Position numbers and translations under genes: made by a program
Source of the DNA: Ignavibacteria bacterium
Lineage (GTDB): Bacteria; Bacteroidota; Ignavibacteria; UBA10030; SZUA-254
Length of the DNA: 64,000 nt
Assembly: GCA_016178595.1 (NCBI GenBank)
Contig: JACOSY010000035.1
Coordinates: 1-64,000, forward strand
Direction of reading: 5' to 3'
Notes under the pieces: generated by a model
Told to the model about the DNA's origin: nothing
Databases searched by the model: none
Seen by the model: the letters and a program-made list of their open reading frames with translations, nothing else
Shown: positions 1 to 64,000 of the stretch, piece by piece
Numbering within the stretch: the stretch's first letter is position 1
Layout of the letters: each line of letters starts with the position of its first letter

Positions 1-84
1 GATCGACAACCCCTGAGCCCGATAGACGGCAATATGATTTCTTTCATCAAGAGACAGTTGATGATACTGTGGTATAGGTGCCAT
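1..84 (-). mobile_element. IS30-family transposase, N-terminal fragment (cut by window edge)
   Basis: Reading the minus strand from an ATG at 84 gives 28 codons with no stop before the window edge, beginning MAPIPQYHQLSLDERNHIAV. The LSLDERxxI stretch followed by a GLS is the start of the N-terminal helix-turn-helix seen in IS30-family DDE transposases (compare LTLEERYQI). The rest of the element lies to the left of the window, so whether it is intact cannot be judged. It points away from metH, so the insertion sequence ends just upstream of metH. Confidence 0.75.
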
Positions 85-113
85 ACTCCAAGAATAACAA
101 ATTCTCTCCTGGA

Positions 114-126
114 GTGTTGCACTTCC
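114..126. repeat. possible terminal inverted repeat motif of the IS30-type element
   Basis: The string gtgttgcacttcc lies 30 bases upstream of the transposase start. Ends of IS30-family elements often contain a GTTGCACTT-like core, and the spacing fits an element end. The partner repeat is outside the window, so this rests on resemblance only and the exact boundary is not defined. Confidence 0.4.
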
Positions 127-160
127 TTGTAGAACTCATGACATTCTACACTGTTTGATG

Positions 161-200
161 ACGGCGGTTTTGTCCCAATGGCTGGGATGGTAATCGCCGT
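161..200 (+). promoter_or_regulatory. nested stem-loop in the metH leader
   Basis: An outer stem acggcg (161-166) / cgccgt (195-200) encloses an inner stem tccca (173-177) / tggga (183-187). It ends 32 bases before the metH start codon. No T-run follows, so it is not a terminator, and it does not resemble the cobalamin or SAM riboswitches I know. It could be a leader structure or could form by chance. Confidence 0.35.
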
Positions 201-232
201 TTCTAATTCGGGATAAGAACGACTCAAAATTC

Positions 233-3200
233 ATGAAAGCATTCCTCGACATATTGAAAGAGAAGATCATCGTGTTCGATGGGGCGATGGGTACGAACAT
301 CCAATCCCAGAATCTTTCGGCAGATGACTTTGGCGGCGAGGAGTACAACGGATGCAATGAATATCTTGTTCTTACGAAGCCATCTGCCGTTGAGAAAGTT
401 CATGCAGACTTCCTCGGTGTCGGATGTGACGTCATTGAAACCGATACGTTCGGCGGGGCGCCCATCGTTCTTGCCGAGTATGATCTAGCAGACCAGGCCT
501 ACACGCTGAACCACACAGCAGCTCAAATCGCAAAGCAAGTCGCGAGTGATTTTTCAACCTCCGATCATCCCCGGTTCGTCGCTGGCTCGATGGGCCCGAC
601 GACAAAGCTTCCATCCCTCGGACATATCAGCTTCAAAGAGATGGAGAATGCTTTCTACATTCAGGCGAAAGGGCTCATAGACGGCGGTGTCGATCTCCTT
701 CTTGTCGAAACATGCCAAGACCTTCTTCAGATGAAAGCAGCGCTTGCCGGCATCTTCCAGTATCTTGCGGAGACGAAGAGAAAACTGCCGGTGATTGCCT
801 CGGTAACAATCGAGACGATGGGGACAATGCTGCTTGGAACGGAAATCTCCGCGGCGCTAACGGCACTCGAGCCGTACGACATCAATCTCATTGGAATGAA
901 CTGCGCGACAGGCCCGAAGGAAATGTCGGAGAACGTGCGCCACTTGTGCGCCAACAGTCCCAAGCCCGTGTTCGTCATGCCGAATGCGGGACTACCCGAA
1001 AATGTCGGCGGCCACGCACACTACAGGCTTTCACCTGACGAGATTGTCTACTATCTCTCACACTTCGTGAAAGAGCTTGGCGTCAATGCTGTTGGTGGCT
1101 GCTGTGGCACAACAAAGGAACATATCAAGAAGCTCGTTGATGCCGTTGGATCTCTTGCGCCGACCGAGCGGAAGTGGTCGTTGATTCAGAGTTGTTCGAG
1201 TTTGTATCAGAGTGCCCCGCTCCATATCGATCCCCCACCAGTCATCGTCGGTGAGCGCTCGAATGCAAACGGTAGTAAGATGTTCCGCGAGCTCCTCGCG
1301 CAGGAAAACTGGGAGGGAATAGTCGGGATGGGCAAACAGCAAGTGAAGGAAGGCTCGCACATTCTTGACGTCTGCGTTGCCTACGTTGGCCGTGACGAAG
1401 CGCGCGATATGCGCGAGCTCATCTTCCGGTACAATACGCAGGTTACTGTCCCGCTTATGATTGATTCGACTGAACCGCCGGTGATTGAGGAAGCGTTACA
1501 GCGACTTGGCGGAAAGGCAATCGTCAACTCCATTAACATGGAAGATGGTGAGGAAAGGATGGAAAAAGTGCTGCCGCTCTGTAAGAAGTACGGTGCGGCA
1601 GTCATCGCATTGACGATTGATGAACAGGGAATGGCGAAAACAGTCGAGCGGAAAGTCGAAATAGCTCGTCGGATTCATGCGCTTGCAACAAAGAAATACG
1701 GCATCAAGGAGCAGGACATTATCTTTGACACGCTGACCTTTACGCTGGGTTCCGGCGATGAAGAATTTCGTAAGTCAGGCATTGCAACGATCGAAGCGAT
1801 CCGTCAGATCAAGAAGGAATTTCCAAACGTTCATGCCAGTCTGGGGGTGAGCAACATCTCGTTTGGACTTTCTCCACACTCACGGAATGTCGTCAACAGT
1901 GTTTTTCTCCACTATGCGATGGAATCCGGGTTGGACATGGCGATCGTGCATGCCTCGAAGATCCTCCCCCTGTATAAAATCTCAGATCACGAACGCGAGA
2001 TATGCAGAAAACTGATCTTCGATGAGCGCACGCCCGATTATGATCCGCTTCAGGACTTACTCAGTTACTACGCCGGGAAGAAACCTGACGCGAAGAAAAC
2101 TCCATTGAAAACCAGCACCATCGAGGAGCGGCTTAAGAATCGAATCATCGAGGGCGACAAAGTTGACTTACAAGATGATCTCTCTGAAGGACTCAAGAAG
2201 TATTCCGCACTCGATATCATCAACACGATCCTGCTCGACGGGATGAAGGTTGTCGGCGATCTCTTTGGGAGTGGTCAAATGCAATTACCGTTCGTTCTTC
2301 AATCCGCTGAAGTGATGAAAGCTGCCGTCGGTTACCTTGAGAAATTCATGGACAAGGAAGATGTGATCTCCAAGGGGGCGATGGTCATTGCGACGGTGAA
2401 AGGAGATGTTCACGACATCGGCAAGAACCTTGTCGATATCATTCTCACAAACAATGGTTACAAGGTCATTAACCTTGGGATCCAATGCCCGCTTGATCGC
2501 ATGCTGACTGCTTACAATGAACATCACGCTGATGTCATTGGTATGTCGGGTTTGCTCGTGAAATCCACACTTATTATGAAGCAGAATTTGGAGGTCATGA
2601 ACGAGCGTGGCGTGTTGCCGCCGGTGATTCTTGGGGGCGCAGCGCTCACACGCCGCTACGTTGAGCAGGACTTGCGATCGGTCTACAAGGGCGATCTCTT
2701 CTATGCGAATGATGCCTTCGATGGCCTGCATTACATGGAACAGATTGCGAATACGGTAGAGGGACAGCAACGGACAACAGCTACTGCGGCTGACATTCAA
2801 ATCCAACAAGAAGAAGGAGACGAACAACTCTCAGGACTTGAGGCGAAGATCGCACTTGCGCCGAAGGAAACGCATTCAGTTCAGAAAACAGTGGCGACAA
2901 CTGCGATACCCAGGGCTCCATTCTTTGGGACGAAGGTTGCGGAGAGTATCTCATTGAAGGAAACCTTCCGATACATCAATGAGACTGCACTGATTCGCGG
3001 ACAGTGGCAGGTTCGCCGGGGAAGAATGAGCGAGGAAAATTACAAGAAACTCCTCGAAGAGAAAATCTTTCCCGAACTCCGGGAACTTCAAGCAATGGCG
3101 ATTCGCGAAGAACTGCTTCAGCCGAAAGTCGTCTATGGTTACTTTCCATGTCAATCTGAAGGAGATGATATCATCATCTACCGTCCCTCAAGCGAACCGA

Positions 3201-3772
3201 ATCCCGTGCAAGTTTGGGATGAAGAGATTACCGCTCAAATCTGGAATCCGAAATTCGAAATCAGAAATTTGAAGGAGTGGCTGCGTTTTGCTTTCCCTCG
3301 TCAGTCGAAGGGTCGTTACTTCTGCATCTCCGATTTCTTTGCCTCACGAGATTCCGGCAGGCTCGACGTTGTTGGGTTTCACCTGGTTACAATGGGAGCA
3401 GTCGCTTCTGATTACGCTTCAAAGCTTTTCCATTCTAATAACTACAAAGAGTATCTTTACTTCCACGGTTTGAGTGTTGAATCAGCCGAAGCGCTTGCAG
3501 AATTGTGGCACAAGCGGATCCGCGAGGAGCTAGACATACACCATCATGATGCGGGTGAGATCAAGAAGCTGTTCAGCCAAAACTATCAAGGTTCGCGGTA
3601 CAGCTTCGGCTATCCTGCATGTCCGAGCCTTGAAGATCAAACGAAACTCTTCGAGTTACTCCGGCCGGAACGGATCGGCGTAACCCTCACCGAGGAGTAT
3701 CAGCTTGTGCCGGAACAATCCACATCCGCCATCATCGTGTATCACCCCGATGCACGATACTTCAACATTTAA
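233..3772 (+). CDS. metH: cobalamin-dependent methionine synthase
   Basis: The 1179-residue product, close to the 1227 of the E. coli enzyme, transfers a methyl group from methyl-tetrahydrofolate to homocysteine through cobalamin in the cytoplasm. All four modules are visible. The homocysteine domain has zinc ligands C224, C290 and C291 (GMNC and GGCC). A pterin-binding domain follows, opening near residue 340 with VIVGERSNANG. The B12 domain carries GDVHDIG with the cobalt-ligating H727. The C-terminal activation domain runs to the end. A short low-complexity segment near residues 1004-1013 is encoded by an AT-rich dispersed motif (3243-3271). The ATG at 233 opens directly into MKAFLDILKEKIIVFDGAMG, the family's usual start. 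An IS30-type element ends about 100 bases upstream. Confidence 0.97.
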   Translation: MKAFLDILKEKIIVFDGAMGTNIQSQNLSADDFGGEEYNGCNEYLVLTKPSAVEKVHADFLGVGCDVIETDTFGGAPIVLAEYDLADQAYTLNHTAAQIAKQVASDFSTSDHPRFVAGSMGPTTKLPSLGHISFKEMENAFYIQAKGLIDGGVDLLLVETCQDLLQMKAALAGIFQYLAETKRKLPVIASVTIETMGTMLLGTEISAALTALEPYDINLIGMNCATGPKEMSENVRHLCANSPKPVFVMPNAGLPENVGGHAHYRLSPDEIVYYLSHFVKELGVNAVGGCCGTTKEHIKKLVDAVGSLAPTERKWSLIQSCSSLYQSAPLHIDPPPVIVGERSNANGSKMFRELLAQENWEGIVGMGKQQVKEGSHILDVCVAYVGRDEARDMRELIFRYNTQVTVPLMIDSTEPPVIEEALQRLGGKAIVNSINMEDGEERMEKVLPLCKKYGAAVIALTIDEQGMAKTVERKVEIARRIHALATKKYGIKEQDIIFDTLTFTLGSGDEEFRKSGIATIEAIRQIKKEFPNVHASLGVSNISFGLSPHSRNVVNSVFLHYAMESGLDMAIVHASKILPLYKISDHEREICRKLIFDERTPDYDPLQDLLSYYAGKKPDAKKTPLKTSTIEERLKNRIIEGDKVDLQDDLSEGLKKYSALDIINTILLDGMKVVGDLFGSGQMQLPFVLQSAEVMKAAVGYLEKFMDKEDVISKGAMVIATVKGDVHDIGKNLVDIILTNNGYKVINLGIQCPLDRMLTAYNEHHADVIGMSGLLVKSTLIMKQNLEVMNERGVLPPVILGGAALTRRYVEQDLRSVYKGDLFYANDAFDGLHYMEQIANTVEGQQRTTATAADIQIQQEEGDEQLSGLEAKIALAPKETHSVQKTVATTAIPRAPFFGTKVAESISLKETFRYINETALIRGQWQVRRGRMSEENYKKLLEEKIFPELRELQAMAIREELLQPKVVYGYFPCQSEGDDIIIYRPSSEPNPVQVWDEEITAQIWNPKFEIRNLKEWLRFAFPRQSKGRYFCISDFFASRDSGRLDVVGFHLVTMGAVASDYASKLFHSNNYKEYLYFHGLSVESAEALAELWHKRIREELDIHHHDAGEIKKLFSQNYQGSRYSFGYPACPSLEDQTKLFELLRPERIGVTLTEEYQLVPEQSTSAIIVYHPDARYFNI
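3243..3271 (+). repeat. AT-rich dispersed motif, copy A (inside metH)
   Basis: The stretch is built of repeated gaaattc/gaaatc words and encodes NPKFEIRNLK in the activation domain of MetH. Similar words on the opposite strand recur at 18579-18609, inside another gene, and at 48666-48700, between genes. It keeps the reading frame open. Confidence 0.45.
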
Positions 3773-3781
3773 CAATCCTGC

Positions 3782-3810
3782 TTGAAAAATTTGCTGCTTT
3801 TCCGTATACT
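3782..3810 (+). promoter_or_regulatory. sigma-70-type promoter of the DUF309 gene
   Basis: TTGAAA (3782-3787) and TATACT (3805-3810) are separated by exactly 17 bases. The expected transcription start, six to eight bases downstream, falls at or next to the ATG at 3819, so the transcript would have almost no leader. Confidence 0.65.
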
Positions 3811-3818
3811 ATGCTATC

Positions 3819-4548
<730 letters not shown>

Positions 4549-4578
4549 GAAGTAACGGGGTCGCTGGAGATTTCATGG

Positions 4579-4615
4579 AAGGTCGGTTGAACGCAAATCC
4601 TCAGCCGACCTTTTT
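4579..4615 (+). terminator. rho-independent terminator after the ferredoxin gene
   Basis: A 12-base-pair stem, aaggtcggttga (4579-4590) with tcagccgacctt (4601-4612), contains one G-T pair, has a ten-base loop and runs into five Ts. It closes the DUF309-ferredoxin unit. Confidence 0.88.
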
Positions 4616-4638
4616 CCATCATTGCTGATGTCCATCGT

Positions 4639-5484
4639 ATGAAGGTCGGTAATTACGAACTCCATTCCATAGAGACGGGCCGCTTCGGGTTGGATGGCGG
4701 TGCGATGTTCGGTATCGTCCCCAAACCCTTATGGAGCAAGGTCAATCCACCTGATGATCGGAACAGGATTACTCTCGCTGCACGTGCCCTGCTTATTGTC
4801 GGCAATGGACGAAGGATACTGGTGGATAATGGCAACGGTCCAAAGTTCACCGAAAAGCAGGTCGATATTTACCGGCTTGATACAAGTCAGTTTGAGCTGA
4901 CGAAATCGCTTACACAGTACGGACTTACGACCGCCGATATCACCGACGTTCTCCTTACTCACCTTCACTTTGATCACGCAGGAGGATCAACGTATAAGGA
5001 AAACGGAGAATTGAAGCCGACATTTCCCCATGCGAAATACTATGTTCAGAAGGCGCACTGGGAACAGGCTATGAACCCAACGGAGAAAGATCGTGGAAGC
5101 TTTATGCCGGATGACTTCCTTCCACTTCGGCAGCATGGTGTGTTGGAATTCATTGAGGGAGAAGGAGAGATTTTTCCACAAGTATCACTCGTTGTGGTCA
5201 ATGGCCACACTGCCGCACAACAGCTACCGAAGATTTCAGATGGGCGCACTACCTTGTTATATTGCTGCGATCTATTTCCAACAACATCACATATTCCTCT
5301 GCCGTATATCATGGCGTACGACCTGCGGCCGCTCACAACGCTCGAAGAGAAGAAGAAAATTTTGCATCAGGCGGTCGACGAGGATTGGATATTATTTTTT
5401 GAACATGATCCGAAAACCGTTGCAGGAAAAATAACGAGAACCGACAAAGGGTATACCTTTGGCTCGCCGGTCATGTTCGATTAG
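4639..5484 (+). CDS. MBL-fold metallo-hydrolase
   Basis: The 281-residue product contains the metallo-beta-lactamase signature THLHFDHAGG around residues 112-121, the binuclear metal site of hydrolases in this fold. A later His in NGHTAAQQ (residues near 190) and the C-terminal FFEHDP supply further ligands. The overall pattern resembles the quorum-quenching lactonase/glyoxalase-like branch, but the substrate cannot be named. There is no signal peptide, so it is cytoplasmic. It starts at ATG 4639 without an obvious ribosome site, 25 bases after the preceding terminator, and stands next to a Rieske-queG-trxB cluster. Confidence 0.85.
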   Translation: MKVGNYELHSIETGRFGLDGGAMFGIVPKPLWSKVNPPDDRNRITLAARALLIVGNGRRILVDNGNGPKFTEKQVDIYRLDTSQFELTKSLTQYGLTTADITDVLLTHLHFDHAGGSTYKENGELKPTFPHAKYYVQKAHWEQAMNPTEKDRGSFMPDDFLPLRQHGVLEFIEGEGEIFPQVSLVVVNGHTAAQQLPKISDGRTTLLYCCDLFPTTSHIPLPYIMAYDLRPLTTLEEKKKILHQAVDEDWILFFEHDPKTVAGKITRTDKGYTFGSPVMFD

Positions 5485-5509
5485 CATGTTTATTTATGGA
5501 AGATAGCTT

Positions 5510-5830
5510 GTGCCGAGATTTGTGAAGGCCGTGCGGAAAGAAAGCGTTCTCGATCGATGCGGGACTTTGGTGGAGATCGAAGGGAAAGATATCGCCATCT
5601 TCAAACGGGGCACAAAGTTTTTTGCAATTAATAACGTTTGTTCACACCAGCACTTTTCAGCCCTTCACCAGGGACAGTTGGATGGACTAACGGTTGAGTG
5701 TCCGATGCACGGTTGGATATACGATCTTCAAACAGGGAAAGCGCTCACGGGTGATGGCGGGGTAGCAACGTATATCGTTCGGATCGATGGCGATGACATT
5801 CTGATTGAATTGCCGGATGAAGAGACTTGA
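5510..5830 (+). CDS. Rieske [2Fe-2S] ferredoxin
   Basis: This 106-residue soluble Rieske protein has the cluster ligands C44-x-H46 and C64-x2-H67 in the boxes CSHQH and CPMHGW. The short length, with no transmembrane segment, matches the ferredoxin components of dioxygenase or nitrite-reductase-like systems rather than cytochrome bc Rieske proteins. The start is a GTG at 5510 with ggaag about eight bases upstream. The gene overlaps queG at a TGATG junction, so the two are translationally coupled. A role in electron supply is inferred; no cognate oxygenase is in the window. Confidence 0.88.
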   Translation: MPRFVKAVRKESVLDRCGTLVEIEGKDIAIFKRGTKFFAINNVCSHQHFSALHQGQLDGLTVECPMHGWIYDLQTGKALTGDGGVATYIVRIDGDDILIELPDEET

Positions 5831-6774
5831 TGCGTGAACAGACTGAGAAAATAAAACGAGAAGCATACCGGCTCGGGTTCAGTAAAGTTGGGATTGCCCG
5901 TGCAGAAAAGCTCGGCCAGGAAGCGGTGCATTTGGAAGAATGGCTGAACCGCGGCTTTCATGCAACGATGAATTGGATGGCAGGGAATGTGAAAAGGCGC
6001 ATTGATCCGGGGAACATCCTCATCGATGCCAAGTCCGTCATCGCGGTAGCAATGAACTACTACACCGAAATTCCACATTGTGAAGACTCTGAGACGGGGA
6101 AAATTTCTCGTTACGCTTGGGGAGATGATTATCATGATGTGCTTTCAAAACGACTTCAAGAATTATACGACTTTATCAAGTCGATTGAGCCGTCAGCTGA
6201 GGGGAAAGTCTACGTCGATACTGGCCCCGTGATGGAGAAGGTGTGGGCAGAGCGTTCCGGTATCGGCTGGATTGGCAAGCATACGAATGTTATCACGCAA
6301 GAGTACGGCTCGTGGGTGTTTCTGGGTGAGATCATCATCAATGTCGAGCTTGAATATGACGCCCCGGCGACCGACCACTGTGGAACGTGCACTCTTTGCA
6401 TCGAAGCGTGTCCCACCGAAGCGATTGTCGAACCATATATCATTGATTCGAATCGCTGCATCTCGTACCTTACTATCGAACATCGAGGTGAGATCGCGGA
6501 AGAATTAGGTGAAAGATTTGATCGATGGATTTACGGTTGCGACATTTGTCAGGATGTGTGTCCCTGGAATCAAAAGTTTGCTCTTCCTACATCGGAGAGT
6601 GCATTTTTTCCAAGGGAACACAACGTTGCGCCCCGTCTCACAGATGTTGTTTCGTTGACAGAAGAAGAGTTCAGTGAGAAGTATCGTAAAAGTCCGATGA
6701 AGCGTACGAAGCTTCGCGGTCTCGTCCGCAACGCGCAAACGGCAGCATCACTCCAGTCAACAGAGAAAAAATAA
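5830..6774 (+). CDS. queG: epoxyqueuosine reductase
   Basis: QueG reduces epoxyqueuosine to queuosine in the wobble position of tRNAs using cobalamin and two [4Fe-4S] clusters. The 314-residue product has the two cluster motifs CGTCTLCIEACP (near residue 182) and CDICQDVCPWN (near residue 237), and the N-terminal half has the B12-binding features of the family. ATG 5830 overlaps the Rieske stop codon and is preferred to the in-frame TTG one codon earlier. The stop overlaps the trxB start by one base (TAATG). Like MetH it needs B12, so both depend on cobalamin supply. Confidence 0.95.
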   Translation: MREQTEKIKREAYRLGFSKVGIARAEKLGQEAVHLEEWLNRGFHATMNWMAGNVKRRIDPGNILIDAKSVIAVAMNYYTEIPHCEDSETGKISRYAWGDDYHDVLSKRLQELYDFIKSIEPSAEGKVYVDTGPVMEKVWAERSGIGWIGKHTNVITQEYGSWVFLGEIIINVELEYDAPATDHCGTCTLCIEACPTEAIVEPYIIDSNRCISYLTIEHRGEIAEELGERFDRWIYGCDICQDVCPWNQKFALPTSESAFFPREHNVAPRLTDVVSLTEEEFSEKYRKSPMKRTKLRGLVRNAQTAASLQSTEKK

Positions 6775-7730
6775 TGAATGCCACTATGAATAATCACTAT
6801 CGAGTTATCATCATCGGGTCAGGACCTGCGGGTCTCACTGCGGCTATCTATGCGGGCCGAGCCAATCTCACACCGCTTGTCTTTGAAGGTATCCAGCCCG
6901 GAGGGCAACTGACAATTACAACTGACGTTGAAAACTACCCAGGGTTCCCGGACGGAGTTCTCGGTCCGGAGCTGATGGAGCTGTTTCGCAAGCAAGCACA
7001 CCGTTTCAATGCTACAACGCTGTTTCAGGATGTGGCAAAAGTCGATTTCTCGAAACGTCCATTTCATCTTTACTCAAACGAGAAAGAATACATGGCTGAT
7101 ACCGTCATTATCTCGACTGGCGCATCCGCTAAATGGCTCGGGATCTCAACGGAGAAAGAATACATGGGCTACGGTGTATCGGCCTGCGCCACGTGCGATG
7201 CGTTCTTTTTTAAAGGGCAGGAAGTAGCAGTTGTTGGTGGCGGCGATACGGCGATGGAAGAAGCCAATTTTCTCACAAAGTTCGCTACAAAGGTGACCAT
7301 TATTCATCGACGTGATAAGCTCCGTGCTTCGAAAATCATGCAAGACCGGGCGTTCAAGAATCCAAAGATTTCTTTCATTTGGAACTCGGCTGTCGAGGAA
7401 ATTCTTGGAAAGCAAGAGAACGGAAGAAAGTCCGTTACAGGACTCAAACTCCGGAACCTCAGGACGAATGAGGTGACAAGTTTCCGCGTCGATGGGTTGT
7501 TTATAGGAATCGGCCATCAACCGAACACCACGATCTTTGAAGGGCAGATCAATATGGATCCAAACGGATATCTCGTAGTGAAGCATGGAACTACACAGAC
7601 CAATATTCCCGGAATCTTTGCCGCGGGGGATGTCGCGGATGCGGTCTATCGTCAGGCCGTTACTGCAGCAGGGACTGGCTGCATGGCCGCGATGGAAGCT
7701 GAACGCTTCCTCGAAAGCCAACATGATTGA
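6774..7730 (+). CDS. trxB: thioredoxin reductase
   Basis: The 318-residue flavoprotein uses NADPH to reduce thioredoxin. The N-terminal FAD site GSGPAGLTAAIYAGRA, the NADPH site VVGGGDTAMEEA, the redox pair C138-A-T-C141 and the C-terminal GIFAAGDVAD are all in place. Length and order are standard for the low-molecular-weight enzyme. It is coupled to queG through a one-base overlap, forming a Rieske-queG-trxB operon. Confidence 0.96.
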   Translation: MNATMNNHYRVIIIGSGPAGLTAAIYAGRANLTPLVFEGIQPGGQLTITTDVENYPGFPDGVLGPELMELFRKQAHRFNATTLFQDVAKVDFSKRPFHLYSNEKEYMADTVIISTGASAKWLGISTEKEYMGYGVSACATCDAFFFKGQEVAVVGGGDTAMEEANFLTKFATKVTIIHRRDKLRASKIMQDRAFKNPKISFIWNSAVEEILGKQENGRKSVTGLKLRNLRTNEVTSFRVDGLFIGIGHQPNTTIFEGQINMDPNGYLVVKHGTTQTNIPGIFAAGDVADAVYRQAVTAAGTGCMAAMEAERFLESQHD

Positions 7731-7790
7731 GCCGATCGATTGTTCCCTCTGAAAAATTGGCATTCGAATATTGAACGGCTGCCGAAACTC

Positions 7791-7839
7791 TTGACAGCTT
7801 GTCTGAGTCCGTTAGCCGTTTTTTCCTAACGTCTGTCAA
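7791..7839 (+). promoter_or_regulatory. nested inverted repeat upstream of hsp20
   Basis: An outer arm ttgacag (7791-7797) pairs with ctgtcaa (7833-7839), and an inner arm cgttag (7810-7815) pairs with ctaacg (7826-7831). The T-rich loop contains six Ts, so it is not a normal terminator. It is not the CIRCE operator. It may be the operator or RNA structure controlling hsp20, or the 3' end of the trxB transcript. Confidence 0.45.
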
Positions 7840-7849
7840 ATCGCCGATC

Positions 7850-7969
7850 ATGATCCGAGACCCCTCGAAATCAACCGAGATTTTCCCCATCGCTCTGGCA
7901 CAAGAGTTGAATGAGTATGAGACGATTGCTTCAAAAACTATTATTTTACGAAAGGAGATACTCTTATGA
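7850..7969 (+). CDS. possible 39-residue leader ORF coupled to hsp20
   Basis: An ATG at 7850 opens 39 codons whose TGA overlaps the hsp20 ATG (ttATGAc). The peptide would begin MIRDPSKSTEIFPIALAQEL. The overlap geometry suits translational coupling, but there is no clear ribosome site for the small ORF and no family is recognised. It may be chance. Confidence 0.22.
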   Translation: MIRDPSKSTEIFPIALAQELNEYETIASKTIILRKEILL

Positions 7970-8445
7970 CACTCATTCGATGGAATCCACTACGCGATGT
8001 CACGGTGTGGCATCCGGTCAGTGATCTAACAAACGAGATTGTGGGCATGCAACGGGAAATCGATCGCATGTTCGAGCGCTTCCGGGGCGGCACGGTTGAC
8101 GACAGCCATGCCAGCATGTGGATCCCGGCAGTCGATGTCGTTGAAAAGGAAAGTGAGTTCATCGTCAAGGCAGAACTACCGGGAGTTGATCGGAAGGATG
8201 TGAAGATAACAGTCCAGAACGATATTCTGACGATCAGCGGCGAGAAGCGGCATGAAGAAGAGAAGAACGATCGAAATTACCAACGTGTCGAGCGATCCTA
8301 TGGCTCGTTCCAACGCTCGTTCACGCTTCCCTCGACCGTAGCAAACGACCGGATTGAAGCAGCCTACGATAACGGCATACTGACCGTCTCGATTCCCAAA
8401 GTCGAAGAAGCGAAGCGACGCGAGATCGAAGTAAAGGTAAAGTAA
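7966..8445 (+). CDS. small heat-shock protein, Hsp20/alpha-crystallin family
   Basis: The 159-residue chaperone binds unfolding proteins without ATP and assembles into oligomers. The alpha-crystallin domain spans about residues 45-140, with AELPGVDRKDVKI near its start and AAYDNGILTVSIPK, which includes the conserved GILTV, near its end. A short C-terminal tail follows. A strong ribosome site, aaaggaga, sits nine bases before the ATG. A nested inverted repeat and a 39-codon ORF upstream may take part in control. Two hairpins, the second a good terminator, follow the gene, so it is likely monocistronic. Confidence 0.95.
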   Translation: MTLIRWNPLRDVTVWHPVSDLTNEIVGMQREIDRMFERFRGGTVDDSHASMWIPAVDVVEKESEFIVKAELPGVDRKDVKITVQNDILTISGEKRHEEEKNDRNYQRVERSYGSFQRSFTLPSTVANDRIEAAYDNGILTVSIPKVEEAKRREIEVKVK

Positions 8446-8515
8446 AAGATCTGTAGATTTCAGATTCACTGCATCGCTTTGCGCGATAAACAGTGAACTG
8501 GCTCAAGATCTTAAG

Positions 8516-8562
8516 AACGGATAATGTACGGCATCTTTTTTTGCCAAACATTATCCGTTTTT
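8516..8562 (+). terminator. rho-independent terminator after hsp20
   Basis: The stem aacggataatgt (8516-8527) pairs with acattatccgtt (8548-8559) and is followed by Ts. A separate hairpin, ttcactg (8464-8470) / cagtgaa (8491-8497), lies between it and the hsp20 stop. Confidence 0.82.
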
Positions 8563-8578
8563 CATTTTCATTACTTGT

Positions 8579-8607
8579 TTGACTTTTGCGTGACAGTTTT
8601 GTATACT
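8579..8607 (+). promoter_or_regulatory. sigma-70-type promoter of sppA
   Basis: TTGACT (8579-8584) and TATACT (8602-8607) are separated by 17 bases. The sppA start codon is 65 bases downstream. Confidence 0.7.
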
Positions 8608-8671
8608 AAGCTGAAAAATCAATGAGTTACAGCTTTTTTCTTCGAAGAGTTCGTTAAGGCGTTATCATAAG

Positions 8672-9592
8672 ATGAATACTTCTACAAAATGGTTTATTGG
8701 TATCGTTGCCTTCATCATTTTTATAGGTGTTGGTTTCAGTCTACTCTTTGTAACTTTCGTTTCCAGTGTTGTTCGGGAAGATGTCGAAGTTGTGTCGGAA
8801 GGCGGACGGGGAGATAAGATCGCTGTCGTAGAGCTTGCCGGAGTCATCGTAACATCGGAGGAAACTGTTCGCCAGATCAAGAAATATCGCGAGGATCGTT
8901 CGATCAAAGCGATTCTCTTCAGGGTCGATTCTCCGGGCGGAGGAGTTGTCGCCAGTCAAGAGATTTATCAAGAGGTAAGAAAGACTCGCGATGATGGTAA
9001 ACCAATAGTCGTGTCGATGGGAGCGCTTGCTGCCAGCGGCGGGTATTATGTTTCATGCGGCGCGAGCACGATCGTTGCAAATCCAGGAACCCTGACGGGC
9101 AGCATTGGCGTCATCTCGCAGTTCATGAGCGTGGACTCGCTGCTTCATAAGATCGGCGTCACTCCGAACACCATCAAAAGTGGAAAGTTAAAAGACGCAG
9201 GAAGTCCTTTTCGTCCAATGACATCCGAAGATCGTGCCTACTTCCAGAGTTTGATGGACGATGTTCACAGGCAATTCATCGATGTCGTCGAGAAAGAAAG
9301 AGACCTCGATCATGATACAGTAGTTGCGTTTGCTGACGGTCGAGTTTTTACAGGAGAGCAGGCGCTCGATCTCGGACTTGTCGATACGTTGGGAACGTAT
9401 GAGGATGCAATCCATATTGCAGCGCATCTCGCACACATTAAAGGAGAACCGACGCTTGTAAAGGAACGGAAGCGGGGTGTATCACTGTTTGAGCGGATAT
9501 TCGGTGAAACTAAAATTCCGGATTTTCTCGGTCTAAAAGACGAACTCCTCAATCAGCCGATACTGCAATACCGGATGACACATGGATTGTAG
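8672..9592 (+). CDS. sppA: signal peptide peptidase SppA
   Basis: This serine-lysine protease of 306 residues cleaves remnant signal peptides at the membrane. One N-terminal transmembrane segment covers residues 6-28. The nucleophile S122 lies in ALAASGGYYVS and the general base K169 in IKSGKLKDAGS, the short SppA36 arrangement with one catalytic dyad per chain. A well-matched promoter lies upstream. The HU gene follows after 52 bases and may be co-transcribed. Confidence 0.94.
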   Translation: MNTSTKWFIGIVAFIIFIGVGFSLLFVTFVSSVVREDVEVVSEGGRGDKIAVVELAGVIVTSEETVRQIKKYREDRSIKAILFRVDSPGGGVVASQEIYQEVRKTRDDGKPIVVSMGALAASGGYYVSCGASTIVANPGTLTGSIGVISQFMSVDSLLHKIGVTPNTIKSGKLKDAGSPFRPMTSEDRAYFQSLMDDVHRQFIDVVEKERDLDHDTVVAFADGRVFTGEQALDLGLVDTLGTYEDAIHIAAHLAHIKGEPTLVKERKRGVSLFERIFGETKIPDFLGLKDELLNQPILQYRMTHGL

Positions 9593-9644
9593 TTTTTGGA
9601 AATAGAACCATCGGGCAATCTTTCACAATACAAGGAGATACGCG

Positions 9645-9950
9645 TTGACAAAAGCAGACATAGTTGATCACATTGCGAACGGGACCGGGCTCACCAAAGT
9701 CGAAACGGAAGCAGTGGTCGATGGATTCATCCAGACAGTCATCGAGGCGCTCAAGGAAGGGAAAAACATCGAAATCCGCGGCTTCGGCAGCTTTAAGACA
9801 AAAAAACGTCGTGGACGAATGGCTCGTAATCCACGTACAGGTGAGCAGGTGAAAGTCGATGAGCACTTCGTTCCGTTCTTCAAAGTCTCGAAGGAGCTTA
9901 AATCCATCGTGAACGAGAACTTGAAGAAAATGCAGCCGTCCTCATTGTAA
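9645..9950 (+). CDS. HU/IHF-family DNA-binding protein
   Basis: The 101-residue nucleoid protein bends DNA as a dimer. The beta-arm region has GRMARNPRTGEQVKV, matching the family's GRNPRTG signature near residues 60-70. The start is a TTG at 9645, chosen because aaggagat lies six bases upstream and because the product then begins with the usual TKADIVDHIA. The C-terminal tail is slightly longer than that of classic HU (about 90 residues). Confidence 0.94.
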   Translation: MTKADIVDHIANGTGLTKVETEAVVDGFIQTVIEALKEGKNIEIRGFGSFKTKKRRGRMARNPRTGEQVKVDEHFVPFFKVSKELKSIVNENLKKMQPSSL

Positions 9951-9967
9951 GTAGCAGTTGTGATTGC

Positions 9968-10858
9968 ATGATTCCTCGTTTCGTCTGTCAAACATGTGGG
10001 AGTACGGTAGAGCTATCAGATACGTTCTGTAGTGTATGCGGTGTCCGGATAGAGTGGCCGGAGCCACCGAGTGACCAACGCGCCTCGCAGAAAGAAACAA
10101 CGCAGCTCCAGCCTCCGGCAAATCCGGAAACGCGACTCTGTTCCTTGTGCGGACATGTAAATTCAGCCGCTGCGATTTCCTGCGAGAGCTGTGGCGCAGC
10201 ACTCGCCAATGCACTGCAGTCCCGATCGCAAGAGTTGCGCAAAGCATCGACACCATCTCGAAGCATTCCAAGCGCCCCCCTTCAATTTTTCCAAAGTTGG
10301 AAGCTTACAGTCATTCTCGCTCTTGTCCTTATTGCAGTCCTCGTCTTTCTCAGAACGACGCGCGATACCAATCCCCACACAGTCGCAGGGTTATCTCCGA
10401 CCGAGCAACAACTCATCCAGGAGATCGAAGCGCTTCGGAAACACGTCGATGCTAATCCGCAAGATAGCATTGCGACATTGCGGCTTGCCAATCTCCTGCA
10501 TGACAGGGGTTTTATCGATCAGGCTATTATTATGTATGAGCGGTATCTCGAGATGAACCCATCGAACGCAGACGCACGGGTTGATTTGGGGACCTCGTAC
10601 TTTAAAATGTCGTTTGCCGATACGACACGGAGCGCAGAGTATTTGGAAACCGCTAAGCAAGAAATGATGAAAGCGCTCTCCTACTCGCCGAGGCACCAGC
10701 TGGCGTTTTTTAATCTTGGCATCATCAACTTTCACACCGGAGATGTCAAAGAGGCGCGGGAATGGTTTCAGAAGTGCATCGCGGTTGATCCGAACTCGGA
10801 GAGCGGAAAGAAAGCGCAGCAATTTCTTAATCAACATTCAATTAACAATCCATCATAA
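9968..10858 (+). CDS. zinc-ribbon and TPR membrane protein
   Basis: The 296-residue protein begins with two zinc ribbons, C7-x2-C10...C21-x2-C24 and C58-x2-C61...C72-x2-C75. A linker and one transmembrane segment near residues 113-130 follow. The C-terminal half has at least three TPR-like units (residues about 150-285), beginning with LATLRLANLLHDRGF-type helices. It probably scaffolds a protein complex, but no partner is known. It starts 17 bases after the HU stop and is followed by a tiny ribosomal-protein gene. Confidence 0.7.
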   Translation: MIPRFVCQTCGSTVELSDTFCSVCGVRIEWPEPPSDQRASQKETTQLQPPANPETRLCSLCGHVNSAAAISCESCGAALANALQSRSQELRKASTPSRSIPSAPLQFFQSWKLTVILALVLIAVLVFLRTTRDTNPHTVAGLSPTEQQLIQEIEALRKHVDANPQDSIATLRLANLLHDRGFIDQAIIMYERYLEMNPSNADARVDLGTSYFKMSFADTTRSAEYLETAKQEMMKALSYSPRHQLAFFNLGIINFHTGDVKEAREWFQKCIAVDPNSESGKKAQQFLNQHSINNPS

Positions 10859-10875
10859 TACCATAGGAGAATCTT

Positions 10876-10971
10876 ATGCCGAGTGGGAAAAAGCGTCTCC
10901 GCAGGAAGATGGCAACGCATAAACGAAAGAAGCGCCTGCGGAAGATGAGACATAAGAAGAAGAACCGTTAG
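10876..10971 (+). CDS. AURKAIP1/COX24-domain ribosomal peptide, 31 residues
   Basis: An ATG at 10876, preceded by aggaga, opens 31 codons ending at TAG 10969-10971. The peptide begins MPSGKKRLRRKMATHKRKKR and is almost entirely Lys, Arg and His. The MATHKRKKRLRK core is what Bacteroidota carry as the AURKAIP1/COX24-domain protein, related to mitochondrial mS38 and mycobacterial bS22 of the small ribosomal subunit. It is immediately followed by a strong terminator, which supports a real short transcript end. Genes of this size are often missed. Confidence 0.85.
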   Translation: MPSGKKRLRRKMATHKRKKRLRKMRHKKKNR

Positions 10972-10980
10972 TGTTCCGAT

Positions 10981-11014
10981 AGCTCTCTCGCGGTGTATCG
11001 TGAGAGAGCTTTTT
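10981..11014 (+). terminator. rho-independent terminator
   Basis: The stem agctctctc (10981-10989) pairs with gagagagct (11002-11010) and runs into Ts. It lies ten bases after the 31-residue gene. Confidence 0.88.
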
Positions 11015-11015
11015 A

Positions 11016-11044
11016 TTGCCGATGAGCGAAGAAATTCGTATGTT
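11016..11044 (+). promoter_or_regulatory. possible promoter of the 5'-nucleotidase gene
   Basis: TTGCCG (11016-11021) and TATGTT (11039-11044) have a 17-base spacer. Both boxes are weaker than elsewhere in the window. Confidence 0.4.
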
Positions 11045-11086
11045 CCCTAATCGTACATTTTGAATTCAACACTACACGCAACTCTC

Positions 11087-12607
11087 ATGCAACCTCTCGT
11101 TAAGCGATTCAACACCGCAGTAGTTGTTCTTCTGTCGCTCAGCAGTCTCGTCTGCGGACAGCCGAAGACAATCACGATTCTTCACACCAACGATATCCAT
11201 GCTTCATTTCTTCCGCACGAAGCTTTCTGGATAAAGTCGGATTCCAAACCGATGGTCGGAGGAATGGAAGAACTCTCCTGGATGATCGATAGCCTCAGGA
11301 AAGCACAGGGCACAACGTTGCTCCTGGATGGAGGAGATGTTATGACCGGTACGCCTATCTCCGAGTTTGACTACAAGGGCGCCGCCGGAGGAGCGCTCTT
11401 TGAGATGATGAATCTGATCGGTTACGATGCGTGGACAATTGGCAATCACGATCTTGATATTTCGCAAGATAATTTAAAGAAGCTCACAGCGATTGCACGA
11501 TTCCCAACAGTCACCGCGAATCTCACAGACTCACTCAACCAGTTTGTCTTTGGCAACAAACAATATGTTGTTGTGGAGCGCGGCGGACTTCGCATCGGAA
11601 TCATCGGGCATATTACGAGAGATCTCTTTCATGTAACGAATACCAATAACCTCAAGGGATTGAACGTACGAGAGCCATGGGCGATCACACAGAAGCTGAT
11701 CGACGAGATCGATCAGAAAACCGATCTGATCATCGCACTCACGCACGAAGGGGTTGACGATGATTCCATCCTTGCGCAATCCGTTCACGGCCTGGACGTT
11801 ATCATCGGCGGCCATAGCCACACGCGGCTGACGAAGCCCAAGGTCGTCAACAATGTCATCATCTGTCAGGCAGGCTCGAATTGCGAAAACCTTGGAGAGT
11901 TGAGCCTCACCGTTGAAGGCGACAGCGTCACGCACTTCGAGGGCAAGCTTCTTCCACTGTGGGTTCGGCATACATATTCGAACGATCAGCTCACGGCACT
12001 CGTCACGGAATTCAAGAAGAAGATCGATGATGAATATGGCCAGGTGCTTGGAACGCTCGTCAGCGATTGGAAGCGATCGTCGTCCGGCGAGAGCAGCATT
12101 GGCGACTTCATTGCCGATGCAATGCGAGAAGGCGCGAAAGCCGACGTCGCGGTCACGAATAGCAGCGGCATCCGAAAAGATCTGAGCGCTGGTCCGATCA
12201 GGAAGCTCGATCTCTTTGAGATCGCTCCCTTCCGCAATGTGCTCTGTACCTTCACCTTCACCGGCAAAGAGCTGCATGCCTTCGCTCAGCGCTACGCGAA
12301 AGAGCTTGCCGGCGGCAAGGCGTCGATACAGATTTCCGGAATGACCTGTACCTGGCAATCGACAGGTGACGGCGGAGTGGAGGTTGTAAACGTTAAGGTA
12401 GGAGGGAAGGATGTCGTTGATGAGGGTACGTACACGATAGCAACGAGCGATTTTGTCGTTAACCAGGGTGAGAAGTACATCGGCGTGATTCCGTCCGGCG
12501 TCTCATATACACAAACGACAATGTTCCAATCGCTTGTCGCGAAAGTTGAGCATGATAAAACAATCGCGCCGATGACCGCAAAGCGATTTCAACAGATTCA
12601 ACACTAA
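11087..12607 (+). CDS. periplasmic 5'-nucleotidase/metallophosphatase, UshA type
   Basis: The 506-residue enzyme would hydrolyse nucleotides or related phosphoesters outside the cytoplasm. A Sec signal peptide covers about the first 24 residues (hydrophobic core VVVLLSLSSLV). The calcineurin-like domain shows the metal-site blocks TNDIHASF, DGGDVMTG, GNHDLD and GGHSHT. The C-terminal 5'-nucleotidase domain carries the GEXSIGDFIADAMR and NSSGIRKDL elements. ATG 11087 is preferred because the signal peptide begins there; an in-frame TTG at 11060 would add nine residues. It stands four bases before the next gene's first possible start. Confidence 0.9.
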   Translation: MQPLVKRFNTAVVVLLSLSSLVCGQPKTITILHTNDIHASFLPHEAFWIKSDSKPMVGGMEELSWMIDSLRKAQGTTLLLDGGDVMTGTPISEFDYKGAAGGALFEMMNLIGYDAWTIGNHDLDISQDNLKKLTAIARFPTVTANLTDSLNQFVFGNKQYVVVERGGLRIGIIGHITRDLFHVTNTNNLKGLNVREPWAITQKLIDEIDQKTDLIIALTHEGVDDDSILAQSVHGLDVIIGGHSHTRLTKPKVVNNVIICQAGSNCENLGELSLTVEGDSVTHFEGKLLPLWVRHTYSNDQLTALVTEFKKKIDDEYGQVLGTLVSDWKRSSSGESSIGDFIADAMREGAKADVAVTNSSGIRKDLSAGPIRKLDLFEIAPFRNVLCTFTFTGKELHAFAQRYAKELAGGKASIQISGMTCTWQSTGDGGVEVVNVKVGGKDVVDEGTYTIATSDFVVNQGEKYIGVIPSGVSYTQTTMFQSLVAKVEHDKTIAPMTAKRFQQIQH

Positions 12608-12625
12608 GTAGTGAGGAAGGCTTCC

Positions 12626-13339
12626 GTGAATAACACTCACTTCCCTGTCATCATTCTTATTGGCAGGCCTGCCGCAGGAAAATCGGAAGTCATCGATTTC
12701 TTAAGAAAGACGCCTGCCGATGAACGCCTTCGTCGCTTCCACATCACTGAGTTTGAGGAAATCGACGATTTCGTCTATGTATGGGAAACGTTCGAAGTCG
12801 ATGATATCCTCTCCCGTCATGGCAAGCCGCGCGTCTGGACGGATGAGAAGTATTGGTTCAACGATCATTTCATCTGGAACCTCTATATTGAAAGAATTAA
12901 TCTCGCCTATCGAAAACGACTCGCCGCGAATTCAAACTATCACGACCGGATGACAAGCGTTGTAGAGTTTTCGCGTGGCGGAGACAACGGCTTTGCCGAA
13001 GCATTTTCGTTCCTGCATGAAGAAATACTGAAACGAGCCGGCATCATCTATATCAAAGTTTCCTACGAAGAATCAAAACGCAAGAATCGCCGTCGTGCGC
13101 GTCCTGGCCTTGAAGATTCCATTCTTTATCATTCCTTGCCGGATGAGAAGATGGAGTTCTACTATAAGACGAATGATTGGGATACGCTGGAAGCGAAAGA
13201 TCCCAATTACATCGACATTAAGGGCTTCAAGGTTCCCTATGCCGTGTTTCAGAACGAGCCTGAGAAAACCGACAATCCTACGAAACTCGGCGCTGAATTA
13301 GAATATGCAACAAATAAACTCTGGCAGATCCAGAATTGA
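12626..13339 (+). CDS. P-loop kinase-like protein of unknown substrate
   Basis: The 237-residue product has a Walker A loop GRPAAGKS (residues 13-20, K19) right after a beta strand (VIILI). A cluster of arginines in KNRRRARPG may form the lid of a nucleotide kinase. Between them lie a Trp/Tyr-rich helical stretch and SVVEFSRGG, a likely Walker B strand. No named family is recognised. The GTG at 12626 is chosen because gaggaagg ends five bases before it; an upstream GTG at 12611 lacks such a site. It follows the nucleotidase directly, so a nucleotide- or nucleoside-related role is an inference from context only. Confidence 0.6.
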   Translation: MNNTHFPVIILIGRPAAGKSEVIDFLRKTPADERLRRFHITEFEEIDDFVYVWETFEVDDILSRHGKPRVWTDEKYWFNDHFIWNLYIERINLAYRKRLAANSNYHDRMTSVVEFSRGGDNGFAEAFSFLHEEILKRAGIIYIKVSYEESKRKNRRRARPGLEDSILYHSLPDEKMEFYYKTNDWDTLEAKDPNYIDIKGFKVPYAVFQNEPEKTDNPTKLGAELEYATNKLWQIQN

Positions 13340-13466
13340 GAGGAATGTCGATGGATTCCGTAGCTTCTCGAACGTGTCCCGGTACGTTACTTGATTTTTA
13401 GAGCTATTATTTTTAAGTTTCTTGTAAATAAAAAGTACGTTTACAACATGTTATGGGGAGAGATAT

Positions 13467-13862
13467 ATGGCTGAAGAGAACACAGGACTCACCAAAGGAT
13501 TGCTGATAGGTTTCCTCGCTGGCGGTATCGTTGGCGCAATCACGGCCCTGTTGTACGCTCCAAAGAGCGGACGGGAACTCCGCGCCGACATTAAACGCAA
13601 GGCAAGCGACCTTGCAGAAGAAGCAAGCGAGCACATCCATACCGCAAGAGCGAAGACAACTGATATTATCAATGAAGGCAAGGAACGCTCGGATCAGCTT
13701 ATCGCTGACGCACGGGAGAAGGCCGAGAGCATTCTTGGCAGCGCAGAGAAAGTTTTGACAGGCATTCGCGAGCGTGCATCCGAGGAACCGGGAAGAGTGA
13801 AATCCGCGTTCCGTGCCGGAGTCGAGGCGTACAAGGCTGAGAAGGATCGGTCACGCTCATAA
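13467..13862 (+). CDS. YtxH-domain protein
   Basis: The 131-residue protein has one N-terminal glycine-rich membrane segment (residues about 11-30, [20 protein letters not shown]) followed by [12 protein letters not shown], the YtxH signature, and a long charged helix. The family is often stress-linked in Firmicutes and common in Bacteroidota, and its molecular role is not established. An ATG with ggggagag upstream starts it. It is followed by a DUF948-type gene after 33 bases; the pairing of these two families recurs and suggests a shared envelope function. Confidence 0.88.
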
Positions 13863-13895
13863 TGTGAATCATTCATCGCGATCGGAGGGAAGGAA

Positions 13896-14294
13896 ATGGA
13901 TATGACATGGAATACGGTGCTCATCATCTTTGAGATCATTGCGCTGGCCTCCTTATCGGTGTTGTGCGTATACCTTATTGCCGTGCTTGTGCGATTACGA
14001 AGCGTCCTGGTTATTATCGAAGACGATATTCGTGAGTTGAGCGCGAAGGCCATTCCCGTCTTTGAAAATCTGGAAATCATTACCGATAAAGTGAAGAATG
14101 TTACCGAGAGTCTTGATGAACAAGTAGATATCGTTAAGCAGTCGATTGATTCCGTCAAACAAATGGCCGACAATATTGTCGACTTTGAACGTCGGGTACA
14201 AGAACGGATCGAAGAACCGGTCATGGACACTGTCAGCATTATTGCCGCCATGGTAAAGGGTGTTCGGACCTTCGTTGCCCGTCTTCGTGCCTGA
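13896..14294 (+). CDS. DUF948-type membrane protein
   Basis: The 132-residue protein has one N-terminal transmembrane segment (residues about 8-32) followed by a long amphipathic helix with regular V-x3-V-x2-I spacing (residues 40-110). This is the layout of DUF948/general-stress-protein-13-like proteins. A good ribosome site, ggaggg, precedes the ATG at a slightly long distance. It pairs with the YtxH gene upstream. No catalytic residue is expected, and the function is unknown. Confidence 0.75.
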   Translation: MDMTWNTVLIIFEIIALASLSVLCVYLIAVLVRLRSVLVIIEDDIRELSAKAIPVFENLEIITDKVKNVTESLDEQVDIVKQSIDSVKQMADNIVDFERRVQERIEEPVMDTVSIIAAMVKGVRTFVARLRA

Positions 14295-14478
14295 TCTTCG
14301 TTCAATCCGACTGCTCCACCATCACATCGTTTAGCTCTTAGCAATTTTTTATGTGACGGCGTACAAGCTGTCATCCTCTAATTTACGATCACACGAAGAA
14401 CGACGCCGTGTTACGTCAATCCTGCAATGTACATTGTTTCGTATCTTCATCATGCTTCAGTAAGGAGAGTGTACTATC

Positions 14479-16587
14479 ATGAAAGACTATCCTGCAGATT
14501 CCATCCGCAACATTGCACTTGTTGGTCATGGTGGCTCCGGGAAGACGACATTCGTTGAAGCCTGCCTCTATGCCTCAGGCACAACCACACGGTTCGGACG
14601 CGTCGAAGAAGGCAATACCGTATCCGATTACCATGCTGACGAGGTCGAGCGCCAGATATCCATCAACGCATCGCTCCTTCATTGTGAATGGAAAGGTGCA
14701 AAGCTGAATCTCATCGATACGCCCGGCTACACGGACTTTACCGGTGAAGTAAAGTGCGGACTCCGTGTTGCGGATACGGCAATCGTCTTCCTGAAGGCGG
14801 TCGAAGGCGCCGAGGTAGGAACAGAGATCGTGTGGAATTACACAAAGGAATTCAAAAACGCCGCCATCTTCATCGTCAACAAACTCGATAACGAAAATGC
14901 GAACTTCGACAATGTCGTGAATATTGCAAAGAGCCGCTTCAGCCACGATGTTATTCCCGTGCAGTTCCCGATCGGGAAAGGTGTGCAGTTCGAATCTGTC
15001 GTCGACGTCTTGCGAATGAAGGCACTCAAGTTCTCGCGCGATGGCAAGGGGAAATACACGGAAGCAGAGATTCCTGCCGACCTGAAAGCGCATGCGGACG
15101 AGATGCGCGAGCAGGTGGTCGAGCAAATTGCGGAAACGGACGAGACGTTGCTCAACACGTTCATTGAAAAGGGCGGACTCACCGACGATGAGATGAAGCG
15201 AGGTCTCCGCCTTGGCATTCGCAACAGAAAGATTTTTCCGTTGTTGTGTGCCGCCGCTTCACAAGGGATGGGCGTTGCATCGATGATGGATTTTCTTGTT
15301 GAGTATTGCCCGAATCCCGCCGAGATGCCCGAAGCCGTCGGCACGGCGCCGGGCTCGAATGGCGGGGCGCACCAGGAAATCCACGTGAAGTCGAATGCGA
15401 ACGCTCAGCCGGTGCTCTTTGCGTTTAAGACGGTCTCTGAGCCGCACGTCGGTGAGCTCTCGTTCTTCCGCGTCTATTCGGGAGCCGTTTCACCGGGCAT
15501 GGATTTGGTCAATGATGCGAACAATAAAGCCGAGCGTCTCTCGCAGCTCTTCATCATGAATGGGAAAGAACGAAAGGAAATCGGCAAGATTCATGCCGGC
15601 GACATCGGTGCAGTTGTGAAACTGAAAGATACGCACACGAACAACACATTGAGCAGCAAGACGTTTCCCGTGCTTCTTCCACCGATTCCATTCCCTGCGC
15701 CGGTCATCAGCATGGCGATCGTTGCGAAGACCAAGGGCGACGAGGACAAGATCGCGACGGGTCTCCATTCACTCCACGAAGAGGATCCAACATTCGTCAT
15801 GGCGGTCGATTCAGAGCTTCACCAGACAGTGATCAGCGGTCAGGGTGAACTGCACCTGGGCATCGTCGTCAAGCGGCTCAAAGCGAAATATGGCGTCGAT
15901 GTCGACATGGTCGAGCCGAAGATTCCGTATCGCGAAACCATTAAGGGCCGGGCAAATGAAGTCGAATACAAGCACAAGAAGCAGACCGGCGGCCGTGGGC
16001 AGTATGGACATGTGTGGATCAAGGTCGAGCCTTTGCAGCGAGGCACGGGATTCGAATTTGAGGACGCAGTGGTTGGCGGAGTGGTTCCGACACGCTTCAT
16101 TCCTGCAGTCGAAAAAGGGATCATTGAGGCGTTGGTGAGCGGTGTTGTTGCCGGATACAAGGTGGTAGATGTTAAAGTAACGCTCTTCGACGGTTCGTAC
16201 CACGACGTCGATTCTGATGAACACTCGTTCAAGATTGCAGGTCGGATGGCGTTCAAGAAAGGATTCAAAGAAGCGAAGCCGATCTTACTCGAGCCGATCT
16301 ATGAGATCGAAGTAACGGTGCCGGAGGATTATATGGGAGATGTCATGGGAGATATTTCGAGCAGGCGGGGAAAGATTCTCGGCATGGATACCGACGGATC
16401 GCACCAGATCATCAAAGCCCTCGTTCCACTCAAAGAATTGTACCGCTACTCAACGACCCTTCGGTCGATGTCGCAGGGCAGAGGAATCCACCGGCAGAAA
16501 TTCAACCACTACGAAGAAATGCCTCGTGAAGTCGCCGACAAGATCATTGCCGAACACGCAAAGCAAAAGGTGGAGGAAGAAGTTTAA
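14479..16587 (+). CDS. elongation factor G-like GTPase, EF-G2 type
   Basis: The 702-residue translational GTPase has domains in EF-G order: G domain with P-loop GHGGSGKTT near residue 15, DTPG, and NKLD; then domain II; then III-V with the C-terminal STTLRSMSQGRG. The P-loop reads GHGGSGKT where canonical EF-G has AHIDAGKT. This marks the EF-G2-like subfamily, whose exact role (translocation backup or recycling) varies between bacteria. Ribosome site aaggagag lies before ATG 14479. A canonical EF-G is not in the window and is presumably elsewhere. Confidence 0.85.
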   Translation: MKDYPADSIRNIALVGHGGSGKTTFVEACLYASGTTTRFGRVEEGNTVSDYHADEVERQISINASLLHCEWKGAKLNLIDTPGYTDFTGEVKCGLRVADTAIVFLKAVEGAEVGTEIVWNYTKEFKNAAIFIVNKLDNENANFDNVVNIAKSRFSHDVIPVQFPIGKGVQFESVVDVLRMKALKFSRDGKGKYTEAEIPADLKAHADEMREQVVEQIAETDETLLNTFIEKGGLTDDEMKRGLRLGIRNRKIFPLLCAAASQGMGVASMMDFLVEYCPNPAEMPEAVGTAPGSNGGAHQEIHVKSNANAQPVLFAFKTVSEPHVGELSFFRVYSGAVSPGMDLVNDANNKAERLSQLFIMNGKERKEIGKIHAGDIGAVVKLKDTHTNNTLSSKTFPVLLPPIPFPAPVISMAIVAKTKGDEDKIATGLHSLHEEDPTFVMAVDSELHQTVISGQGELHLGIVVKRLKAKYGVDVDMVEPKIPYRETIKGRANEVEYKHKKQTGGRGQYGHVWIKVEPLQRGTGFEFEDAVVGGVVPTRFIPAVEKGIIEALVSGVVAGYKVVDVKVTLFDGSYHDVDSDEHSFKIAGRMAFKKGFKEAKPILLEPIYEIEVTVPEDYMGDVMGDISSRRGKILGMDTDGSHQIIKALVPLKELYRYSTTLRSMSQGRGIHRQKFNHYEEMPREVADKIIAEHAKQKVEEEV

Positions 16588-16631
16588 GTGTACGGGACGC
16601 TTGTGGGCAGATACCATTTCTCTTGCTAAGC

Positions 16632-17123
16632 ATGGAAAGACTCTTCTCGCCATGGCGATCGAAGTATATTGAGACCTTCTCCAAGCCGAACGACGAGAGT
16701 GGAGAGTGCATCCTCTGTTCGGCCCATCACGATACTCGAGACGATGAACGATTCATCGTCACCCGCGGCACGCTCTGCTTTGTGCTCATGAATCTCTACC
16801 CGTACAATAGCGGTCATCTCATGATCGTTCCCTACCGTCACATCGCCGCGCTCACTGATTTGACCGACGACGAATCACAGGAAATCATGAGCCTCCTCAA
16901 GCGTATGACGAGAGCGCTGCAGGAGGTTTCCCATCCGGATGGTTTCAACGTGGGGTGCAACGTTGGACGAACGGCCGGCGCGGGTATTGAACACCATATA
17001 CACTTCCACATCGTCCCGCGCTGGAACGGCGATACCAACTTCATGCCCATCCTCGCCGATACGAAAATGATTTCGGAAGATATGAAAGAGATATTGCACA
17101 AACTCCGCGCCGTTCTTTCCTGA
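16632..17123 (+). CDS. HIT-family nucleotide hydrolase or phosphorylase
   Basis: The 163-residue protein has the histidine triad H122-x-H124-x-H126 in HHIHFHIVPRW, with the N-terminal MERLFSPWRSKYI and a C-x2-C near residue 29 (ECILC), all typical of the Ap4A phosphorylase/FHIT-like branch. The reaction would be cleavage of dinucleoside polyphosphates or nucleotidyl-amine bonds. The ATG at 16632 is chosen over an in-frame TTG at 16623 because it gives the usual family start. It follows the EF-G2-like gene by 44 bases. Confidence 0.9.
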   Translation: MERLFSPWRSKYIETFSKPNDESGECILCSAHHDTRDDERFIVTRGTLCFVLMNLYPYNSGHLMIVPYRHIAALTDLTDDESQEIMSLLKRMTRALQEVSHPDGFNVGCNVGRTAGAGIEHHIHFHIVPRWNGDTNFMPILADTKMISEDMKEILHKLRAVLS

Positions 17124-17177
17124 TTTCTATTCTTCCGGTTTAGCAAGTTGTTGAAAAACTCTGATTGTCTGATATTG

Positions 17178-17233
17178 CCACAACCTTCAGGTCATGGAAA
17201 ACGAGAGTGAAGAAATGCGACGGGCTTTAGCCC
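17178..17233 (+). repeat. composite REP unit 1 (long plus short palindrome), degenerate
   Basis: The long palindrome (17178-17197) has a tc loop and two mismatches compared with the perfect copy at 18966. After 24 bases comes the short palindrome gggctttagccc (17222-17233). Orientation is long then short. Confidence 0.7.
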
Positions 17234-17260
17234 TTGCATTTGGATGGCTTTCGATGGAAT

Positions 17261-17317
17261 GGGTTGAAACCCATCACGATTTTTCTATGATTGCTCTCCA
17301 CGAGCTGAAGCTCGTGG
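17261..17317 (-). repeat. composite REP unit 2, inverted relative to unit 1
   Basis: The short palindrome gggttgaaaccc (17261-17272) is followed after 25 bases by the perfect long palindrome ccacgagctgaagctcgtgg (17298-17317). With unit 1 it forms an inverted pair of about 140 bases, like a BIME lacking a transposase gene. Confidence 0.78.
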
Positions 17318-17407
17318 CTATGAATTCCCTTGTTCAACAGCCTGTTAGATGTAAGTCTCTTGCGCATTGTATTCGGATCCAGTGCACGCCTAGAGAGCGG
17401 CATGAGA

Positions 17408-17435
17408 TTGATTCTCTCATGAAAATGCGTATATT
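17408..17435 (+). promoter_or_regulatory. possible promoter of the secreted YCF48-repeat gene
   Basis: TTGATT (17408-17413) and TATATT (17430-17435) have a 16-base spacer. This would start transcription about 55 bases before ATG 17497 and supports that start over the longer reading frame. Confidence 0.4.
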
Positions 17436-17496
17436 TCCTCACACAATCTTGATAAGTGTGTCGAGAGGCCTCATCATACATATTCGTGAGAGAGAA

Positions 17497-18792
17497 ATGG
17501 ACAGCGACTGCCGCAGCAATGTTCCTACCCGGGTGTCTTTCTTCATAAGCGTTCTCCTCTTGATCGTACTCCTGACGCCCCGTGCCCATGCGCAAGTATC
17601 CAATACAAAGAGTGAGCTGCCGTGGTTTCGAGAAAGTGCTGCCGATGTTGGAACAACGCTCTGGTCGGTCGATGCGCTGAACGTCGATACGATGATGGCG
17701 GTCGGCGATGCGGGGATGGCAAGGAAGACGACCAATGGCGGCGTACTCTGGATCAGTCGACTGCAAGCCGATAGCTCAAACAATATTCTCCTCGGCGTTT
17801 CGTATGCCGATAGCCTCGTTGCGACTGCCGTTGGATATAATGGCACGATTGTTCGCACGACCGACGGCGGTCGTCATTGGCTCAATCAAATGACGAGGCC
17901 GGGATTAACCTTGTTCGGAGTTTCCTTTACCGATGCGAACAGCGGTACGGTCGTGGGCGACAGCGGAACGATCCTCCGTACGTCGGACGGCGGGGCAACG
18001 TGGGTGAAACAAGACTCGGCTCAACACTATATGCTGCTTGGAGTTTCGTTTGCAGATGCTCTTCATGGCATTGCCGTCGGTGGAGGAGGAAAGATCATGC
18101 GGACGACCGATGGCGGAGTGCACTGGACGACCGAACCGAGCCCGGTGAGCAATTTTCTCTACGGTGTATCGTATCCCGACTCCACCACTGCAACTGCCGT
18201 CGGTACGATGGGAAAGATCCTTCGCACGACAGACGGTGGATCGACGTGGATAGAGCAATCCAGCGGCACGACAAGTTATTTTTACGGAGTATCTTTCAGC
18301 GGGGCAAACGACGGTATGGCTGTTGGCGATGGCGGAAAAATTGTGTACACGACCGATGGTGGAACATTGTGGATCAACAAGCCGAGTGGAACGGCAAGGA
18401 GTCTTTATGGCATAGCGTTCTTTGATACGAGCCACTGGGTGGCGGTCGGCGGCTCAGGAACGGTTGTGCGGATGGGAGATTCCTCGGTCATCGTTACGGG
18501 TTTGCCGGATGCGAAGGAAGCTGTTCCGGCAACATTCATGCTGTACCAGAATTATCCGAATCCGTTTAATCCGATAACGAATTTTAGATTTTCGATTTCG
18601 GATATTGGAATGGTACGATTGACCGTGTATGATCTCCTGGGGAGGGAAGTAGCCACGATTGTGCGCGAAGAACTTTTGCCGGGATTGTATACGCGGAGGT
18701 GGGATGCCTCAACTATTCCGAGCGGCGTCTACTTCTACCGCTTACAATCGGATCGCTTCACGGACACCAGGAAAATGCTGCTCGTCAGGTAA
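17497..18792 (+). CDS. secreted YCF48/beta-propeller repeat protein with type IX sorting tail
   Basis: The 431-residue protein has a Sec signal peptide (hydrophobic core FFISVLLLIVLL, ending near AHA). About seven repeats of roughly 43 residues follow, each with AVGDxGxIxRTTDGGxxW, the pattern of the photosystem II assembly factor YCF48 and related propellers. The C-terminal 85 residues form a type IX secretion tail starting YQNYPNPFNP and ending in a VYFYRL-type strand. It is thus predicted to be exported to the surface; the function is unknown. The open frame extends back to 17194, but that part covers REP palindromes and has no protein-like character, so ATG 17497 is preferred. An AT-rich dispersed motif lies in the tail at 18579-18609. 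Confidence 0.85.
   Translation: MDSDCRSNVPTRVSFFISVLLLIVLLTPRAHAQVSNTKSELPWFRESAADVGTTLWSVDALNVDTMMAVGDAGMARKTTNGGVLWISRLQADSSNNILLGVSYADSLVATAVGYNGTIVRTTDGGRHWLNQMTRPGLTLFGVSFTDANSGTVVGDSGTILRTSDGGATWVKQDSAQHYMLLGVSFADALHGIAVGGGGKIMRTTDGGVHWTTEPSPVSNFLYGVSYPDSTTATAVGTMGKILRTTDGGSTWIEQSSGTTSYFYGVSFSGANDGMAVGDGGKIVYTTDGGTLWINKPSGTARSLYGIAFFDTSHWVAVGGSGTVVRMGDSSVIVTGLPDAKEAVPATFMLYQNYPNPFNPITNFRFSISDIGMVRLTVYDLLGREVATIVREELLPGLYTRRWDASTIPSGVYFYRLQSDRFTDTRKMLLVR
18579..18609 (+). repeat. AT-rich dispersed motif, copy B (inside the sorting tail)
   Basis: The words gattttagatttt and cgatttcgga encode NFRFSISDIG between the PNPFNP motif and the following VRLTVYDLLGREVA strand, where related tails usually have a few other residues. 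It resembles copy A (3243-3271) and copy C (48666-48700) on the complementary strand. Confidence 0.45.
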
Positions 18793-18878
18793 TGCGACAT
18801 CTCATGGTGTTTGGTGGGGAAGAGCATTCACGGCGAATAATTCACCGCAGATTAATGGATGAAGGAATCCCCGGTAGC

Positions 18879-18897
18879 CGCACCCTTTATGGGTGCG
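18879..18897 (+). repeat. palindrome cgcaccc-tttat-gggtgcg
   Basis: A perfect seven-base-pair stem with a five-base loop lies 86 bases after the secreted-repeat gene. It has no T-run. It sits just upstream of the REP unit flanking the RAYT gene and is another palindrome type of this patch. Confidence 0.55.
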
Positions 18898-18965
18898 TTG
18901 GGGTTGATTCCAAGCGGAGGCAAGGTTTGAAGAGGTTGGCGGCATAATGGAAATTTCCAATTTAG

Positions 18966-19020
18966 CCACGACCTTCAGGTCGTGGCATTGAGTGTAAAAA
19001 AACAGAGCGGGTTTTAACCC
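18966..19020 (+). repeat. composite REP unit 3, left flank of the RAYT gene
   Basis: A perfect long palindrome, ccacgaccttcaggtcgtgg (18966-18985, tc loop), is followed after 23 bases by gggttttaaccc (19009-19020, tt loop). It ends 11 bases before the transposase ATG. Confidence 0.82.
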
Positions 19021-19031
19021 ATTCATAAGCC

Positions 19032-19463
19032 ATGCCATACACGAAGATATGGATTCATCTGATCTGGTCAACGAAGAATCGAGAGCCGATGCTGCAGAAG
19101 GATTTTCGCAGCAAGCTCTTCGATCATATTCGAGAAAATGTCAAAGGAAAAGGAATTCATCTTGACACCATGAACGGATACCTTGACCATGTCCACACTC
19201 TGATTCGACTGAAGCCGGATCAATCCGTTGCCAGAGTTGCGCAGCTTCTCAAAGGTGAATCGTCGCACTGGGTCAACGATCAAAAACTAACCGGTTTTAA
19301 ATTTGAGTGGCAAGATGAGTATATTGCGTTGTCTGTAAGTGAATCTCAACTTGACAAGGTGCGGGAATACATCAAGAATCAGGAAGAACATCATCGGAAA
19401 AAGACTTTTGCTGAGGAGTATGAACAGTTCATGAAGAAGTATGGATTTAATGAAGAGGGTTAA
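19032..19463 (+). CDS. REP-associated tyrosine transposase (RAYT, Y1 type)
   Basis: The 143-residue enzyme belongs to the IS200/IS605-like Y1 superfamily, which cuts and rejoins single-stranded DNA at palindromes. The metal-binding HUH motif is H53-V-H55 in DHVHTLI, and the candidate catalytic tyrosine is Y113 in REYIKNQEEHH, the usual RAYT context. Length is normal and the frame is intact. The gene is flanked by inverted composite REP units; its stop codon lies inside the right-hand short palindrome. It probably mobilises or maintains these repeats in trans. Confidence 0.93.
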   Translation: MPYTKIWIHLIWSTKNREPMLQKDFRSKLFDHIRENVKGKGIHLDTMNGYLDHVHTLIRLKPDQSVARVAQLLKGESSHWVNDQKLTGFKFEWQDEYIALSVSESQLDKVREYIKNQEEHHRKKTFAEEYEQFMKKYGFNEEG

Positions 19464-19514
19464 AACCCTTGTAGTGATTTGGGATCTTTTTTATCCGCGA
19501 GCTGAAGCTCGTGG
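19457..19514 (-). repeat. composite REP unit 4, right flank of the RAYT gene
   Basis: The short palindrome gggttaaaaccc (19457-19468, aa loop) is followed after 26 bases by ccgcgagctgaagctcgtgg (19495-19514, ga loop, one G-T pair). Read on the other strand it has the same order and loop bases as unit 3. The RAYT stop codon (19461-19463) lies within it. Confidence 0.82.
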
Positions 19515-19582
19515 CAAAAGCTAAAGCTCGCTGCAAGAACAGAAACTCGTGACAATGCCTTATCTTGATAAAATGAGAATTG

Positions 19583-19634
19583 CCACCATCTTCAGATGGT
19601 GGATCACGATATTTCCTTAATTGGACTTTAGTCC
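19583..19634 (+). repeat. composite REP unit 5
   Basis: The long palindrome ccaccatcttcagatggtgg (19583-19602, tc loop) is followed after 20 bases by ggactttagtcc (19623-19634, tt loop). The stem bases differ from the other units but are paired, so the change is compensatory. Confidence 0.75.
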
Positions 19635-19660
19635 TTATGCGTGTCATGAGTTAAGAGAAA

Positions 19661-19741
19661 ATGCTCACCGATCCCCAACTCAAATCCAAAGTCGACGCCA
19701 TCTAGGATCGCTTCTGGTCCGGAGGGATTACCAAACTGAGC
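19661..19741 (+). pseudogene. 5' remnant of hsdM (type I restriction-modification methyltransferase)
   Basis: From ATG 19661 the reading is MLTDPQLKSKVDAI, then a TAG stop at 19703 where HsdM proteins have Trp, then DRFWSGGIT before similarity fades. This is the conserved opening of type I methyltransferase subunits (MLxxxLKSKVDxLWDxFWSGGITNP). The TAG is a one-base change from TGG, and the rest of the gene is missing. It is directly next to REP unit 5 and the ctpA promoter, so a deletion removed the body of the gene. Confidence 0.72.
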
Positions 19742-19753
19742 CAATCCCATCAT

Positions 19754-19782
19754 TTGCATTTCACGCCGTTTTTGGATATACT
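19754..19782 (+). promoter_or_regulatory. promoter of the ctpA-type protease gene
   Basis: TTGCAT (19754-19759) and TATACT (19777-19782) are separated by 17 bases. The start codon is 31 bases downstream. Confidence 0.6.
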
Positions 19783-19812
19783 TTTTAAGTACCATTTCAT
19801 TAAAAAGGAGTC

Positions 19813-21414
19813 ATGAAGAAGCGATTTTCTGTTCCAACCGTTAGCATTTTGATCGTTGTCGCCCTGTTTTTAGGGATGCAGATCAACAGTGTCATTTCCG
19901 GCGATAACATCTTCGAGCAGCTCAATAAGTTCAAGGACGTTCTCAGCCTCACCGAAAAATATTATGTCGATGACGTTGATACGCAGAAGCTTGTCGAGTC
20001 GGCCATCAACGGCATGCTCAGCAACCTCGATCCTCATTCCGTCTACATTCCGGCATCGCAGCTTCCCAAGATCACGGAAGATTTCCAGGGCAGCTTTGAA
20101 GGCATTGGCGTCGAGTACGATGTTATCAACGACACCCTCATTGTCGTAACGCCCGTTTCCGGCGGACCGAGCGAAGCGCTCGGCATCCTCGCCGGCGATA
20201 AGATTGTGAAGATCAACGATTCCAGCGCTGTCGGCATCAAGAGAGACGATGTTCCGAAGAAGCTTCGCGGTCCGAAAGGCACTCACGTCAAGGTAGCTAT
20301 CCACAGGCCGGGAGAAAATAATCTCCTCGACTTCGACATTACGCGCGACAAGATTCCGCTCTACAGTGTCGATGTTTCCTACATGATCGATAACAAAATC
20401 GGCTACGTCAGCGTCAACCGTTTTTCGCAGACGACCCACGATGAGTTTGTTGCGGCGCTCGATAAGCTGAAGAGCCAGGGAATGACAAAGCTCGTTCTGG
20501 ACCTTCGCAATAATCCCGGCGGCTATCTTGAACAAGCGTACAAGATGGCAGACGAGCTTTTGCCGAAGGGGAAGAAGATCGTCTACACGAAGGGACGCAG
20601 GCCGGAATTCGATGAAGATTACACCAGCCAGGGCGGCCGGTTCACGGACATTTCGTTGATCGTGCTCGTCAGTCACGGCTCGGCCTCTGCGAGTGAGATC
20701 GTCTCCGGGGCAATACAGGATTGGGATCGCGGCCTCATCGTTGGAGAAACCACATTCGGCAAAGGACTCGTTCAGCGGCAAATCGATTTGCCCGATAAGT
20801 CTGCATTCCGCCTTACGATTGCACGGTACTACACGCCGTCCGGCAGGCTCATCCAGCGTCCGTACGGAAAAGATCCGGACGATTACCGCAAGGCAGCGTT
20901 CGATAAGGATGAAACCGAGGGAGAGAACATCGAGCATAGTGAAGAGAAAGATTCAACGCGTCCGATTTTCAAAACGGCAGGTGGACGGAAGGTCTACGGC
21001 GGCGGCGGCATCACTCCTGATTATATCATCAAGAGCGACAAGCTCACAAACTACACCATACAGCTTCTGAGCAAGGGAGCGCTGCAAGAATTTACGCTTG
21101 CGTACGTCGACCAAAACGGCAAGCAGCTTCGCCAGCAATACGAAAAGGATATGAAAAAATATCTGAGCGATTTCACTGTCTCCGAGGAGATGATGAAATC
21201 GTTGGAAGAGATCGCGAAGAAAAAAGGCGTTACCCTGGATCAAGAGCAATACAAAAAAGACCTCACGTATATTAAGGCCAGAATGAAAGCACAGGTTGCG
21301 CGCTCGATCTGGGGAAATGAAGGCTGGTTCAGCGCCATGCGCTCTGAAGATAATCAGTTCCAAAAGGCAATAACTCTTTTCCCGGAGGCGGAGAAAATCG
21401 CTGGACTCCGCTAA
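19813..21414 (+). CDS. C-terminal processing peptidase, S41 family
   Basis: The 533-residue protease has an N-terminal membrane anchor or signal segment (residues about 8-26). A PDZ domain (residues about 90-170) contains EGIGVEY and VVTPVSGGPSEALGILAGD. The S41 catalytic domain has a serine in the GSASASE motif (residues 289-295) and K317 in FGKGLVQ. A charged C-terminal extension follows. Family members trim periplasmic or membrane proteins. The ATG at 19813 has ribosome site aaggag. It is followed closely by a DUF3108 gene. Confidence 0.92.
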   Translation: MKKRFSVPTVSILIVVALFLGMQINSVISGDNIFEQLNKFKDVLSLTEKYYVDDVDTQKLVESAINGMLSNLDPHSVYIPASQLPKITEDFQGSFEGIGVEYDVINDTLIVVTPVSGGPSEALGILAGDKIVKINDSSAVGIKRDDVPKKLRGPKGTHVKVAIHRPGENNLLDFDITRDKIPLYSVDVSYMIDNKIGYVSVNRFSQTTHDEFVAALDKLKSQGMTKLVLDLRNNPGGYLEQAYKMADELLPKGKKIVYTKGRRPEFDEDYTSQGGRFTDISLIVLVSHGSASASEIVSGAIQDWDRGLIVGETTFGKGLVQRQIDLPDKSAFRLTIARYYTPSGRLIQRPYGKDPDDYRKAAFDKDETEGENIEHSEEKDSTRPIFKTAGGRKVYGGGGITPDYIIKSDKLTNYTIQLLSKGALQEFTLAYVDQNGKQLRQQYEKDMKKYLSDFTVSEEMMKSLEEIAKKKGVTLDQEQYKKDLTYIKARMKAQVARSIWGNEGWFSAMRSEDNQFQKAITLFPEAEKIAGLR

Positions 21415-21459
21415 GAACGAGAACATCGAGAGGACACGAGAACCTCATTGTCGCATATA

Positions 21460-22320
21460 ATGGTACGCCACCCGAAAGCAGCGATGCGGTTTCTGATTGT
21501 TATCGTTGCTTTGGTTGCGAGCGGCCATAGATACCATGCTGTTCCGCCCGTCGAAACAACTCCCCATCGGTTCCAGGTTCCTGCAGAAGATTTAGTATTC
21601 CAGGTTGGCGAGGAGTTGACGTACAATGTCAGTTACGCCGGCGTGGATATCGGTCAGGTGCGCGTCAAGGTCGCTGAGAAGAGTTCCGACGCCAAAGGAT
21701 CGTATTTCGTCGCGTACGCCTACATCGATTCCTACAAAGGCATTCCATTCGTTGACCTCCACACTGTGTATCAGAACCATATAGAGGAACCATGCAATGC
21801 GCACTGGTTCTTTAGCCGGACAAAAGACGGCAGTCGATGGATCACCGATACGTACGAGTTTGACTACCCGCGACGGGCTGCCTACATCTATCAAGGAATC
21901 TGGAAAGAGAATACTGTCGCTAACCGGGATACGCTCCGGATCGATACGCTCTATCAAGATGGTCTGTCATTATTCTTTTATGCCCGGAAGACCGTCATGA
22001 CACATGAGAAAGTGAAAATTCCGACGCTCGTGAATCGAAAGAAAGGATACACCCACATCGACTTCACAGTCGAGCGGACGAAGGAAGAGATCGATGCGGT
22101 AAGTTATCCTGTCGACGTCGTTCACTTCGAAGGAGAAGCGAAATTTGTCGGCGTCTTCGGATTGACCGGTGGATTTGAAGGATGGTTCAGCAATGACGCT
22201 GCGCGTGTTCCAATTCTGGCGAAGATGAAAGTAATCATTGGAAATGTCCGAATCGAGCTTATGAAATGGACTCGCAGCGGATGGACGCCGCCTCGCTATG
22301 TTGAGGAGAAGAAGCGATGA
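21460..22320 (+). CDS. DUF3108 exported protein
   Basis: The 286-residue protein has an N-terminal hydrophobic segment (FLIVIVALVASG) and then the DUF3108 start, FQVGEELTYNVSYAGVDIGQVRVKV. Family members are exported beta-rich proteins of unknown function in Gram-negative envelopes. ATG 21460 is chosen; an in-frame TTG at 21448 and ATG at 21484 are alternatives, the latter giving a cleaner signal peptide. The stop overlaps the next gene's ATG (ATGA), so the two are coupled. Confidence 0.82.
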   Translation: MVRHPKAAMRFLIVIVALVASGHRYHAVPPVETTPHRFQVPAEDLVFQVGEELTYNVSYAGVDIGQVRVKVAEKSSDAKGSYFVAYAYIDSYKGIPFVDLHTVYQNHIEEPCNAHWFFSRTKDGSRWITDTYEFDYPRRAAYIYQGIWKENTVANRDTLRIDTLYQDGLSLFFYARKTVMTHEKVKIPTLVNRKKGYTHIDFTVERTKEEIDAVSYPVDVVHFEGEAKFVGVFGLTGGFEGWFSNDAARVPILAKMKVIIGNVRIELMKWTRSGWTPPRYVEEKKR

Positions 22321-22832
22321 TTCACCCTTTTCAGGGCATCACGCCGAAGATTCATCCATCTGTCTTCCTCGTTGAGAGCGCAGAAATTATTGGCGATGTT
22401 GAGATCGAAAAAGATTGTAGTGTCTGGTACCACGCTGTTGTCCGGGGCGATGTCAATTATGTACGCATTGGCGAGCGGACAAATATCCAGGATGGCTGCC
22501 TGTTGCATGTTCGCCACAAAACGGGTACGCTTTTGATTGGACGCGAAGTAACCATCGGGCACGGTGCAATCGTGCACGGGTGCACGGTGGGAGATACCTG
22601 CCTCATCGGCATGGGGGCCATCATCCTTGATAATGCCAGAATAAATTCCTATACTCTCGTTGCCGCAGGCGCAGTGGTGCGAAACGACATGGAGTTTCCG
22701 GAAGGAGTGCTCGTCGCCGGTGTGCCGGCGAGAGTCATTCGTGAGCTTGCTCCATCCGAGCGGGCCATGATCGAAGAATCGGCGCAGCATTACATTGAAT
22801 ACGCGAAGACCTACAGAACAACAACATCATAG
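22317..22832 (+). CDS. gamma-carbonic anhydrase-family hexapeptide protein
   Basis: The 171-residue left-handed beta-helix protein has hexapeptide repeats from about residue 20 to 140 and the metal-binding histidines of the family in LLHVRHKTG and IGHGAIVHGC. It is therefore a trimeric zinc or iron enzyme candidate, although many relatives (PaaY/YrdA-like) lack measured carbonic anhydrase activity. It overlaps the DUF3108 gene by four bases and is followed after nine bases by an MBL hydrolase. Confidence 0.9.
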   Translation: MIHPFQGITPKIHPSVFLVESAEIIGDVEIEKDCSVWYHAVVRGDVNYVRIGERTNIQDGCLLHVRHKTGTLLIGREVTIGHGAIVHGCTVGDTCLIGMGAIILDNARINSYTLVAAGAVVRNDMEFPEGVLVAGVPARVIRELAPSERAMIEESAQHYIEYAKTYRTTTS

Positions 22833-22841
22833 GAACTCACG

Positions 22842-23738
22842 ATGCATGTGAGATTCTGGGGCACAAGGGGATCGATCTCCACGCCGGGGAAACACACAGT
22901 CCGCTACGGCGGCAATACACCGTGCGTCGAGGTTCGTTTGGCGAAGGATGAGCTGCTCATTCTTGACGCCGGAACGGGCATAAGAAATCTTGGCGAGCAA
23001 TTGATGGAGCATGGTGAATCCATCAAAGCGCACATTCTTATTTCCCATCCGCACTGGGACCATATTCAAGGATTTCCTTTCTTCAATCCGGCATTCATCT
23101 CGGGGAACGAATTCACCATTGTCGGTGGCGAGACAGATCGGGTGAATCTGCAAAAAATGATTTCCGATCAGATGAACAAAGTCTATTTCCCCATTCAGCT
23201 CAATGAACTTAAAGCGAAGCTCAACTTCCATCCTATTAAGGAAGAAGAGTTCACCGTTTTCGGCGCAAAGGTACAGACGCTCTATGTGAATCACCCCACG
23301 TTTGCGATCGGATACCGCATCAGCCAGGGCGGGAAGACACTTGTTTATATCAGCGACAATGAACCGTTCGACCGGAAAGTCGCGCAGGCAATTCGTAATG
23401 TCGACAAGATCATCGTCGATAAGTTCCTTCGTGCGAATGGCGACCCGAATCAGCGCATCTTTGACTTCGTCCACGGGGCAGACGTTCTTATCCACGATGC
23501 CACCTATACGCCCGAAGAGTATGTCGACCGGGTTGGGTGGGGTCACTCCCATTACCTTTTCACGCTCAAGGTTGCGGCAGAAGGTGCTGTCAAGAAGCTT
23601 GTCCTCTTTCATCACGATCCAGCCCATGGCGACGATAAAGTGGATGACATCCTCCGAAAATGCAAGAATGAAATACGCATGCGACGGTACGGGTTTGAAT
23701 GTGTCGCTGCGGCAGAAGGAATGGAAATTACGATCTGA
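22842..23738 (+). CDS. MBL-fold hydrolase, RNase Z-like branch
   Basis: The 298-residue protein begins MHVRFWGTRGSISTPG, the typical opening of a phosphodiesterase-like MBL family. It has the metal motif SHPHWDHIQGFPFF near residues 67-80, an Asp in ISDNEPFD, and late His ligands in GHSHYLF and FHHDPAHGDD. The substrate may be a cyclic nucleotide or another phosphodiester; this cannot be settled from sequence. It ends an operon with the DUF3108 and carbonic anhydrase-like genes. Confidence 0.85.
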   Translation: MHVRFWGTRGSISTPGKHTVRYGGNTPCVEVRLAKDELLILDAGTGIRNLGEQLMEHGESIKAHILISHPHWDHIQGFPFFNPAFISGNEFTIVGGETDRVNLQKMISDQMNKVYFPIQLNELKAKLNFHPIKEEEFTVFGAKVQTLYVNHPTFAIGYRISQGGKTLVYISDNEPFDRKVAQAIRNVDKIIVDKFLRANGDPNQRIFDFVHGADVLIHDATYTPEEYVDRVGWGHSHYLFTLKVAAEGAVKKLVLFHHDPAHGDDKVDDILRKCKNEIRMRRYGFECVAAAEGMEITI

Positions 23739-23792
23739 CCACTTCTTTCATACAACTGTGCCGCTTTCCACACGGACAGACAGTACCGGTAC

Positions 23793-23822
23793 TTGACATT
23801 TATAGTGGTGAGATGTTATATT
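23793..23822 (+). promoter_or_regulatory. promoter of the cold-shock gene
   Basis: TTGACA (23793-23798) and TATATT (23817-23822) have an 18-base spacer. It predicts a leader of roughly 115 bases before ATG 23945, a length typical of thermoregulated cold-shock mRNAs. Confidence 0.65.
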
Positions 23823-23944
23823 TGCACAGTAGTTCGACCTTCGACTAAGCGTGGATTGAGACCGGTGAGAATAACAGGTTCGGAGTTGCGGAAAAACATA
23901 CGGTGTTCTCTTTCACAATTCGGTTCGAGGAGGTTTCAGTAACC

Positions 23945-24154
23945 ATGGCTACAGGCAAAGTAAAGTGGTTTGATGGGAAAAGGGGATACGGTTTTATCAT
24001 CCCTGAGGATGAAACGGTGGAAGTGTTCGTCCATTTTAGCTCCATCAAATCGGAAACCGACTTCAAGACATTGGAAGAAGGAATGACGGTCCAGTTCGAT
24101 ATTACTGAAGGAAAAAAAGGACCGCAAGCTCAGAACGTCGTGGTGGTGCCATAA
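23945..24154 (+). CDS. cold-shock protein, CspA family
   Basis: The 69-residue five-stranded OB-fold protein binds single-stranded nucleic acid. RNP1 (RGYGFII, residues about 15-21) and RNP2 (VFVHFS, near residue 31) are intact, and the start [17 protein letters not shown] is typical. gaggaggt lies 11 bases before the ATG. The in-frame ATG at 23903 would add a non-family extension and is rejected. A long leader is predicted from the upstream promoter. Confidence 0.95.
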
Positions 24155-24183
24155 CAGACGGCGACACATACATCGTTATGTAT

Positions 24184-24229
24184 CCCGAGTGTCCACCTCC
24201 TTCGTTGGGCGTGAACAATCGGGTTTTTT
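24184..24229 (+). terminator. possible terminator after the cold-shock gene
   Basis: cccga (24184-24188) pairs with tcggg (24219-24223), followed by six Ts. The loop is long (30 bases), so the stem is weak unless its interior also folds. Confidence 0.4.
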
Positions 24230-24250
24230 ATTCTTCGGCATATCACGAGG

Positions 24251-24730
24251 ATGAAAACGACAATGGCGTTTGGATTCACCGATAGAGATTTCAAGAAACT
24301 GAGTAAGGCGCTCGGTTCGCCGGCAAAGTTCAAAGGGACGAATGTTCGCTTTGAGCTGGGAAGGAAAGACAGCCAGCGGCCACTCACGCTCGAAATCTAT
24401 CCCGACATCCCCATTGGAAAACGACGCGGCAATCTCGTGAGTGTCTATACTCCGAGCGCTCACTTGCAGCTTCACTTCTGCACGGGATACATCATCAGTG
24501 ACATGCTGAATGAAGTTACCTTCATCGGCGAAGAAGACGGAAAGATTTCCGGGATCATTATCGAGAAGGAGGGCGCCTGCTCACTCTATGCAAATGTTGA
24601 CCGCGAGATCCTCTCGGGCGACTTCACACAGTTAGGCCCGGAAGTCATGCTCTCCGGTATTGCACTGTCGCTCACGGAAACGATTCTGCCCGAGCCGAAA
24701 AAGCGGCGGCCAAAAAAAACATCTCGATGA
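24251..24730 (+). CDS. conserved hypothetical protein, 159 residues
   Basis: I do not recognise the family. The sequence is soluble, has no signal peptide or membrane segment, and ends in a very basic tail (PEPKKRRPKKTSR). It starts with a short helix DRDFKKLSKALGSPAKFKG and then a beta-rich stretch. Its stop overlaps the ybeY start by four bases (ATGA), so it is translated with ybeY and topA. The basic tail and context would suit RNA or ribosome binding, which is an inference only. Confidence 0.55.
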   Translation: MKTTMAFGFTDRDFKKLSKALGSPAKFKGTNVRFELGRKDSQRPLTLEIYPDIPIGKRRGNLVSVYTPSAHLQLHFCTGYIISDMLNEVTFIGEEDGKISGIIIEKEGACSLYANVDREILSGDFTQLGPEVMLSGIALSLTETILPEPKKRRPKKTSR

Positions 24731-25182
24731 TACGTATTCATGCCTTCAACGCCCATCCGAAGCACCGAATCCGTCATCGAGAAATCATACCTCTTGTGCG
24801 AGGAGTTCTCAAAGGAGAACATCGCACATGGGCGGACATGAACATTGTGTTTGTCGCGGATAAACGCATGAGGGCTCTCAATGGCCAGTACCTACAACAC
24901 AGGTACACTACCGACGTTCTCAGCTTCCAACTGACCGAGCCGCAATCGAAGACTCTGGAAGGAGAAGTATACGTCAACCTCGATCAGGCACGACGCCAAG
25001 CACGCTTGTACAATGTGACGTTACAATGTGAAGTTGCACGCTTGATCGTTCATGGTATCCTGCACGTCGTCGGATATGACGACAAGACCAAACGGCAGAA
25101 AGATCGAATGACACGAATGGAAAATCAGTATTTGCTGCGGATGAACTACATACAAGAAGGGGTTGGAAGAGAAAATGGATAA
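24727..25182 (+). CDS. ybeY: endoribonuclease YbeY, 16S rRNA maturation
   Basis: The 151-residue metalloenzyme works in 16S rRNA 3'-end maturation and ribosome quality control. The motif is H109-GIL-H113-VVGY-D-D119. The spacing (4, then 6) is the same as that of the three zinc His of the E. coli enzyme, but the third ligand is Asp, as is usual in Bacteroidota homologues. The gene overlaps the upstream hypothetical by four bases and topA by eight. Confidence 0.92.
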   Translation: MIRIHAFNAHPKHRIRHREIIPLVRGVLKGEHRTWADMNIVFVADKRMRALNGQYLQHRYTTDVLSFQLTEPQSKTLEGEVYVNLDQARRQARLYNVTLQCEVARLIVHGILHVVGYDDKTKRQKDRMTRMENQYLLRMNYIQEGVGRENG

Positions 25183-27508
25183 GTCACTGCTAATCGTCGA
25201 GTCGCCTGCCAAAGCGAAGACCATTAACAAATATCTCGGCAAGAAGTACGTTGTAGAAGCATCTGTCGGTCACATCAAGAACCTGCCGAAGAGCAAACTG
25301 GGTGTCGACGTCGACCACGATTATGCGCCAACCTTCGAGACGATCGAGGGAAAGGAAGAAATCGTCGAGAAACTCCGCGATGCTGCGTCAAAAGCAAAAG
25401 AAGTTTACATAGCGACTGACCCCGACCGTGAGGGCGAAGCGATCGCTGCAGATATTGCCGAGGAGATCGCGGAAAAGAACAATCGCATTCATCGCGTGCT
25501 CTTCCACGAGATCACAGAGCGGGGTATCACCGAAGCGATGCAGCACCCACGCGCGATCGACGACCGCCTTGTTGCGAGCCAGCGCGCTCGCCGCGTGATG
25601 GACCGAATTGTGGGATACAAGGTCAGTCCGCTTGTGTGGAAAACGTTTTTCTACGGACTTTCGGCAGGCCGCGTGCAATCAGTTGCGCTTCGTCTCATTT
25701 GCGAGCGTGAGGAAGAAATCCGCGCTTTCGTTTCAACCGAATATTGGTCCATAGTTGGAGAATTCAAGACGCACACCTGCGACCCCTTTGCTGCCAAGCT
25801 CTTCAAGATAGCCGGCAAGGAGCTGATCACTCCATCGAAGGAAAACCTCACGGAGATGACACACAAGGGGACGCAGGAAAAGTATACCTACATCCAGAAT
25901 GAGGCCGAGGCGCAAAAGCACATTGAGGACGTTAAGCGACAGACGTTCTCGATCGCAAGTGTCCAAAAACGTGAAACGCGGCGAAATCCGTGGCCGCCCT
26001 TCATCACAAGCACGATGCAGCAAGAAGCTTCGCGGAAGCTCTATCTCTCAGCTTCCCGCACGATGAAGCTTGCGCAAAAACTTTACGAGGGCATTGAGTT
26101 AGGACCTGAAGGTTCTGTCGGTCTCATCACCTACATGCGTACCGACTCCACGCGGCTGAGCGATGATGCCGTCGCCGCAGTTCGTGAGTATATCTATAAT
26201 AATTATGGGAAGGAATATGTGCCGGCAAAACCTCACGTGTATAAAAAGAAGAAGACGTCGCAGGATGCACATGAAGCTATCCGGCCGACGTCGGTGAAGT
26301 ATACGCCGGCTTTCGTAAAGAAGTATCTCGACAAAGATCTTTTCAGGCTTTACGAGTTGATCTGGAACCGGTTTGTTGCGTGCCAGATGGAGGCGGCGCT
26401 CCTTGAGACGACGACCGTCATTGTTGAAGGCGGGCAGTACCAGTTCAAAGCCACTGCATCTCAATACAAGTTCAGAGGCTTTTTGCAGGTCTACGACGAT
26501 GCTTCCGATAAAGACGCTGATCGTGATGCCGACGAAGCAGAGATGGCGAACAAAAAACTTTCGGAAAGTCTGGCGGAAGGACAGAGTACTCAGCTCATCA
26601 GTGTTATTTCAAATCGCCACGAGACGTCGCCGCCTCCGCGCTATACGGAGAGCAGCCTCGTGAAAACACTTGAGGCATTGGGCATCGGCCGTCCAAGCAC
26701 ATACGCGATGATTGTCGGAACAATTATCGATCGGAAATACGTCGAGCAGCAGGATCGTAAACTCTACGCACTCGATCTGGGGTTGGAACTCAATCGAATG
26801 CTGACGACCCATTTCTCGCAAATCTTTAATGTCAGGTTTACGGCAAAGATGGAGGAAGAACTCGACACGATCGCCTCCGGTAAGAACGACTACAAGACCG
26901 TACTGGATGATTTCTATCTTCCTTTCCATGAATCCCTTGAGAAGGTTTCGAAAAAAGCACCCGCGATCAAGAAATCGCTGCAGGTTGAGACCGATGAAGT
27001 CTGCGAGCTGTGCGGCAAGTCTATGCTCATCAAGTGGGGACGCAACGGTCGGTTCATGGCGTGCAGCGGGTATCCTGCCTGCAAGAATACTCATCCATTA
27101 CCGGAGGATCAGGAAAAGCTCCAGCACCTTGCCGGCCTGAAGTGTGAATTGTGTGGCGGCAACATGCTTGTTCGTTCGAGCAAGTTCGGAACGTTTCTTG
27201 GTTGTTCGAATTATCCGAAATGTACGAACACGAAACCGATCTCGATGGGAATCAAGTGTCCAAAGTGTAAAGACGGAGAAGTCATCGAACGGAAAACGAA
27301 GCGAAAGCGCACATTCTACGGATGCTCACGCTATCCGGGCTGCGACTTTGCCTCGTGGGATAAACCGATTGACCGGCAGTGCGATACCTGTGGGTCTCCA
27401 TATATGGTTGTGAAGTATTCTCAGAAACGCGGGGAGTATCTAAAATGTCCGTCGTGCAAAGCCGAGATTGAGAAGACGGAAGCACCGGCAGTAGCAATGG
27501 CAGGCTAA
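25175..27508 (+). CDS. topA: DNA topoisomerase I
   Basis: The 777-residue type IA topoisomerase relaxes negative supercoils. The TOPRIM domain starts MDKSLLIVESPAKAKTI, and the active tyrosine is Y320 in GLITYMRTDSTR. The C-terminus has four zinc ribbons of the C-x2-C...C-x4/5-C type (from about residue 611 on). ATG 25175 is used rather than the in-frame TTG at 25163 because it gives the family start and has ggaagag upstream. It overlaps ybeY and is followed by a tyrosine recombinase gene. Confidence 0.97.
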   Translation: MDKSLLIVESPAKAKTINKYLGKKYVVEASVGHIKNLPKSKLGVDVDHDYAPTFETIEGKEEIVEKLRDAASKAKEVYIATDPDREGEAIAADIAEEIAEKNNRIHRVLFHEITERGITEAMQHPRAIDDRLVASQRARRVMDRIVGYKVSPLVWKTFFYGLSAGRVQSVALRLICEREEEIRAFVSTEYWSIVGEFKTHTCDPFAAKLFKIAGKELITPSKENLTEMTHKGTQEKYTYIQNEAEAQKHIEDVKRQTFSIASVQKRETRRNPWPPFITSTMQQEASRKLYLSASRTMKLAQKLYEGIELGPEGSVGLITYMRTDSTRLSDDAVAAVREYIYNNYGKEYVPAKPHVYKKKKTSQDAHEAIRPTSVKYTPAFVKKYLDKDLFRLYELIWNRFVACQMEAALLETTTVIVEGGQYQFKATASQYKFRGFLQVYDDASDKDADRDADEAEMANKKLSESLAEGQSTQLISVISNRHETSPPPRYTESSLVKTLEALGIGRPSTYAMIVGTIIDRKYVEQQDRKLYALDLGLELNRMLTTHFSQIFNVRFTAKMEEELDTIASGKNDYKTVLDDFYLPFHESLEKVSKKAPAIKKSLQVETDEVCELCGKSMLIKWGRNGRFMACSGYPACKNTHPLPEDQEKLQHLAGLKCELCGGNMLVRSSKFGTFLGCSNYPKCTNTKPISMGIKCPKCKDGEVIERKTKRKRTFYGCSRYPGCDFASWDKPIDRQCDTCGSPYMVVKYSQKRGEYLKCPSCKAEIEKTEAPAVAMAG

Positions 27509-27517
27509 GGCATCCTG

Positions 27518-28423
27518 ATGGTTGACCATATTCGGATATACCTCGAATACATTGAGAAACAGAGACGTTACTCGCGGCACACGGTTGCCGCTTACGAGGA
27601 CGACCTCCGTCAGTTCCACGAATTCCTCCAGCGGCATTTCGTGCAGCAAACCATCTCGCCATTATCGGTTGATCAACTGACGGTACGGTTGTTTATGGGG
27701 GATCTCCTCGAACACGGGTTGTCAAAGAAGAGTGCTGCGCGAAAGCTTTCTGCGGTCCGATCCTTTATGAAATTCCTCGTTAGACAAAAAACCATCCCAT
27801 GCAATCCGGCGATGAACGTAGTAACGCCAAAGCTCCCGAAACGGCTTCCAGTTTTTCTTGACGAACCGACGATTGAGCGAATGATGACCGTTCCCGATCA
27901 ATCGACTGTTGAGGGATTGCGAGATAGAGCGATACTTGAGCTTCTCTACAGCACGGGCATTCGGCTCAGCGAGCTTATCGGACTGGACATGAGAGATCTC
28001 GATCTGAGGAACGAGACGGTCAAAGTGTTTGGCAAAGGCGCGAAGCATCGCATCGTGCCTTTCGGCAGAAAGGCCAAAGAGGCACTGAAAGAATATCTCG
28101 CGCGCCGCACCGAACTCATTGCCCCGAGTGCCACGGCAAAAGACCGTGACGCACTCTTTCTCACAGCACACGGAAAAAGAGTGTACCCGAAAGGCGTTTA
28201 TCTGATCGTGAATCGGTGCATCAGCGCAGTCTCCGAGCTTGAGAAACGAAGTCCACATGTTCTGCGGCATACATTTGCAACGCATCTCTTGAATAGAGGA
28301 GCTGACTTGCGTGCAGTGAAAGAACTGCTCGGGCATGAAAGCCTCTCAACGACACAGTTGTACACGCATGTAACAGTCGATCGGCTCAAACGTATCTATA
28401 CACAGGCTCATCCGAAAGCATGA
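27518..28423 (+). CDS. xerC: tyrosine recombinase XerC/XerD
   Basis: The 301-residue recombinase resolves chromosome dimers at dif. It has an N-terminal SAM-like core-binding domain (residues 1-90) and a catalytic domain with the Arg in STGIRLSELIGL, the Lys-containing beta hairpin VFGKGAKHR, the HVLRHTFATHLL box and the nucleophile Y282 in TTQLYTHV. Sequence alone does not separate XerC from XerD, and the symbol is given because this gene commonly follows topA. It starts nine bases after topA and is tightly followed by hpf. Confidence 0.88.
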   Translation: MVDHIRIYLEYIEKQRRYSRHTVAAYEDDLRQFHEFLQRHFVQQTISPLSVDQLTVRLFMGDLLEHGLSKKSAARKLSAVRSFMKFLVRQKTIPCNPAMNVVTPKLPKRLPVFLDEPTIERMMTVPDQSTVEGLRDRAILELLYSTGIRLSELIGLDMRDLDLRNETVKVFGKGAKHRIVPFGRKAKEALKEYLARRTELIAPSATAKDRDALFLTAHGKRVYPKGVYLIVNRCISAVSELEKRSPHVLRHTFATHLLNRGADLRAVKELLGHESLSTTQLYTHVTVDRLKRIYTQAHPKA

Positions 28424-28452
28424 TCGTTGAATGGAAAGAAAGGGAAAACGAT

Positions 28453-28809
28453 ATGGAAATTCAATTTACCGCGCGGAAATTCAAAGCCCACAAAGAAATC
28501 CGCGATCATGCTCTGGCGGCAGTGAAGAGACTTGATAAGTATTACGATGGCATTGTTCGTGCGGATATTGTTTTGAGTTATGAACGCGGTGTTGCGAGTG
28601 TGAAAACAGTGGAAATCAACCTTCACGTTCATGGCAACACTTTGACGGCAAAAGAACCATCCGACGATTTTTATAAATCCATCGATCTCGCGATTAACAA
28701 GCTTGAGCGACAACTTGCCAAACATAAAACGAAGGAGCGGACGAGGGATAAGAAAACGCTTCGGCGAGTGAAGGAAAGCATCGCACCACCAATCGAGGAA
28801 GAAGAATGA
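28453..28809 (+). CDS. hpf: ribosome hibernation promoting factor, short form
   Basis: The 118-residue protein starts MEIQFTARKFKAHKEIR and has the beta-alpha-beta fold of RaiA/HPF, binding the 30S subunit during stress. No C-terminal dimerisation domain is present, so this is the short form. ATG 28453 is preferred over the ORF start at 28420 because it gives the family's normal N-terminus with aaaggg upstream. It overlaps hprK by four bases (ATGA). Confidence 0.92.
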   Translation: MEIQFTARKFKAHKEIRDHALAAVKRLDKYYDGIVRADIVLSYERGVASVKTVEINLHVHGNTLTAKEPSDDFYKSIDLAINKLERQLAKHKTKERTRDKKTLRRVKESIAPPIEEEE

Positions 28810-29819
28810 CCCTTCGAAAGACCAAAGAAACCCGGAAGAAAAATATTTCCATCGGATTTCTCCTTGAATCCAATAAGTCGCGTTTGCGGTTAACAGCGCT
28901 CACCGGCGAAATCGGACTCAACAAAGAGATCGCGGATAAAAACATTCATCGACCCGGATTGGCTCTTGCCGGCTATGTTCAACTCTTTCGTTACGATCGC
29001 GTGCAGGTATTTGGTAACACGGAAATGCGCTATCTCGAACAACTGGATCAGCCGCAACGCGAGAAAACTCTTCAGACGATTTTTCAATTTGATATACCAT
29101 GTATCGTTATTACGAGTAATAACAAAGTCGACGATGTTTTTTTGCGCCTTGCAACGGAGCGTCAAGTTGCTGTCTTGCAGAGCCCTTTTGAAACGACGAA
29201 GTTCATCTACTTTCTCAGCGATTTTCTCGATGACCAATTTTCACCGCAGACGGTTGTTCACGGTTCCTTCGTTGACGTGTATGGTGTTGGGGTACTTCTC
29301 ATCGGCCGCTCCGGTATTGGAAAGAGTGAGATAGCGCTCGACCTTGTGGAGCGCGGCCATCGTTTAGTGGCAGACGATGTCGTGATGATCACGCGGAAGG
29401 GCGAAGGAATTCTTATGGGATCCGGCACGGATCTTGTCAAACACTTCATGGAAATCCGAGGACTCGGTTTGATCGATGTCAGAAGTATGTTCGGAATTCG
29501 TGCTATCCGATTCCAGAAGCGTGTCGAGCTCGTGATCGAGTTGATGGAGTGGCGACCCGACGAAGATTATACCCGCACGGGTCTCGATAATGAAGGGATT
29601 TCTATCCTTGAAGTGCAACTGCCGCGAGTAGAGTTACCGATCTTTCCCGGAAAAAATGTTACTGTCATTTGTGAAGTTATTTCTTTGAACTACCTGTTGA
29701 AACATTACGGCTACGATGCGGCCAAAGAGTTCACCAAGCGGCTTGAGGCCGTTATCACTGAAAAGAGCAAGCACATTGGTGAGCGTGCAATCGATTATTT
29801 CGAACACGATTTTGAATAA
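28806..29819 (+). CDS. hprK: HPr kinase/phosphorylase
   Basis: The 337-residue enzyme phosphorylates Ser46 of HPr. The N-terminal domain (residues about 25-140) is followed by the P-loop GRSGIGKS (167-174, K173), the LVERGHRLVADDVV segment, and the family's GLGLIDVRSMFG. It is coupled to hpf. No HPr or PTS gene is in the window, so its target is inferred from family. In FCB bacteria HprK is often found without a full PTS. Confidence 0.93.
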   Translation: MTLRKTKETRKKNISIGFLLESNKSRLRLTALTGEIGLNKEIADKNIHRPGLALAGYVQLFRYDRVQVFGNTEMRYLEQLDQPQREKTLQTIFQFDIPCIVITSNNKVDDVFLRLATERQVAVLQSPFETTKFIYFLSDFLDDQFSPQTVVHGSFVDVYGVGVLLIGRSGIGKSEIALDLVERGHRLVADDVVMITRKGEGILMGSGTDLVKHFMEIRGLGLIDVRSMFGIRAIRFQKRVELVIELMEWRPDEDYTRTGLDNEGISILEVQLPRVELPIFPGKNVTVICEVISLNYLLKHYGYDAAKEFTKRLEAVITEKSKHIGERAIDYFEHDFE

Positions 29820-29846
29820 CTGCCATCACGAAACAAAAAAAAATCC

Positions 29847-29875
29847 TTGACAAACAGCCAAATATTCTTTACTTT
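29847..29875 (+). promoter_or_regulatory. promoter of the M23 peptidase gene
   Basis: TTGACA (29847-29852) and TACTTT (29870-29875) are separated by 17 bases, 91 bases before the start codon. Confidence 0.55.
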
Positions 29876-29966
29876 TGAGCCAATCGTTACAAAACGGCTT
29901 TTTTGATCTGAATCCATTGAAAAACATTATAGATTTCGACATTCTGTCATGAAATGAATCGAGCAT

Positions 29967-30929
29967 ATGGCACAAAAGGCAGGAAAACTCACATACTTAT
30001 ATTACGATGAGCAGTTACAGCTTCGGGAAGTGAAGTGGTTTCGGCTGAAGATGGTAGGTACCGTCATCGCACTTGCGACATTTTCCCTGGGAGCCATACT
30101 TTTCGTCAACGTACTCGCACAGAATGTTCTCGGCCTTGGGGATGATCGTCTGACCAAACTTACGAACGAAAATCAACTTCTCCAGCACCAATTGACAACG
30201 ATGACGAGCCGGATAAAAGTGTTGGAGTCGTCGCTTGATACTCTCAGCGACCAAGGCAATCTCCTACGGCTGATGGTCGATATTCCATCGATCGATGGAG
30301 AGACCAAAGCAGCAGGTATTGGTGGTGCGGCAGTGGAGCCGATTTTGCCGACGACCAGTTCCAGCAATTCAGACGATTTACTCCGCGCCGTGAGTTTGAG
30401 CATCCAACGGCTGCAGAGTGAAATGAACATTCAGCGACAAAGCTATCGGCAGATCGTGAAGAAAGCTGAATATAATAAGGGATACTTTGCCGCACTCCCG
30501 GCCTTGAAACCGATGGAAGGCTACTACTCGACTGGCGAATTTGGATTGCGCATGCATCCTGTCCTTGGGATCTTCAAGACCCACGAGGGTCTGGATATTG
30601 TCAACGATGTTGGAACGCCGGTTGTTGCCGCAGCCGACGGAGTTGTATCAGTTGCCGGTCAAAGCGGTGGAGGCTATGGCACAGCTGTCGTTATCAACCA
30701 TGGCTATGGCTATCAGACACTCTATGCGCACCTTTCAAAAATTTTGGTGCGCGCAGGTCAGCATGTAAAACGCGGTGAGTTGATTGCGAAGAGTGGACGC
30801 ACCGGACTTGTCAGTGGTCCTCACCTCCACTACGAAGTTCGGTACAACGGCGTGTGTCAGAACCCTTTGAATTACTTCTTCGACGATGTCAATCCACTGC
30901 ACTACAGAGCGCAAATCGCTGCACGCTGA
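29967..30929 (+). CDS. membrane-anchored M23 metallopeptidase (murein hydrolase type)
   Basis: The 320-residue protein has a short basic cytoplasmic tail, one transmembrane segment (residues about 30-52), a coiled coil (residues 60-105), and a LytM/M23 domain from about residue 190. Motifs are HEGLDI and HLHYEV, which contain the zinc ligands. It likely cuts or regulates peptidoglycan cross-links at the cell surface. It is preceded by its own promoter. Confidence 0.9.
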   Translation: MAQKAGKLTYLYYDEQLQLREVKWFRLKMVGTVIALATFSLGAILFVNVLAQNVLGLGDDRLTKLTNENQLLQHQLTTMTSRIKVLESSLDTLSDQGNLLRLMVDIPSIDGETKAAGIGGAAVEPILPTTSSSNSDDLLRAVSLSIQRLQSEMNIQRQSYRQIVKKAEYNKGYFAALPALKPMEGYYSTGEFGLRMHPVLGIFKTHEGLDIVNDVGTPVVAAADGVVSVAGQSGGGYGTAVVINHGYGYQTLYAHLSKILVRAGQHVKRGELIAKSGRTGLVSGPHLHYEVRYNGVCQNPLNYFFDDVNPLHYRAQIAAR

Positions 30930-31040
30930 CCCCGTTAGACTCACACATGGGCTGGCATTACCACGACCGGAGCGATGATTGTTACACATGGCAAACTGTT
31001 TAGTGCGTTGGAGTGATTTGAATTTCTATGGAGCGTGTCT

Positions 31041-31265
31041 ATGATTTGGACTATGGAGCTCGCATCATACCTCGATGACGCGCCCTGGCCTGCAACGAAA
31101 GAAGAATTGATCGACTATGCGATTCGTACCGGTGCACCACCGGAGGTGATCGAAAACCTTCAGGAGTTGGAAGACGCTGGGGAACCATACGAGAACATGG
31201 AGGAGATTTGGCCCGATTATCCGTCCGACGGTGATTTCTTCTTCGAGGATGAGAGCGAGTATTAA
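31041..31265 (+). CDS. DUF2795 small acidic protein
   Basis: The 74-residue acidic protein (LASYLDDAPWPATKEELIDY, ending in FFFEDESEY) is a compact helical protein of the DUF2795 family found throughout Bacteroidota, of unknown function. ATG 31041 is preferred because ggag lies seven bases upstream; GTG 31035 and ATG 31053 are in-frame alternatives. A good terminator follows. Confidence 0.88.
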   Translation: MIWTMELASYLDDAPWPATKEELIDYAIRTGAPPEVIENLQELEDAGEPYENMEEIWPDYPSDGDFFFEDESEY

Positions 31266-31348
31266 TCGTTTTGTTGTTGGATCGAACCGAGAATAGTTTT
31301 CTCAACAGTGCACGCATCGGTAGTCAATCTTCGTGATATATATTCAAG

Positions 31349-31380
31349 ACCCGTCCATCACTTCTGTGGATGGGTTTTTT
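31349..31380 (+). terminator. rho-independent terminator after the DUF2795 gene
   Basis: acccgtcca (31349-31357) pairs with tggatgggt (31367-31375), with one G-T pair, and runs into a seven-base T-run. Confidence 0.88.
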
Positions 31381-31419
31381 ATTGACACATAATATCTCGT
31401 TTCTTCGCTCCAGCGTCCA

Positions 31420-33510
31420 ATGGTTTTCACTATGATGGTACCCCTTGCCGTACGCGCCGCACACCTTGCGAGACTTCTCTGTCTTTGCTGGGTACTCTCC
31501 CTCCACGTGTGTTATGCCCAAACGGAGGAGGCAGAGCCGCCGTGGGAGATCAAGCGCATCACATTCAAAGGGAATCAGTTTTTCGATGACGGCGCACTGC
31601 ACCAGGCAATTCAGTCGAGAGAGAGGCCGGGATTTCTGACAAAACTTCTCGGGAAATTTACTGGTGAGGATTTTGGCCCCGAGACAGGAATCTTCCATCC
31701 GGAAAATATTACGGTCGATGAACAACGGCTTACCGAGGGGTATCTCGAGCGAGGTTTCTACCATTCAACCATCCGAAGTTTATTTGTAGAGGACACGAGC
31801 CATCATCAAGTTACGATTCTCTTCGAGATTGTAGAAAACAAGAGATCATTCGTCGATAGTGTCCTGTATAGAGGGCTTGATACTCTCTCATCAGATTTGA
31901 AGGCCAAACTACTGGAGGAACCGCTCATCCGCACCGGCATGCCATACGAACGAGCTAAAGCGCCTGATGAGATCAAGCGAGTCCTGACGATGATGGCGGA
32001 CAATGGATACCGGGATGCGCGGTATAACTATGATAGCTCTGGCGCATATGAGTATCTTTCAACGAACAATTATATGCTTGTCTTTACATTCCTCCCCGGG
32101 CCGCTCTATCGCTTTGGTTCTCAGGATGTTCGCGTGGATCCACCGCGGTCGGATATTACGAATGAGATTGTGCTCAGAGAACTTGATTTCAAGCCTGGAG
32201 ATATCTTCAGTCGTGAAAAGAAAATTTCGAGCGAGCGCAATTTGAACCGTCTCGGTACTTTCGAAGCCGCACGGATTGAGCCGGATTCGAGCCGGGATAG
32301 CCTCCACACAACGACAATACCGATCGAAGTGCTTGTCCGTCCACGGGCGAGGAATGAGCTTGCACCGGAGCTTATTATCTCGAACCAGGGCGATGAATTG
32401 AATCTCGGTCTCGGTATGGGTTACACTGACAGAAACTTTTTCGGTGATGCACGTGCCTTCAACGCGAACATCCGTGCGAGAACTCAATCGCTTCCGCAAG
32501 TACTCGGAGGGAAGAGCTTTGACTCGCCGGAGGTCGTTGCGGCGCTCGATCTCCAACTGCAGATTGTTCAACCGTATCTCTTTACCAGGACGCTGAGCGG
32601 CTCGATTCTCTCCAACCTGAGCTTGGATAAACAGAAGGCCATTGTTCTCTATATCGTTCGCAACAAGGCTGGTTTGACGAAGCAGTTTGCAACGTATACT
32701 CTCGGATCAGTCGACTGGACTCTGGAACGTATCCAGCCCGTCATCGATAGTTCTGTTCAAGTTACGCTGCGTGAAGATGAGCGACCGCAATTCAACTCGA
32801 TTCTTACGTTCACGTTGCAGCGGGACAAAACGAACGACCCGTTTTCACCGACGGAGGGTTTTTTCCACAGCATCTCCATTGAGGAATCAGGCGTTTTGCC
32901 AAATCTTCTGCACGCAGCACCGCTCTCGTACACGGAATACTACAAGCTGACGTTGTTCGGACGCTGGTACTACGATCTCTCGTCTTCCCGCTTCAACATC
33001 CTTGCGCTGAAACTCCGTACCGGATATCAGGACAAATATGGCGCGAGCAGGGAGCGTCCCGTAACTATTCCATTAAACCGGCGATTCTACTCTGGCGGAA
33101 GTGGCAGCTTGCGCGGATGGCGCGCACGCGAACTTGGCGCGATGCCCGATCCATTTCTCCTGTTCGGCGGCAACTTTACGCTCGAGAGCTCTCTTGAGAT
33201 GCGCGTCAATCACTTCCGAGGGCTCGGCAAGTGGGCGTTCATTCGTTTCGATAATATCTGGGGCGTATACTTTCTTGACATGGGGAATACCTGGAGCAAT
33301 ATTACGGACGTTCGGATGAAAGACATCGCGATCGGAGCTGGTATCGGTTTCCGTTATGAGACGTTCTTCGGCCCGTTCCGGATCGATTACGGTATCCGAG
33401 TGTATGATCCAAAAGCTGAACCGGGCCGGCAAACAATTTTTAAGAAACAATTTCTTTCCGAGACACTTGGCAGTGGTGTCTTTCATTTTGGGATCGGTCA
33501 TGCATTCTAA
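31420..33510 (+). CDS. Omp85/BamA-TamA-like outer membrane protein
   Basis: The 696-residue protein has a signal peptide (hydrophobic core LLCLCWVLSLHV), then three POTRA-like units (residues about 40-270, each starting with IKRITFKGN- or PLYRFG-like strands), then a 16-stranded barrel of the bacterial surface antigen type. The family signature RFYSGGSGSLRGW lies near residue 553, and the barrel ends with Phe. It may assemble or translocate outer membrane proteins; with three POTRA units it is shorter than classic BamA (five), so a TamA-like role is likely. holB and metG follow in a tight cluster. Confidence 0.87.
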   Translation: MVFTMMVPLAVRAAHLARLLCLCWVLSLHVCYAQTEEAEPPWEIKRITFKGNQFFDDGALHQAIQSRERPGFLTKLLGKFTGEDFGPETGIFHPENITVDEQRLTEGYLERGFYHSTIRSLFVEDTSHHQVTILFEIVENKRSFVDSVLYRGLDTLSSDLKAKLLEEPLIRTGMPYERAKAPDEIKRVLTMMADNGYRDARYNYDSSGAYEYLSTNNYMLVFTFLPGPLYRFGSQDVRVDPPRSDITNEIVLRELDFKPGDIFSREKKISSERNLNRLGTFEAARIEPDSSRDSLHTTTIPIEVLVRPRARNELAPELIISNQGDELNLGLGMGYTDRNFFGDARAFNANIRARTQSLPQVLGGKSFDSPEVVAALDLQLQIVQPYLFTRTLSGSILSNLSLDKQKAIVLYIVRNKAGLTKQFATYTLGSVDWTLERIQPVIDSSVQVTLREDERPQFNSILTFTLQRDKTNDPFSPTEGFFHSISIEESGVLPNLLHAAPLSYTEYYKLTLFGRWYYDLSSSRFNILALKLRTGYQDKYGASRERPVTIPLNRRFYSGGSGSLRGWRARELGAMPDPFLLFGGNFTLESSLEMRVNHFRGLGKWAFIRFDNIWGVYFLDMGNTWSNITDVRMKDIAIGAGIGFRYETFFGPFRIDYGIRVYDPKAEPGRQTIFKKQFLSETLGSGVFHFGIGHAF

Positions 33511-33519
33511 GGCCTGCCC

Positions 33520-34647
33520 ATGAGCTGGGATTCAATCGTTAATCAAGCACGCATCAAAGAACTCTTTCGGAGTATCCTTACCCGAAAGCGTCTTGCCCAT
33601 GCCTACATTTTTTCGGGATCGGAGGGTGTTGGAAAAGACGCTGTTGCGATCGAACTCGCGAAGGTTGTGAATTGTGAGCAATCGAAGATCGATGCGTGCG
33701 ATACATGCCCGAGCTGCCGCCGTGCTGCAATTCTTCAACATCCAAATATTCATCTCATTTTTCCGCTCCCGGTCGGCAAAGGGGAGAAAAATGGTGACAT
33801 GCCCCTTGCGAAGCTTTCCGATGATGAGGTGAAGCTTGTTCAAGAGCAGATCCAGATCAAGAGCAAGAATTCCTACCATGTCATCGCAGTACCGAAGGCA
33901 AACACGATCAAGATCAACAGCGTTCGGGAGATCCGGAGAGATGTGGCGTTGACGGCATTCAGCAGCGGCAAGAAAGTGTTCATTCTCATTGATGCTGAGT
34001 ACCTGAGCGATGAATCTGCCAGTGCATTGTTGAAGACGCTTGAAGAACCGCCGGAAGATACGCTCATCATTTTGACGACGGCATATCCCGATCAATTGCT
34101 TCCGACCATTCTCTCACGCTGCCAGCATGTCCGCTTCGGTCCGCTCGGTGCAGAGGATATTCAAAAGGCACTGCTGGAACGTGAGGCGATCGAGATCGGT
34201 GAGGCTCGACTTATTGCACAGATGGCGGATGGAAGCTACGGACGCGCACTTCGCCTTGTACAGTCCGATATTCATGACCGCCGTGACCGTGTCGTGAATT
34301 TTCTTCGAACGATTTTACGAGGTTCACGGATGGACATCGTGAACGCCATTGAACGCCTCGCCTCGGAGCTCGACAAGGCCGACGTGGAAGAATTTCTCCT
34401 GCTGCTTCAGGCATGGTTTCGGGATGCGATGGTTCTTCAACATGGCGGCGGCAACGGATCAGCCATCAGTGGCGACGATGCACTCGCGAAGTTCGCAGCA
34501 CACTACGGCGCCATCAATGTTGCGCCAATCATTACAGAGGTTGAGCGGGCAATTTCACTTGTCAACAAAAATGTGTATATTCCGCTTGTGTTGATGACAC
34601 TTGCCTTTAAACTCCAGAGCAGTATGACCACACCTTCGACCAGATGA
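33520..34647 (+). CDS. holB: DNA polymerase III, delta prime subunit
   Basis: The 375-residue AAA+ clamp-loader subunit has GSEGVGKD (Walker A), a zinc motif CDTCPSC, and the SALLKTLEEPPEDT sensor region, all of the delta prime/DnaX-like type. The Walker A Lys is retained. It starts nine bases after the Omp85 gene and lies just upstream of metG. Confidence 0.93.
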   Translation: MSWDSIVNQARIKELFRSILTRKRLAHAYIFSGSEGVGKDAVAIELAKVVNCEQSKIDACDTCPSCRRAAILQHPNIHLIFPLPVGKGEKNGDMPLAKLSDDEVKLVQEQIQIKSKNSYHVIAVPKANTIKINSVREIRRDVALTAFSSGKKVFILIDAEYLSDESASALLKTLEEPPEDTLIILTTAYPDQLLPTILSRCQHVRFGPLGAEDIQKALLEREAIEIGEARLIAQMADGSYGRALRLVQSDIHDRRDRVVNFLRTILRGSRMDIVNAIERLASELDKADVEEFLLLLQAWFRDAMVLQHGGGNGSAISGDDALAKFAAHYGAINVAPIITEVERAISLVNKNVYIPLVLMTLAFKLQSSMTTPSTR

Positions 34648-34681
34648 AACGGTTCACGAGCTTTGTACAACGTTCGAAAGG

Positions 34682-36763
34682 ATGCGCCGGGTGAGAAGAG
34701 CGGCCAACAGAATTCTCGTTACTGCGGCATTACCATACGCCAACGGGAAGATTCATCTTGGCCATCTGGCCGGAGCCTACCTGCCTGCCGATATCTATGT
34801 TCGCTATCAACGATCGATGAAGCGTGACGTGCTCTTCATCTCTGGATCGGACGAGCATGGTGTGCCGATCACAATCTCTGCAGAACAAGAAAAGACGACA
34901 CCTCAAGCTGTCGTGGATCGGTATCATGCGCTCAACAAGGCTGCGTTCGAGCAATTCGGTATAAGCTTCGATATGTACTCGCGGACTTCACTTCCTCTCC
35001 ATCATGAAACAGCGCGCGAGTTTTTTCTCCAATTTCATTCTGCCGGCATACTCAAAGAGAAACGGGAGAGGCAGCTCTATGACGAGAAGGCAAAGATGTT
35101 CTTGCCTGACCGGTACGTTGAAGGGACGTGTCCTGTGTGCCAGAACCCGGAGGCACGAGGGGATCAATGCGAGCGCTGCGGCACATTCCTGAATCCGACG
35201 GAGCTTGTCAATCCCAGGAGTAAGATCACAGGTGAAACGCCGGCGGTCCGGGAGACAACGCATTTCTATTTCCCGCTTGGTGATTATCAACAACAACTTG
35301 AAGAGTATATCAAGGCTGCCGATGCCCGCGACGGCTGGAAGGAAAATGTATTGCAGTATTGCCGGAGCTGGTTCAAGGAGGGATTGCAGGATCGGGCAGT
35401 GACACGCGACTTGCAATGGGGTGTGAAAGTACCGCTCCGGGGATTCGAGGAGAAGGTGCTCTACGTCTGGTTCGATGCCGTGCTCGGTTACATTTCCGGA
35501 ACAAAAGAATGGGCAGAGCGGAAAGGCCAACCGGAATTATGGAAGGAGTATTGGTGCGATCCTTCGACCAAGTACGTCGCGTTCATTGGGAAAGACAACA
35601 TCGTTTTCCACTGCATCGTTTTTCCGGCGATGTTGATGGCGTGGAACGACAACAGCTCCGAGCAATACATCTTGCCGGAAAATGTGCCCGCCAACGAGTT
35701 CCTTAATTTTCAGGGACAGAAGTTCTCCAAGAGCCGCGGGTGGGGAATTGACGTTGACGAGTTCCTGGAAGAATTCCCGCCCGATCTGTTGCGCTATACG
35801 CTTGCGACGAACCTGCCCGAATCGCGCGACGCCGATTTTACGTGGCGGGATTTTCAAGCACGTACGAACAATGAGCTTGCCGACATTCTCGGAAATTTCA
35901 TCAATCGATCGTTGACATTCGCACACCGAACGTTCCAGGGTACTGTTCCTCCGCGCGGTGAGCTATCCGCACTCGACAAAGAGCTCTTGAATCAGATCAA
36001 AGCGGGTACGATTCACGCCGGTGAGTTGATCGATCACTACCGTTTCCGCGATGCGATGCTCGAGATCATGAATGTCGCCCGGTTTGCCAATAAATACTTC
36101 AACGACAGCGAGCCGTGGAAGACCGCGAAAAGCGATCCACAGCGTTGCGCGACGACGATCCATATCTGCCTCCAGACGATACGTTCACTGGCAATTCTCT
36201 TCGAGCCAATTCTTCCGTTCAGCACGCGAAAGATATGGACGATGTTGAACCTTTCTGGAAATCCCCTGGATGCCGGATGGAAAACTGCAGGCGAACTTGC
36301 GCTTGTTGAAGGGCACGCTCTCGGGCAGCCGAAAATTCTCTTCACCAAAATTGAAGATGAAGTTATCCAAAAACATCTTCAGAAATTACCGCCGACTACC
36401 GCGCAAGATACTTCGCAACAGAGAACAGCGATCAAGCCGACGATCACCATCGATGCCTTCAAGCAAGTTGATTTCAGAATAGCCAGGGTGCTCACGGCCG
36501 AGCGAGTTCCAAAATCGGAAAAGCTTCTGAAGCTGAGAGTCTCGATCGGGAACGAGGAGCGGCAGATACTGGCGGGTATTGCACAGCATTATAAGCCTGA
36601 AAACCTTGTCGGAAAAAAGATTGTTGTGGTGGCAAACCTTGCGCCAGCGAAACTGATGGGACAAGAATCGCAAGGCATGCTGCTCGCGGCTTCGAATAAT
36701 GATGGGGAATTATCTGTACTGACTGTCGATGCAGACATCAGTGAAGGCAGCATCGTTAAGTAA
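34682..36763 (+). CDS. metG: methionyl-tRNA synthetase
   Basis: The 693-residue class I enzyme has the HIGH variant HLGH in YANGKIHLGH, the zinc knuckle CPVC...CERCG, the KMSKS variant KFSKS, and a C-terminal tRNA-binding OB domain from about residue 590. The frame starts at ATG 34682, but the Shine-Dalgarno gaaagg ends immediately before it and fits the GTG at 34691 better. The true start may therefore be three codons later. Confidence 0.95.
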   Translation: MRRVRRAANRILVTAALPYANGKIHLGHLAGAYLPADIYVRYQRSMKRDVLFISGSDEHGVPITISAEQEKTTPQAVVDRYHALNKAAFEQFGISFDMYSRTSLPLHHETAREFFLQFHSAGILKEKRERQLYDEKAKMFLPDRYVEGTCPVCQNPEARGDQCERCGTFLNPTELVNPRSKITGETPAVRETTHFYFPLGDYQQQLEEYIKAADARDGWKENVLQYCRSWFKEGLQDRAVTRDLQWGVKVPLRGFEEKVLYVWFDAVLGYISGTKEWAERKGQPELWKEYWCDPSTKYVAFIGKDNIVFHCIVFPAMLMAWNDNSSEQYILPENVPANEFLNFQGQKFSKSRGWGIDVDEFLEEFPPDLLRYTLATNLPESRDADFTWRDFQARTNNELADILGNFINRSLTFAHRTFQGTVPPRGELSALDKELLNQIKAGTIHAGELIDHYRFRDAMLEIMNVARFANKYFNDSEPWKTAKSDPQRCATTIHICLQTIRSLAILFEPILPFSTRKIWTMLNLSGNPLDAGWKTAGELALVEGHALGQPKILFTKIEDEVIQKHLQKLPPTTAQDTSQQRTAIKPTITIDAFKQVDFRIARVLTAERVPKSEKLLKLRVSIGNEERQILAGIAQHYKPENLVGKKIVVVANLAPAKLMGQESQGMLLAASNNDGELSVLTVDADISEGSIVK

Positions 36764-36915
36764 CGATACTGATCACCCTGTTCGTGTTTTCGCGCGGAGA
36801 AAGTCTCTCTGCATGAGCTTTGTTTTTAGTTTTCTCAATACATTGAAACAATAACCTTCTCGATTCTCTCTGTAATATCTTGCAATTCGCCGGTGTTTCA
36901 CCGGACGCGTATACA

Positions 36916-36944
36916 TTGCATTTCAGTGCCCCCTTCCGTATCTT
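36916..36944 (+). promoter_or_regulatory. promoter of the lipoprotein-TonB receptor operon
   Basis: TTGCAT (36916-36921) and TATCTT (36939-36944) are separated by 17 bases, 32 bases before the lipoprotein ATG. The same box pair starts the ctpA-type gene at 19754. Confidence 0.55.
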
Positions 36945-36975
36945 GTTTGTAAAATTCGCTGCATGGTCTAACGAT

Positions 36976-37494
36976 ATGTTCTTCCAGTCCAGGAAATTTT
37001 TTTTGTCACAGTTCTGCTTGAGCATTATTCTCCTGGGCACCGTTATGTTTGCAGGTTGCCATGAGGGACTTGCGCCTGCGTCGGCAAGCCCAACGGTTTC
37101 GTCGTATGGCATTCGTGGAGTCATCACCTTCAAGAACTGGCCGCCGGCTGATAGCGTCCACGACCTTCGTCTTGGTATCCTGCAGAATTATCCCGTGCAA
37201 GACATACCGAACGAAGTCTTGCAGGGCCATGCACGATTCACCGATCGTTTGCCGTACGGTTTGGATTCCGTGTCCTACACGTTGATGCTTGCTCCTCTTC
37301 CTCCGGGTAGATTTCCATTTGTGGGAGTTGCACAACAATTTGGTCCGAATATCCAGACGGATTGGCGAGTCGTCGGAATCTACTACGCAGGTGGAGATAC
37401 AACAAAGCCCGGCGCAGTGGATATTCCTCCCGACTCGGTGGTTCCGAGTATCAACATCAATGTCGACTTCCAGCATCTTCCGCCGCAGCCGTAG
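36976..37494 (+). CDS. putative lipoprotein paired with a TonB receptor
   Basis: The 172-residue protein has a lipoprotein signal ending in MFAGC (Cys near residue 24) after a hydrophobic core. The mature part is beta-rich and has no family I recognise. It ends three bases before a TonB-dependent receptor, so it is most likely the surface partner of that transporter. ATG 36976 is preferred to the frame start at 36880, which adds a non-signal stretch. Confidence 0.65.
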   Translation: MFFQSRKFFLSQFCLSIILLGTVMFAGCHEGLAPASASPTVSSYGIRGVITFKNWPPADSVHDLRLGILQNYPVQDIPNEVLQGHARFTDRLPYGLDSVSYTLMLAPLPPGRFPFVGVAQQFGPNIQTDWRVVGIYYAGGDTTKPGAVDIPPDSVVPSININVDFQHLPPQP

Positions 37495-37497
37495 CCT

Positions 37498-39699
37498 ATG
37501 CAATGGTTTCTCCTCTTACTCTTCGTTGTAACATTCAGTGTTCACGTGGCTATTTCACAAGATGATACGCGTGGAATAGTGCAAGGCAATATCAGGAGTG
37601 CCGATGACAAACAACCTCTGTTTGGTGCAACGGTTCTCCTGCAGGGAACGGTGTATGGCACAACAACCGATCAAAATGGAAGTTTTATAATGAAGAATAT
37701 CCCACAGGGAAGCTACACCCTTACTGTTTCGATGATCGGTTACAAGCGTGTGCTCCAATCTGTGAGCATTCAACGTGGTGATAATCCGTTACTCGCGATT
37801 GAATTGGAGCCGACGGTCATTCAGACTGCGCCTGTTATAGTCACAGCCAATAAGCACGAGCAAAGCTTGGAGGAAGTGCCCGTCAGCGTAAGCGTTGTGG
37901 ATGATAGGACGCTTGCGTATCGCAACGCCGTAACAGTTGATGAAGCTCTGCGGTATGTCCCGGGAGTCAACATCACGCAGTCGCAAGTCAATATTCGCGG
38001 ATCGACAGGATATAGCTATGGTGTTGGGACTCGTGTTCTCCTTTTGGTCGATGGTTCTCCGCTTCTTACGGGCGACACGGGCGAGATCATCTGGGAAAGT
38101 ATCCCAACTGTCAGCATTGAACGAATAGAAATTGTGAAGGGTGCAGGATCGGCTCTCTATGGGTCGAGTGCACTTGGTGGTGTCATCAACATTATCACAA
38201 AACGGGCTGCTGAACATCCTGAAACGCGACTTCGCCTTTACGGCGGCGTGTACGAGATGCCCAGGTACAGCGAATGGCAATGGTCCAAAGATCCCAGACC
38301 TTTTAGCGGCATCATGGGTACTTATCAGCAGCACGTCGGTGAATGGACGCTCGGGTTCGGAGGAAGCCGCACGGTCAACGATGGCTATAAGAGAAATGAC
38401 TTCTGGAAGAGATGGAATGTGTGGTCACGCGTCGGCTACGATCTCTCAGCGTTCCAGTCAGTCGACATATCGTTTAATCTACTGGACCAACGACGCGCCA
38501 ATTTTCTGTATTGGAAAGATCTCAACCACGCACTCGAGCCAAAAGATGATCAACTCTTCCAGCGCGTGCAATCGCTGCGCTGGAGCTTGAGCGGGAATTA
38601 CCGTTACTTCGTTTCAAGCGGGATATTCGCAACAGCCAAACTTTCGTGGTTTCGTTCTCGATGGGATGATAACATCCCAAACCGGTTTGACCCTTACGGG
38701 AGCAATTCGAGGTCAGACTTCCTGATCGGTGAACTCCAGATGAACTATCGTCCTGCGTCTCATCATATGGTAACAGCCGGCATCAATGGTAACTTCAACA
38801 ACGTCGATGCCGATACGATTTTCGGTAAGCACTCATCAATTGGAAGTGCGCTGTATCTGCAAGATGAGATAGCAATTCCGGATAGCATCCGTCTGATACT
38901 CGGAGGAAGGTACGATTATCAGAAGGTAGAAGGGATCGATCGGTTCTCACAGCTCAATCCAAAACTTGGGCTCGTCTATTCGCCAACCGGTTCGACATCG
39001 TTGCGGGCATCGCTCGGTAGCGGATTTCGCGCGCCATCAATTGCAGAAGCATACACCACCACCGACGCAGGAGGGATTACGATTCTTCCGAACCTCGATC
39101 TGCAGCCGGAGCGAAGCTTGTCGATTGAAATAGGAGGAATGCATACATTCGGAAGCACAGTCACGACCGATCTCGCACTGTTCCGAAATGAATTCTGGGA
39201 TTTGATCGAGCCATCGTTTGCCGCCGACGGTTATGTTCACTTCCAGAATATCACCCGTGCTCGCATCACCGGAGGCGAGTTTGTGCTGAGGCTGAATGCT
39301 CTCAAAGGCTTACTGCCGGCGCAGGTGAGTTACACTTACGTGTACCCGGAGGATCTCACGAAGAACGATATCCTGAAGTATCGACCGAGGCATCTTGTCT
39401 ACGTCTCACTGCAAGGAATTCTCCCGCCGTTCACGCTCGGCGCTGATTTTCGCTACATCAGCAGGACCGAACGTATTGATGATGAGCTGGTCTTCTCCGG
39501 AACCGTTCCTGACGGTGATCAACGCGTCGAGATTTATGTTACCGACGTGCGAGTAAGCGCAGAGTTGCGGTTTGCCGGACTTTCCATCACCTCGACGTTT
39601 CATGTTAACAATCTTTTTCAGTACTACTACACGGATTTTATCGGCAACCTTGGTCCCACGCGAAACTATGTTCTCTCGGTGGAGACTGTATTCCAGTGA
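37498..39699 (+). CDS. TonB-dependent receptor with carboxypeptidase-like N-terminal domain
   Basis: The 733-residue outer membrane protein has a signal peptide, then a carboxypeptidase-like regulatory domain (residues about 25-105, starting GIVQGNIRSADDKQPL). The plug (about 115-225) contains VPVSVSVVDDRTL and SALYGSSALGGVINIITKR, and a 22-strand barrel follows to the end. This is the layout of Bacteroidota receptors for large or metal-bound ligands; the substrate is unknown. It is coupled to a downstream glycosyltransferase by a four-base overlap. Confidence 0.93.
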   Translation: MQWFLLLLFVVTFSVHVAISQDDTRGIVQGNIRSADDKQPLFGATVLLQGTVYGTTTDQNGSFIMKNIPQGSYTLTVSMIGYKRVLQSVSIQRGDNPLLAIELEPTVIQTAPVIVTANKHEQSLEEVPVSVSVVDDRTLAYRNAVTVDEALRYVPGVNITQSQVNIRGSTGYSYGVGTRVLLLVDGSPLLTGDTGEIIWESIPTVSIERIEIVKGAGSALYGSSALGGVINIITKRAAEHPETRLRLYGGVYEMPRYSEWQWSKDPRPFSGIMGTYQQHVGEWTLGFGGSRTVNDGYKRNDFWKRWNVWSRVGYDLSAFQSVDISFNLLDQRRANFLYWKDLNHALEPKDDQLFQRVQSLRWSLSGNYRYFVSSGIFATAKLSWFRSRWDDNIPNRFDPYGSNSRSDFLIGELQMNYRPASHHMVTAGINGNFNNVDADTIFGKHSSIGSALYLQDEIAIPDSIRLILGGRYDYQKVEGIDRFSQLNPKLGLVYSPTGSTSLRASLGSGFRAPSIAEAYTTTDAGGITILPNLDLQPERSLSIEIGGMHTFGSTVTTDLALFRNEFWDLIEPSFAADGYVHFQNITRARITGGEFVLRLNALKGLLPAQVSYTYVYPEDLTKNDILKYRPRHLVYVSLQGILPPFTLGADFRYISRTERIDDELVFSGTVPDGDQRVEIYVTDVRVSAELRFAGLSITSTFHVNNLFQYYYTDFIGNLGPTRNYVLSVETVFQ

Positions 39700-40838
39700 A
39701 GAGCCTTCACTTCTGTACCTCGGAAGCGTGGGGAGGATTGGAGCTCTACGCTTGCACACTGATGGTGGAGCTCCAAAAGGCGGGCGTCGAAATCTTTGCC
39801 ATTTGTGCACCGGACTCGAAGGCAGAAAAGTTTCTTCGTGAGCGGCATATACAGACATTTCATCTACCAAGCAGTAATCCTGTCAGCCTCCGCTCAGCAC
39901 GATTCGTTCAGTCATTCATAGTGGAACATGACGTCGATATTCTTCATGTTCACTTCCACAGTGATATCTGGCCTGCATCACTGGCACTGACAACTGATTC
40001 GATACGGAAGCTCTTTCTCAGTATTTACATGGGTGTCCCGAAGAAAAACGATCTTTTCCATCGCTTCATTTATCGTCGAGTGAATGCGATCTTTACGTCG
40101 TCTCTGGAGTTGAATCAACGCCTTCCAATGCTCTATCCTGTGCCATCATCCAAGGTGCATCTTCTTCCTTATGGCCGGCATCTCGAGCACTATGCGCATG
40201 ATCCCCGGCGGCGCAAAGAGATACGGGCAGAGTACGATTGTTCAGACTCCGACGTCGTCGTTGGCACAATGGTGCGCATCGATCCGGGGAAGGGAGTGAT
40301 GGATTTTGCAAAGAGCATTTTGTATATTGACGCAGCATTGAAGCATCGAGTGAAGTATCTCATTGTGGGTGAGCCGACGCGACGCAGTCATTCCCGGCCG
40401 AGTGAATCGCCCTACGAACCGCACTGCGAAGTCTACCGCCGGCAGATCGAACTGTTCCTCCAGCAGGAACACCTCACAACAAAAATCACGTTCGCAGGCT
40501 ACCAACCCGATGTCGTAGGCTATCTCAGTGCGATGGATGTGTTTGTGTTTCCGAGCCGCGACGAACTCTACTCGCTTGTCGTTTTGGATGCGATGTGCAT
40601 GGGATTGCCCATAGTCGCAGCACAAGCAGGAGGAAACCTCTTCCAGATCGAAGACGGAAAACGCGGTCTTCTGTATACAGTTGGCGACAGTAAGGATCTC
40701 GCCGCAAAGTTGACGCAGTATCTCAATTCCGCTGAGCTTCGTCGAGAGCACGGACGAGCAGCACGAGAGTTCGTCGAAGAGAAACATTCCATGACAAGGA
40801 CAATCGAACAACTTCTGAACTTTTACCGGATTTCATGA
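39696..40838 (+). CDS. group 4 glycosyltransferase
   Basis: The 380-residue retaining glycosyltransferase has the N-terminal glycine-rich start CTSEAWGGLELYACTL and the C-terminal donor-site pattern FPSRDELYSLVVLDAMCMGLP, which includes the E-x7-E of the GT4 family. It starts with GTG 39696, overlapping the TonB receptor stop, and overlaps the next gene's ATG at 40835. The sugar transferred is unknown. Confidence 0.88.
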   Translation: MKSLHFCTSEAWGGLELYACTLMVELQKAGVEIFAICAPDSKAEKFLRERHIQTFHLPSSNPVSLRSARFVQSFIVEHDVDILHVHFHSDIWPASLALTTDSIRKLFLSIYMGVPKKNDLFHRFIYRRVNAIFTSSLELNQRLPMLYPVPSSKVHLLPYGRHLEHYAHDPRRRKEIRAEYDCSDSDVVVGTMVRIDPGKGVMDFAKSILYIDAALKHRVKYLIVGEPTRRSHSRPSESPYEPHCEVYRRQIELFLQQEHLTTKITFAGYQPDVVGYLSAMDVFVFPSRDELYSLVVLDAMCMGLPIVAAQAGGNLFQIEDGKRGLLYTVGDSKDLAAKLTQYLNSAELRREHGRAAREFVEEKHSMTRTIEQLLNFYRIS

Positions 40839-41992
40839 CAACAGCAACGACGCGGACGATTTCTATTCCAGTCAACAAACCCTTTGTTGATGACCGGGTA
40901 CTCGATTACATCAAGACTGTCCTCGACTCCGGGAAGTTGAGCGGCGATGGGCCGATGGGCAAAGCTGTCGAGGCACAGCTCTGCGAGCTCTTCTCGATTA
41001 CGCATGTACTCCTTACCACATCATGCACACATGCACTCGAAATGGCGATGATGATGCTCGATCTTCAGCCGGATGACGAGGTGATCACGCCAAGCTTTAC
41101 ATTCGTTTCGACGGCCAATGCCATTCTCCACGGCGGCGGGAAACCGGTCTTCTGTGAAATTAACGATCGTACATTGACGATTGATGTCAAAGACTTTGAG
41201 CGAAGGATAACGTCGAAGACGCGCGCCGTTGTTGTCGTTCACTATGCGGGTGTTTCTGCCGAGATGGATGAGGTGATGGCAATTGCCCGTGCGCGCAACA
41301 TGGTTGTCGTCGAGGATGCAGCACAGGGAGTCAATGCAAAGTATAAGGGGAAATTCCTGGGAACGATTGGAGATTGCGGTGCGTACAGTTTCCATGATAC
41401 AAAAAATTATGTTTGTGGAGAAGGAGGAGCCTTTCTCACAGATGAGGAGACACTGGCTCGCAAAGGAGAAATCATTCGTGAGAAGGGAACCAACCGGGCG
41501 AACTTTCTTCGTGGACAGGTTGATAAGTACACGTGGGTCGATCTCGGCAGCAGCTATATCCTCTCTGATCTGCTCGCTGCAGTCCTGAAGTGCCAGCTCG
41601 ATGATCTTGACGTCATACAGGAAAGACGGCGGCGCATCTACGAGATGTACATGATGGGTTTGAGGGATCTGGAACAGCACGAAAAACTCCGTCTCCCGAT
41701 TATCCCGGAATATTGCGAATCGAACTACCACATCTTTTACATTCTGCTCCGGAGTGAGGTTGAGCGTAATACGGTGATGAAAAAATTGAAGGAATTTGGA
41801 ATTCAGACGACATTCCATTATGTACCACTGCACTCGTCACCTTTTGCGCTGCAAGCGCTGGGGACTAAAGACGTTTCGCTGCCGGTGACTGATCGAATTT
41901 CTCAAAACCTTCTGCGACTCCCAATTTATCCGCAGATCGAGACTGCCGAAGTCGAGTACGTTATCGAGAAACTCCATGAATGTTTGAAGTAA
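40835..41992 (+). CDS. DegT-family aminotransferase, WecE/RffA-like
   Basis: The 385-residue PLP enzyme has the Lys of the internal aldimine at K190 in SFHDTKNY. That context resembles the dTDP-4-oxo-sugar aminotransferase RffA/WecE, which makes dTDP-4-amino-4,6-dideoxygalactose. It is translated with the glycosyltransferase upstream (4-base overlap), which argues for a joint role in a surface glycan. tatD follows. Confidence 0.85.
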   Translation: MTTATTRTISIPVNKPFVDDRVLDYIKTVLDSGKLSGDGPMGKAVEAQLCELFSITHVLLTTSCTHALEMAMMMLDLQPDDEVITPSFTFVSTANAILHGGGKPVFCEINDRTLTIDVKDFERRITSKTRAVVVVHYAGVSAEMDEVMAIARARNMVVVEDAAQGVNAKYKGKFLGTIGDCGAYSFHDTKNYVCGEGGAFLTDEETLARKGEIIREKGTNRANFLRGQVDKYTWVDLGSSYILSDLLAAVLKCQLDDLDVIQERRRRIYEMYMMGLRDLEQHEKLRLPIIPEYCESNYHIFYILLRSEVERNTVMKKLKEFGIQTTFHYVPLHSSPFALQALGTKDVSLPVTDRISQNLLRLPIYPQIETAEVEYVIEKLHECLK

Positions 41993-42003
41993 TGCAATAG
42001 GCT

Positions 42004-42822
42004 ATGTTCGTCGATTCACACGCACATCTTTTTTTCAAAGACTTTCATTCCGACTTCGACGACGTTATCAATCGAGCCCGGGACGCAGGTGTTCGTTACA
42101 TCATCAACCCGGGGACAGATATTGAGACGAGTCGGGAATCCGTCGCATTGGCAGAGAAGTACGATTTGATCTATGCGTGTGTCGGTTTCCATCCACACGA
42201 TGCGGCGAAAGCAAACGATCATGCGCTCGAAGAGATCGAAGTATTGAGCCGTCACCCAAAAGTCGTTGGCATTGGCGAGATCGGCCTGGATTATCATTAT
42301 AACTTCTCCGAGCCAGAACAGCAGCAAGATATATTTGCACGTCAGATCGAGATTGCGCAGCGACGGAACCTTCCCATCGTCATCCACAGTCGAGAAGCAG
42401 AGCATGATACGCTTCGCATCGTTGAGGAGAAAATGAAGCGCGTTCCATCGTGGCGCACGTTGCCCGATGGGCGACCGGCACCGAAAGGTGTTTTCCATTG
42501 TTTTCCGGGAGATAGCGCCATGGCGCAGATGGTCATTGATTGGGGATTCTTCATCTCAATTCCCGGACCGGTCACCTTCGGCAGCAAACCGAACAAACCC
42601 AACTCCATGGTCGAAGTTGTATCGAAGATCCCGATCGAGCACATTCTTCTTGAAACAGATAGTCCATACCTTGCGCCCGCGCCAAATCGTGGAAAGCGCA
42701 ACGAGCCTTCGAATATTCCTCACATAGCCCGAAAAATTGCGGAGCTGCAGGGACGGTCTGTTGAGGAGGTTGGCCGTGTGAGTAGTTCCGGCGTAAAGAA
42801 GCTTTTCGGTGTGGGAACGTAA
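42004..42822 (+). CDS. tatD: TatD-family metal-dependent hydrolase
   Basis: The 272-residue TIM-barrel nuclease has FVDSHAHLFF, GEIGLDYHY, IHSREAEHDT and LLETDSPYLAP, giving the full metal-binding set. Family members are 3'-5' exonucleases or deoxyribonucleases. A nearby tatD is common beside metG or holB. It begins 11 bases after the aminotransferase gene. Confidence 0.93.
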   Translation: MFVDSHAHLFFKDFHSDFDDVINRARDAGVRYIINPGTDIETSRESVALAEKYDLIYACVGFHPHDAAKANDHALEEIEVLSRHPKVVGIGEIGLDYHYNFSEPEQQQDIFARQIEIAQRRNLPIVIHSREAEHDTLRIVEEKMKRVPSWRTLPDGRPAPKGVFHCFPGDSAMAQMVIDWGFFISIPGPVTFGSKPNKPNSMVEVVSKIPIEHILLETDSPYLAPAPNRGKRNEPSNIPHIARKIAELQGRSVEEVGRVSSSGVKKLFGVGT

Positions 42823-42877
42823 TATTCCCTCGCGTATAGTGGTACTTCATAGCACACGAACTCACGTCAGGAGATTT

Positions 42878-44995
42878 ATGAAGCCGATAGTTCTTCTCGT
42901 CTTATTCATTCCTCTCTATACTCTTCTTGCACAAGACAGCGAGCTCCGGAAGCAAGAACAGCAGCTGGAAGATATTCTTCGCATACAGGATCGCAGGACG
43001 TCACACGACATCAAGCTCTTCGGTTTCCTGAGCGATCGGGATCCGATCGTTCGTGAACGAACAGCGCTTGCCTATGGGAGTATCCAGGACACCGCCGCAC
43101 TTCCATTGCTCGTCGATCGCTTGAGTGATCCAATGCCGGAAGTGCAGTGGAACGCTGCTTTTGCCATTGGACAGACCGCAGGCCAACTCAGTAAAGGCGG
43201 GAGAGAGAAGTTTGAGCATGATCTCATCTGGAATCGCCTGGAGAACATGAGCTCCACGGCTCTTGATAAGACGCATGGAAAAGAACGGAATCTTGGAAGT
43301 CCGGCCGATCGGTTGATTGAAGAGATCGGGAAGTTCGGCTCCGAGCAAGCCTTGAATGATTTGGTTGGAAAATTCGGCAATCAGTACCCGCTTGTTCATC
43401 AGGAAGCGCTGCTGATGAGCATTGCGCGCTTTGCGATCCGCAGCATCACAACACCGGAAGGCGTGGAATACCTGTTGCGCTTTGCAAAAGACGCGACGAC
43501 GGCTCCATGGCAAGCCATTTACGCGCTCCAGCGGGTGGGAAATCATCCCGACGTTCGCAGCAACCTCGACTACATTACCAAGCTTTACAAACATCCGGAT
43601 CCCCTCGTCCGTATGAACTTGGCTACGCTACTGGGAAAAACCAAAGATGAATTGACTTCTCTCGAACCCTTGCAAAAGATAGCAGAGTTCGATGGTGACT
43701 GGCGCGTAAGAGTGAACGCGTTGAAGGCGCTCGGGAATTTCAACGTGCAAGGGAAGGAAAATGTTTTGAGACTTTTCCGCCGATCGTTCAACGACGGCAA
43801 TCCGTACATCGCGATGACGGCGCTGGCAGCCTTCGGTGCAACCGGCGTCAAGAAGGATTCGAGCGAAGCTTCCAAAGAGACGTTCGCGATGCTTGAGCGC
43901 ATCGCGATGAACGAGGGCAATGGATACCTCTGGCAATTGCAGGGGGTAGCCGATACATCACTTGCGAGACTCGAAGGAAAGGACGCGCTCGCACGTATCG
44001 ATCCTTCACGCGCATCGAATCCGATTCTTCAGTCTCAAATGATATTCGCCTTGGGTTTGACTGGCGCTCCCGAAGCTGCACCGTTTCTTTTTGTTTATGC
44101 CGGCAGTGAGGATAAGCGCCTCCGTACTGCTGCGCTTGACGGGCTGATGGAGCTCAGTTGGCGCAATCCGGAGAACAAAGAAGTTCTCGACAAGGCATAC
44201 CGCGCAAGTCTCGCTGCGCTGGAGTCGCGTGATCTTGCAATCGTGGGGACTGCGTCCTCGATCCTTGGCAATCAGCTCTTCCTCAACCAAGCATCCGTTC
44301 CGCCATTGCTCAAAACTTTGAGCTCACTTCGAGTCCCCGATGACGTTGAGGCGATGCAGGAGGTTATCGCTGCGCTCGAAAAATTGAAAGACCCAAGAGC
44401 CGTAGAGCCGCTCAAGAAAGTGTTGGAACAGCGCGATCGTTCTGTCGTCCTCGCATCTGCTTCTGCATTGAAAGCGATCACCGGTCGGAATTACATGCGG
44501 GATATCTCGTTGGAATTTGAGCCATCGTGGGTCGATTATGATTTTCAGTATTTGAATTCCCTCCCCGATACGATCCATGTAAAACTGGAAACGATACGCG
44601 GCGATGCGACGATGGAGTTGTATAAAAACGTTGCGCCGTTCACCGTCATGAGTTTCTTGAAGCTGGCAAGTCAGCGCGGCTTTTTCCGCGGCAAGTCTTT
44701 TCATCGAGTCGTACCGAACTTTGTCGTTCAGGGCGGCGATCCACGGGGAGACGGATGGGGTGGACCCGGTTACTCGATTCGTTCGGAGTTTTCTCCGTTG
44801 ACCTACGAGACGGGATCGATCGGAATGGCAAGTGCGGGAAAAGATACGGAAGGCTCACAATTCTTCTTCATGCAGTCACCTGCACCGCATCTCGACGGGC
44901 GTTACACGTTGTTTGGAAAGATCACATCAGGCATGGAGGTGGTAAACCGGATCCTCGTCGATGATCACATCTTCGACATCAAAATCATTCAATAG
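42878..44995 (+). CDS. HEAT-repeat and cyclophilin-type peptidyl-prolyl isomerase fusion
   Basis: The 705-residue exported protein has a signal peptide (residues about 1-19, ending TLLAQ). A long alpha-solenoid follows with many HEAT-type repeats (residues about 40-520, e.g. DPIVRERTALAYGSI, DPMPEVQWNAAFAIG). A C-terminal cyclophilin domain (residues about 560-705) has VQGGDPRGDGWGGPGYSI and GSQFFFMQ, the usual active-site strands. The two-part layout suggests a periplasmic chaperone-isomerase that grips a client through the solenoid. caggag before ATG 42878 fixes the start; the longer frame from 42809 is rejected. Confidence 0.88.
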   Translation: MKPIVLLVLFIPLYTLLAQDSELRKQEQQLEDILRIQDRRTSHDIKLFGFLSDRDPIVRERTALAYGSIQDTAALPLLVDRLSDPMPEVQWNAAFAIGQTAGQLSKGGREKFEHDLIWNRLENMSSTALDKTHGKERNLGSPADRLIEEIGKFGSEQALNDLVGKFGNQYPLVHQEALLMSIARFAIRSITTPEGVEYLLRFAKDATTAPWQAIYALQRVGNHPDVRSNLDYITKLYKHPDPLVRMNLATLLGKTKDELTSLEPLQKIAEFDGDWRVRVNALKALGNFNVQGKENVLRLFRRSFNDGNPYIAMTALAAFGATGVKKDSSEASKETFAMLERIAMNEGNGYLWQLQGVADTSLARLEGKDALARIDPSRASNPILQSQMIFALGLTGAPEAAPFLFVYAGSEDKRLRTAALDGLMELSWRNPENKEVLDKAYRASLAALESRDLAIVGTASSILGNQLFLNQASVPPLLKTLSSLRVPDDVEAMQEVIAALEKLKDPRAVEPLKKVLEQRDRSVVLASASALKAITGRNYMRDISLEFEPSWVDYDFQYLNSLPDTIHVKLETIRGDATMELYKNVAPFTVMSFLKLASQRGFFRGKSFHRVVPNFVVQGGDPRGDGWGGPGYSIRSEFSPLTYETGSIGMASAGKDTEGSQFFFMQSPAPHLDGRYTLFGKITSGMEVVNRILVDDHIFDIKIIQ

Positions 44996-45005
44996 AGGGG
45001 CGGGA

Positions 45006-45022
45006 GAGAACGGTTAGTTCTC
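45006..45022. terminator. possible bidirectional terminator between convergent genes
   Basis: gagaac (45006-45011) and gttctc (45017-45022) form a short stem around the PorD stop region. There is no long T-run, so this is weak evidence. Confidence 0.25.
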
Positions 45023-45916
45023 GCCGCGACTCGCCTTTTCGTAATCACTTTGATGAGCGGGATCGATCCGGATAATCCGGGTGAAGACCGTGAGATCGGG
45101 GTCTTTTGCGAACGTTTGTGCGATTTCCAGGTGCTTGGTTTCGAAAAAGAGTTTTATCATCTGGGTGCGCTGGTTGATTCTGTCCTGTAATTGTCCTATC
45201 TTCTCCAGAGCGGCAAGCATGTTCTTTCTTGCCCGCACATCGTCTTTGGCGAGGAGATCTAATCCTCTGTAATGGTACTTGTAAAACGCCTCCCGGCAAT
45301 CGTAAAATCGTGCATTCAAGAGTTCGTCCACCAGCAGGCCGCGTGAGTAAGTATTTTGGGATGTAGCTTCCCATCCCACACCGGCGTTACCGGAGCCGCG
45401 CGCTTTATTGGCGATCTCAAGTGCTTTCTGGAAGTAAGGTGTGCCGTCGCCTGCTTTGTAGCTATCGAAGTCGTACCCGAGAATGATGTACGTATAAAAA
45501 TCGATGAAGCTCATGAGCGGATCGAAACGATCATCATTATGGATGAAAGGCGTGCTGCGGATGTAATCGAACTCCCAATTGTCGTCTTTAAGGCGGACCA
45601 GCGCTGTACTACTGCCGCCCGACTGAAAGATCGGCCGTTGGCTGCCGATGAATGCCTGCACGCTGTAGTGGCCGTCGCGCGGCGAGCCTTTGAACTGAAT
45701 ATCCATCGTGCACTTGATCTTTTCACCGCCGAGGTCCACGCTCGTCCACCGGTACGAATTGATATACTGCTGGACTTGGGAAATGAAATCGTTTAAGTTT
45801 TCACGTGCGTCACCCGCGAGAGCTTCGACGTTTGTGGTCACTGTGCATTCAATTTCTTGAGCAGCCACAGGAGTGAGGGCTAACAGGAACGAGAGGATCG
45901 CCAAAAAGAATTTCAT
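45014..45916 (-). CDS. DUF4835/PorD-like type IX secretion protein
   Basis: The 300-residue protein has a signal peptide (FLAILSFLLALTPVAAQ) and the DUF4835 pattern: DARENLNDFISQVQQYINSY, GSQRPIFQSG and FNDFYTYIILGYD-like strings. DUF4835 proteins are annotated as PorD, a type IX secretion component in Bacteroidota. This is the only complete gene on the minus strand. It is read away from the PorV-like gene, with its own promoter (45941-45969) in the shared spacer. Confidence 0.75.
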   Translation of the reverse strand: MKFFLAILSFLLALTPVAAQEIECTVTTNVEALAGDARENLNDFISQVQQYINSYRWTSVDLGGEKIKCTMDIQFKGSPRDGHYSVQAFIGSQRPIFQSGGSSTALVRLKDDNWEFDYIRSTPFIHNDDRFDPLMSFIDFYTYIILGYDFDSYKAGDGTPYFQKALEIANKARGSGNAGVGWEATSQNTYSRGLLVDELLNARFYDCREAFYKYHYRGLDLLAKDDVRARKNMLAALEKIGQLQDRINQRTQMIKLFFETKHLEIAQTFAKDPDLTVFTRIIRIDPAHQSDYEKASRGEN

Positions 45917-45940
45917 ACGGTTCTCAATAGTGTTGAATTC

Positions 45941-45969
45941 AATATAAGTATTTCAAGCTACTTCTTCAA
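45941..45969 (-). promoter_or_regulatory. promoter of the PorD-like gene (minus strand)
   Basis: On the minus strand, TTGAAG (45969-45964) and TATATT (45946-45941) are separated by 17 bases, 25 bases before the ATG at 45916. Confidence 0.6.
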
Positions 45970-45995
45970 GTCATCAACTATTCCAGGGAGGCCTT

Positions 45996-46814
45996 ATGGT
46001 TCGCATCATCATTCTTACCCTTCTATCATTCCAAATTGCCGTTTCAGGATTTGAACAGAGAAGCAGCGGCGCACGGGCACGGGCAATGGGAGGTGCCATG
46101 ACCGGACTCTCAGACGACGTCTGGGCAATTTCGCATAACCCTGCCGGGTGGACACAGGTTACTGGAAGAGAGTTCGGATGTTCGTACTCACCGCAACTCT
46201 TCGATCTATCGGAACTGTCCGATGCCAATGTCGTCGGTGTATTGAACACAACGTTTGGAACTATCGGTATTTCCATGCATCGATTCGGGTACTCGTTGTA
46301 TCGTGAATTGACAGGCACACTCGGCTATGCAAGAATGTTCGATAATGTGAGCGTTGGGATCGCGGCCAATATCTATACAGTGTCCATTGAACGATACGGA
46401 TCAGCGAGTACGTTAGGAGTCGATGTTGGTCTTCATGTTCGACTGCTTGATGCACTTCGATGGGGTGTGGTTGTCCGTAATATCAATGCTCCGGTCATTG
46501 GAACGGCGCGCGCGAAACTTCCGCAGGAGTATGTTGTCGGCGTTGCGTTCGTCCCCAACGCACAGACTCGATTGACATTCGACGTACAGAAAGAAACGGC
46601 GTCCGAGCCTTCTCCACGATTTGGATTCGAGTATTGGCCGGTTGAACCGGTCGCGTTTCGTGCAGGATTCTCCGATGAGCCGTCAGAGGTCGCAGGCGGG
46701 TTGGGCATCCGGTATTCTGCCGTCCAATTCGATTATGCGATCGTCCATCACCAGGAGCTTGGCTGGACGCATGTAGGATCTGTTTCTCTTCGATTTGGAG
46801 GAAGCGATGAATAA
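45996..46814 (+). CDS. PorV/PorQ-family outer membrane barrel
   Basis: The 272-residue protein has a short signal peptide and then GARARAMGGAMTGLSDDVWAISHNPAG, the PorV/UPF0164 start, and continues as beta strands to the end. PorV-like proteins act as the outer-membrane shuttle of type IX secretion. ggagg precedes ATG 45996. Its last codons overlap the next gene's ATG. Confidence 0.78.
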   Translation: MVRIIILTLLSFQIAVSGFEQRSSGARARAMGGAMTGLSDDVWAISHNPAGWTQVTGREFGCSYSPQLFDLSELSDANVVGVLNTTFGTIGISMHRFGYSLYRELTGTLGYARMFDNVSVGIAANIYTVSIERYGSASTLGVDVGLHVRLLDALRWGVVVRNINAPVIGTARAKLPQEYVVGVAFVPNAQTRLTFDVQKETASEPSPRFGFEYWPVEPVAFRAGFSDEPSEVAGGLGIRYSAVQFDYAIVHHQELGWTHVGSVSLRFGGSDE

Positions 46815-48582
46815 ACACTTTCTCCTTTTGTCTGCCGGGCTCGTCGGCTTCTTCCTGGAAAACATTCCATCGTTTGCACAACAAGATTCCCTCCGAGTCA
46901 TCGATGAGAATGATGCAATACTCGAACAAAGCGAACCTATCGATGATTCACCTCTTCTCGATTTCTTATCGTGGGATACGCTGGCAACACGCACGCATAT
47001 TTCTTCGCGCACCCGTATTCGTTACGCACTTCAGCAATCATCGGGATTCGTTCGCGGAGCGTATGGAGGTTCTCGCTTGTATTCGTACCAGCGACTCACA
47101 TGGAACACCGGTGTTCACCTGCGTGGCGGCTTGCTGATGGAGAAGGATGCGGGAGAGCGACGACTTGCGGATTTCATGGCGTTCAATTTTGTGGTTGATG
47201 ATGTGGGACTGCTTTCCAGATGGATCATCGGAGATTATTTTATCGAAGGAGGGCAAGGGGTTGCGCTGTGGCGCGGCTACGATTTGTCGAAGGGAGCGAA
47301 TGTCATTGCACCTGTGCGCCGAACGGCAAGGGGACTTCAAGCATATCTCTCCTCCGATGAAAACGCTTTTTTCCGTGGGACTGCTGCCGAATTGAATTTA
47401 AGTCCACTCTTGCTCTCCTTTTTCTACTCTCACCGGCATTACGGCGCAACCGTAGATTCATCGCTCATTGTACACGGTTTCTACACCGCAGGCTACTTTC
47501 GAACTCAGTCGGAGATCGCAAAGGAAGGAAGCCTGAGCGAGAGTTTGCTCGGAGCAAGAGGCATGGTAGAAATCGCTTCATACAATACGCTTGGCGCCAC
47601 AATCTACTACACGCAGTATTCACATCGTCTCGAGCTGGATGGCGGGCGGCAATTTTCAGGACGCGAGCTTGGCATCGCTTCGTTCGATTACCATTGTGCG
47701 ATGTTGAGTTGGGAAGTCTTTGGTGAGTGGGCGGTCGTGAAGAACGTGTGGGGCGGAAATTCCGGTATGATATTCCGTCCTGCGAAGTCCATCGACTTCA
47801 TTGCATCCTACCGGTCGTACCCGGCGCAATTCTATAGTCCGCACGGCCTGGGGTTTGCTGAACGGAGCGTTGCATCGAACGAGCGCGGACTCTATCTCGG
47901 TCTCCGATTCTCACCGCATCGATCAATGCAGGTGAGTGTGTACTACGATCAGTTCCAATCCCCGGAACCCGCAGGGAATATTCGATTTTCATCGGGTGGA
48001 CATGATGCGTTCGTCGAAATGAACTCTCATGCGATTTCCCGACTTGGCGTGACGATACGATATCAACGGAAAGGATACGATGTGCGTGAGGACGTCACGG
48101 ATCAAACGGGTCTACGCCATTCAATCATTGATTTCCAACGAAAGAATATTTACAGAGTCACTCTCGATTTCAAACTGAATGCCAGCGTCAGCGTGCGAGA
48201 ACGAATCGACTGGGAAGACCTTGGCTCATCGTTGGTGCATACGATGGAAAAAGGATGGCTCACATATCATGACATCGTGTATGATGACGGCAAGCGATTC
48301 CAATGGAGCTTCCGGCTTCTCTTCTTTCACACAGATTCATATGATTCCCGGCTCTACGAGTACGAACGTGACGTCGATGGAGTAGTTTCATTCCCCGCTC
48401 TCTATGGACACGGTGCGCGGTGGTATATACTTGCCAGGTATTCAATTCCGGATCATCTCACTCTCAATGTAAAATACTCCGACCTTGTGCGTGACGACGT
48501 AAAACATATTGGAACCGGCTATGATGAACTATCAACGAATCATGATAATCGTGTCAGCATTCAGCTTGATATGCAGTACTGA
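46807..48582 (+). CDS. large outer-membrane beta-barrel protein of unknown function
   Basis: The 591-residue protein has a signal peptide and a long barrel-like stretch with alternating hydrophobic pairs. Strand IIGDYFIEGGQGVALWRGYD resembles the C-terminal barrel of Bacteroidota helix-hairpin-helix outer membrane proteins, but the HhH domain is absent. ATG 46807 follows a ggagg site and overlaps the PorV-like gene by eight bases, so it is in one operon. The function is unknown. Confidence 0.6.
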   Translation: MNKHFLLLSAGLVGFFLENIPSFAQQDSLRVIDENDAILEQSEPIDDSPLLDFLSWDTLATRTHISSRTRIRYALQQSSGFVRGAYGGSRLYSYQRLTWNTGVHLRGGLLMEKDAGERRLADFMAFNFVVDDVGLLSRWIIGDYFIEGGQGVALWRGYDLSKGANVIAPVRRTARGLQAYLSSDENAFFRGTAAELNLSPLLLSFFYSHRHYGATVDSSLIVHGFYTAGYFRTQSEIAKEGSLSESLLGARGMVEIASYNTLGATIYYTQYSHRLELDGGRQFSGRELGIASFDYHCAMLSWEVFGEWAVVKNVWGGNSGMIFRPAKSIDFIASYRSYPAQFYSPHGLGFAERSVASNERGLYLGLRFSPHRSMQVSVYYDQFQSPEPAGNIRFSSGGHDAFVEMNSHAISRLGVTIRYQRKGYDVREDVTDQTGLRHSIIDFQRKNIYRVTLDFKLNASVSVRERIDWEDLGSSLVHTMEKGWLTYHDIVYDDGKRFQWSFRLLFFHTDSYDSRLYEYERDVDGVVSFPALYGHGARWYILARYSIPDHLTLNVKYSDLVRDDVKHIGTGYDELSTNHDNRVSIQLDMQY

Positions 48583-48665
48583 GCAAAGAGCTGAGGGCGA
48601 AGAGCGAAGAGCAAAAAAATGAAGGAGCAGGGCCTAATAACCAATGATCAGTTACTAAATTCTTC

Positions 48666-48700
48666 AGTCCAAAATCTAAAATCCAAAATCGAAAAACTCT
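48666..48700 (+). repeat. AT-rich dispersed motif, copy C (between genes)
   Basis: Three words of the type ccaaaatc/taaaatcc in tandem lie between the barrel gene and the mnmA promoter. It shows the same word types as copies A and B, but without coding constraint. Confidence 0.45.
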
Positions 48701-48705
48701 TCCCT

Positions 48706-48734
48706 TGGAACTTCCTCCGTTTTTTTGTACCTTG
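48706..48734 (+). promoter_or_regulatory. promoter of mnmA
   Basis: TTGGAA (48706-48711) and TACCTT (48729-48734) are separated by 17 bases, 11 bases before ATG 48746. Confidence 0.5.
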
Positions 48735-48745
48735 TACCGTCAAAC

Positions 48746-49855
48746 ATGAAGACGAACGGACGAAATACGACAGTTGTTGTTGGAATGAGTGGCGGCGTTG
48801 ATTCCTCCGTTGCCGCTACGCTGCTTTTAGAGCAAGGTTACAACGTCATCGGCGTTACGATGAAGACCTACTCTTTCGACGAGGTGGGAGGGAACGTGGG
48901 CAACGAGACGAGCTGCTGCGGCCTCGACGCATTCAATGATGCGCGGATGGTCGCCGTGAAACTCGGTATCCCGCATTACGTCGTCGACTTTACCGAGTCA
49001 TTTAACCGAGAAGTGATCGACAATTTTGTGAGTGAATACCTCGAGGGACGAACACCAAACCCGTGCATCATCTGTAACCGTACCATTAAGTGGGGGGAGT
49101 TACTGAAGAAGGCAGCGTCTCTCGGTGCAACTCATATTGCGACAGGTCATTACGCGAATGTCGGTTACGATGAAACGTCCGGTCGCTACACGATTTCCAC
49201 CGCACGCGATAGCCATAAGGATCAGTCGTATGCGCTCTGGGGATTGAGTCAGGAGGCGCTGAGCAGGACGCTCTTTCCTCTTGGTGAGCTGACAAAGCCT
49301 GAGGTTCGTGCTCTCGCTTCACGATATGGACTGAAGACTGCCATGAAGGAAGAGAGCTACGAGATCTGCTTCGTTGCAGATAACGATTATCGACGATTCC
49401 TCCACGAACGTATACCCGATATGAACTCCCGCATTGCCGGCGGCGACATTGTGTGGGATGGGAAGGTGGTGGGAAAGCATGACGGGTTTCCGTACTACAC
49501 GATCGGTCAGCGAAGCGGCATTGGTTCGTACGGTGAACGCGTCTATGTTACCGATATCGATGCAAACACCAACGCGATCCATATCGGACGCAATAATGAT
49601 CTTCTTCGAATGGAGTTGGTCGCGAAGAATCTCAATCTCATCAGCATCGGAAAAATAGCGGAGGGATTTCGCGTCCAGGCAAAGGTTCGCTACAAGGATG
49701 ACGCGGCACCTGCGACCGTCTTCCCGATTGGAGACGGACGATTCCGCGTTCTCTTCGACGAGCCGAAGCGGGCGATTACCCCGGGTCAGTCGGTTGTCAT
49801 GTATGACGGGGAGAAGTTGGTTGGGGGTGGAGTGATCGAGAAAATACTTACTTAG
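48746..49855 (+). CDS. mnmA: tRNA-specific 2-thiouridylase
   Basis: The 369-residue enzyme thiolates U34 of Lys, Glu and Gln tRNAs. It has the PP-loop GMSGGVDSSVAA, the catalytic Cys pair C110 (PCIICN) and C208 (YEICFVAD), and a C-terminal beta domain. ATG 48746 is chosen because the frame's earlier start is a TTG in the promoter. It needs a sulfur carrier, which is not in the window. Confidence 0.96.
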   Translation: MKTNGRNTTVVVGMSGGVDSSVAATLLLEQGYNVIGVTMKTYSFDEVGGNVGNETSCCGLDAFNDARMVAVKLGIPHYVVDFTESFNREVIDNFVSEYLEGRTPNPCIICNRTIKWGELLKKAASLGATHIATGHYANVGYDETSGRYTISTARDSHKDQSYALWGLSQEALSRTLFPLGELTKPEVRALASRYGLKTAMKEESYEICFVADNDYRRFLHERIPDMNSRIAGGDIVWDGKVVGKHDGFPYYTIGQRSGIGSYGERVYVTDIDANTNAIHIGRNNDLLRMELVAKNLNLISIGKIAEGFRVQAKVRYKDDAAPATVFPIGDGRFRVLFDEPKRAITPGQSVVMYDGEKLVGGGVIEKILT

Positions 49856-49861
49856 CGATAG

Positions 49862-49914
49862 TTGCGTCTTTGCGTGAGAAAATATTTTCTCGCCAAGACG
49901 CGAAGGCGCAAAGA
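49862..49914 (+). repeat. hairpin repeat, left flank of the GxxExxY gene
   Basis: gcgtctttgcgtgagaaaa pairs imperfectly with tattttctcgccaagacgc. The 26-base string from 49889 to 49914 recurs exactly at 50352-50377, on the other side of the GxxExxY gene. Confidence 0.8.
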
Positions 49915-49929
49915 AGAAAGGGAGGGATC

Positions 49930-50313
49930 ATGACTGAGAATGAAATAGCGAAAGAGATAGTCGACGCAGCTTACAACATTCATATAATTCTCGGGCCTGG
50001 CTTGCTAGAATCGGTATATGAATCAGTATTATCTTATGAATTAGAGAAGCGGGATCTAAGAGTAACAAGACAGCAGGGAATTCCTTTAGTGTATGAGAAA
50101 ATGAAGTTCGATGAAGGGTTTCGAGCGGATATTGTGGTTGAGAACAAAGTCATTATAGAACTGAAATCGGTTGAACTTGTAGCCCCAGTTCATAAGAAAC
50201 AATTGTTAACGTATCTCCGCTTGGCAGATAAAAGATTAGGATTGCTTATCAACTTCGGTGAAGCATTGATGAAAGATGGAATAACAAGAATAGTAAATCA
50301 ACTGCCAGAATAA
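49930..50313 (+). CDS. GxxExxY protein (PDDEXK-like)
   Basis: The 127-residue protein has GPGLLESVYE (the GxxExxY motif) near residue 22, GFRADIVVENKVIIELKS, which holds the PDDEXK nuclease-like catalytic residues (D-x-n-E-x-K), and HKKQLLTYLRL. The family is a likely nuclease of unknown role and is well known to be spread with flanking repeats. ATG 49930 has gggagg upstream. It lies between two copies of a hairpin repeat and is AT-richer than its neighbours, signs of recent gain. Confidence 0.88.
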   Translation: MTENEIAKEIVDAAYNIHIILGPGLLESVYESVLSYELEKRDLRVTRQQGIPLVYEKMKFDEGFRADIVVENKVIIELKSVELVAPVHKKQLLTYLRLADKRLGLLINFGEALMKDGITRIVNQLPE

Positions 50314-50316
50314 CCC

Positions 50317-50377
50317 TTGGCGTTCTTAGCGGCTTTGCGTGAAATAATTTACTCGCCAAGACGCGAAGGCGCAAAGA
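50317..50377 (+). repeat. hairpin repeat, right flank of the GxxExxY gene
   Basis: It resembles the left flank repeat. 26 bases are identical (50352-50377), preceded by a related ctttgcgtgaaat stretch with the same dyad. The two copies are in direct orientation. Confidence 0.8.
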
Positions 50378-50463
50378 GGAGAAACGATAATACGATGAGT
50401 TATAAGAAAATATTGGGGTGAAGTGATTGAGAAAGTTATTTCATAACTGTTGCTGTAAATCTA

Positions 50464-50871
50464 ATGGATAAGGGAGAACAATATAATCAAGCATTCCATC
50501 GTCATCATGAAGCACAGACAAGATACGACTATTTTGTACTCGGAGTGACACCTGGAATACTTGCCTTCTCGATTCAGCTCGGTTCCAATCCTGTATTTAG
50601 TCTTCGATGGATTCGCGTTATTTCTTGGTTGAGTTTCTTGATTTCGTTCATAAGCGGATTGCGGAGACTAGAATCAGTAGTCCAATGTAGGAGTTTAGAT
50701 GTTCATGTAGCTAAAATCGTTCCTTCAGAATTGCCGTCATCGCTGAAGCAAGAACGTGAGAAGTGGTCGAAAGGGGCCATACTTTCCTATAATTTTCAAA
50801 AATGGCTCCTTCTTACGGGGTTGTTCGCTTACGCAATTGTTCACAACATAAGCTTTCTCAGCTTATCTTGA
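50464..50871 (+). CDS. orphan membrane protein, 135 residues
   Basis: The protein has no family I recognise. Two hydrophobic segments near residues 24-40 and 48-65 form a probable hairpin, and a third lies near residue 115-130 at the C-terminus; the middle part is charged. It is low in GC and sits beside the GxxExxY element, suggesting a mobile cassette. No ribosome site is strong, so the start is uncertain. Confidence 0.5.
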   Translation: MDKGEQYNQAFHRHHEAQTRYDYFVLGVTPGILAFSIQLGSNPVFSLRWIRVISWLSFLISFISGLRRLESVVQCRSLDVHVAKIVPSELPSSLKQEREKWSKGAILSYNFQKWLLLTGLFAYAIVHNISFLSLS

Positions 50872-51002
50872 AAATATTATTTCAGTTGATTAGAAACGTT
50901 CGAACTAAGGTCTTATTCAAATCAGACTTGCTCAACTCCAAACTACTCACAACAAATAAATACTAAGCAACCCTAATTTTACCTCATAAGGACGCAACCC
51001 AC

Positions 51003-52370
51003 TTGAAATCAGAAAAGTTTAATATCAGCAAACCCATGCTCTCGCTGCTCGGGCAGCATGGCATTACGATCGCCACTCCGATCCAGCACGAAATCATCCC
51101 GGCAATTCTCGAAGGTCGCGATGTGCTCGCCCAGTCGGAGACCGGCTCGGGCAAGACGCTCAGCTTCGCGATCCCCATCATCGAGCAAACAAACCGCCGC
51201 GACGGCTTGGTCGCGCTGGTGCTCGTCCCCACGCGCGAGCTCTGTCTGCAAGTCGCCGGTGAATTCACAAAATTCTCCGCAGGTAAACATCTGGGCGTAA
51301 CGCCCGTGTACGGTGGCGTCTCCATCATGAATCAAGTGAAGAAGATGCGCACGACGAACATCATCGTCGCGACACCGGGCAGACTGCTCGACTTGCTCGA
51401 GCGGAAAGCAGTGACACTGGAAACAATCCGCTATCTCGTTTTCGATGAAGCAGACCGCATGCTCGACATGGGGTTCATCCGGGATATCGAACGAATTCTC
51501 CGTCATATCAAGCAGGAACACCAGACAATGTTGTTCAGTGCAACTGTCTCGCAGGAGGTTACTCAGCTCAGCCAGAAATACCTCCGCAATCCCAAGCAGG
51601 TTCATCTTGCATCCGCAGTCAAGCCGGACTTTCTGCACCAGACATACTATCATACCACTCCGGAGCAAAAGCTTCCGCTTCTCATTGCACTTCTCAAACG
51701 GGAGCGCGAACTTGCTTTGATCTTCTGCAACCGGAAGCACATCACCTCCAAACTGGCGAGCAGGCTTTCTGCACAAGGAGTTCAAGCGCGGGCGCTGCAT
51801 GGAGGAATGTCGCAGGCACAGCGAGAGCGTGTAACGGCTGATTACCGGCAGAAGAGGTTCAATCTTCTTGTCGCTACGGATGTTGCTGCACGTGGTTTGC
51901 ACATCGAGGGAATCACGCACGTCTACAACTACGAAATCCCGAAGGATGTCGAATCGTACACGCACCGCGTTGGTCGGACTGCTCGTGCCGGAAAGAAGGG
52001 CGAAGCCATCTCGCTTGTCGCCCGCGGCGAAGAGGAAAAATTTTTCAAGCAAATCTTGTTCACATACCGCGGCAGTATCACGCTCAAGACTATGGACGAT
52101 GTTCCGCCTCTCATCGAAGTACGTGAGGCCTCGGACGGCAAGAGGCGCCACGACCATTTCTCGCACTCGCCCGGCCGACGACGTAACTCATCGGCAAAAA
52201 ACAGCGAGGGAAATCGACATCACGCCAAGAACCGGAATACTCAAAGGAAAGGCTCGCAACAAGAGAACAGTTCCTCGAACAACCGTGAGCAGTCTGCGTC
52301 GGGTTTGCAGAAATCTTCCAAGGATAAATCGAAGTGGCGAAAAGCCTGGCAGTCGTGGATGAACAAATAA
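51003..52370 (+). CDS. rhlE: DEAD-box RNA helicase, RhlE family
   Basis: The 455-residue helicase has, in order, the Q motif with TPIQ, AQSETGSGKT (I), PTRELCLQ (Ia), TPGRLLDL (Ib), DEAD in VFDEADRMLDMGF (II), SATVS (III) and HRVGRTARAG (VI). A Lys/Arg/Ser-rich tail (residues about 375-455) is likely the RNA-binding part. The start is TTG 51003, since it retains the Phe of the Q motif (SEKFNIS); aagga lies upstream. A minus-strand frame of 385 codons overlaps it but is a shadow. Confidence 0.92.
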   Translation: MKSEKFNISKPMLSLLGQHGITIATPIQHEIIPAILEGRDVLAQSETGSGKTLSFAIPIIEQTNRRDGLVALVLVPTRELCLQVAGEFTKFSAGKHLGVTPVYGGVSIMNQVKKMRTTNIIVATPGRLLDLLERKAVTLETIRYLVFDEADRMLDMGFIRDIERILRHIKQEHQTMLFSATVSQEVTQLSQKYLRNPKQVHLASAVKPDFLHQTYYHTTPEQKLPLLIALLKRERELALIFCNRKHITSKLASRLSAQGVQARALHGGMSQAQRERVTADYRQKRFNLLVATDVAARGLHIEGITHVYNYEIPKDVESYTHRVGRTARAGKKGEAISLVARGEEEKFFKQILFTYRGSITLKTMDDVPPLIEVREASDGKRRHDHFSHSPGRRRNSSAKNSEGNRHHAKNRNTQRKGSQQENSSSNNREQSASGLQKSSKDKSKWRKAWQSWMNK

Positions 52371-52521
52371 GGAGCGGCGTTTTGGAATCTTTCAGCAAGA
52401 ATCGTTCGCCAGGATAGCCATCCCGATTTTTTTGTATCTTGACTTGGAACATTTACCTTCCTTCCGTAGTATTGCGTAGGGTTGCATCGACAGCAACTTC
52501 TCTATTCTGGAAGAATTACCC

Positions 52522-53247
52522 ATGGAACGCAAAACGTTTCTTCTCTTGATCCTTCTCCTTTCCGGCTGCGTGCACAGCAAGTACGAGAGTATTATTCTGA
52601 AGCCTCCTTCCAGTTGGACTAAGCTCGATTGCCAGACCATCGTCGCATCCGCAATGGCGCGATATGGCTTTGATATCGAGTCGAGCGTCCGCATTTATGC
52701 AACTCCCTACTATCCGAGCGTTGTCACTGCTCTCAGCAAAATGCAACAGGAGCGGAAGCAGCTCACGGAAGGGGAGTACCAACGAGACCTCGACCAACTC
52801 GCCAAGGAAAGTATGGGAATCTATTACGATGCCTACGTGGGGAGGTTCATGGATCCTCATGGCAATTATGTGCGCGATCGTCTCCAGATTGATTCACTGC
52901 TCTTCCTCGTGACGATCGAGAATAAAACGTTCCCCTGTGTCATACCATTTTCTTTCGCTTCCAATAGACCGATTGCCGATCTTATGAGCTGGCCATGTTA
53001 CATACCCCTTCTCACTGATTTGGAGGAAAGAATCTACCTTCAAAACGAACGAGGGGACCGGGTGAAGCCGAGATATATCTTGGGGAGGAAGGGATCGCAG
53101 TTGTTCAAGGATGAAACGATGCTAATGGTTTTTCCACTGCGTCAGGACGGTCGCCAGTTTCTCGAAGAATCGGAAACAATCACGATGGTGATTCTCGGTT
53201 TCGGTGAAGATATCCGGCTCCGGTTTCCACTGGAGTTCATGCGATAG
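52522..53247 (+). CDS. putative lipoprotein, 241 residues
   Basis: The lipobox is LLLLSGC (Cys near residue 16) after a short N-region, so the protein is a surface or periplasmic lipoprotein. The rest is mixed alpha/beta with no domain that I recognise. It is the only gene between rhlE and the SulP region and has no visible partner. Confidence 0.65.
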   Translation: MERKTFLLLILLLSGCVHSKYESIILKPPSSWTKLDCQTIVASAMARYGFDIESSVRIYATPYYPSVVTALSKMQQERKQLTEGEYQRDLDQLAKESMGIYYDAYVGRFMDPHGNYVRDRLQIDSLLFLVTIENKTFPCVIPFSFASNRPIADLMSWPCYIPLLTDLEERIYLQNERGDRVKPRYILGRKGSQLFKDETMLMVFPLRQDGRQFLEESETITMVILGFGEDIRLRFPLEFMR

Positions 53248-53312
53248 AATAGATTGACGAAGATTATGATTGTGCGTATCTCTGCTTAAACTACTATGGA
53301 AGGAATAAGAAA

Positions 53313-53388
53313 GGGCAGCAAAGGGAAGCTGCCCTGTGGTGGATTAGTGGTGGAGGTACTGAATACCTACCTGTCCATTGTACTAATC
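53313..53388 (+). ncRNA. possible structured RNA before the SulP gene
   Basis: Two helices follow each other. The first is gggcagc (53313-53319) with gctgccc (53328-53334). The second has gattagt (53342-53348) pairing with actaatc (53382-53388) around an inner hairpin aggta (53354-53358) / tacct (53364-53368). No open frame covers the stretch and no T-run follows either helix. It may be an RNA gene or the 3' part of the upstream transcript. Confidence 0.35.
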
Positions 53389-53474
53389 GGCACGCAGTGA
53401 ATCAAGGTCTCTCTCCATGAATTACCCGATTAATTTTTTGCTTTTTGCTATGCAATACTCGCCGAAGATAAAAT

Positions 53475-53503
53475 TGTTTTTTCGTATGCTTTCGTGTATC
53501 TTT
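53475..53503 (+). promoter_or_regulatory. promoter of the SulP transporter gene
   Basis: TTGTTT (53475-53480) and TATCTT (53498-53503) are separated by 17 bases. The start of transcription would fall near 53510, which makes the in-frame GTG at 53494 unlikely as the start and supports a TTG at 53548. Confidence 0.45.
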
Positions 53504-53547
53504 ATTCCCAACAGTGTTCAGGACTCGATCATAACGTATTTGCAGCA

Positions 53548-55254
53548 TTGCTCAAGCCGAAGCTTTTTACCACACTTCAGGGATATTCCTCCCAACAATT
53601 CTTATCCGATCTCACCGCAGGACTCATTGTTGGCATTGTCGCGTTGCCGCTGGCGATCGCATTTGCCATCGCATCCGGTGTTTCACCCGATAAAGGACTT
53701 GTTACAGCGATTGTCGCCGGATTTTTGATCTCGGTACTTGGCGGAAGCCGAGTGCAAATCGGAGGCCCGACGGGCGCGTTCGTCGTCATCCTCTACGGCA
53801 TCGTCAACAACTACGGTCTCAACGGACTCATCGTCGCGACACTCATGGCGGGAGTGATTCTGGTGATCATGGGATTTGCACGATTGGGTTCCGTCATTAA
53901 GTTCATGCCATATCCCGTCATCGTCGGATTCACAAGCGGAATAGCTCTTATCATTTTCTCATCGCAGGTGAAGGACTTCTTCGGACTTCAGATGGGAACA
54001 GTGCCTGTCGACTTTGTTGAAAAGTGGATTGCGTTCGTGCAGAATCTCGCCTCGATCAACTCTTATGCACTGGCAATTGCGCTCGGTTCGACGATTGTCA
54101 TTATCTTTTGGCAGCGCTTTGTCCATAAGATTCCAGGTACGCTTGTCGCACTCCTACTTTCAACGATGGTTGTTCAAATGTTTCATCTGCCTGTCGAGAC
54201 GATTGGAAGCCGGTTTGGTGAAATTCCATCCATGCTTCCCACTCCGGTGTTGCCTACAATCGAATATGCGACAATAAAACACCTCATCCAACCGGCAACA
54301 ACAATTGCGCTCCTAGCAGCGATCGAGTCGCTCCTCTCGGCAGTTGTCGCAGATGGTATGATTGGAGGAAAACATCGCTCGAACATGGAGTTGATCGCCC
54401 AGGGAGTCGCGAATATTGCCACGTCACTGTTCGGCGGCATTCCAGCGACAGGCGCGATTGCACGGACTGCAACAAATATCAAGAATGGAGGTCGTACTCC
54501 GATCGCCGGCATCACGCACGCGATCGTACTTCTTCTCGTTATGCTCTTCTTTGGACGCTGGGCGACACTCATTCCTCTTTCGTGCCTTGCCGCAATCTTG
54601 GTGGTGGTAGCGTATAACATGAGCGAGTGGCGGTCATTCAAGGATCTGCTCAAAAGCCCCAGAAGCGACGTTGCCGTGCTGCTGATAACCTTCGGTCTCA
54701 CTGTCGTTTTCGACCTCACGGTTGCCATTGAAATCGGAGTTGTGCTTTCGGTTTTTCTCTTCATGCGGCGCATGGCAGCGGTGACAAATGTTGGCGTTGT
54801 TACGCGTGAGCTCAAGGATGAGGACGAGACAGACGATCCGAACGCAATCGAGAAGCGTGAGATTCCGAAAGGCGTCGAAGTGTATGAAGTCAACGGACCG
54901 TTCTTCTTTGGGGCGGCGTATAAGTTCGAGGAAGCGATGAGGTTTATCGAGAAGGCGCCCAAAGTGAGGATCATTCGCATGCGCAATGTGCCGGCAATGG
55001 ATTCGACCGGCCTGAACGTTTTGAAAAAGGTCTACAACGATTGCAGGAAGCATAATATCGCTTTTCTCATTTCCGACATCCACACGCAGCCGCTCTACGC
55101 CCTCGGCCAGTCGGAAATGATCGACCTCATTGGGGAAGAAAACATCTTCGGCAATATCGACAATGCGCTAAACCGTGCTCGGGAAATTGTGGGATTGCCG
55201 AAGGTTGAACGGCCTGTTCCCTTTGTACCGACTGTGAAAAGAGAGATGGCGTGA
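53548..55254 (+). CDS. SulP-family anion transporter
   Basis: The 568-residue transporter carries about ten to fourteen transmembrane helices, with [13 protein letters not shown] (SulP signature) near residue 72, and a C-terminal STAS domain with a serine in [11 protein letters not shown]. Substrates in this family include sulfate, bicarbonate and other anions. TTG 53548 is chosen since the usual family start is M[12 protein letters not shown] and the longer frame from GTG 53494 overlaps the promoter. Confidence 0.85.
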
Positions 55255-55302
55255 TAGACTGTTTCGATCTCACCAATTTTTTTGCGGCAAGGGGAGAAAT
55301 TC

Positions 55303-55331
55303 TTGACATCCGATCGGTCTTTCCCTATATT
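55303..55331 (+). promoter_or_regulatory. promoter of pccB
   Basis: A perfect TTGACA (55303-55308) and TATATT (55326-55331) are separated by 17 bases, 47 bases before ATG 55379. Confidence 0.75.
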
Positions 55332-55378
55332 CATCCTATCGAATCCAAATCGTTACACCTTTTCTGAGATCATACATC

Positions 55379-56938
55379 ATGTCCCAATCGAACGAGAGTG
55401 ATAAAATCCGACACCTGCGCGAGCTGAAGGCCAGGTCGAAGCTTGGCGGCGGCGAGAAGCGAATCGAGGATCAGCATAAAAAAGGAAAGCTGACGGCCCG
55501 CGAGCGATTGGAAGTCCTTCTTGACCGGAAGAGCTTTGAGGAGATCGATGCACTGGTCGAACACCGTTCACACGACTTCGGCCTGGAAAAACAAAAGGTT
55601 CTTGCGGATGGCGTTATCACCGGCACCGGAACAATCGATGGCAGACTTGTCTTTGTATTTAGTCAGGACTTCACAGTCTTTGGAGGATCGCTCTCCGAGA
55701 CGCACGCGGAGAAGATCTGTAAGATTATGGACATGGCGCTGAAAGTCGGTGCGCCCGTCATCGGCTTGAATGATTCAGGAGGTGCGAGAATTCAAGAAGG
55801 CGTCGTAAGCCTTGGCGGCTATGCCGATATTTTCCTGCGGAACACTCTTGCTTCCGGAGTGATTCCGCAGATCTCCGCAGTTATGGGACCGTGCGCAGGC
55901 GGTGCAGTCTATTCACCGGCGATTACCGACTTCACGTTCATGGTGAAGAATACAAGTTATATGTTCGTCACAGGTCCGAACGTTGTGAAGACCGTGACAC
56001 ATGAAGACGTTTCCTTCGAAGACCTTGGTGGTGCACTCACGCACGCGACAAAATCGGGTATTGCACACTTCGCGTGTGAGAATGAAGTCGAATGTCTCCA
56101 GCTCATCAGAAAGCTGTTCAGTTACATCCCATCGAATAATCTCGACGATCCACCCATCATTCAATCGAAAGACGATCCGCACCGGAAGGAAGAAAAGCTC
56201 AACTCCATCATACCCGAGAATCCCAACAAGCCGTATGACATGAAGGATGTTATTCATCTTGTTGTCGATGATGGAGAATTTCTTGAGGTACATGAACTTT
56301 TCGCCCAGAATCTTATCGTCGGATTCGCTCGTTTGGGCGGAGGACCCGTCGGAGTGATTGCCAACCAACCGGCTGTCCTGGCCGGAGTACTTGACATTGA
56401 TTCGTCAGTAAAAGGGGCGCGGTTTGTTCGCTTCTGCGATGCCTTTAATATTCCACTCATTGTTTTTGAAGATGTGCCGGGGTTTCTTCCGGGAACAGAT
56501 CAAGAATGGCGTGGAATCATCAAGCACGGAGCAAAATTGTTGTATGCCTTCTGCGAGGCGACCGTTCCGAAGATTACAGTCATTACGCGCAAAGCCTACG
56601 GCGGTGCGTACGATGTCATGAATTCCAAACATATCCGAGGCGACTTCAACTTCGCTTGGCCAACTGCCGAAATCGCAGTGATGGGTCCGAAGGGTGCAGT
56701 GGAAATCATTTTCAAGAAAGGCATCGAGCAAGCAGAAGATCGGGAGAAGGCGCTCGAAGTCAAAGTCGAAGACTATCGGAAGAAGTTTGCCAGCCCGTAC
56801 ATCGCGGCAGCACGAGGCTACGTCGATGACGTGATCGAGCCGCGCGAGACGCGTCCTCGTCTTGTTCGAGCACTCCAAATTCTCTCAACCAAGGTAGATG
56901 GTAATCCGAAGAAGAAGCATGGCAACATACCGCTCTAA
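55379..56938 (+). CDS. acyl-CoA carboxylase carboxyltransferase subunit (PccB type)
   Basis: The 519-residue biotin-dependent carboxyltransferase has two crotonase-like halves. Signatures are [15 protein letters not shown] in the first half and [25 protein letters not shown] in the second. The family makes methylmalonyl-CoA from propionyl-CoA or, in some forms, decarboxylates it. The biotin carboxylase subunit is not adjacent. A strong promoter lies upstream. Confidence 0.92.
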
Positions 56939-56973
56939 GTGTTGCTTGGTATCACTTTCCCAAAAGAAAAGCC

Positions 56974-57002
56974 TTGACATTCTACTCCAATTCCTCTATA
57001 TT
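56974..57002 (+). promoter_or_regulatory. promoter of the LysM transglycosylase gene
   Basis: TTGACA (56974-56979) and TATATT (56997-57002) are separated by 17 bases, 41 bases before the TTG start. Confidence 0.72.
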
Positions 57003-57043
57003 TTCTGGAGTTATATTTCGATAACCTCTTTCTGGATAGCGTA

Positions 57044-59224
57044 TTGAAGCACTTTTATTATGTTGTACTTCTTCTTGCTCTTTTCATAGGCTGTTCATCT
57101 GAAAAGTTGACTCGATCGACTTCTCAGGCGAACAATCCCCTTGCAGGTTTATCAACAGCCCCCACGACCGACACGCTTTCTCGCGCAGAGATGGAAGTCG
57201 CGCTCAAAGATTCGCTGGTTCCAGACTCGAACTACGATGTTGTGACTGCCCAACTCCTTGAGCGTGCACATCAACATTACTTGTCGGCGCTGGAAGCTGA
57301 GCAGCAGAACGATTCAGTTCACTCGGCAACGGAGTTCGAGTATGCCATCGCCATTCTGAACGAGTTGGGGTATTATCCTAACATCGAAAGTAATTCCGAT
57401 TTTGACGACCTCAGCCATAGCGTCATCGAGGACTATGAGAAATACATAGCCGTGATTGATAGTCTCTCGCCGAATACATCAATCTTTGCGCTTCGCAAGA
57501 AGCTTAACCAGATTGACGAAGCGAATGAAACCGGAGATCAGGATCAAACGAAAAAGGTCATTACCACGACGTCGATTCCACTTGTTATCAACGGGCACGT
57601 AGAACAGAACATCAATTTTTTCCGTGGTCGTGGCCATGCACATTTTGAGCACTGGTTGTATGTTTCGGGTAAGTACTTTCCCATCATGCGGAAGGTTTTC
57701 GGCGAGGAAGGAATTCCGGAGGAACTCGTGTCTCTCTCCATGATTGAAAGCGGGTTAAATCCCGTTGCGCGATCATGGGCAAGGGCAGTTGGTCTCTGGC
57801 AGTTTGTTAAAGGGACGGGTCAGATGTATGGTTTGCAGGGTAATTTCTGGTACGACGAGCGTCGCGATTTCGAAAAGGCCACACATGCCGCAGCGCGTCA
57901 CTTGAAGGATCTCCATGCTGAGTTTGACGATTGGTATCTTGCGCTTGCCGCCTATAATTCCGGCGCGGGAAGAGTCTATAGTGCTATACGTCGGAGTAAG
58001 TCCCGGGACTTCTGGAAGATGCGACCATTCCTGCCGCGCGAAACGCGAAACTACGTTCCGCAGTTTATCGCCGTTGCCGTTCTGACCATGTCACCAAAAG
58101 AGTATGGATTTGATGTGACGCCGGCGGATTCATTGAAGTACGAAACGGTCACGGTCAATGATTGTGTTGATCTCTCAGTCCTGGCAAAATGTGCCGACAC
58201 GGATGTCGGAACGCTTCGGGAGTTGAATCCCGAGCTCGTTCAATGGTGCACTCCGCCCGGAACGAAGGACTATACGCTTCGCGTGCCGGAAGGTTCCTCG
58301 ACGACGTTTGCAGAGAAGTACACAGGCATTCCGGACGATCAGAAGCGCGATTGGTTCCAGCATAAAGTGAAAAGAAGGGAATCGCTATCTTCGATTGCCA
58401 AATATTATGGGGTAACGACCAGCGTGATTGCCGAAGTCAACCACCTGAAAGGTAACCGCCTGCAAGTTGGCAAGACCATCGTGATCCCGATTCCTTCCAT
58501 TGGAAAACATACGATCGCAGTCGCGGCAGACCAACCGACTCGCAGAAAAGGAAGTCGTTCGCCTCAGAGGGCAAAAATTGCCGCTGAAGAAATGAAAGAT
58601 AAAGTGAAGATGACGTATCGGATCCGGAAGGGTGACACCCTTGGCAAGATTGCCGATTGGTACGATGCTCGCATTAGTGACCTCCGCATGTGGAATGAGA
58701 TTCCCTATGGTCGTTCCATCCGTGCAGGTAACACGCTCACCATTTGGGTTTCTATTGGTCAGATCGATAAGTATGCAGCGATCGATCACATTTCAGATGA
58801 GCAGCACGCGAAACTGTTGGTTGCGAATGCATCCGATGAAGACATGCAGTCCAAACCCGGCCATACTACTTCGTATTGGACCAAGTATCGTGTCAAGCGA
58901 GGCGATAATCTTGGGAAAATTGCGAGCCGATACGGCACTACATCAGATGATATTCGCAAGTGGAATGCGCTGCAGTCCGACAATGTCATGAAAGGACAAA
59001 CGCTTGATATCCTTATCGAGGATAATACTCCCGCTCGTGGTGCGACACTCGCAGTGCGCGACAGCGCCAAATCCGGCAAGACGATTTCATACAAGGTAAA
59101 GAAGGGCGATACGCTTCACAGTATCGCTTCGACGTTCGGTGTTTCCATTCGTCAGCTTCAGTCGTGGAACAATATTCGCGGAACAAGAATTCACATCGGC
59201 CAGGAGCTTGTCATCAACTCCTAG
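57044..59224 (+). CDS. membrane-bound lytic transglycosylase with LysM repeats (MltD type)
   Basis: The 726-residue lipoprotein cuts peptidoglycan. It has a lipobox (LFIGC, Cys near residue 17), an SLT domain with the catalytic Glu E235 in MIESGLNP, and four LysM modules in the C-terminal half (starting near residues 447, 523, 615 and 682). The start is TTG 57044, as the only frame-consistent one with a lipoprotein signal. It is followed by a terminator. Confidence 0.92.
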   Translation: MKHFYYVVLLLALFIGCSSEKLTRSTSQANNPLAGLSTAPTTDTLSRAEMEVALKDSLVPDSNYDVVTAQLLERAHQHYLSALEAEQQNDSVHSATEFEYAIAILNELGYYPNIESNSDFDDLSHSVIEDYEKYIAVIDSLSPNTSIFALRKKLNQIDEANETGDQDQTKKVITTTSIPLVINGHVEQNINFFRGRGHAHFEHWLYVSGKYFPIMRKVFGEEGIPEELVSLSMIESGLNPVARSWARAVGLWQFVKGTGQMYGLQGNFWYDERRDFEKATHAAARHLKDLHAEFDDWYLALAAYNSGAGRVYSAIRRSKSRDFWKMRPFLPRETRNYVPQFIAVAVLTMSPKEYGFDVTPADSLKYETVTVNDCVDLSVLAKCADTDVGTLRELNPELVQWCTPPGTKDYTLRVPEGSSTTFAEKYTGIPDDQKRDWFQHKVKRRESLSSIAKYYGVTTSVIAEVNHLKGNRLQVGKTIVIPIPSIGKHTIAVAADQPTRRKGSRSPQRAKIAAEEMKDKVKMTYRIRKGDTLGKIADWYDARISDLRMWNEIPYGRSIRAGNTLTIWVSIGQIDKYAAIDHISDEQHAKLLVANASDEDMQSKPGHTTSYWTKYRVKRGDNLGKIASRYGTTSDDIRKWNALQSDNVMKGQTLDILIEDNTPARGATLAVRDSAKSGKTISYKVKKGDTLHSIASTFGVSIRQLQSWNNIRGTRIHIGQELVINS

Positions 59225-59251
59225 TTTTCCAGACGGCGAATTTTCTTCGGC

Positions 59252-59280
59252 ACGACCAGTCATTCCGACCGGTCGTTTTT
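59252..59280 (+). terminator. rho-independent terminator after the transglycosylase gene
   Basis: acgaccagtc (59252-59261) pairs with gaccggtcgt (59266-59275) with one mismatch, then a T-run. Confidence 0.82.
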
Positions 59281-59335
59281 GTTTCATCGTTGCTTATCAA
59301 GCGTTTTTTGAGTAGATTGGGTTACTTTGATGCAC

Positions 59336-59422
59336 GGAGAGGTGGCCGAGTGGTTGAAGGCGCTAGTCTCGAAAACTAGTATACGCGTAAGTGTATCGAG
59401 GGTTCGACTCCCTCCCTCTCCG
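59336..59422 (+). tRNA. tRNA-Ser (anticodon CGA)
   Basis: The 87-base gene has the acceptor stem ggagagg/cctctcc and the D-arm gccgagtggttgaaggc. The anticodon stem ctagt/actag has loop ctcgaaa (anticodon cga), a long variable arm follows as expected for serine, and the T-arm is gaggg-ttcgact-ccctc. The discriminator base is G and no CCA is encoded. Confidence 0.96.
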
Positions 59423-59613
59423 CTGAGAATTGCAATACCGTTTCTCATCGCGAATGTACTTTGCCTACATCTTACGGAGCTTGAAAGACAGAACGAATTA
59501 TTACGGTTCGACTGAAAATGTTGGCAAGAGACTCGATTAGCGGCTATTGCTGGCTTCACTCAAATGGAATCATTCGCATTAGGGAGTGATCGTGGGTTCT
59601 CCCAAGGGGACTC

Positions 59614-59632
59614 TCCGAAGGAGTCCTTCGGA
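59614..59632 (+). repeat. perfect palindrome tccgaagga-g-tccttcgga
   Basis: A nine-base-pair inverted repeat with a one-base centre, in the spacer between tRNA-Ser and the aminotransferase gene. A partial copy of the tRNA 3' end (ccctctccgc) lies 19 to 28 bases further on. Confidence 0.55.
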
Positions 59633-59685
59633 CCTTTGGAGGAATTCCCCCCTCTCCGCAGTTCAAATATTCATGATCTACAGAA

Positions 59686-60798
59686 ATGAAAGTTCCCCTC
59701 GCAGACTTACACGCTCAGTACCTGACGATCAAACCGGAAATTGATGCTGCAATTCAACGGGTGATTGATCGTTCACAGTTCATCCTTGGCAAGGCAGTCA
59801 GCGATTTTGAGCAAGCCTTTGCCGATGCGCACCAGGTAAAACACTGTGTCGCGGTCGGCTCGGGGACGGATGCACTCCATCTCGCTCTCTGGGCGTTGGG
59901 AGTAGGAGAAGGTGATATGGTGGTGACGACGCCATTTACGTTCATTGCCACAGTCGAAGCAATCTCACTCACCGGTGCCCGCCCCATCTTTGCCGATATC
60001 GACGAGCGAACCTACACCATGGATCCCGGATGTATCGACGATCTTCTCTCGAAATCAAAAGGAGTGAAAGCAATTCTCCCCGTTCATCTGTACGGCCAAG
60101 CGGCAGAGATGAATGAAATAAAAAAGATTGCTCTCCGATATGGATTAGCGATAGTAGAGGATGCGTGCCAGGCACATCTTGCGGGATATGATGGGAAATG
60201 TGTCGGGCATTTCGGAACTGCCGCATGTTTCAGTTTTTATCCGGGCAAGAATCTTGGTGCCTATGGCGAGGCTGGCGCCATCATTACGAATGACGATGCG
60301 CTTGCAACGAAGATGCGCCGGCTGCGCGATCACGGTCAGGTGGAAAAATACAAGCACGAGTTTTGGGGACACAACTACAGAATGGATGGGATTCAAGGTG
60401 CAGTACTTGGTGTAAAACTCAAGTACCTTCGACAATGGACTGACCGCCGCCGTGAGATCGCTCGAAGATACCATGAATACCTGCGTGATGTCGGCGATCT
60501 CACCCTTCCATACGAAGATCCAAAATCCTATCACGTGTACCATCTCTTCGTCGTTCGAACAAAGCGGCGCGATGTGTTGCAGAAATATCTCGCGGATAAA
60601 GAGATCGGGACAAGTATCGCATATCCGATCCCCTTACACTTTCAACAGGCCTACCGGCATCTCGGTTACAAGAAAGGTGATTTTCCTGTCAGCGAAACCG
60701 TCGCCCTGGAATGTCTCTCACTGCCTATCTACGCCGAGATGAGCGACGAACAGGTTGAGTTTGTTGCCGCAGCAATTCGATCGTTCTTCCATGATTGA
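59686..60798 (+). CDS. DegT-family PLP aminotransferase (sugar)
   Basis: The 370-residue enzyme has K188 in SFYPGKNLGAYGE, the lysine of the PLP site, in the context used by nucleotide-sugar aminotransferases of the FdtB/WbpE/VioA type. It lies before ugd and uxs, and thus belongs to a nucleotide-sugar cluster. The exact 3- or 4-keto substrate is not determined. Only the related 40835 gene has the WecE-like context. Confidence 0.88.
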   Translation: MKVPLADLHAQYLTIKPEIDAAIQRVIDRSQFILGKAVSDFEQAFADAHQVKHCVAVGSGTDALHLALWALGVGEGDMVVTTPFTFIATVEAISLTGARPIFADIDERTYTMDPGCIDDLLSKSKGVKAILPVHLYGQAAEMNEIKKIALRYGLAIVEDACQAHLAGYDGKCVGHFGTAACFSFYPGKNLGAYGEAGAIITNDDALATKMRRLRDHGQVEKYKHEFWGHNYRMDGIQGAVLGVKLKYLRQWTDRRREIARRYHEYLRDVGDLTLPYEDPKSYHVYHLFVVRTKRRDVLQKYLADKEIGTSIAYPIPLHFQQAYRHLGYKKGDFPVSETVALECLSLPIYAEMSDEQVEFVAAAIRSFFHD

Positions 60799-60829
60799 TT
60801 GCCTCTCTCAATCCGGACGTCACGTTCGA

Positions 60830-60858
60830 TTGAAAAAGTTAAAAAAATTTCCTATACT
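60830..60858 (+). promoter_or_regulatory. promoter of ugd
   Basis: TTGAAA (60830-60835) and TATACT (60853-60858) are separated by 17 bases, 48 bases before ATG 60907. Confidence 0.65.
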
Positions 60859-60906
60859 GTGCGCTGAAATCCTTTTCGGCGATCCATAATCTTTTTCAGG
60901 AGCTGC

Positions 60907-62226
60907 ATGAGAATCAGTGTGATCGGAACCGGTTATGTCGGACTGGTTGTCGGAACGTGTTTTGCCGAGACTGGCAATGACGTCATCTGCGTCGATATCG
61001 ATGAGAAAAAGATTCGGATGCTGCAGAAAGGCAAGTCGCCAAGCTATGAACCGGGCCTTGAAGAACTCTTGAAGAAAAATATCCGCGAGAAACGGCTTCG
61101 CTTCGCGACGGATATCAAACATGCCATTGACAAGAGCGAGGTGATCTTCCTGGCGCTTCCGACACCAGCCAATGAAGACGGATCGGCTGACTTGCGACAT
61201 GTTCTTGAGGTGGCTGACATGATCGGACGTTTCCTCAATGGATACAAGGTGATCGTTAACAAGAGTACCGTTCCCGTTGGAACTGCCGACAAGGTGCGTG
61301 CGGTGATCGCGAAGAAGGCAAAACACGAATTCGACGTAATTTCCAATCCGGAATTCTTGAAGGAAGGCGCTGCGGTCAACGATTTTCTGAAGCCCGATCG
61401 TATCGTGATCGGATCGCGGAGCGCGAAGGCGATCGCAACCATGCAAGACCTGTATGCACCCTTCATTCGTACCGGCAATCCAGTGATCATCATGGACGAG
61501 CGGAGTTCAGAGCTGACAAAGTATGCCGCCAACACCTTCCTCGCGACGAAAATTTCCTTCATCAATGAAATCGCTAATCTCTGTGAACGTGTCGGCGCAG
61601 ATGTCGATATGGTACGAAAAGGAATTGGCACCGATCCACGCATCGGCTTGCAGTTTCTCTTCGCCGGGACCGGTTACGGAGGCTCCTGCTTTCCGAAGGA
61701 TGTGAGTGCACTCGCAAAAACCTCCGGCGAGCACAACTACGATTTTAAAATTTTGAATGCCGTTCAGTGGGTGAACAACAACCAGCGCAAACTCTTCGCC
61801 GACAAGATCGTGTCTCACTTCAAGGGTCGACTGAAGGGGAAAACGATCGCAGTGTGGGGACTCTCGTTCAAGCCGAACACGGATGACATGCGTGAAGCGC
61901 CGTCAATATCGATCATTACAGAACTGCTGCGGCAGAAAGCGAAAATTCAAGCGCACGACCCGGTTGCGATCGATGAAGCGAAGAAGTGCTTTACAACATC
62001 CATTAAATATTTTCAAAAGAATTACGACGCATTGAAAGGTGCAGATGCACTCGCTGTGATGACGGAATGGAATGAATTCCGCCGACCTGATTTCGAAAAA
62101 ATGAAATCGCTCATGCGCGGTCATGTCATTTTCGACGGCAGAAATATTTACGATCCCAAAGCGTTGAAGGAGAAGGGTTTTATCTACTATGGAATCGGCA
62201 GAGGAGCTTCGAATGGCGACAGGTAA
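60907..62226 (+). CDS. ugd: UDP-glucose 6-dehydrogenase
   Basis: The 439-residue enzyme oxidises UDP-glucose to UDP-glucuronate. It has the N-terminal Rossmann site [17 protein letters not shown], the catalytic C261 in GSCFPKD, and the [17 protein letters not shown] block. gcaggagctgc precedes the ATG. It overlaps the uxs gene by 14 bases, so the two make consecutive steps of one route. Confidence 0.94.
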
Positions 62227-63178
62227 CATCGTCAGTGTTGTGACAGGCGGGGCGGGATTCCTCGGTTCCCACATCTGCGATCGACTTCTCCTCGAGGGAC
62301 ACCATGTTATTTGCATCGACAACCTCATCACCGGCGATACTGCCAACATCGCGCATCTGTTCGGGCATGATTGTTTCCGCTTTGTGAACCACGACGTGAC
62401 GAACTACATCTTCATCGATGGGCCTGTCCATAATATTCTTCACTTTGCGTCGCCGGCAAGCCCGGTTGATTATCTCAAGTTGCCGATTCAAACGCTTAAA
62501 GTCGGATCTCTTGGAACACACAAAGCCCTCGGACTTGCAAAGGCCAAGGGTGCGCGATTCCTTCTGGCATCGACATCGGAAGTCTATGGCGATCCACTCG
62601 TGCATCCTCAGCCGGAGTCGTATTGGGGAAATGTCAACCCCATTGGTTTCCGTGGCGTGTACGATGAAGCAAAGCGTTTTGCTGAAGCGATGACGATGGC
62701 ATATCATCGGTATCACAAGGTCGATACGAGGATTGTCCGTATTTTTAACACATTTGGACCGCGTATGAGGATCAATGATGGACGGGCAATCCCGGCGTTC
62801 ATATTACAAGCGCTGCATGAAGAACATGTCACGGTCTTTGGTGATGGAAGCCAGACACGCAGCGTGTGCTATGTCGATGATCTCATCGAAGGGATATATC
62901 GATTGCTCAAGTCGGATGTTGTTGATCCGGTCAACATCGGCAACCCCGATGAGATCCCGATGTTACAGCTTGCCAAAGAGATTGTCGAGCTCACAGGCAG
63001 CAACAGCAAGATTGTCTTCAAGGAATTACCCGAAGATGATCCGAAAATCCGCCAGCCCGACATTACGCATGCACGAGCGCTGCTTGACTGGGAGGCGAAA
63101 GTCAGCAGAAGGGAAGGACTCAAAAAAACGCTGGAGTACTTCCGCAGCAAGGCTCTTGTTCCTGAGCCACAGAAATAG
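62213..63178 (+). CDS. uxs: UDP-glucuronate decarboxylase (UDP-xylose synthase)
   Basis: The 321-residue extended SDR enzyme has [15 protein letters not shown] (NAD site), the active-site YDEAK, and the TSEVYGDP...[14 protein letters not shown] pattern of the UXS branch, forming UDP-xylose from UDP-glucuronate. ATG 62213 is chosen over the frame start at 62189 because gaggag lies seven bases upstream. Together with ugd it forms a UDP-xylose route. Confidence 0.9.
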
Positions 63179-63183
63179 TTTCC

Positions 63184-64000
63184 GTGTCATCGTTCAGGCA
63201 TTTCTCTGTTCTACTCTTTGCAGTCGTACTTCTCGCCTCTGAGGCAACGGCCGGCGCTCCGTACCGCGCAGCCTCCAGCTCTCTCAGTGCCTGTATGTTC
63301 TATTCCGGTGTTAACCAATATGATACTGCTGGTGCCAACACATTCGCGCTTTCTCAAGACGAAGTCAATACCGCTCGGCTCGCATTGGTTGGCGGAGTCT
63401 GGGCTGCTTCGATGGTAACGATTCATATCTACCAGCAGAATGGCTGGTGGAAAGACCACCGCGCACCGTTTCACTTCCAGGAAGATCTTACGTACGGTCT
63501 TTGGGTTGACAAGATTGGTCACTTCTACGGAGGCTACATCCTCGGGTTTGCCATCGATCATTCACTTCGGTGGGCAAATGTCCCGCCGTCGCAGGCGGTT
63601 TGGATTGGCGCCGCCGGCGGATTGCTCTTCCAAACGTATGTCGAGGTGGAAGATGGATTTTCGGATTGGGGTTTCGATCGAGTGGATTTCGCTTCGGACG
63701 TTGGCGGTGCGGTGTGGCCGGTCGTTCGATACTACGTCCCGTACGCACAGAATTTCGATTTAAAGATGAGTTATCATCCGTCGGACTTACTCGGCGAACC
63801 CGGTGGGATAGGCTTCAAAGGCCAGAAGCATCTGATGATCGATGATTACGAAGGGCAAACGTTTTGGATGAGCGTGAAAGTTCACAACCTTCTTCCTGGC
63901 GGAGTACGATCTTTTTGGCCGGAATTCCTATGCCTCTCACTCGGTTATGGTGCGCGTGAGGTTGCGGGTGTAAACCCACATCGCGTGCTGTTCATCGCGC
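63184..64000 (+). CDS. DUF2279 (YfiM-like) protein, cut by the window edge
   Basis: A GTG at 63184 opens at least 272 codons with no stop before the window end. A signal peptide (residues about 1-24) is followed by DKIGHFYGGYILGF and FQTYVEVEDGFSDWGFDRVDF, the DUF2279 pattern. It is a probable envelope protein of unknown function, starting six bases after uxs. The 3' end is outside the window. Confidence 0.78.
   Translation, partial: MSSFRHFSVLLFAVVLLASEATAGAPYRAASSSLSACMFYSGVNQYDTAGANTFALSQDEVNTARLALVGGVWAASMVTIHIYQQNGWWKDHRAPFHFQEDLTYGLWVDKIGHFYGGYILGFAIDHSLRWANVPPSQAVWIGAAGGLLFQTYVEVEDGFSDWGFDRVDFASDVGGAVWPVVRYYVPYAQNFDLKMSYHPSDLLGEPGGIGFKGQKHLMIDDYEGQTFWMSVKVHNLLPGGVRSFWPEFLCLSLGYGAREVAGVNPHRVLFIA

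Follow-up and report, generated by a model that had tools for sequence, protein, structure and literature searches.

What are the paired palindromes that surround a small transposase gene on a contig of an Ignavibacteria bacterium, and what would the enzyme encoded between them do with them? The stretch of DNA analysed here, referred to as the window, is the first 64,000 nucleotides of the forward strand of contig JACOSY010000035.1 (GenBank assembly GCA_016178595.1). Each unit in it consists of a long palindrome (LP), a spacer and a short palindrome (sp). The arrangement is probably best explained as a REPtron-like element, presumably mobile, that is built on an IS200-type (HuH-Y1 subclass 1.2) transposase and has composite REP units as its ends. 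This reading draws on the anatomy of the element, its conservation and covariation, the polarity of its loops, its gene-less inverted pairs and its co-occurrence with the transposase, all of which were observed.

Composite units and the transposase gene in the window

The initial annotation of the window described five units of 52-58 bp, each with a 20-base palindrome, a spacer and a 12-base palindrome, and all five are found in their places with this plan. U1 (17178-17233, + strand; A-type) and U2 (17261-17317, - strand; B-type) are the left and right units of an inverted pair that contains no gene, with covariance model scores of 73.5 and 74 bits, respectively. U3 (18966-19020, + strand; 72 bits) and U4 (19457-19514, - strand; 69 bits) enclose the transposase gene in inverted orientation, as had been described. 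In U3, the composite unit on the left of the transposase element, an A-type LP occupies positions 18966-18985 and the sp 19009-19020, while in U4, the composite unit on its right, the sp lies at 19457-19468 and a B-type LP at 19495-19514. Just beyond this right LP, the sequence shows incomplete and degenerate copies of it in tandem (19515-19556, - strand), including a copy with 73% identity (D2, 19532-19553). U5 (19583-19634, + strand; 65 bits) stands alone, and no convergent partner was found for it. In unit orientation all five LPs are 20-mers with the centre CT-TC-AG, and the sp is a 12-mer with the two-base centre TT, or TC in U2. Two LP positions are unpaired in U1 and one in U4. The loops of U3 and U4 are reverse complements of each other, as the initial annotation pointed out, but this is a mere consequence of the inverted orientation of the two units. 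Both palindromes of U5 carry compensated stem changes, so that pairing is kept with different bases, again as described. In a folding computation, U3 as single-stranded DNA adopts exactly two hairpins (z -4.6); the folding of U4 and of the whole pair is less clean. No Rfam family matches the units, and a query of open-licence papers with the palindrome sequences returned nothing relevant, with the match in Nunvar 2010 being a REP of another family. The longest open reading frame call for a neighboring YCF48/BNR-like protein with a secretion tail (17194-18792) begins inside the gene-less inverted pair, and the start more likely lies near 17512.

The gene between U3 and U4, tnpA (19032-19463, + strand), encodes a 143-residue HuH-Y1 transposase (Pfam PF01797, Y1_Tnp, 98 bits), and its stop codon falls in the sp of U4, in agreement with the initial annotation. 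Residues H53, H55, Y113 and Q117 are conserved in an alignment of 27 sequences, the catalytic residues are intact, and the nearest solved structures among its relatives in the PDB are the TnpA proteins of ISDra2 and IS608. The name RAYT, which the gene had been given, does not fit the protein. It fails the NCBIfam model REP_Tyr_transpos (NF047646; 23.3 bits, cut-off 80) and passes the IS200/IS605 model (NF033573; 72.4 bits, cut-off 55). Its motifs DHVH, WQ (as FEWQ) and YIKNQEEHH form the signature of TnpA_Y1 subclass 1.2, which is defined by DH[IV]H, WQ and Y---Q--HH in proteins of ~148 residues (Quentin et al. 2018, PMC6006769), and the Y---NP motif of class-2 RAYTs is absent. Judged by these motifs rather than by the HMMs of Quentin et al., tnpA is assigned to subclass 1.2, with which it also shares length, low copy number and a Bacteroidetes-rich distribution. 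The layout that characterizes RAYTs, a gene between two inverted REPs with dispersed copies, is nonetheless present, though the RAYT protein motif is not.

The genome encodes two more copies of the transposase, with 54% and 41% identity to it; their flanking sequences are different, and they are therefore not recent products of transposition. A plasmid search returned distant IS200 relatives only. Among the Y1 genes elsewhere in the genome, a second subclass 1.2 transposase (L001, contig C8, 1402-1857) has its own two-palindrome flank at 1880-1990, with palindromes GCACCACAATTAATTGTGGTGC with AAACCGTTTCAACGGTTT / AACCGATTTATCGGTT; a search for dispersed copies of this unit returned, apart from the unit itself, a single weak match. 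A third (L003, contig C42, 1862-2716) adjoins about six 111-bp repeats in tandem, and an open reading frame of 449 residues runs through this array in frame with the transposase. A distant Y1 transposase (L006, contig C7, 1357-2028) has paired palindromes of different sequence on both sides (GGACAGGTCTCCTGACCTGTCC / GGACAGAACAGGAGTTCTGTCC).

Gene-less inverted pairs and the repeats around them

A covariance model built from seven units and run on the bacterium's own 3.1-Mb genome found 43 full-length units with E values down to 9e-21, and the five-unit pattern is therefore not a product of chance. These units comprise 20 gene-less convergent pairs, one of which is U1 with U2, together with the pair that flanks the gene and the solitary U5. 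Dispersal of units as inverted pairs, which is the mark of REPINs and BIMEs, thus applies to 42 of the 43. The spacing between LP and sp is 20-27 bp, with a mode of 25, so that the fixed spacing proposed for the window holds genome-wide, and the measurable gene-less pairs are 117-141 bp long from one outer LP end to the other. Every pair that could be typed, 16 of them gene-less plus the gene-flanking one, has one A-type and one B-type end. The A end has the LP GACCTTYAGGTC and mostly the sp GGGCTTYAGCCC; the B end has the LP GAGCTTYAGCTC and the sp GGGTTTYAACCC. Because nearly all units are paired, and each typed pair joins an A to a B, the dispersed object is a polar inverted pair and not a single unit.

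What dispersed these pairs is a separate question, since many are enclosed by a second set of repeats. Around the gene-less pair of the window, the outer terminal inverted repeat (TIR) CAAGTTGTTGAAAAA lies at 17144-17158 (+ strand) with TTAG just before it (17140-17143), and its counterpart (- strand), which reads TTGTTCAACAGCCTG on the + strand, lies at 17330-17344 and is followed by TTAG at 17345-17348, identical to the left 4-mer. Of the 20 gene-less pairs, 12, this one included, are bracketed by the outer TIR CAGGCTGTTGAAAAA, a YTAR sequence adjoins nearly every end, and 23 of the 26 matches to the TIR in the genome are located at gene-less pairs. The pairs could therefore be MITEs of a TIR-recognising (DDE-type) transposase, with the REP pair as passive cargo and the Y1 enzyme little involved in dispersal, a reading whose probability we place just short of even. 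It would accommodate a similar element that has no REP units (L171), the outer inverted repeats of other sequence around units in some copies from genomes G009 (AACTGATGTTACG, perfect) and G033 (AGCTATCTCAAAAAC), and the finding that the Y1 transposase can be missing from unit-rich genomes. These other repeats are clear only for L181 (G033) and L186 (G009), and in G030 outer inverted repeats do not rise clearly above shuffles. Identical 4-mers, the candidate target-site duplications of the outer TIR, flank 6 of the 12 TIR-bearing pairs, a proportion that barely exceeds what the YTAR preference alone would produce. Several pairs, such as L081, L083, L087, L089 and L090, lack the TIR, as does the transposase-bearing element itself, and passive carriage leaves unexplained why the same units surround the transposase in many genera without this TIR. 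A search of 98 genomes for short TIR elements lacking the REP pair, which could represent empty sites, found none. The outer TIRs around most pairs weaken the claim that the Y1 enzyme alone made the present copy number. They suggest that REP pairs were carried by DDE-type MITEs, and we infer that in this genome most of the present copies spread as cargo of the outer TIR element and not by the Y1 enzyme alone.

Units and transposase nevertheless occur together across genomes, which speaks for the REPtron-like element. As the initial annotation had proposed, the units are associated with this transposase clade. Within the order (98 genomes), 29 of the 36 genomes that have a near-clade transposase contain units, vs 16 of the 62 that lack one (p=2e-7). 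The association was replicated in 61 further genomes of the phylum, where a near-clade transposase is present in 20 of 31 unit-rich vs 2 of 30 unit-less genomes (p=2e-6), with some of the latter taken from the genomes reported without a match and not individually listed. Two observations had been named as ones that would speak against the proposal. Palindromes at random spacing were not found, as the spacing is fixed, but units in genomes that lack the clade were, both in the 16 of 62 genomes above and in G131, which has 79 units. In G131, and in G147 with 22 units on one contig, no transposase was detected, so units persist or spread in its absence. In G030 (35 units) and G033 (38 units) the only transposase copies are distant or broken. 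Such genomes, together with the near lack of dispersed copies of the unit beside the C8 paralogue, count against the REPtron-like reading.

Conservation of the two-hairpin unit in relatives

The comparison set comprised 92 relatives found in the 98 genomes of the order, plus 80 loci taken from named assemblies that include Ignavibacteria, KSB1, Cloacimonadota, Acidobacteriota, Flavobacterium, Algoriphagus and Cyclobacterium; the sample covers subclass 1.2 outside its cyanobacterial members. When 49 near-clade loci were scanned without regard to the loop, 36 of 48 had a perfect stem of 8 bp or longer 50-100 bp upstream of the gene, with 0-5 such stems per 50-bp bin beyond 100 bp. The loop was TTCA, TTTA or TTAA in 34 of these 36 upstream stems, and complementary loops were seen downstream. 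A stricter score, which required both LP and sp with TTNA loops, was applied to 118 dereplicated loci from several phyla. The two-hairpin unit was detected upstream in 58, downstream in inverted orientation in 66 and on either side in 89, and these counts do not match the published entry for subclass 1.2, which reads 'REP: no' and describes IS200 terminal structures as generally absent (Quentin et al. 2018, PMC6006769). Both sides passed at once in only 35 of the 118 loci, a number for which imperfect stems are partly to blame. Shuffled sequences gave 0 of 590 per side and distant flanks 2 of 224, and loops of the wrong polarity occurred in 0 and 1 of 118. More distant members of the subclass have an LP and sp at similar spacing with other loops in 14 of 40 upstream regions (shuffles 0/240, distant flanks 0/75). 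In some genomes the pairs are arranged differently: L179 (G030:C45, 1-330) contains inverted pairs head to tail with shared flanks, resembling a BIME array, and in L185-L189 (G009) and L182-L184 (G033) many pairs are divergent, with LP inside and sp outside, the opposite of the window's genome.

The stems and loops of these units are constrained in different ways. At a given LP stem position, as many as all four Watson-Crick pair types occur, with 91-100% pairing, and because pairing was part of the selection of units, the informative features are the diversity of the pairs and the constancy of the loops rather than the level of pairing. The stems vary freely among relatives yet stay paired, which bears out the selection on structure that the initial annotation had read from U5. 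Most loops of either hairpin read TTYA or TTAA. A four-base foot, NTWR, immediately precedes the LP on its 5' side, in the place that GTAG occupies in known REPs. Its T, at position -11, is found in 89% of upstream and 94% of downstream units though it was not selected for. ATTG and ATAG are the commonest upstream feet, with GTAG occasional, and the gene-less copies in the bacterium's own genome share the NTWR foot. The stop codon coincides exactly with the sp loop in 39 of 71 downstream units. Unit sequence tracks how closely the proteins are related (Mantel p=0.001), and ends are more alike within a locus (0.81) than between loci (0.61). No conserved sequence that could be a cleavage site was found in the spacer or in the 58 nt outside the foot, which counts against the REPtron-like reading.

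The same data bear on three other explanations of the palindromes. Elements of the IS608 type have ends that are recognized on one strand. A conventional IS200/IS605 insertion sequence whose hairpins lie subterminally, with the gene-less copies as its deletion derivatives, would agree with the NCBIfam family that the protein enters while staying below the RAYT cut-off, with the closest solved structures and with hairpins near both ends, but is unlikely. The hairpins are inverted and not direct, and in nearly all loci the loops at one end run opposite to those at the other, as in the REP/BIME layout. The divergence of the other two genome copies contrasts with the 99% mean identity of true IS200 copies in subclass 1.1 (Table 1, PMC6006769). 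Recent near-identical gene-bearing copies, a trait of IS200/IS605 elements, are thus absent, and gene-less units greatly outnumber transposase genes; we rejected this explanation on the inverted polarity, the divergent copies and the excess of units. IS200-type genes do carry regulatory hairpins, and the palindromes lie near the start and stop codons of tnpA, so they could be RNA elements of the gene (terminators or ribosome-site hairpins) rather than recombination sites. This is less probable still, and was rejected, because full two-hairpin units occur in the 20 gene-less pairs, loop polarity tracks the unit and not transcription, and no Rfam family matches. Least probable, at only a slight chance, are symmetric double-stranded binding sites of a dimeric protein: the stems are mostly perfect palindromes, but the TTYA centre is non-palindromic with a fixed direction, and a free stem with a fixed loop is the reverse of what such a site would show, so this explanation was rejected as well.

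Predicted recognition of the units and relation to known systems

For the REPtron-like element, a mechanism can be proposed. Each unit consists of an NTWR 5' foot, a long hairpin whose loop is TTYA, an A-rich spacer of about 20-25 nt and a short hairpin with a like loop, and the ends face each other at fixed distances from the gene, A upstream and B downstream, with the downstream short hairpin often providing the tnpA stop codon. TnpA_REP and the IS608 and ISDra2 enzymes contact loop bases and a 5' tetranucleotide, and their tyrosine nicks single strands (PMC8266576). Because these enzymes behave in this way, the most likely reading by analogy is that the enzyme would recognize each unit as a folded single strand through the TTYA loops of its hairpins and the NTWR foot. 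Y113 would then nick beside the unit using the DHVH metal site, and the enzyme may process inverted pairs as non-autonomous elements. We can only guess that the second hairpin might be a second docking site for a dimeric enzyme or a check that the unit is complete.

The nearest parallels are the REPtrons of RAYT/TnpA_REP with GTAG REPs (Nunvar et al. 2010, PMC2817692; Corneloup et al. 2021, PMC8266576), which likewise have an HuH-Y1 gene between inverted hairpins, a foot of four bases at the 5' side, gene-less copies that are dispersed, and units that change together with the protein. In contrast to these, the element described here belongs to class 1 and not class 2, has no NP motif after the tyrosine, uses an NTWR foot in place of GTRG, and has two hairpins per unit with TTYA-type loops fixed on both; its copies number in the tens, not hundreds. 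REPINs and BIMEs also disperse as inverted REP pairs, and the two unit types per pair recall the Y and Z REPs of E. coli, but the pairs here have four hairpins within their 117-141 bp or so and are often enclosed by an outer TIR. The statement in the initial annotation that known REP units have one palindrome was too strong: earlier work (PMC3733652) describes REPs combined with stem-loops unrelated to them, a few tyrosine transposases whose TIRs are 'double palindromic', and REP dimers in which the spacer contains two stem-loops. These TIRtrons and CGTC-3 dimers resemble the present units in having double palindromes by tyrosine transposase genes or two-stem-loop spacers. They differ in being a handful of cases or, for CGTC, in having no link to a transposase, whereas the plan described here is subclass-wide, with most members in our sample flanked by two-hairpin units, a point on which they also differ from the published account of subclass 1.2.

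On balance, we narrowly favor the view that a whole IS200-type subclass, spread over several phyla and recorded as lacking REPs, forms REPtrons with a REP of its own that has two hairpins, TTYA loops and an NTWR foot. If true, the partnership of REP and transposase would exist in Y1 class 1 as well as class 2, with a code made of loops and a second hairpin. Subclass 1.2 has been published as IS200-like without mobile ends or REPs, so that its substrate had been unknown. The flanking units would supply a predicted cognate substrate for each of many enzymes, in which the stems vary and the loops and foot are constant, and the choice of DNA by Y1 enzymes would become directly testable through unit swaps between loci. 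The findings also suggest that an IS200-type transposase was domesticated into a REPtron in class 1 too, and that unrelated TIR elements can pick up and multiply REP pairs.

Follow-up and report, generated by a model that had tools for sequence, protein, structure and literature searches.

Does the spacer between a 241-amino-acid (aa) open reading frame (ORF) and a SulP transporter gene, both on the plus strand, hold a structured RNA, and if so, on which strand and of what kind? The question was raised by an earlier note on this DNA, which had described positions 53313-53388 as a candidate structured RNA. The window, that is, the whole stretch of 64,000 nucleotides analyzed here, is contig C34 of the host's 3.1-Mb genome, and the spacer occupies 53248-53493 (246 nt) of it. 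The SulP transporter has Pfam matches to PF00916 and STAS, and its nearest named relatives are in Ignavibacteriae/Ignavibacteria MAGs. The 241-aa ORF to the left gave no match in a Pfam search and is lipoprotein-like by eye, and a DEAD-box helicase gene lies upstream. Elsewhere in the window, a tRNA-Ser (CGA) at 59336-59422 (plus strand) was the sole Rfam match at the gathering score.

The composition and coding potential of the stretch agreed with the earlier description. The GC content is 51% versus 36% in the remaining spacer, no ORF of at least 60 aa overlaps the stretch, and the nearest one begins at 53417. The stretch is also not the SulP leader, as the predicted SulP promoter (TTGTTT-N17-TATCTT, 53474-53502, plus strand) is separate from the hairpin element and sits downstream of the stretch. 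The class had gone unrecognized, and no Rfam family matches it: a scan of the stretch against Rfam 15 gave no match at the gathering score, and a relaxed threshold returned only sobemo_FSE (12.9 bits versus 55 required; E of 6.3). A scan of eight related loci gave no Rfam match at an E of ≤0.5.

The three perfect helices reported for the stretch (7, 7, and 5 bp, two of them nested) are all present. Helix 1 (GGGCAGC/GCTGCCC) pairs 53313-53319 with 53328-53334 and reaches 8 bp counting a flanking A-T pair, helix 2 (GATTAGT/ACTAATC) pairs 53342-53348 with 53382-53388, and helix 3 (AGGTA/TACCT) pairs 53354-53358 with 53364-53368 inside helix 2. On the plus strand, 53305-53395 folded with a z score of -4.68, with 0/200 shuffles as good, for a stretch that had itself been selected. 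The first hairpin alone gave a z score of -3.67 and the nested half alone gave -2.46 (1/200 shuffles each), and the entire 246-nt spacer reached only -1.16, with 26/200 shuffles equally good. The three helices do not form one plus-strand RNA. The hairpin of helix 1 is best read on the minus strand, where its T-run lies; on the plus strand, no T-run follows the stem, and the hairpin is not a terminator that way. Helix 2 was judged to be incidental and overlaps both the motif described below and, through 53382-53388, the minus-strand -10 element. The predicted minus-strand RNA (53370-53302) gave a z score of -6.33 with 0/200 shuffles as good, for a stretch that had likewise been picked, post hoc, and its fold consists of a 5' hairpin, an unpaired part containing CUAAUCCACC, and a terminator.

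Read on the minus strand, the stretch is probably the gene of an intergenic RNA of about 68 nt (53303..53370), which would be transcribed from its own promoter and end at an intrinsic terminator; the ends were placed from the promoter and terminator marks, the fold, and matches to two models (R1 and R2, below). The -35 element TTGATT (53400..53405) and the -10 element TACAAT (53377..53382) are 17 bp apart, and this sigma-70-like match (53405-53377) is weak alone, as three promoter-like sites were found in the region against 2.0 expected. They are followed by the 5' hairpin GGTATTCAGTACC (53355..53367), which is the opposite strand of helix 3, the core motif CTAATCCACC (53338..53347), which is predicted to be unpaired, the terminator stem-loop AGGGCAGC-TTCCCTTT-GCTGCCCT (53312..53335), which corresponds to helix 1, and the T-rich tail TTCTTATTC (53303..53311). 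The whole of CCACUAAUCCACC is predicted to be unpaired between the 5' hairpin and the terminator. A terminator scan identified an intrinsic terminator on this strand, with an 8-bp stem and the T-rich tail, and no frame opens with ATG and continues within the predicted RNA. Its own promoter, a terminator, and the lack of an ORF mark it, as a prediction from sequence, as a small RNA.

We examined the SulP locus in relatives. SulP was found at an E of ≤1e-100 in 24 of 100 genomes, nine of them in the family, the host's own included. When about 700 nt upstream of each of the eight other family SulP loci was inspected by eye, the block was seen only in G002 (locus L039, JANYJZ010000033.1, apparently an identical record), where it is kept upstream of SulP with 77% identity over 56 bases, the sole syntenic match in a local BLAST search on the loci of relatives. 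The minus strand of G002 reads TTGACA-N17-TATCAT, 24 nt, CTAATCCAC, a 13- to 14-bp hairpin, and GTTTTTCCC, so that promoter, motif, and terminator are kept at the same SulP position. The block is absent from G009, whose SulP is the most similar (81%) and is likewise preceded by a related ORF, and from six further family SulP loci. A DNA search of the spacer against 100 relatives returned no recognizable homologue among the matches listed, and exact 14- and 16-base patterns matched G000 and G002 at the SulP locus, with the other matches examined being without the layout.

These comparisons decide which parts of the original reading stand. What stands, as the best reading, is a noncoding RNA distinct from the SulP leader; its strand and structure as first described do not, as the elements kept in G002 read on the minus strand. 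The expectation that relatives preserve the helices held for the hairpin of helix 1, the terminator, which is kept in G002; helices 2 and 3 are absent there, and a 5' hairpin like that of the window RNA is not predicted in the fold of the G002 counterpart. The compensatory changes proposed as a check were few in the terminator and not significant, with 52/500 shuffles reaching the score. The predicted feature that recurs is a single-stranded sequence adjoining a terminator, not the three-helix fold. The observation is confirmed as a real feature, and its original interpretation is partly supported: the strand opposite to the one first read carries a predicted gene for a small RNA, with a leader motif common to a family-wide secreted-protein set.

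A second site for such units is the dnaG locus. A promoter, 21 to 23 nt, CTAATCCACC, and a terminator occur after dnaG in G005, G001, G010, G008, and G013 (five genomes of four genera); dnaG was identified by Pfam for the G001 copy and by likeness of reading for the other copies. The unit lies between dnaG and a gene for a 166-aa protein without a Pfam match. Of 40 genomes searched for this gene, nine have it, and in all nine it has its own promoter, TTGCA(A/T)-N17-TATATT. Because of this promoter, the unit is not simply the leader of the 166-aa gene, and leader attenuation of that gene after dnaG was rejected; the N17 spacing in all nine also identifies 17 bp as a spacing used in the lineage. 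The unit is present in five of the nine genomes having the 166-aa gene and absent in G012, G007, and G000, and for G004 only about 230 nt upstream was covered. In the host's own C12, upstream of the 166-aa gene (L325), the place of the CTAATCCAC unit is taken by GTGGATGGTTATTTGGTGGAG, followed by a strong terminator.

Promoter-bearing motif units were seen in seven genomes, one in each, at either dnaG or SulP, in a nonexhaustive search. All seven aligned candidate RNAs have CTAATCCAC; the motif had helped to find five of them (window, G002, G005, G001, and G010), and the G008 and G013 units were found via the 166-aa gene, not via the motif. In the folds of all seven, CUAAUCCAC is unpaired at least in its core, with the exception of a 2-bp closing contact in G005. 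It is rather likely that the window RNA belongs to a lineage-specific set of RNAs exposing CUAAUCCAC ahead of a terminator.

The motif itself was counted in the 15 family genomes, where CNCTAATCCACC had 55 exact matches compared with 9 for the reversed pattern, and in 45 other genomes, where the counts were 23 and 8. All 55 family places were inspected, and many fall in coding sequence. The sortable intergenic sites, together with a few variants, form three kinds, and the remaining intergenic sites fit none. In kind B, CTAATCCAC is followed by a terminator (window, G010, G005, G001, the host's own C52, and G008 C7), with CTAATCCACA in its place in G002 and G009. In kind A, the complement GGTGGATTAG is followed by a terminator. 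Some kind-A sites stand directly after ORFs with type IX sorting-tail-like ends, at distances of 7 nt (L242 and L287), 15 nt (L245), and 47 nt (L285); a test for PF18962 found this domain only in two other proteins, which adjoin leaders (L234 and L392). In kind C, CTAATCCAC lies within 5' leaders. A TTG-N17-TAnnnT promoter was present 15 to 35 nt before the motif at 7 of 10 kind-B sites, versus 0.09 expected from shuffles; the criteria were chosen post hoc, and a single orthologous locus accounts for five of these seven. The corresponding figure for kind A was 3/16 (0.18 expected), with L252 (nearly a copy of L254, with the motif within an ORF) and L181 (a variant) left out of this complementary set.

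The motif was also counted in leaders. The pattern CTAATCCAC-N2-32-GGAG-N4-12-ATG had 35 matches at 32 distinct places in all 15 family genomes, compared with one for the reversed pattern, and 16 compared with 3 in the 45 other genomes. The motif sits 10 to 48 nt before the start codon. The protein N termini were inspected by eye at 23 of the 32 family places, and all 23 were hydrophobic and signal-peptide-like; at two further places (G013 C47 and G004 C44), the bases after ATG are not signal-peptide-like. Outside the family, some leader matches are clearly of other kinds, two of them preceding what we take to be ribosomal protein L20. In a Pfam search of six family leader proteins, SdrD_B passed the cutoff in one protein and narrowly missed it in a second; a third had Laminin_G_3 and Por_Secre_tail, two had subthreshold matches only, and the last had none. 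For the operon that follows one of the leaders, the labels DUF4402, chaperone, and usher were considered and dropped, as four of its proteins gave no Pfam match. Nine aligned leaders, of SdrD_B-like proteins and look-alikes, have CACTAATCCACA and a GGAGG site and little else in common; they had been collected by CTAATCCACA, so the evidence is recurrence before similar proteins, not base invariance. In some leaders the motif is closely preceded by another unit resembling it, for example, CCACTAAAT. In several of the nine (L360, L365, L368, L370, L389, L390, L394, L395, and L396), the Shine-Dalgarno site stands between AATCC and GGATT, which by eye could pair over it. The enrichment of the motif in leaders is the stronger result, and the function of the window RNA is what we infer.

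Taken overall, the best explanation, to which we give an even chance, is a lineage-specific small RNA that mimics the leaders and titrates their binder. In many secreted- and surface-protein genes, the CUAAUCCAC 9-mer lies a short way ahead of the Shine-Dalgarno site, with the sense that it has in the RNA. Because the window RNA matches the leaders in sequence and is not their complement, we tentatively read it as a leader mimic or decoy that may titrate a CUAAUCCAC-binding factor and thereby alter surface-protein translation; both the binding and the direction of the effect are inferred. The window RNA would compete with the leaders for a common partner, which could be a protein or, as we prefer, complementary GGUGGAUUAG RNAs, and titration of this partner would alter the translation of surface proteins.

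Candidate RNAs with the complement GGUGGAUUAG and a terminator do occur, one of them in the host's own genome. The candidate in G013 consists of TTGCGA-N17-TACATT, 20 nt, GGTGGATTAGAG, and a terminator; a 19-nt complementarity links it to a leader in the same genome, that of a secreted-type protein of 184 aa. In the host's own candidate, on C32, a predicted 5' hairpin precedes GGTGGATTAGTG and a terminator follows, with 12 nt complementary to the window RNA, and no TTG-type promoter was found for it. Kind-B RNAs pair weakly with leaders, as expected from their equal sense, with about -9 to -12 kcal/mol compared with -25 to -38 kcal/mol for the complementary pairs (long-duplex energies, without a shuffled control). 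A rather doubtful extension is a two-sided circuit controlling surface-protein translation in this Ignavibacteria family. Here, GGUGGAUUAG RNAs would pair with the CUAAUCCAC of leaders that belong to secreted and type IX-sorted proteins, while another small RNA, that of the window or its dnaG-locus counterpart, would imitate the leader and soak up the GGUGGAUUAG RNAs.

CsrB titrates a protein, CsrA, and CUAAUCCAC could similarly be an RNA-binding-protein site in 5' leaders, with the window RNA as a protein-titrating decoy. The shared sense of the motif in RNA and leaders and the second unit in some leaders are consistent with this reading. However, it does not alone predict units of GGUGGAUUAG plus a terminator, and a lead to PUR/DUF3276 as the protein yielded little, so we regard it as unlikely. 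Autoregulation of PUR/DUF3276 was rejected, as GGTGGATTAGTGG occurred within 300 nt after the stop codon in only 3/30 loci, two of them in one genus (the 30 loci were drawn from at least 36 matches, and two pairs among them had an identical 3' stretch). In three cases (L249, near 2952; L190, near 1970; L191, near 1914), a long hairpin 55 to 65 nt past the DUF3276 stop codon has GGTGGATTAGTGG in its loop region, and cmscan of L249, L252, L190, and L191 gave no Rfam match at an E of ≤0.5. Upstream of DUF3276 (PF11680), a structured-looking leader, GGACGRC..CTCYC..GCCGTCC, was observed in 7 of 12 stretches examined (L289, L290, L291, L292, L293, L295, and L297, from G001, G009, G013, G008, G010, G004, and G002, respectively).

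The element could also be only a minus-strand intrinsic terminator that halts antisense transcription into the lipoprotein gene, with no separate role for the motif. The terminator is the best supported element, and of the two models built solely from the five dnaG-locus RNAs (R1, which includes the promoter, and R2), R2 finds ordinary terminators widely. Each model had the element as its sole match in the window, on the right strand and in the right place (R2, 24.5 bits and E of 0.0004; R1, 23.3 bits and E of 0.016). In the host's own genome, R2 found the window element at an E of 0.019 and a terminator without the motif at a better E of 0.006, and across 100 genomes it matched mainly ordinary terminators, scoring 22 to 29 bits. 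Among its matches other than the training RNAs, G008 C7, of kind B, ranked first (33.7 bits). None of 14 inspected loci matched by R2 contained CTAATCCAC, and none of the 14 was accepted as a new member, including L338 (G068) and L354 (G006), where TAATCCACC and CAATCCACC adjoin a terminator. The model appears to back the anatomy and does not prove kinship. Against a terminator without further role, both G002 and the dnaG locus have motif and promoter together with the terminator, and the family genomes show enrichment of the motif, which makes this explanation improbable.

A site acting at the DNA level, bound by a transcription factor or a nucleoid protein and only by chance near terminators and leaders, would fit the occurrence of both motif orientations beside terminators but is very improbable given the biased leader orientation, 11 CTAATCCAC versus 3 GTGGATTAG in the family loci examined, with two of the three being one locus in two species. 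An origin as a 23S rRNA fragment, considered since TACTAAT on the plus strand resembles the 3' end of 23S rRNA, was rejected when comparison with the host's own 23S gave no match beyond chance. Neither GTGGATTAG nor CTAATCCAC, sought as a sign of rRNA pairing, occurs in the 20 kb of sequence that carry the 16S and 23S genes; the 16S rRNA holds the universal GGATTAG, complementary to seven of the nine motif bases.

The preferred reading, a small RNA that mimics leaders and titrates their binder, can be compared with known systems. CsrB/RsmZ-type RNAs are protein-titrating small RNAs and, like the window RNA, repeat a motif of mRNA leaders. In contrast to them, the window RNA has one copy of the motif, no GGA loops, and no known protein. 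In proposed action, the nearest are bacterial RNA sponges, for example, the Caulobacter sponge of PMC12559287, in which a short RNA sequesters a regulatory RNA; for the window RNA, this role is a prediction. Nearest in kind, likened by description and not by sequence, is GibS of Bacteroides thetaiotaomicron (Ryan et al. 2020, PMC7366714). That study describes GibS as an intergenic small RNA with a terminator and a conserved single-stranded seed that was experimentally shown to pair with translation initiation regions. Both are described as Bacteroidetes intergenic small RNAs with a terminator and a single-stranded seed, but GibS is the complement of its targets, whereas the window RNA is predicted only and has the same sense as the leaders.

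A literature search found nothing on small or noncoding RNA in Ignavibacteria or Ignavibacterium, nor on the motif, among the matches listed, and among the listed papers containing the letters CTAATCCACC, no title concerned bacterial RNA regulation. If the proposed reading is true, the system would sit in a group for which the literature search found no described system of such kind, and a 9-nt leader motif would mark out a testable group of surface-protein genes, accompanied by a decoy RNA and by complementary RNAs.
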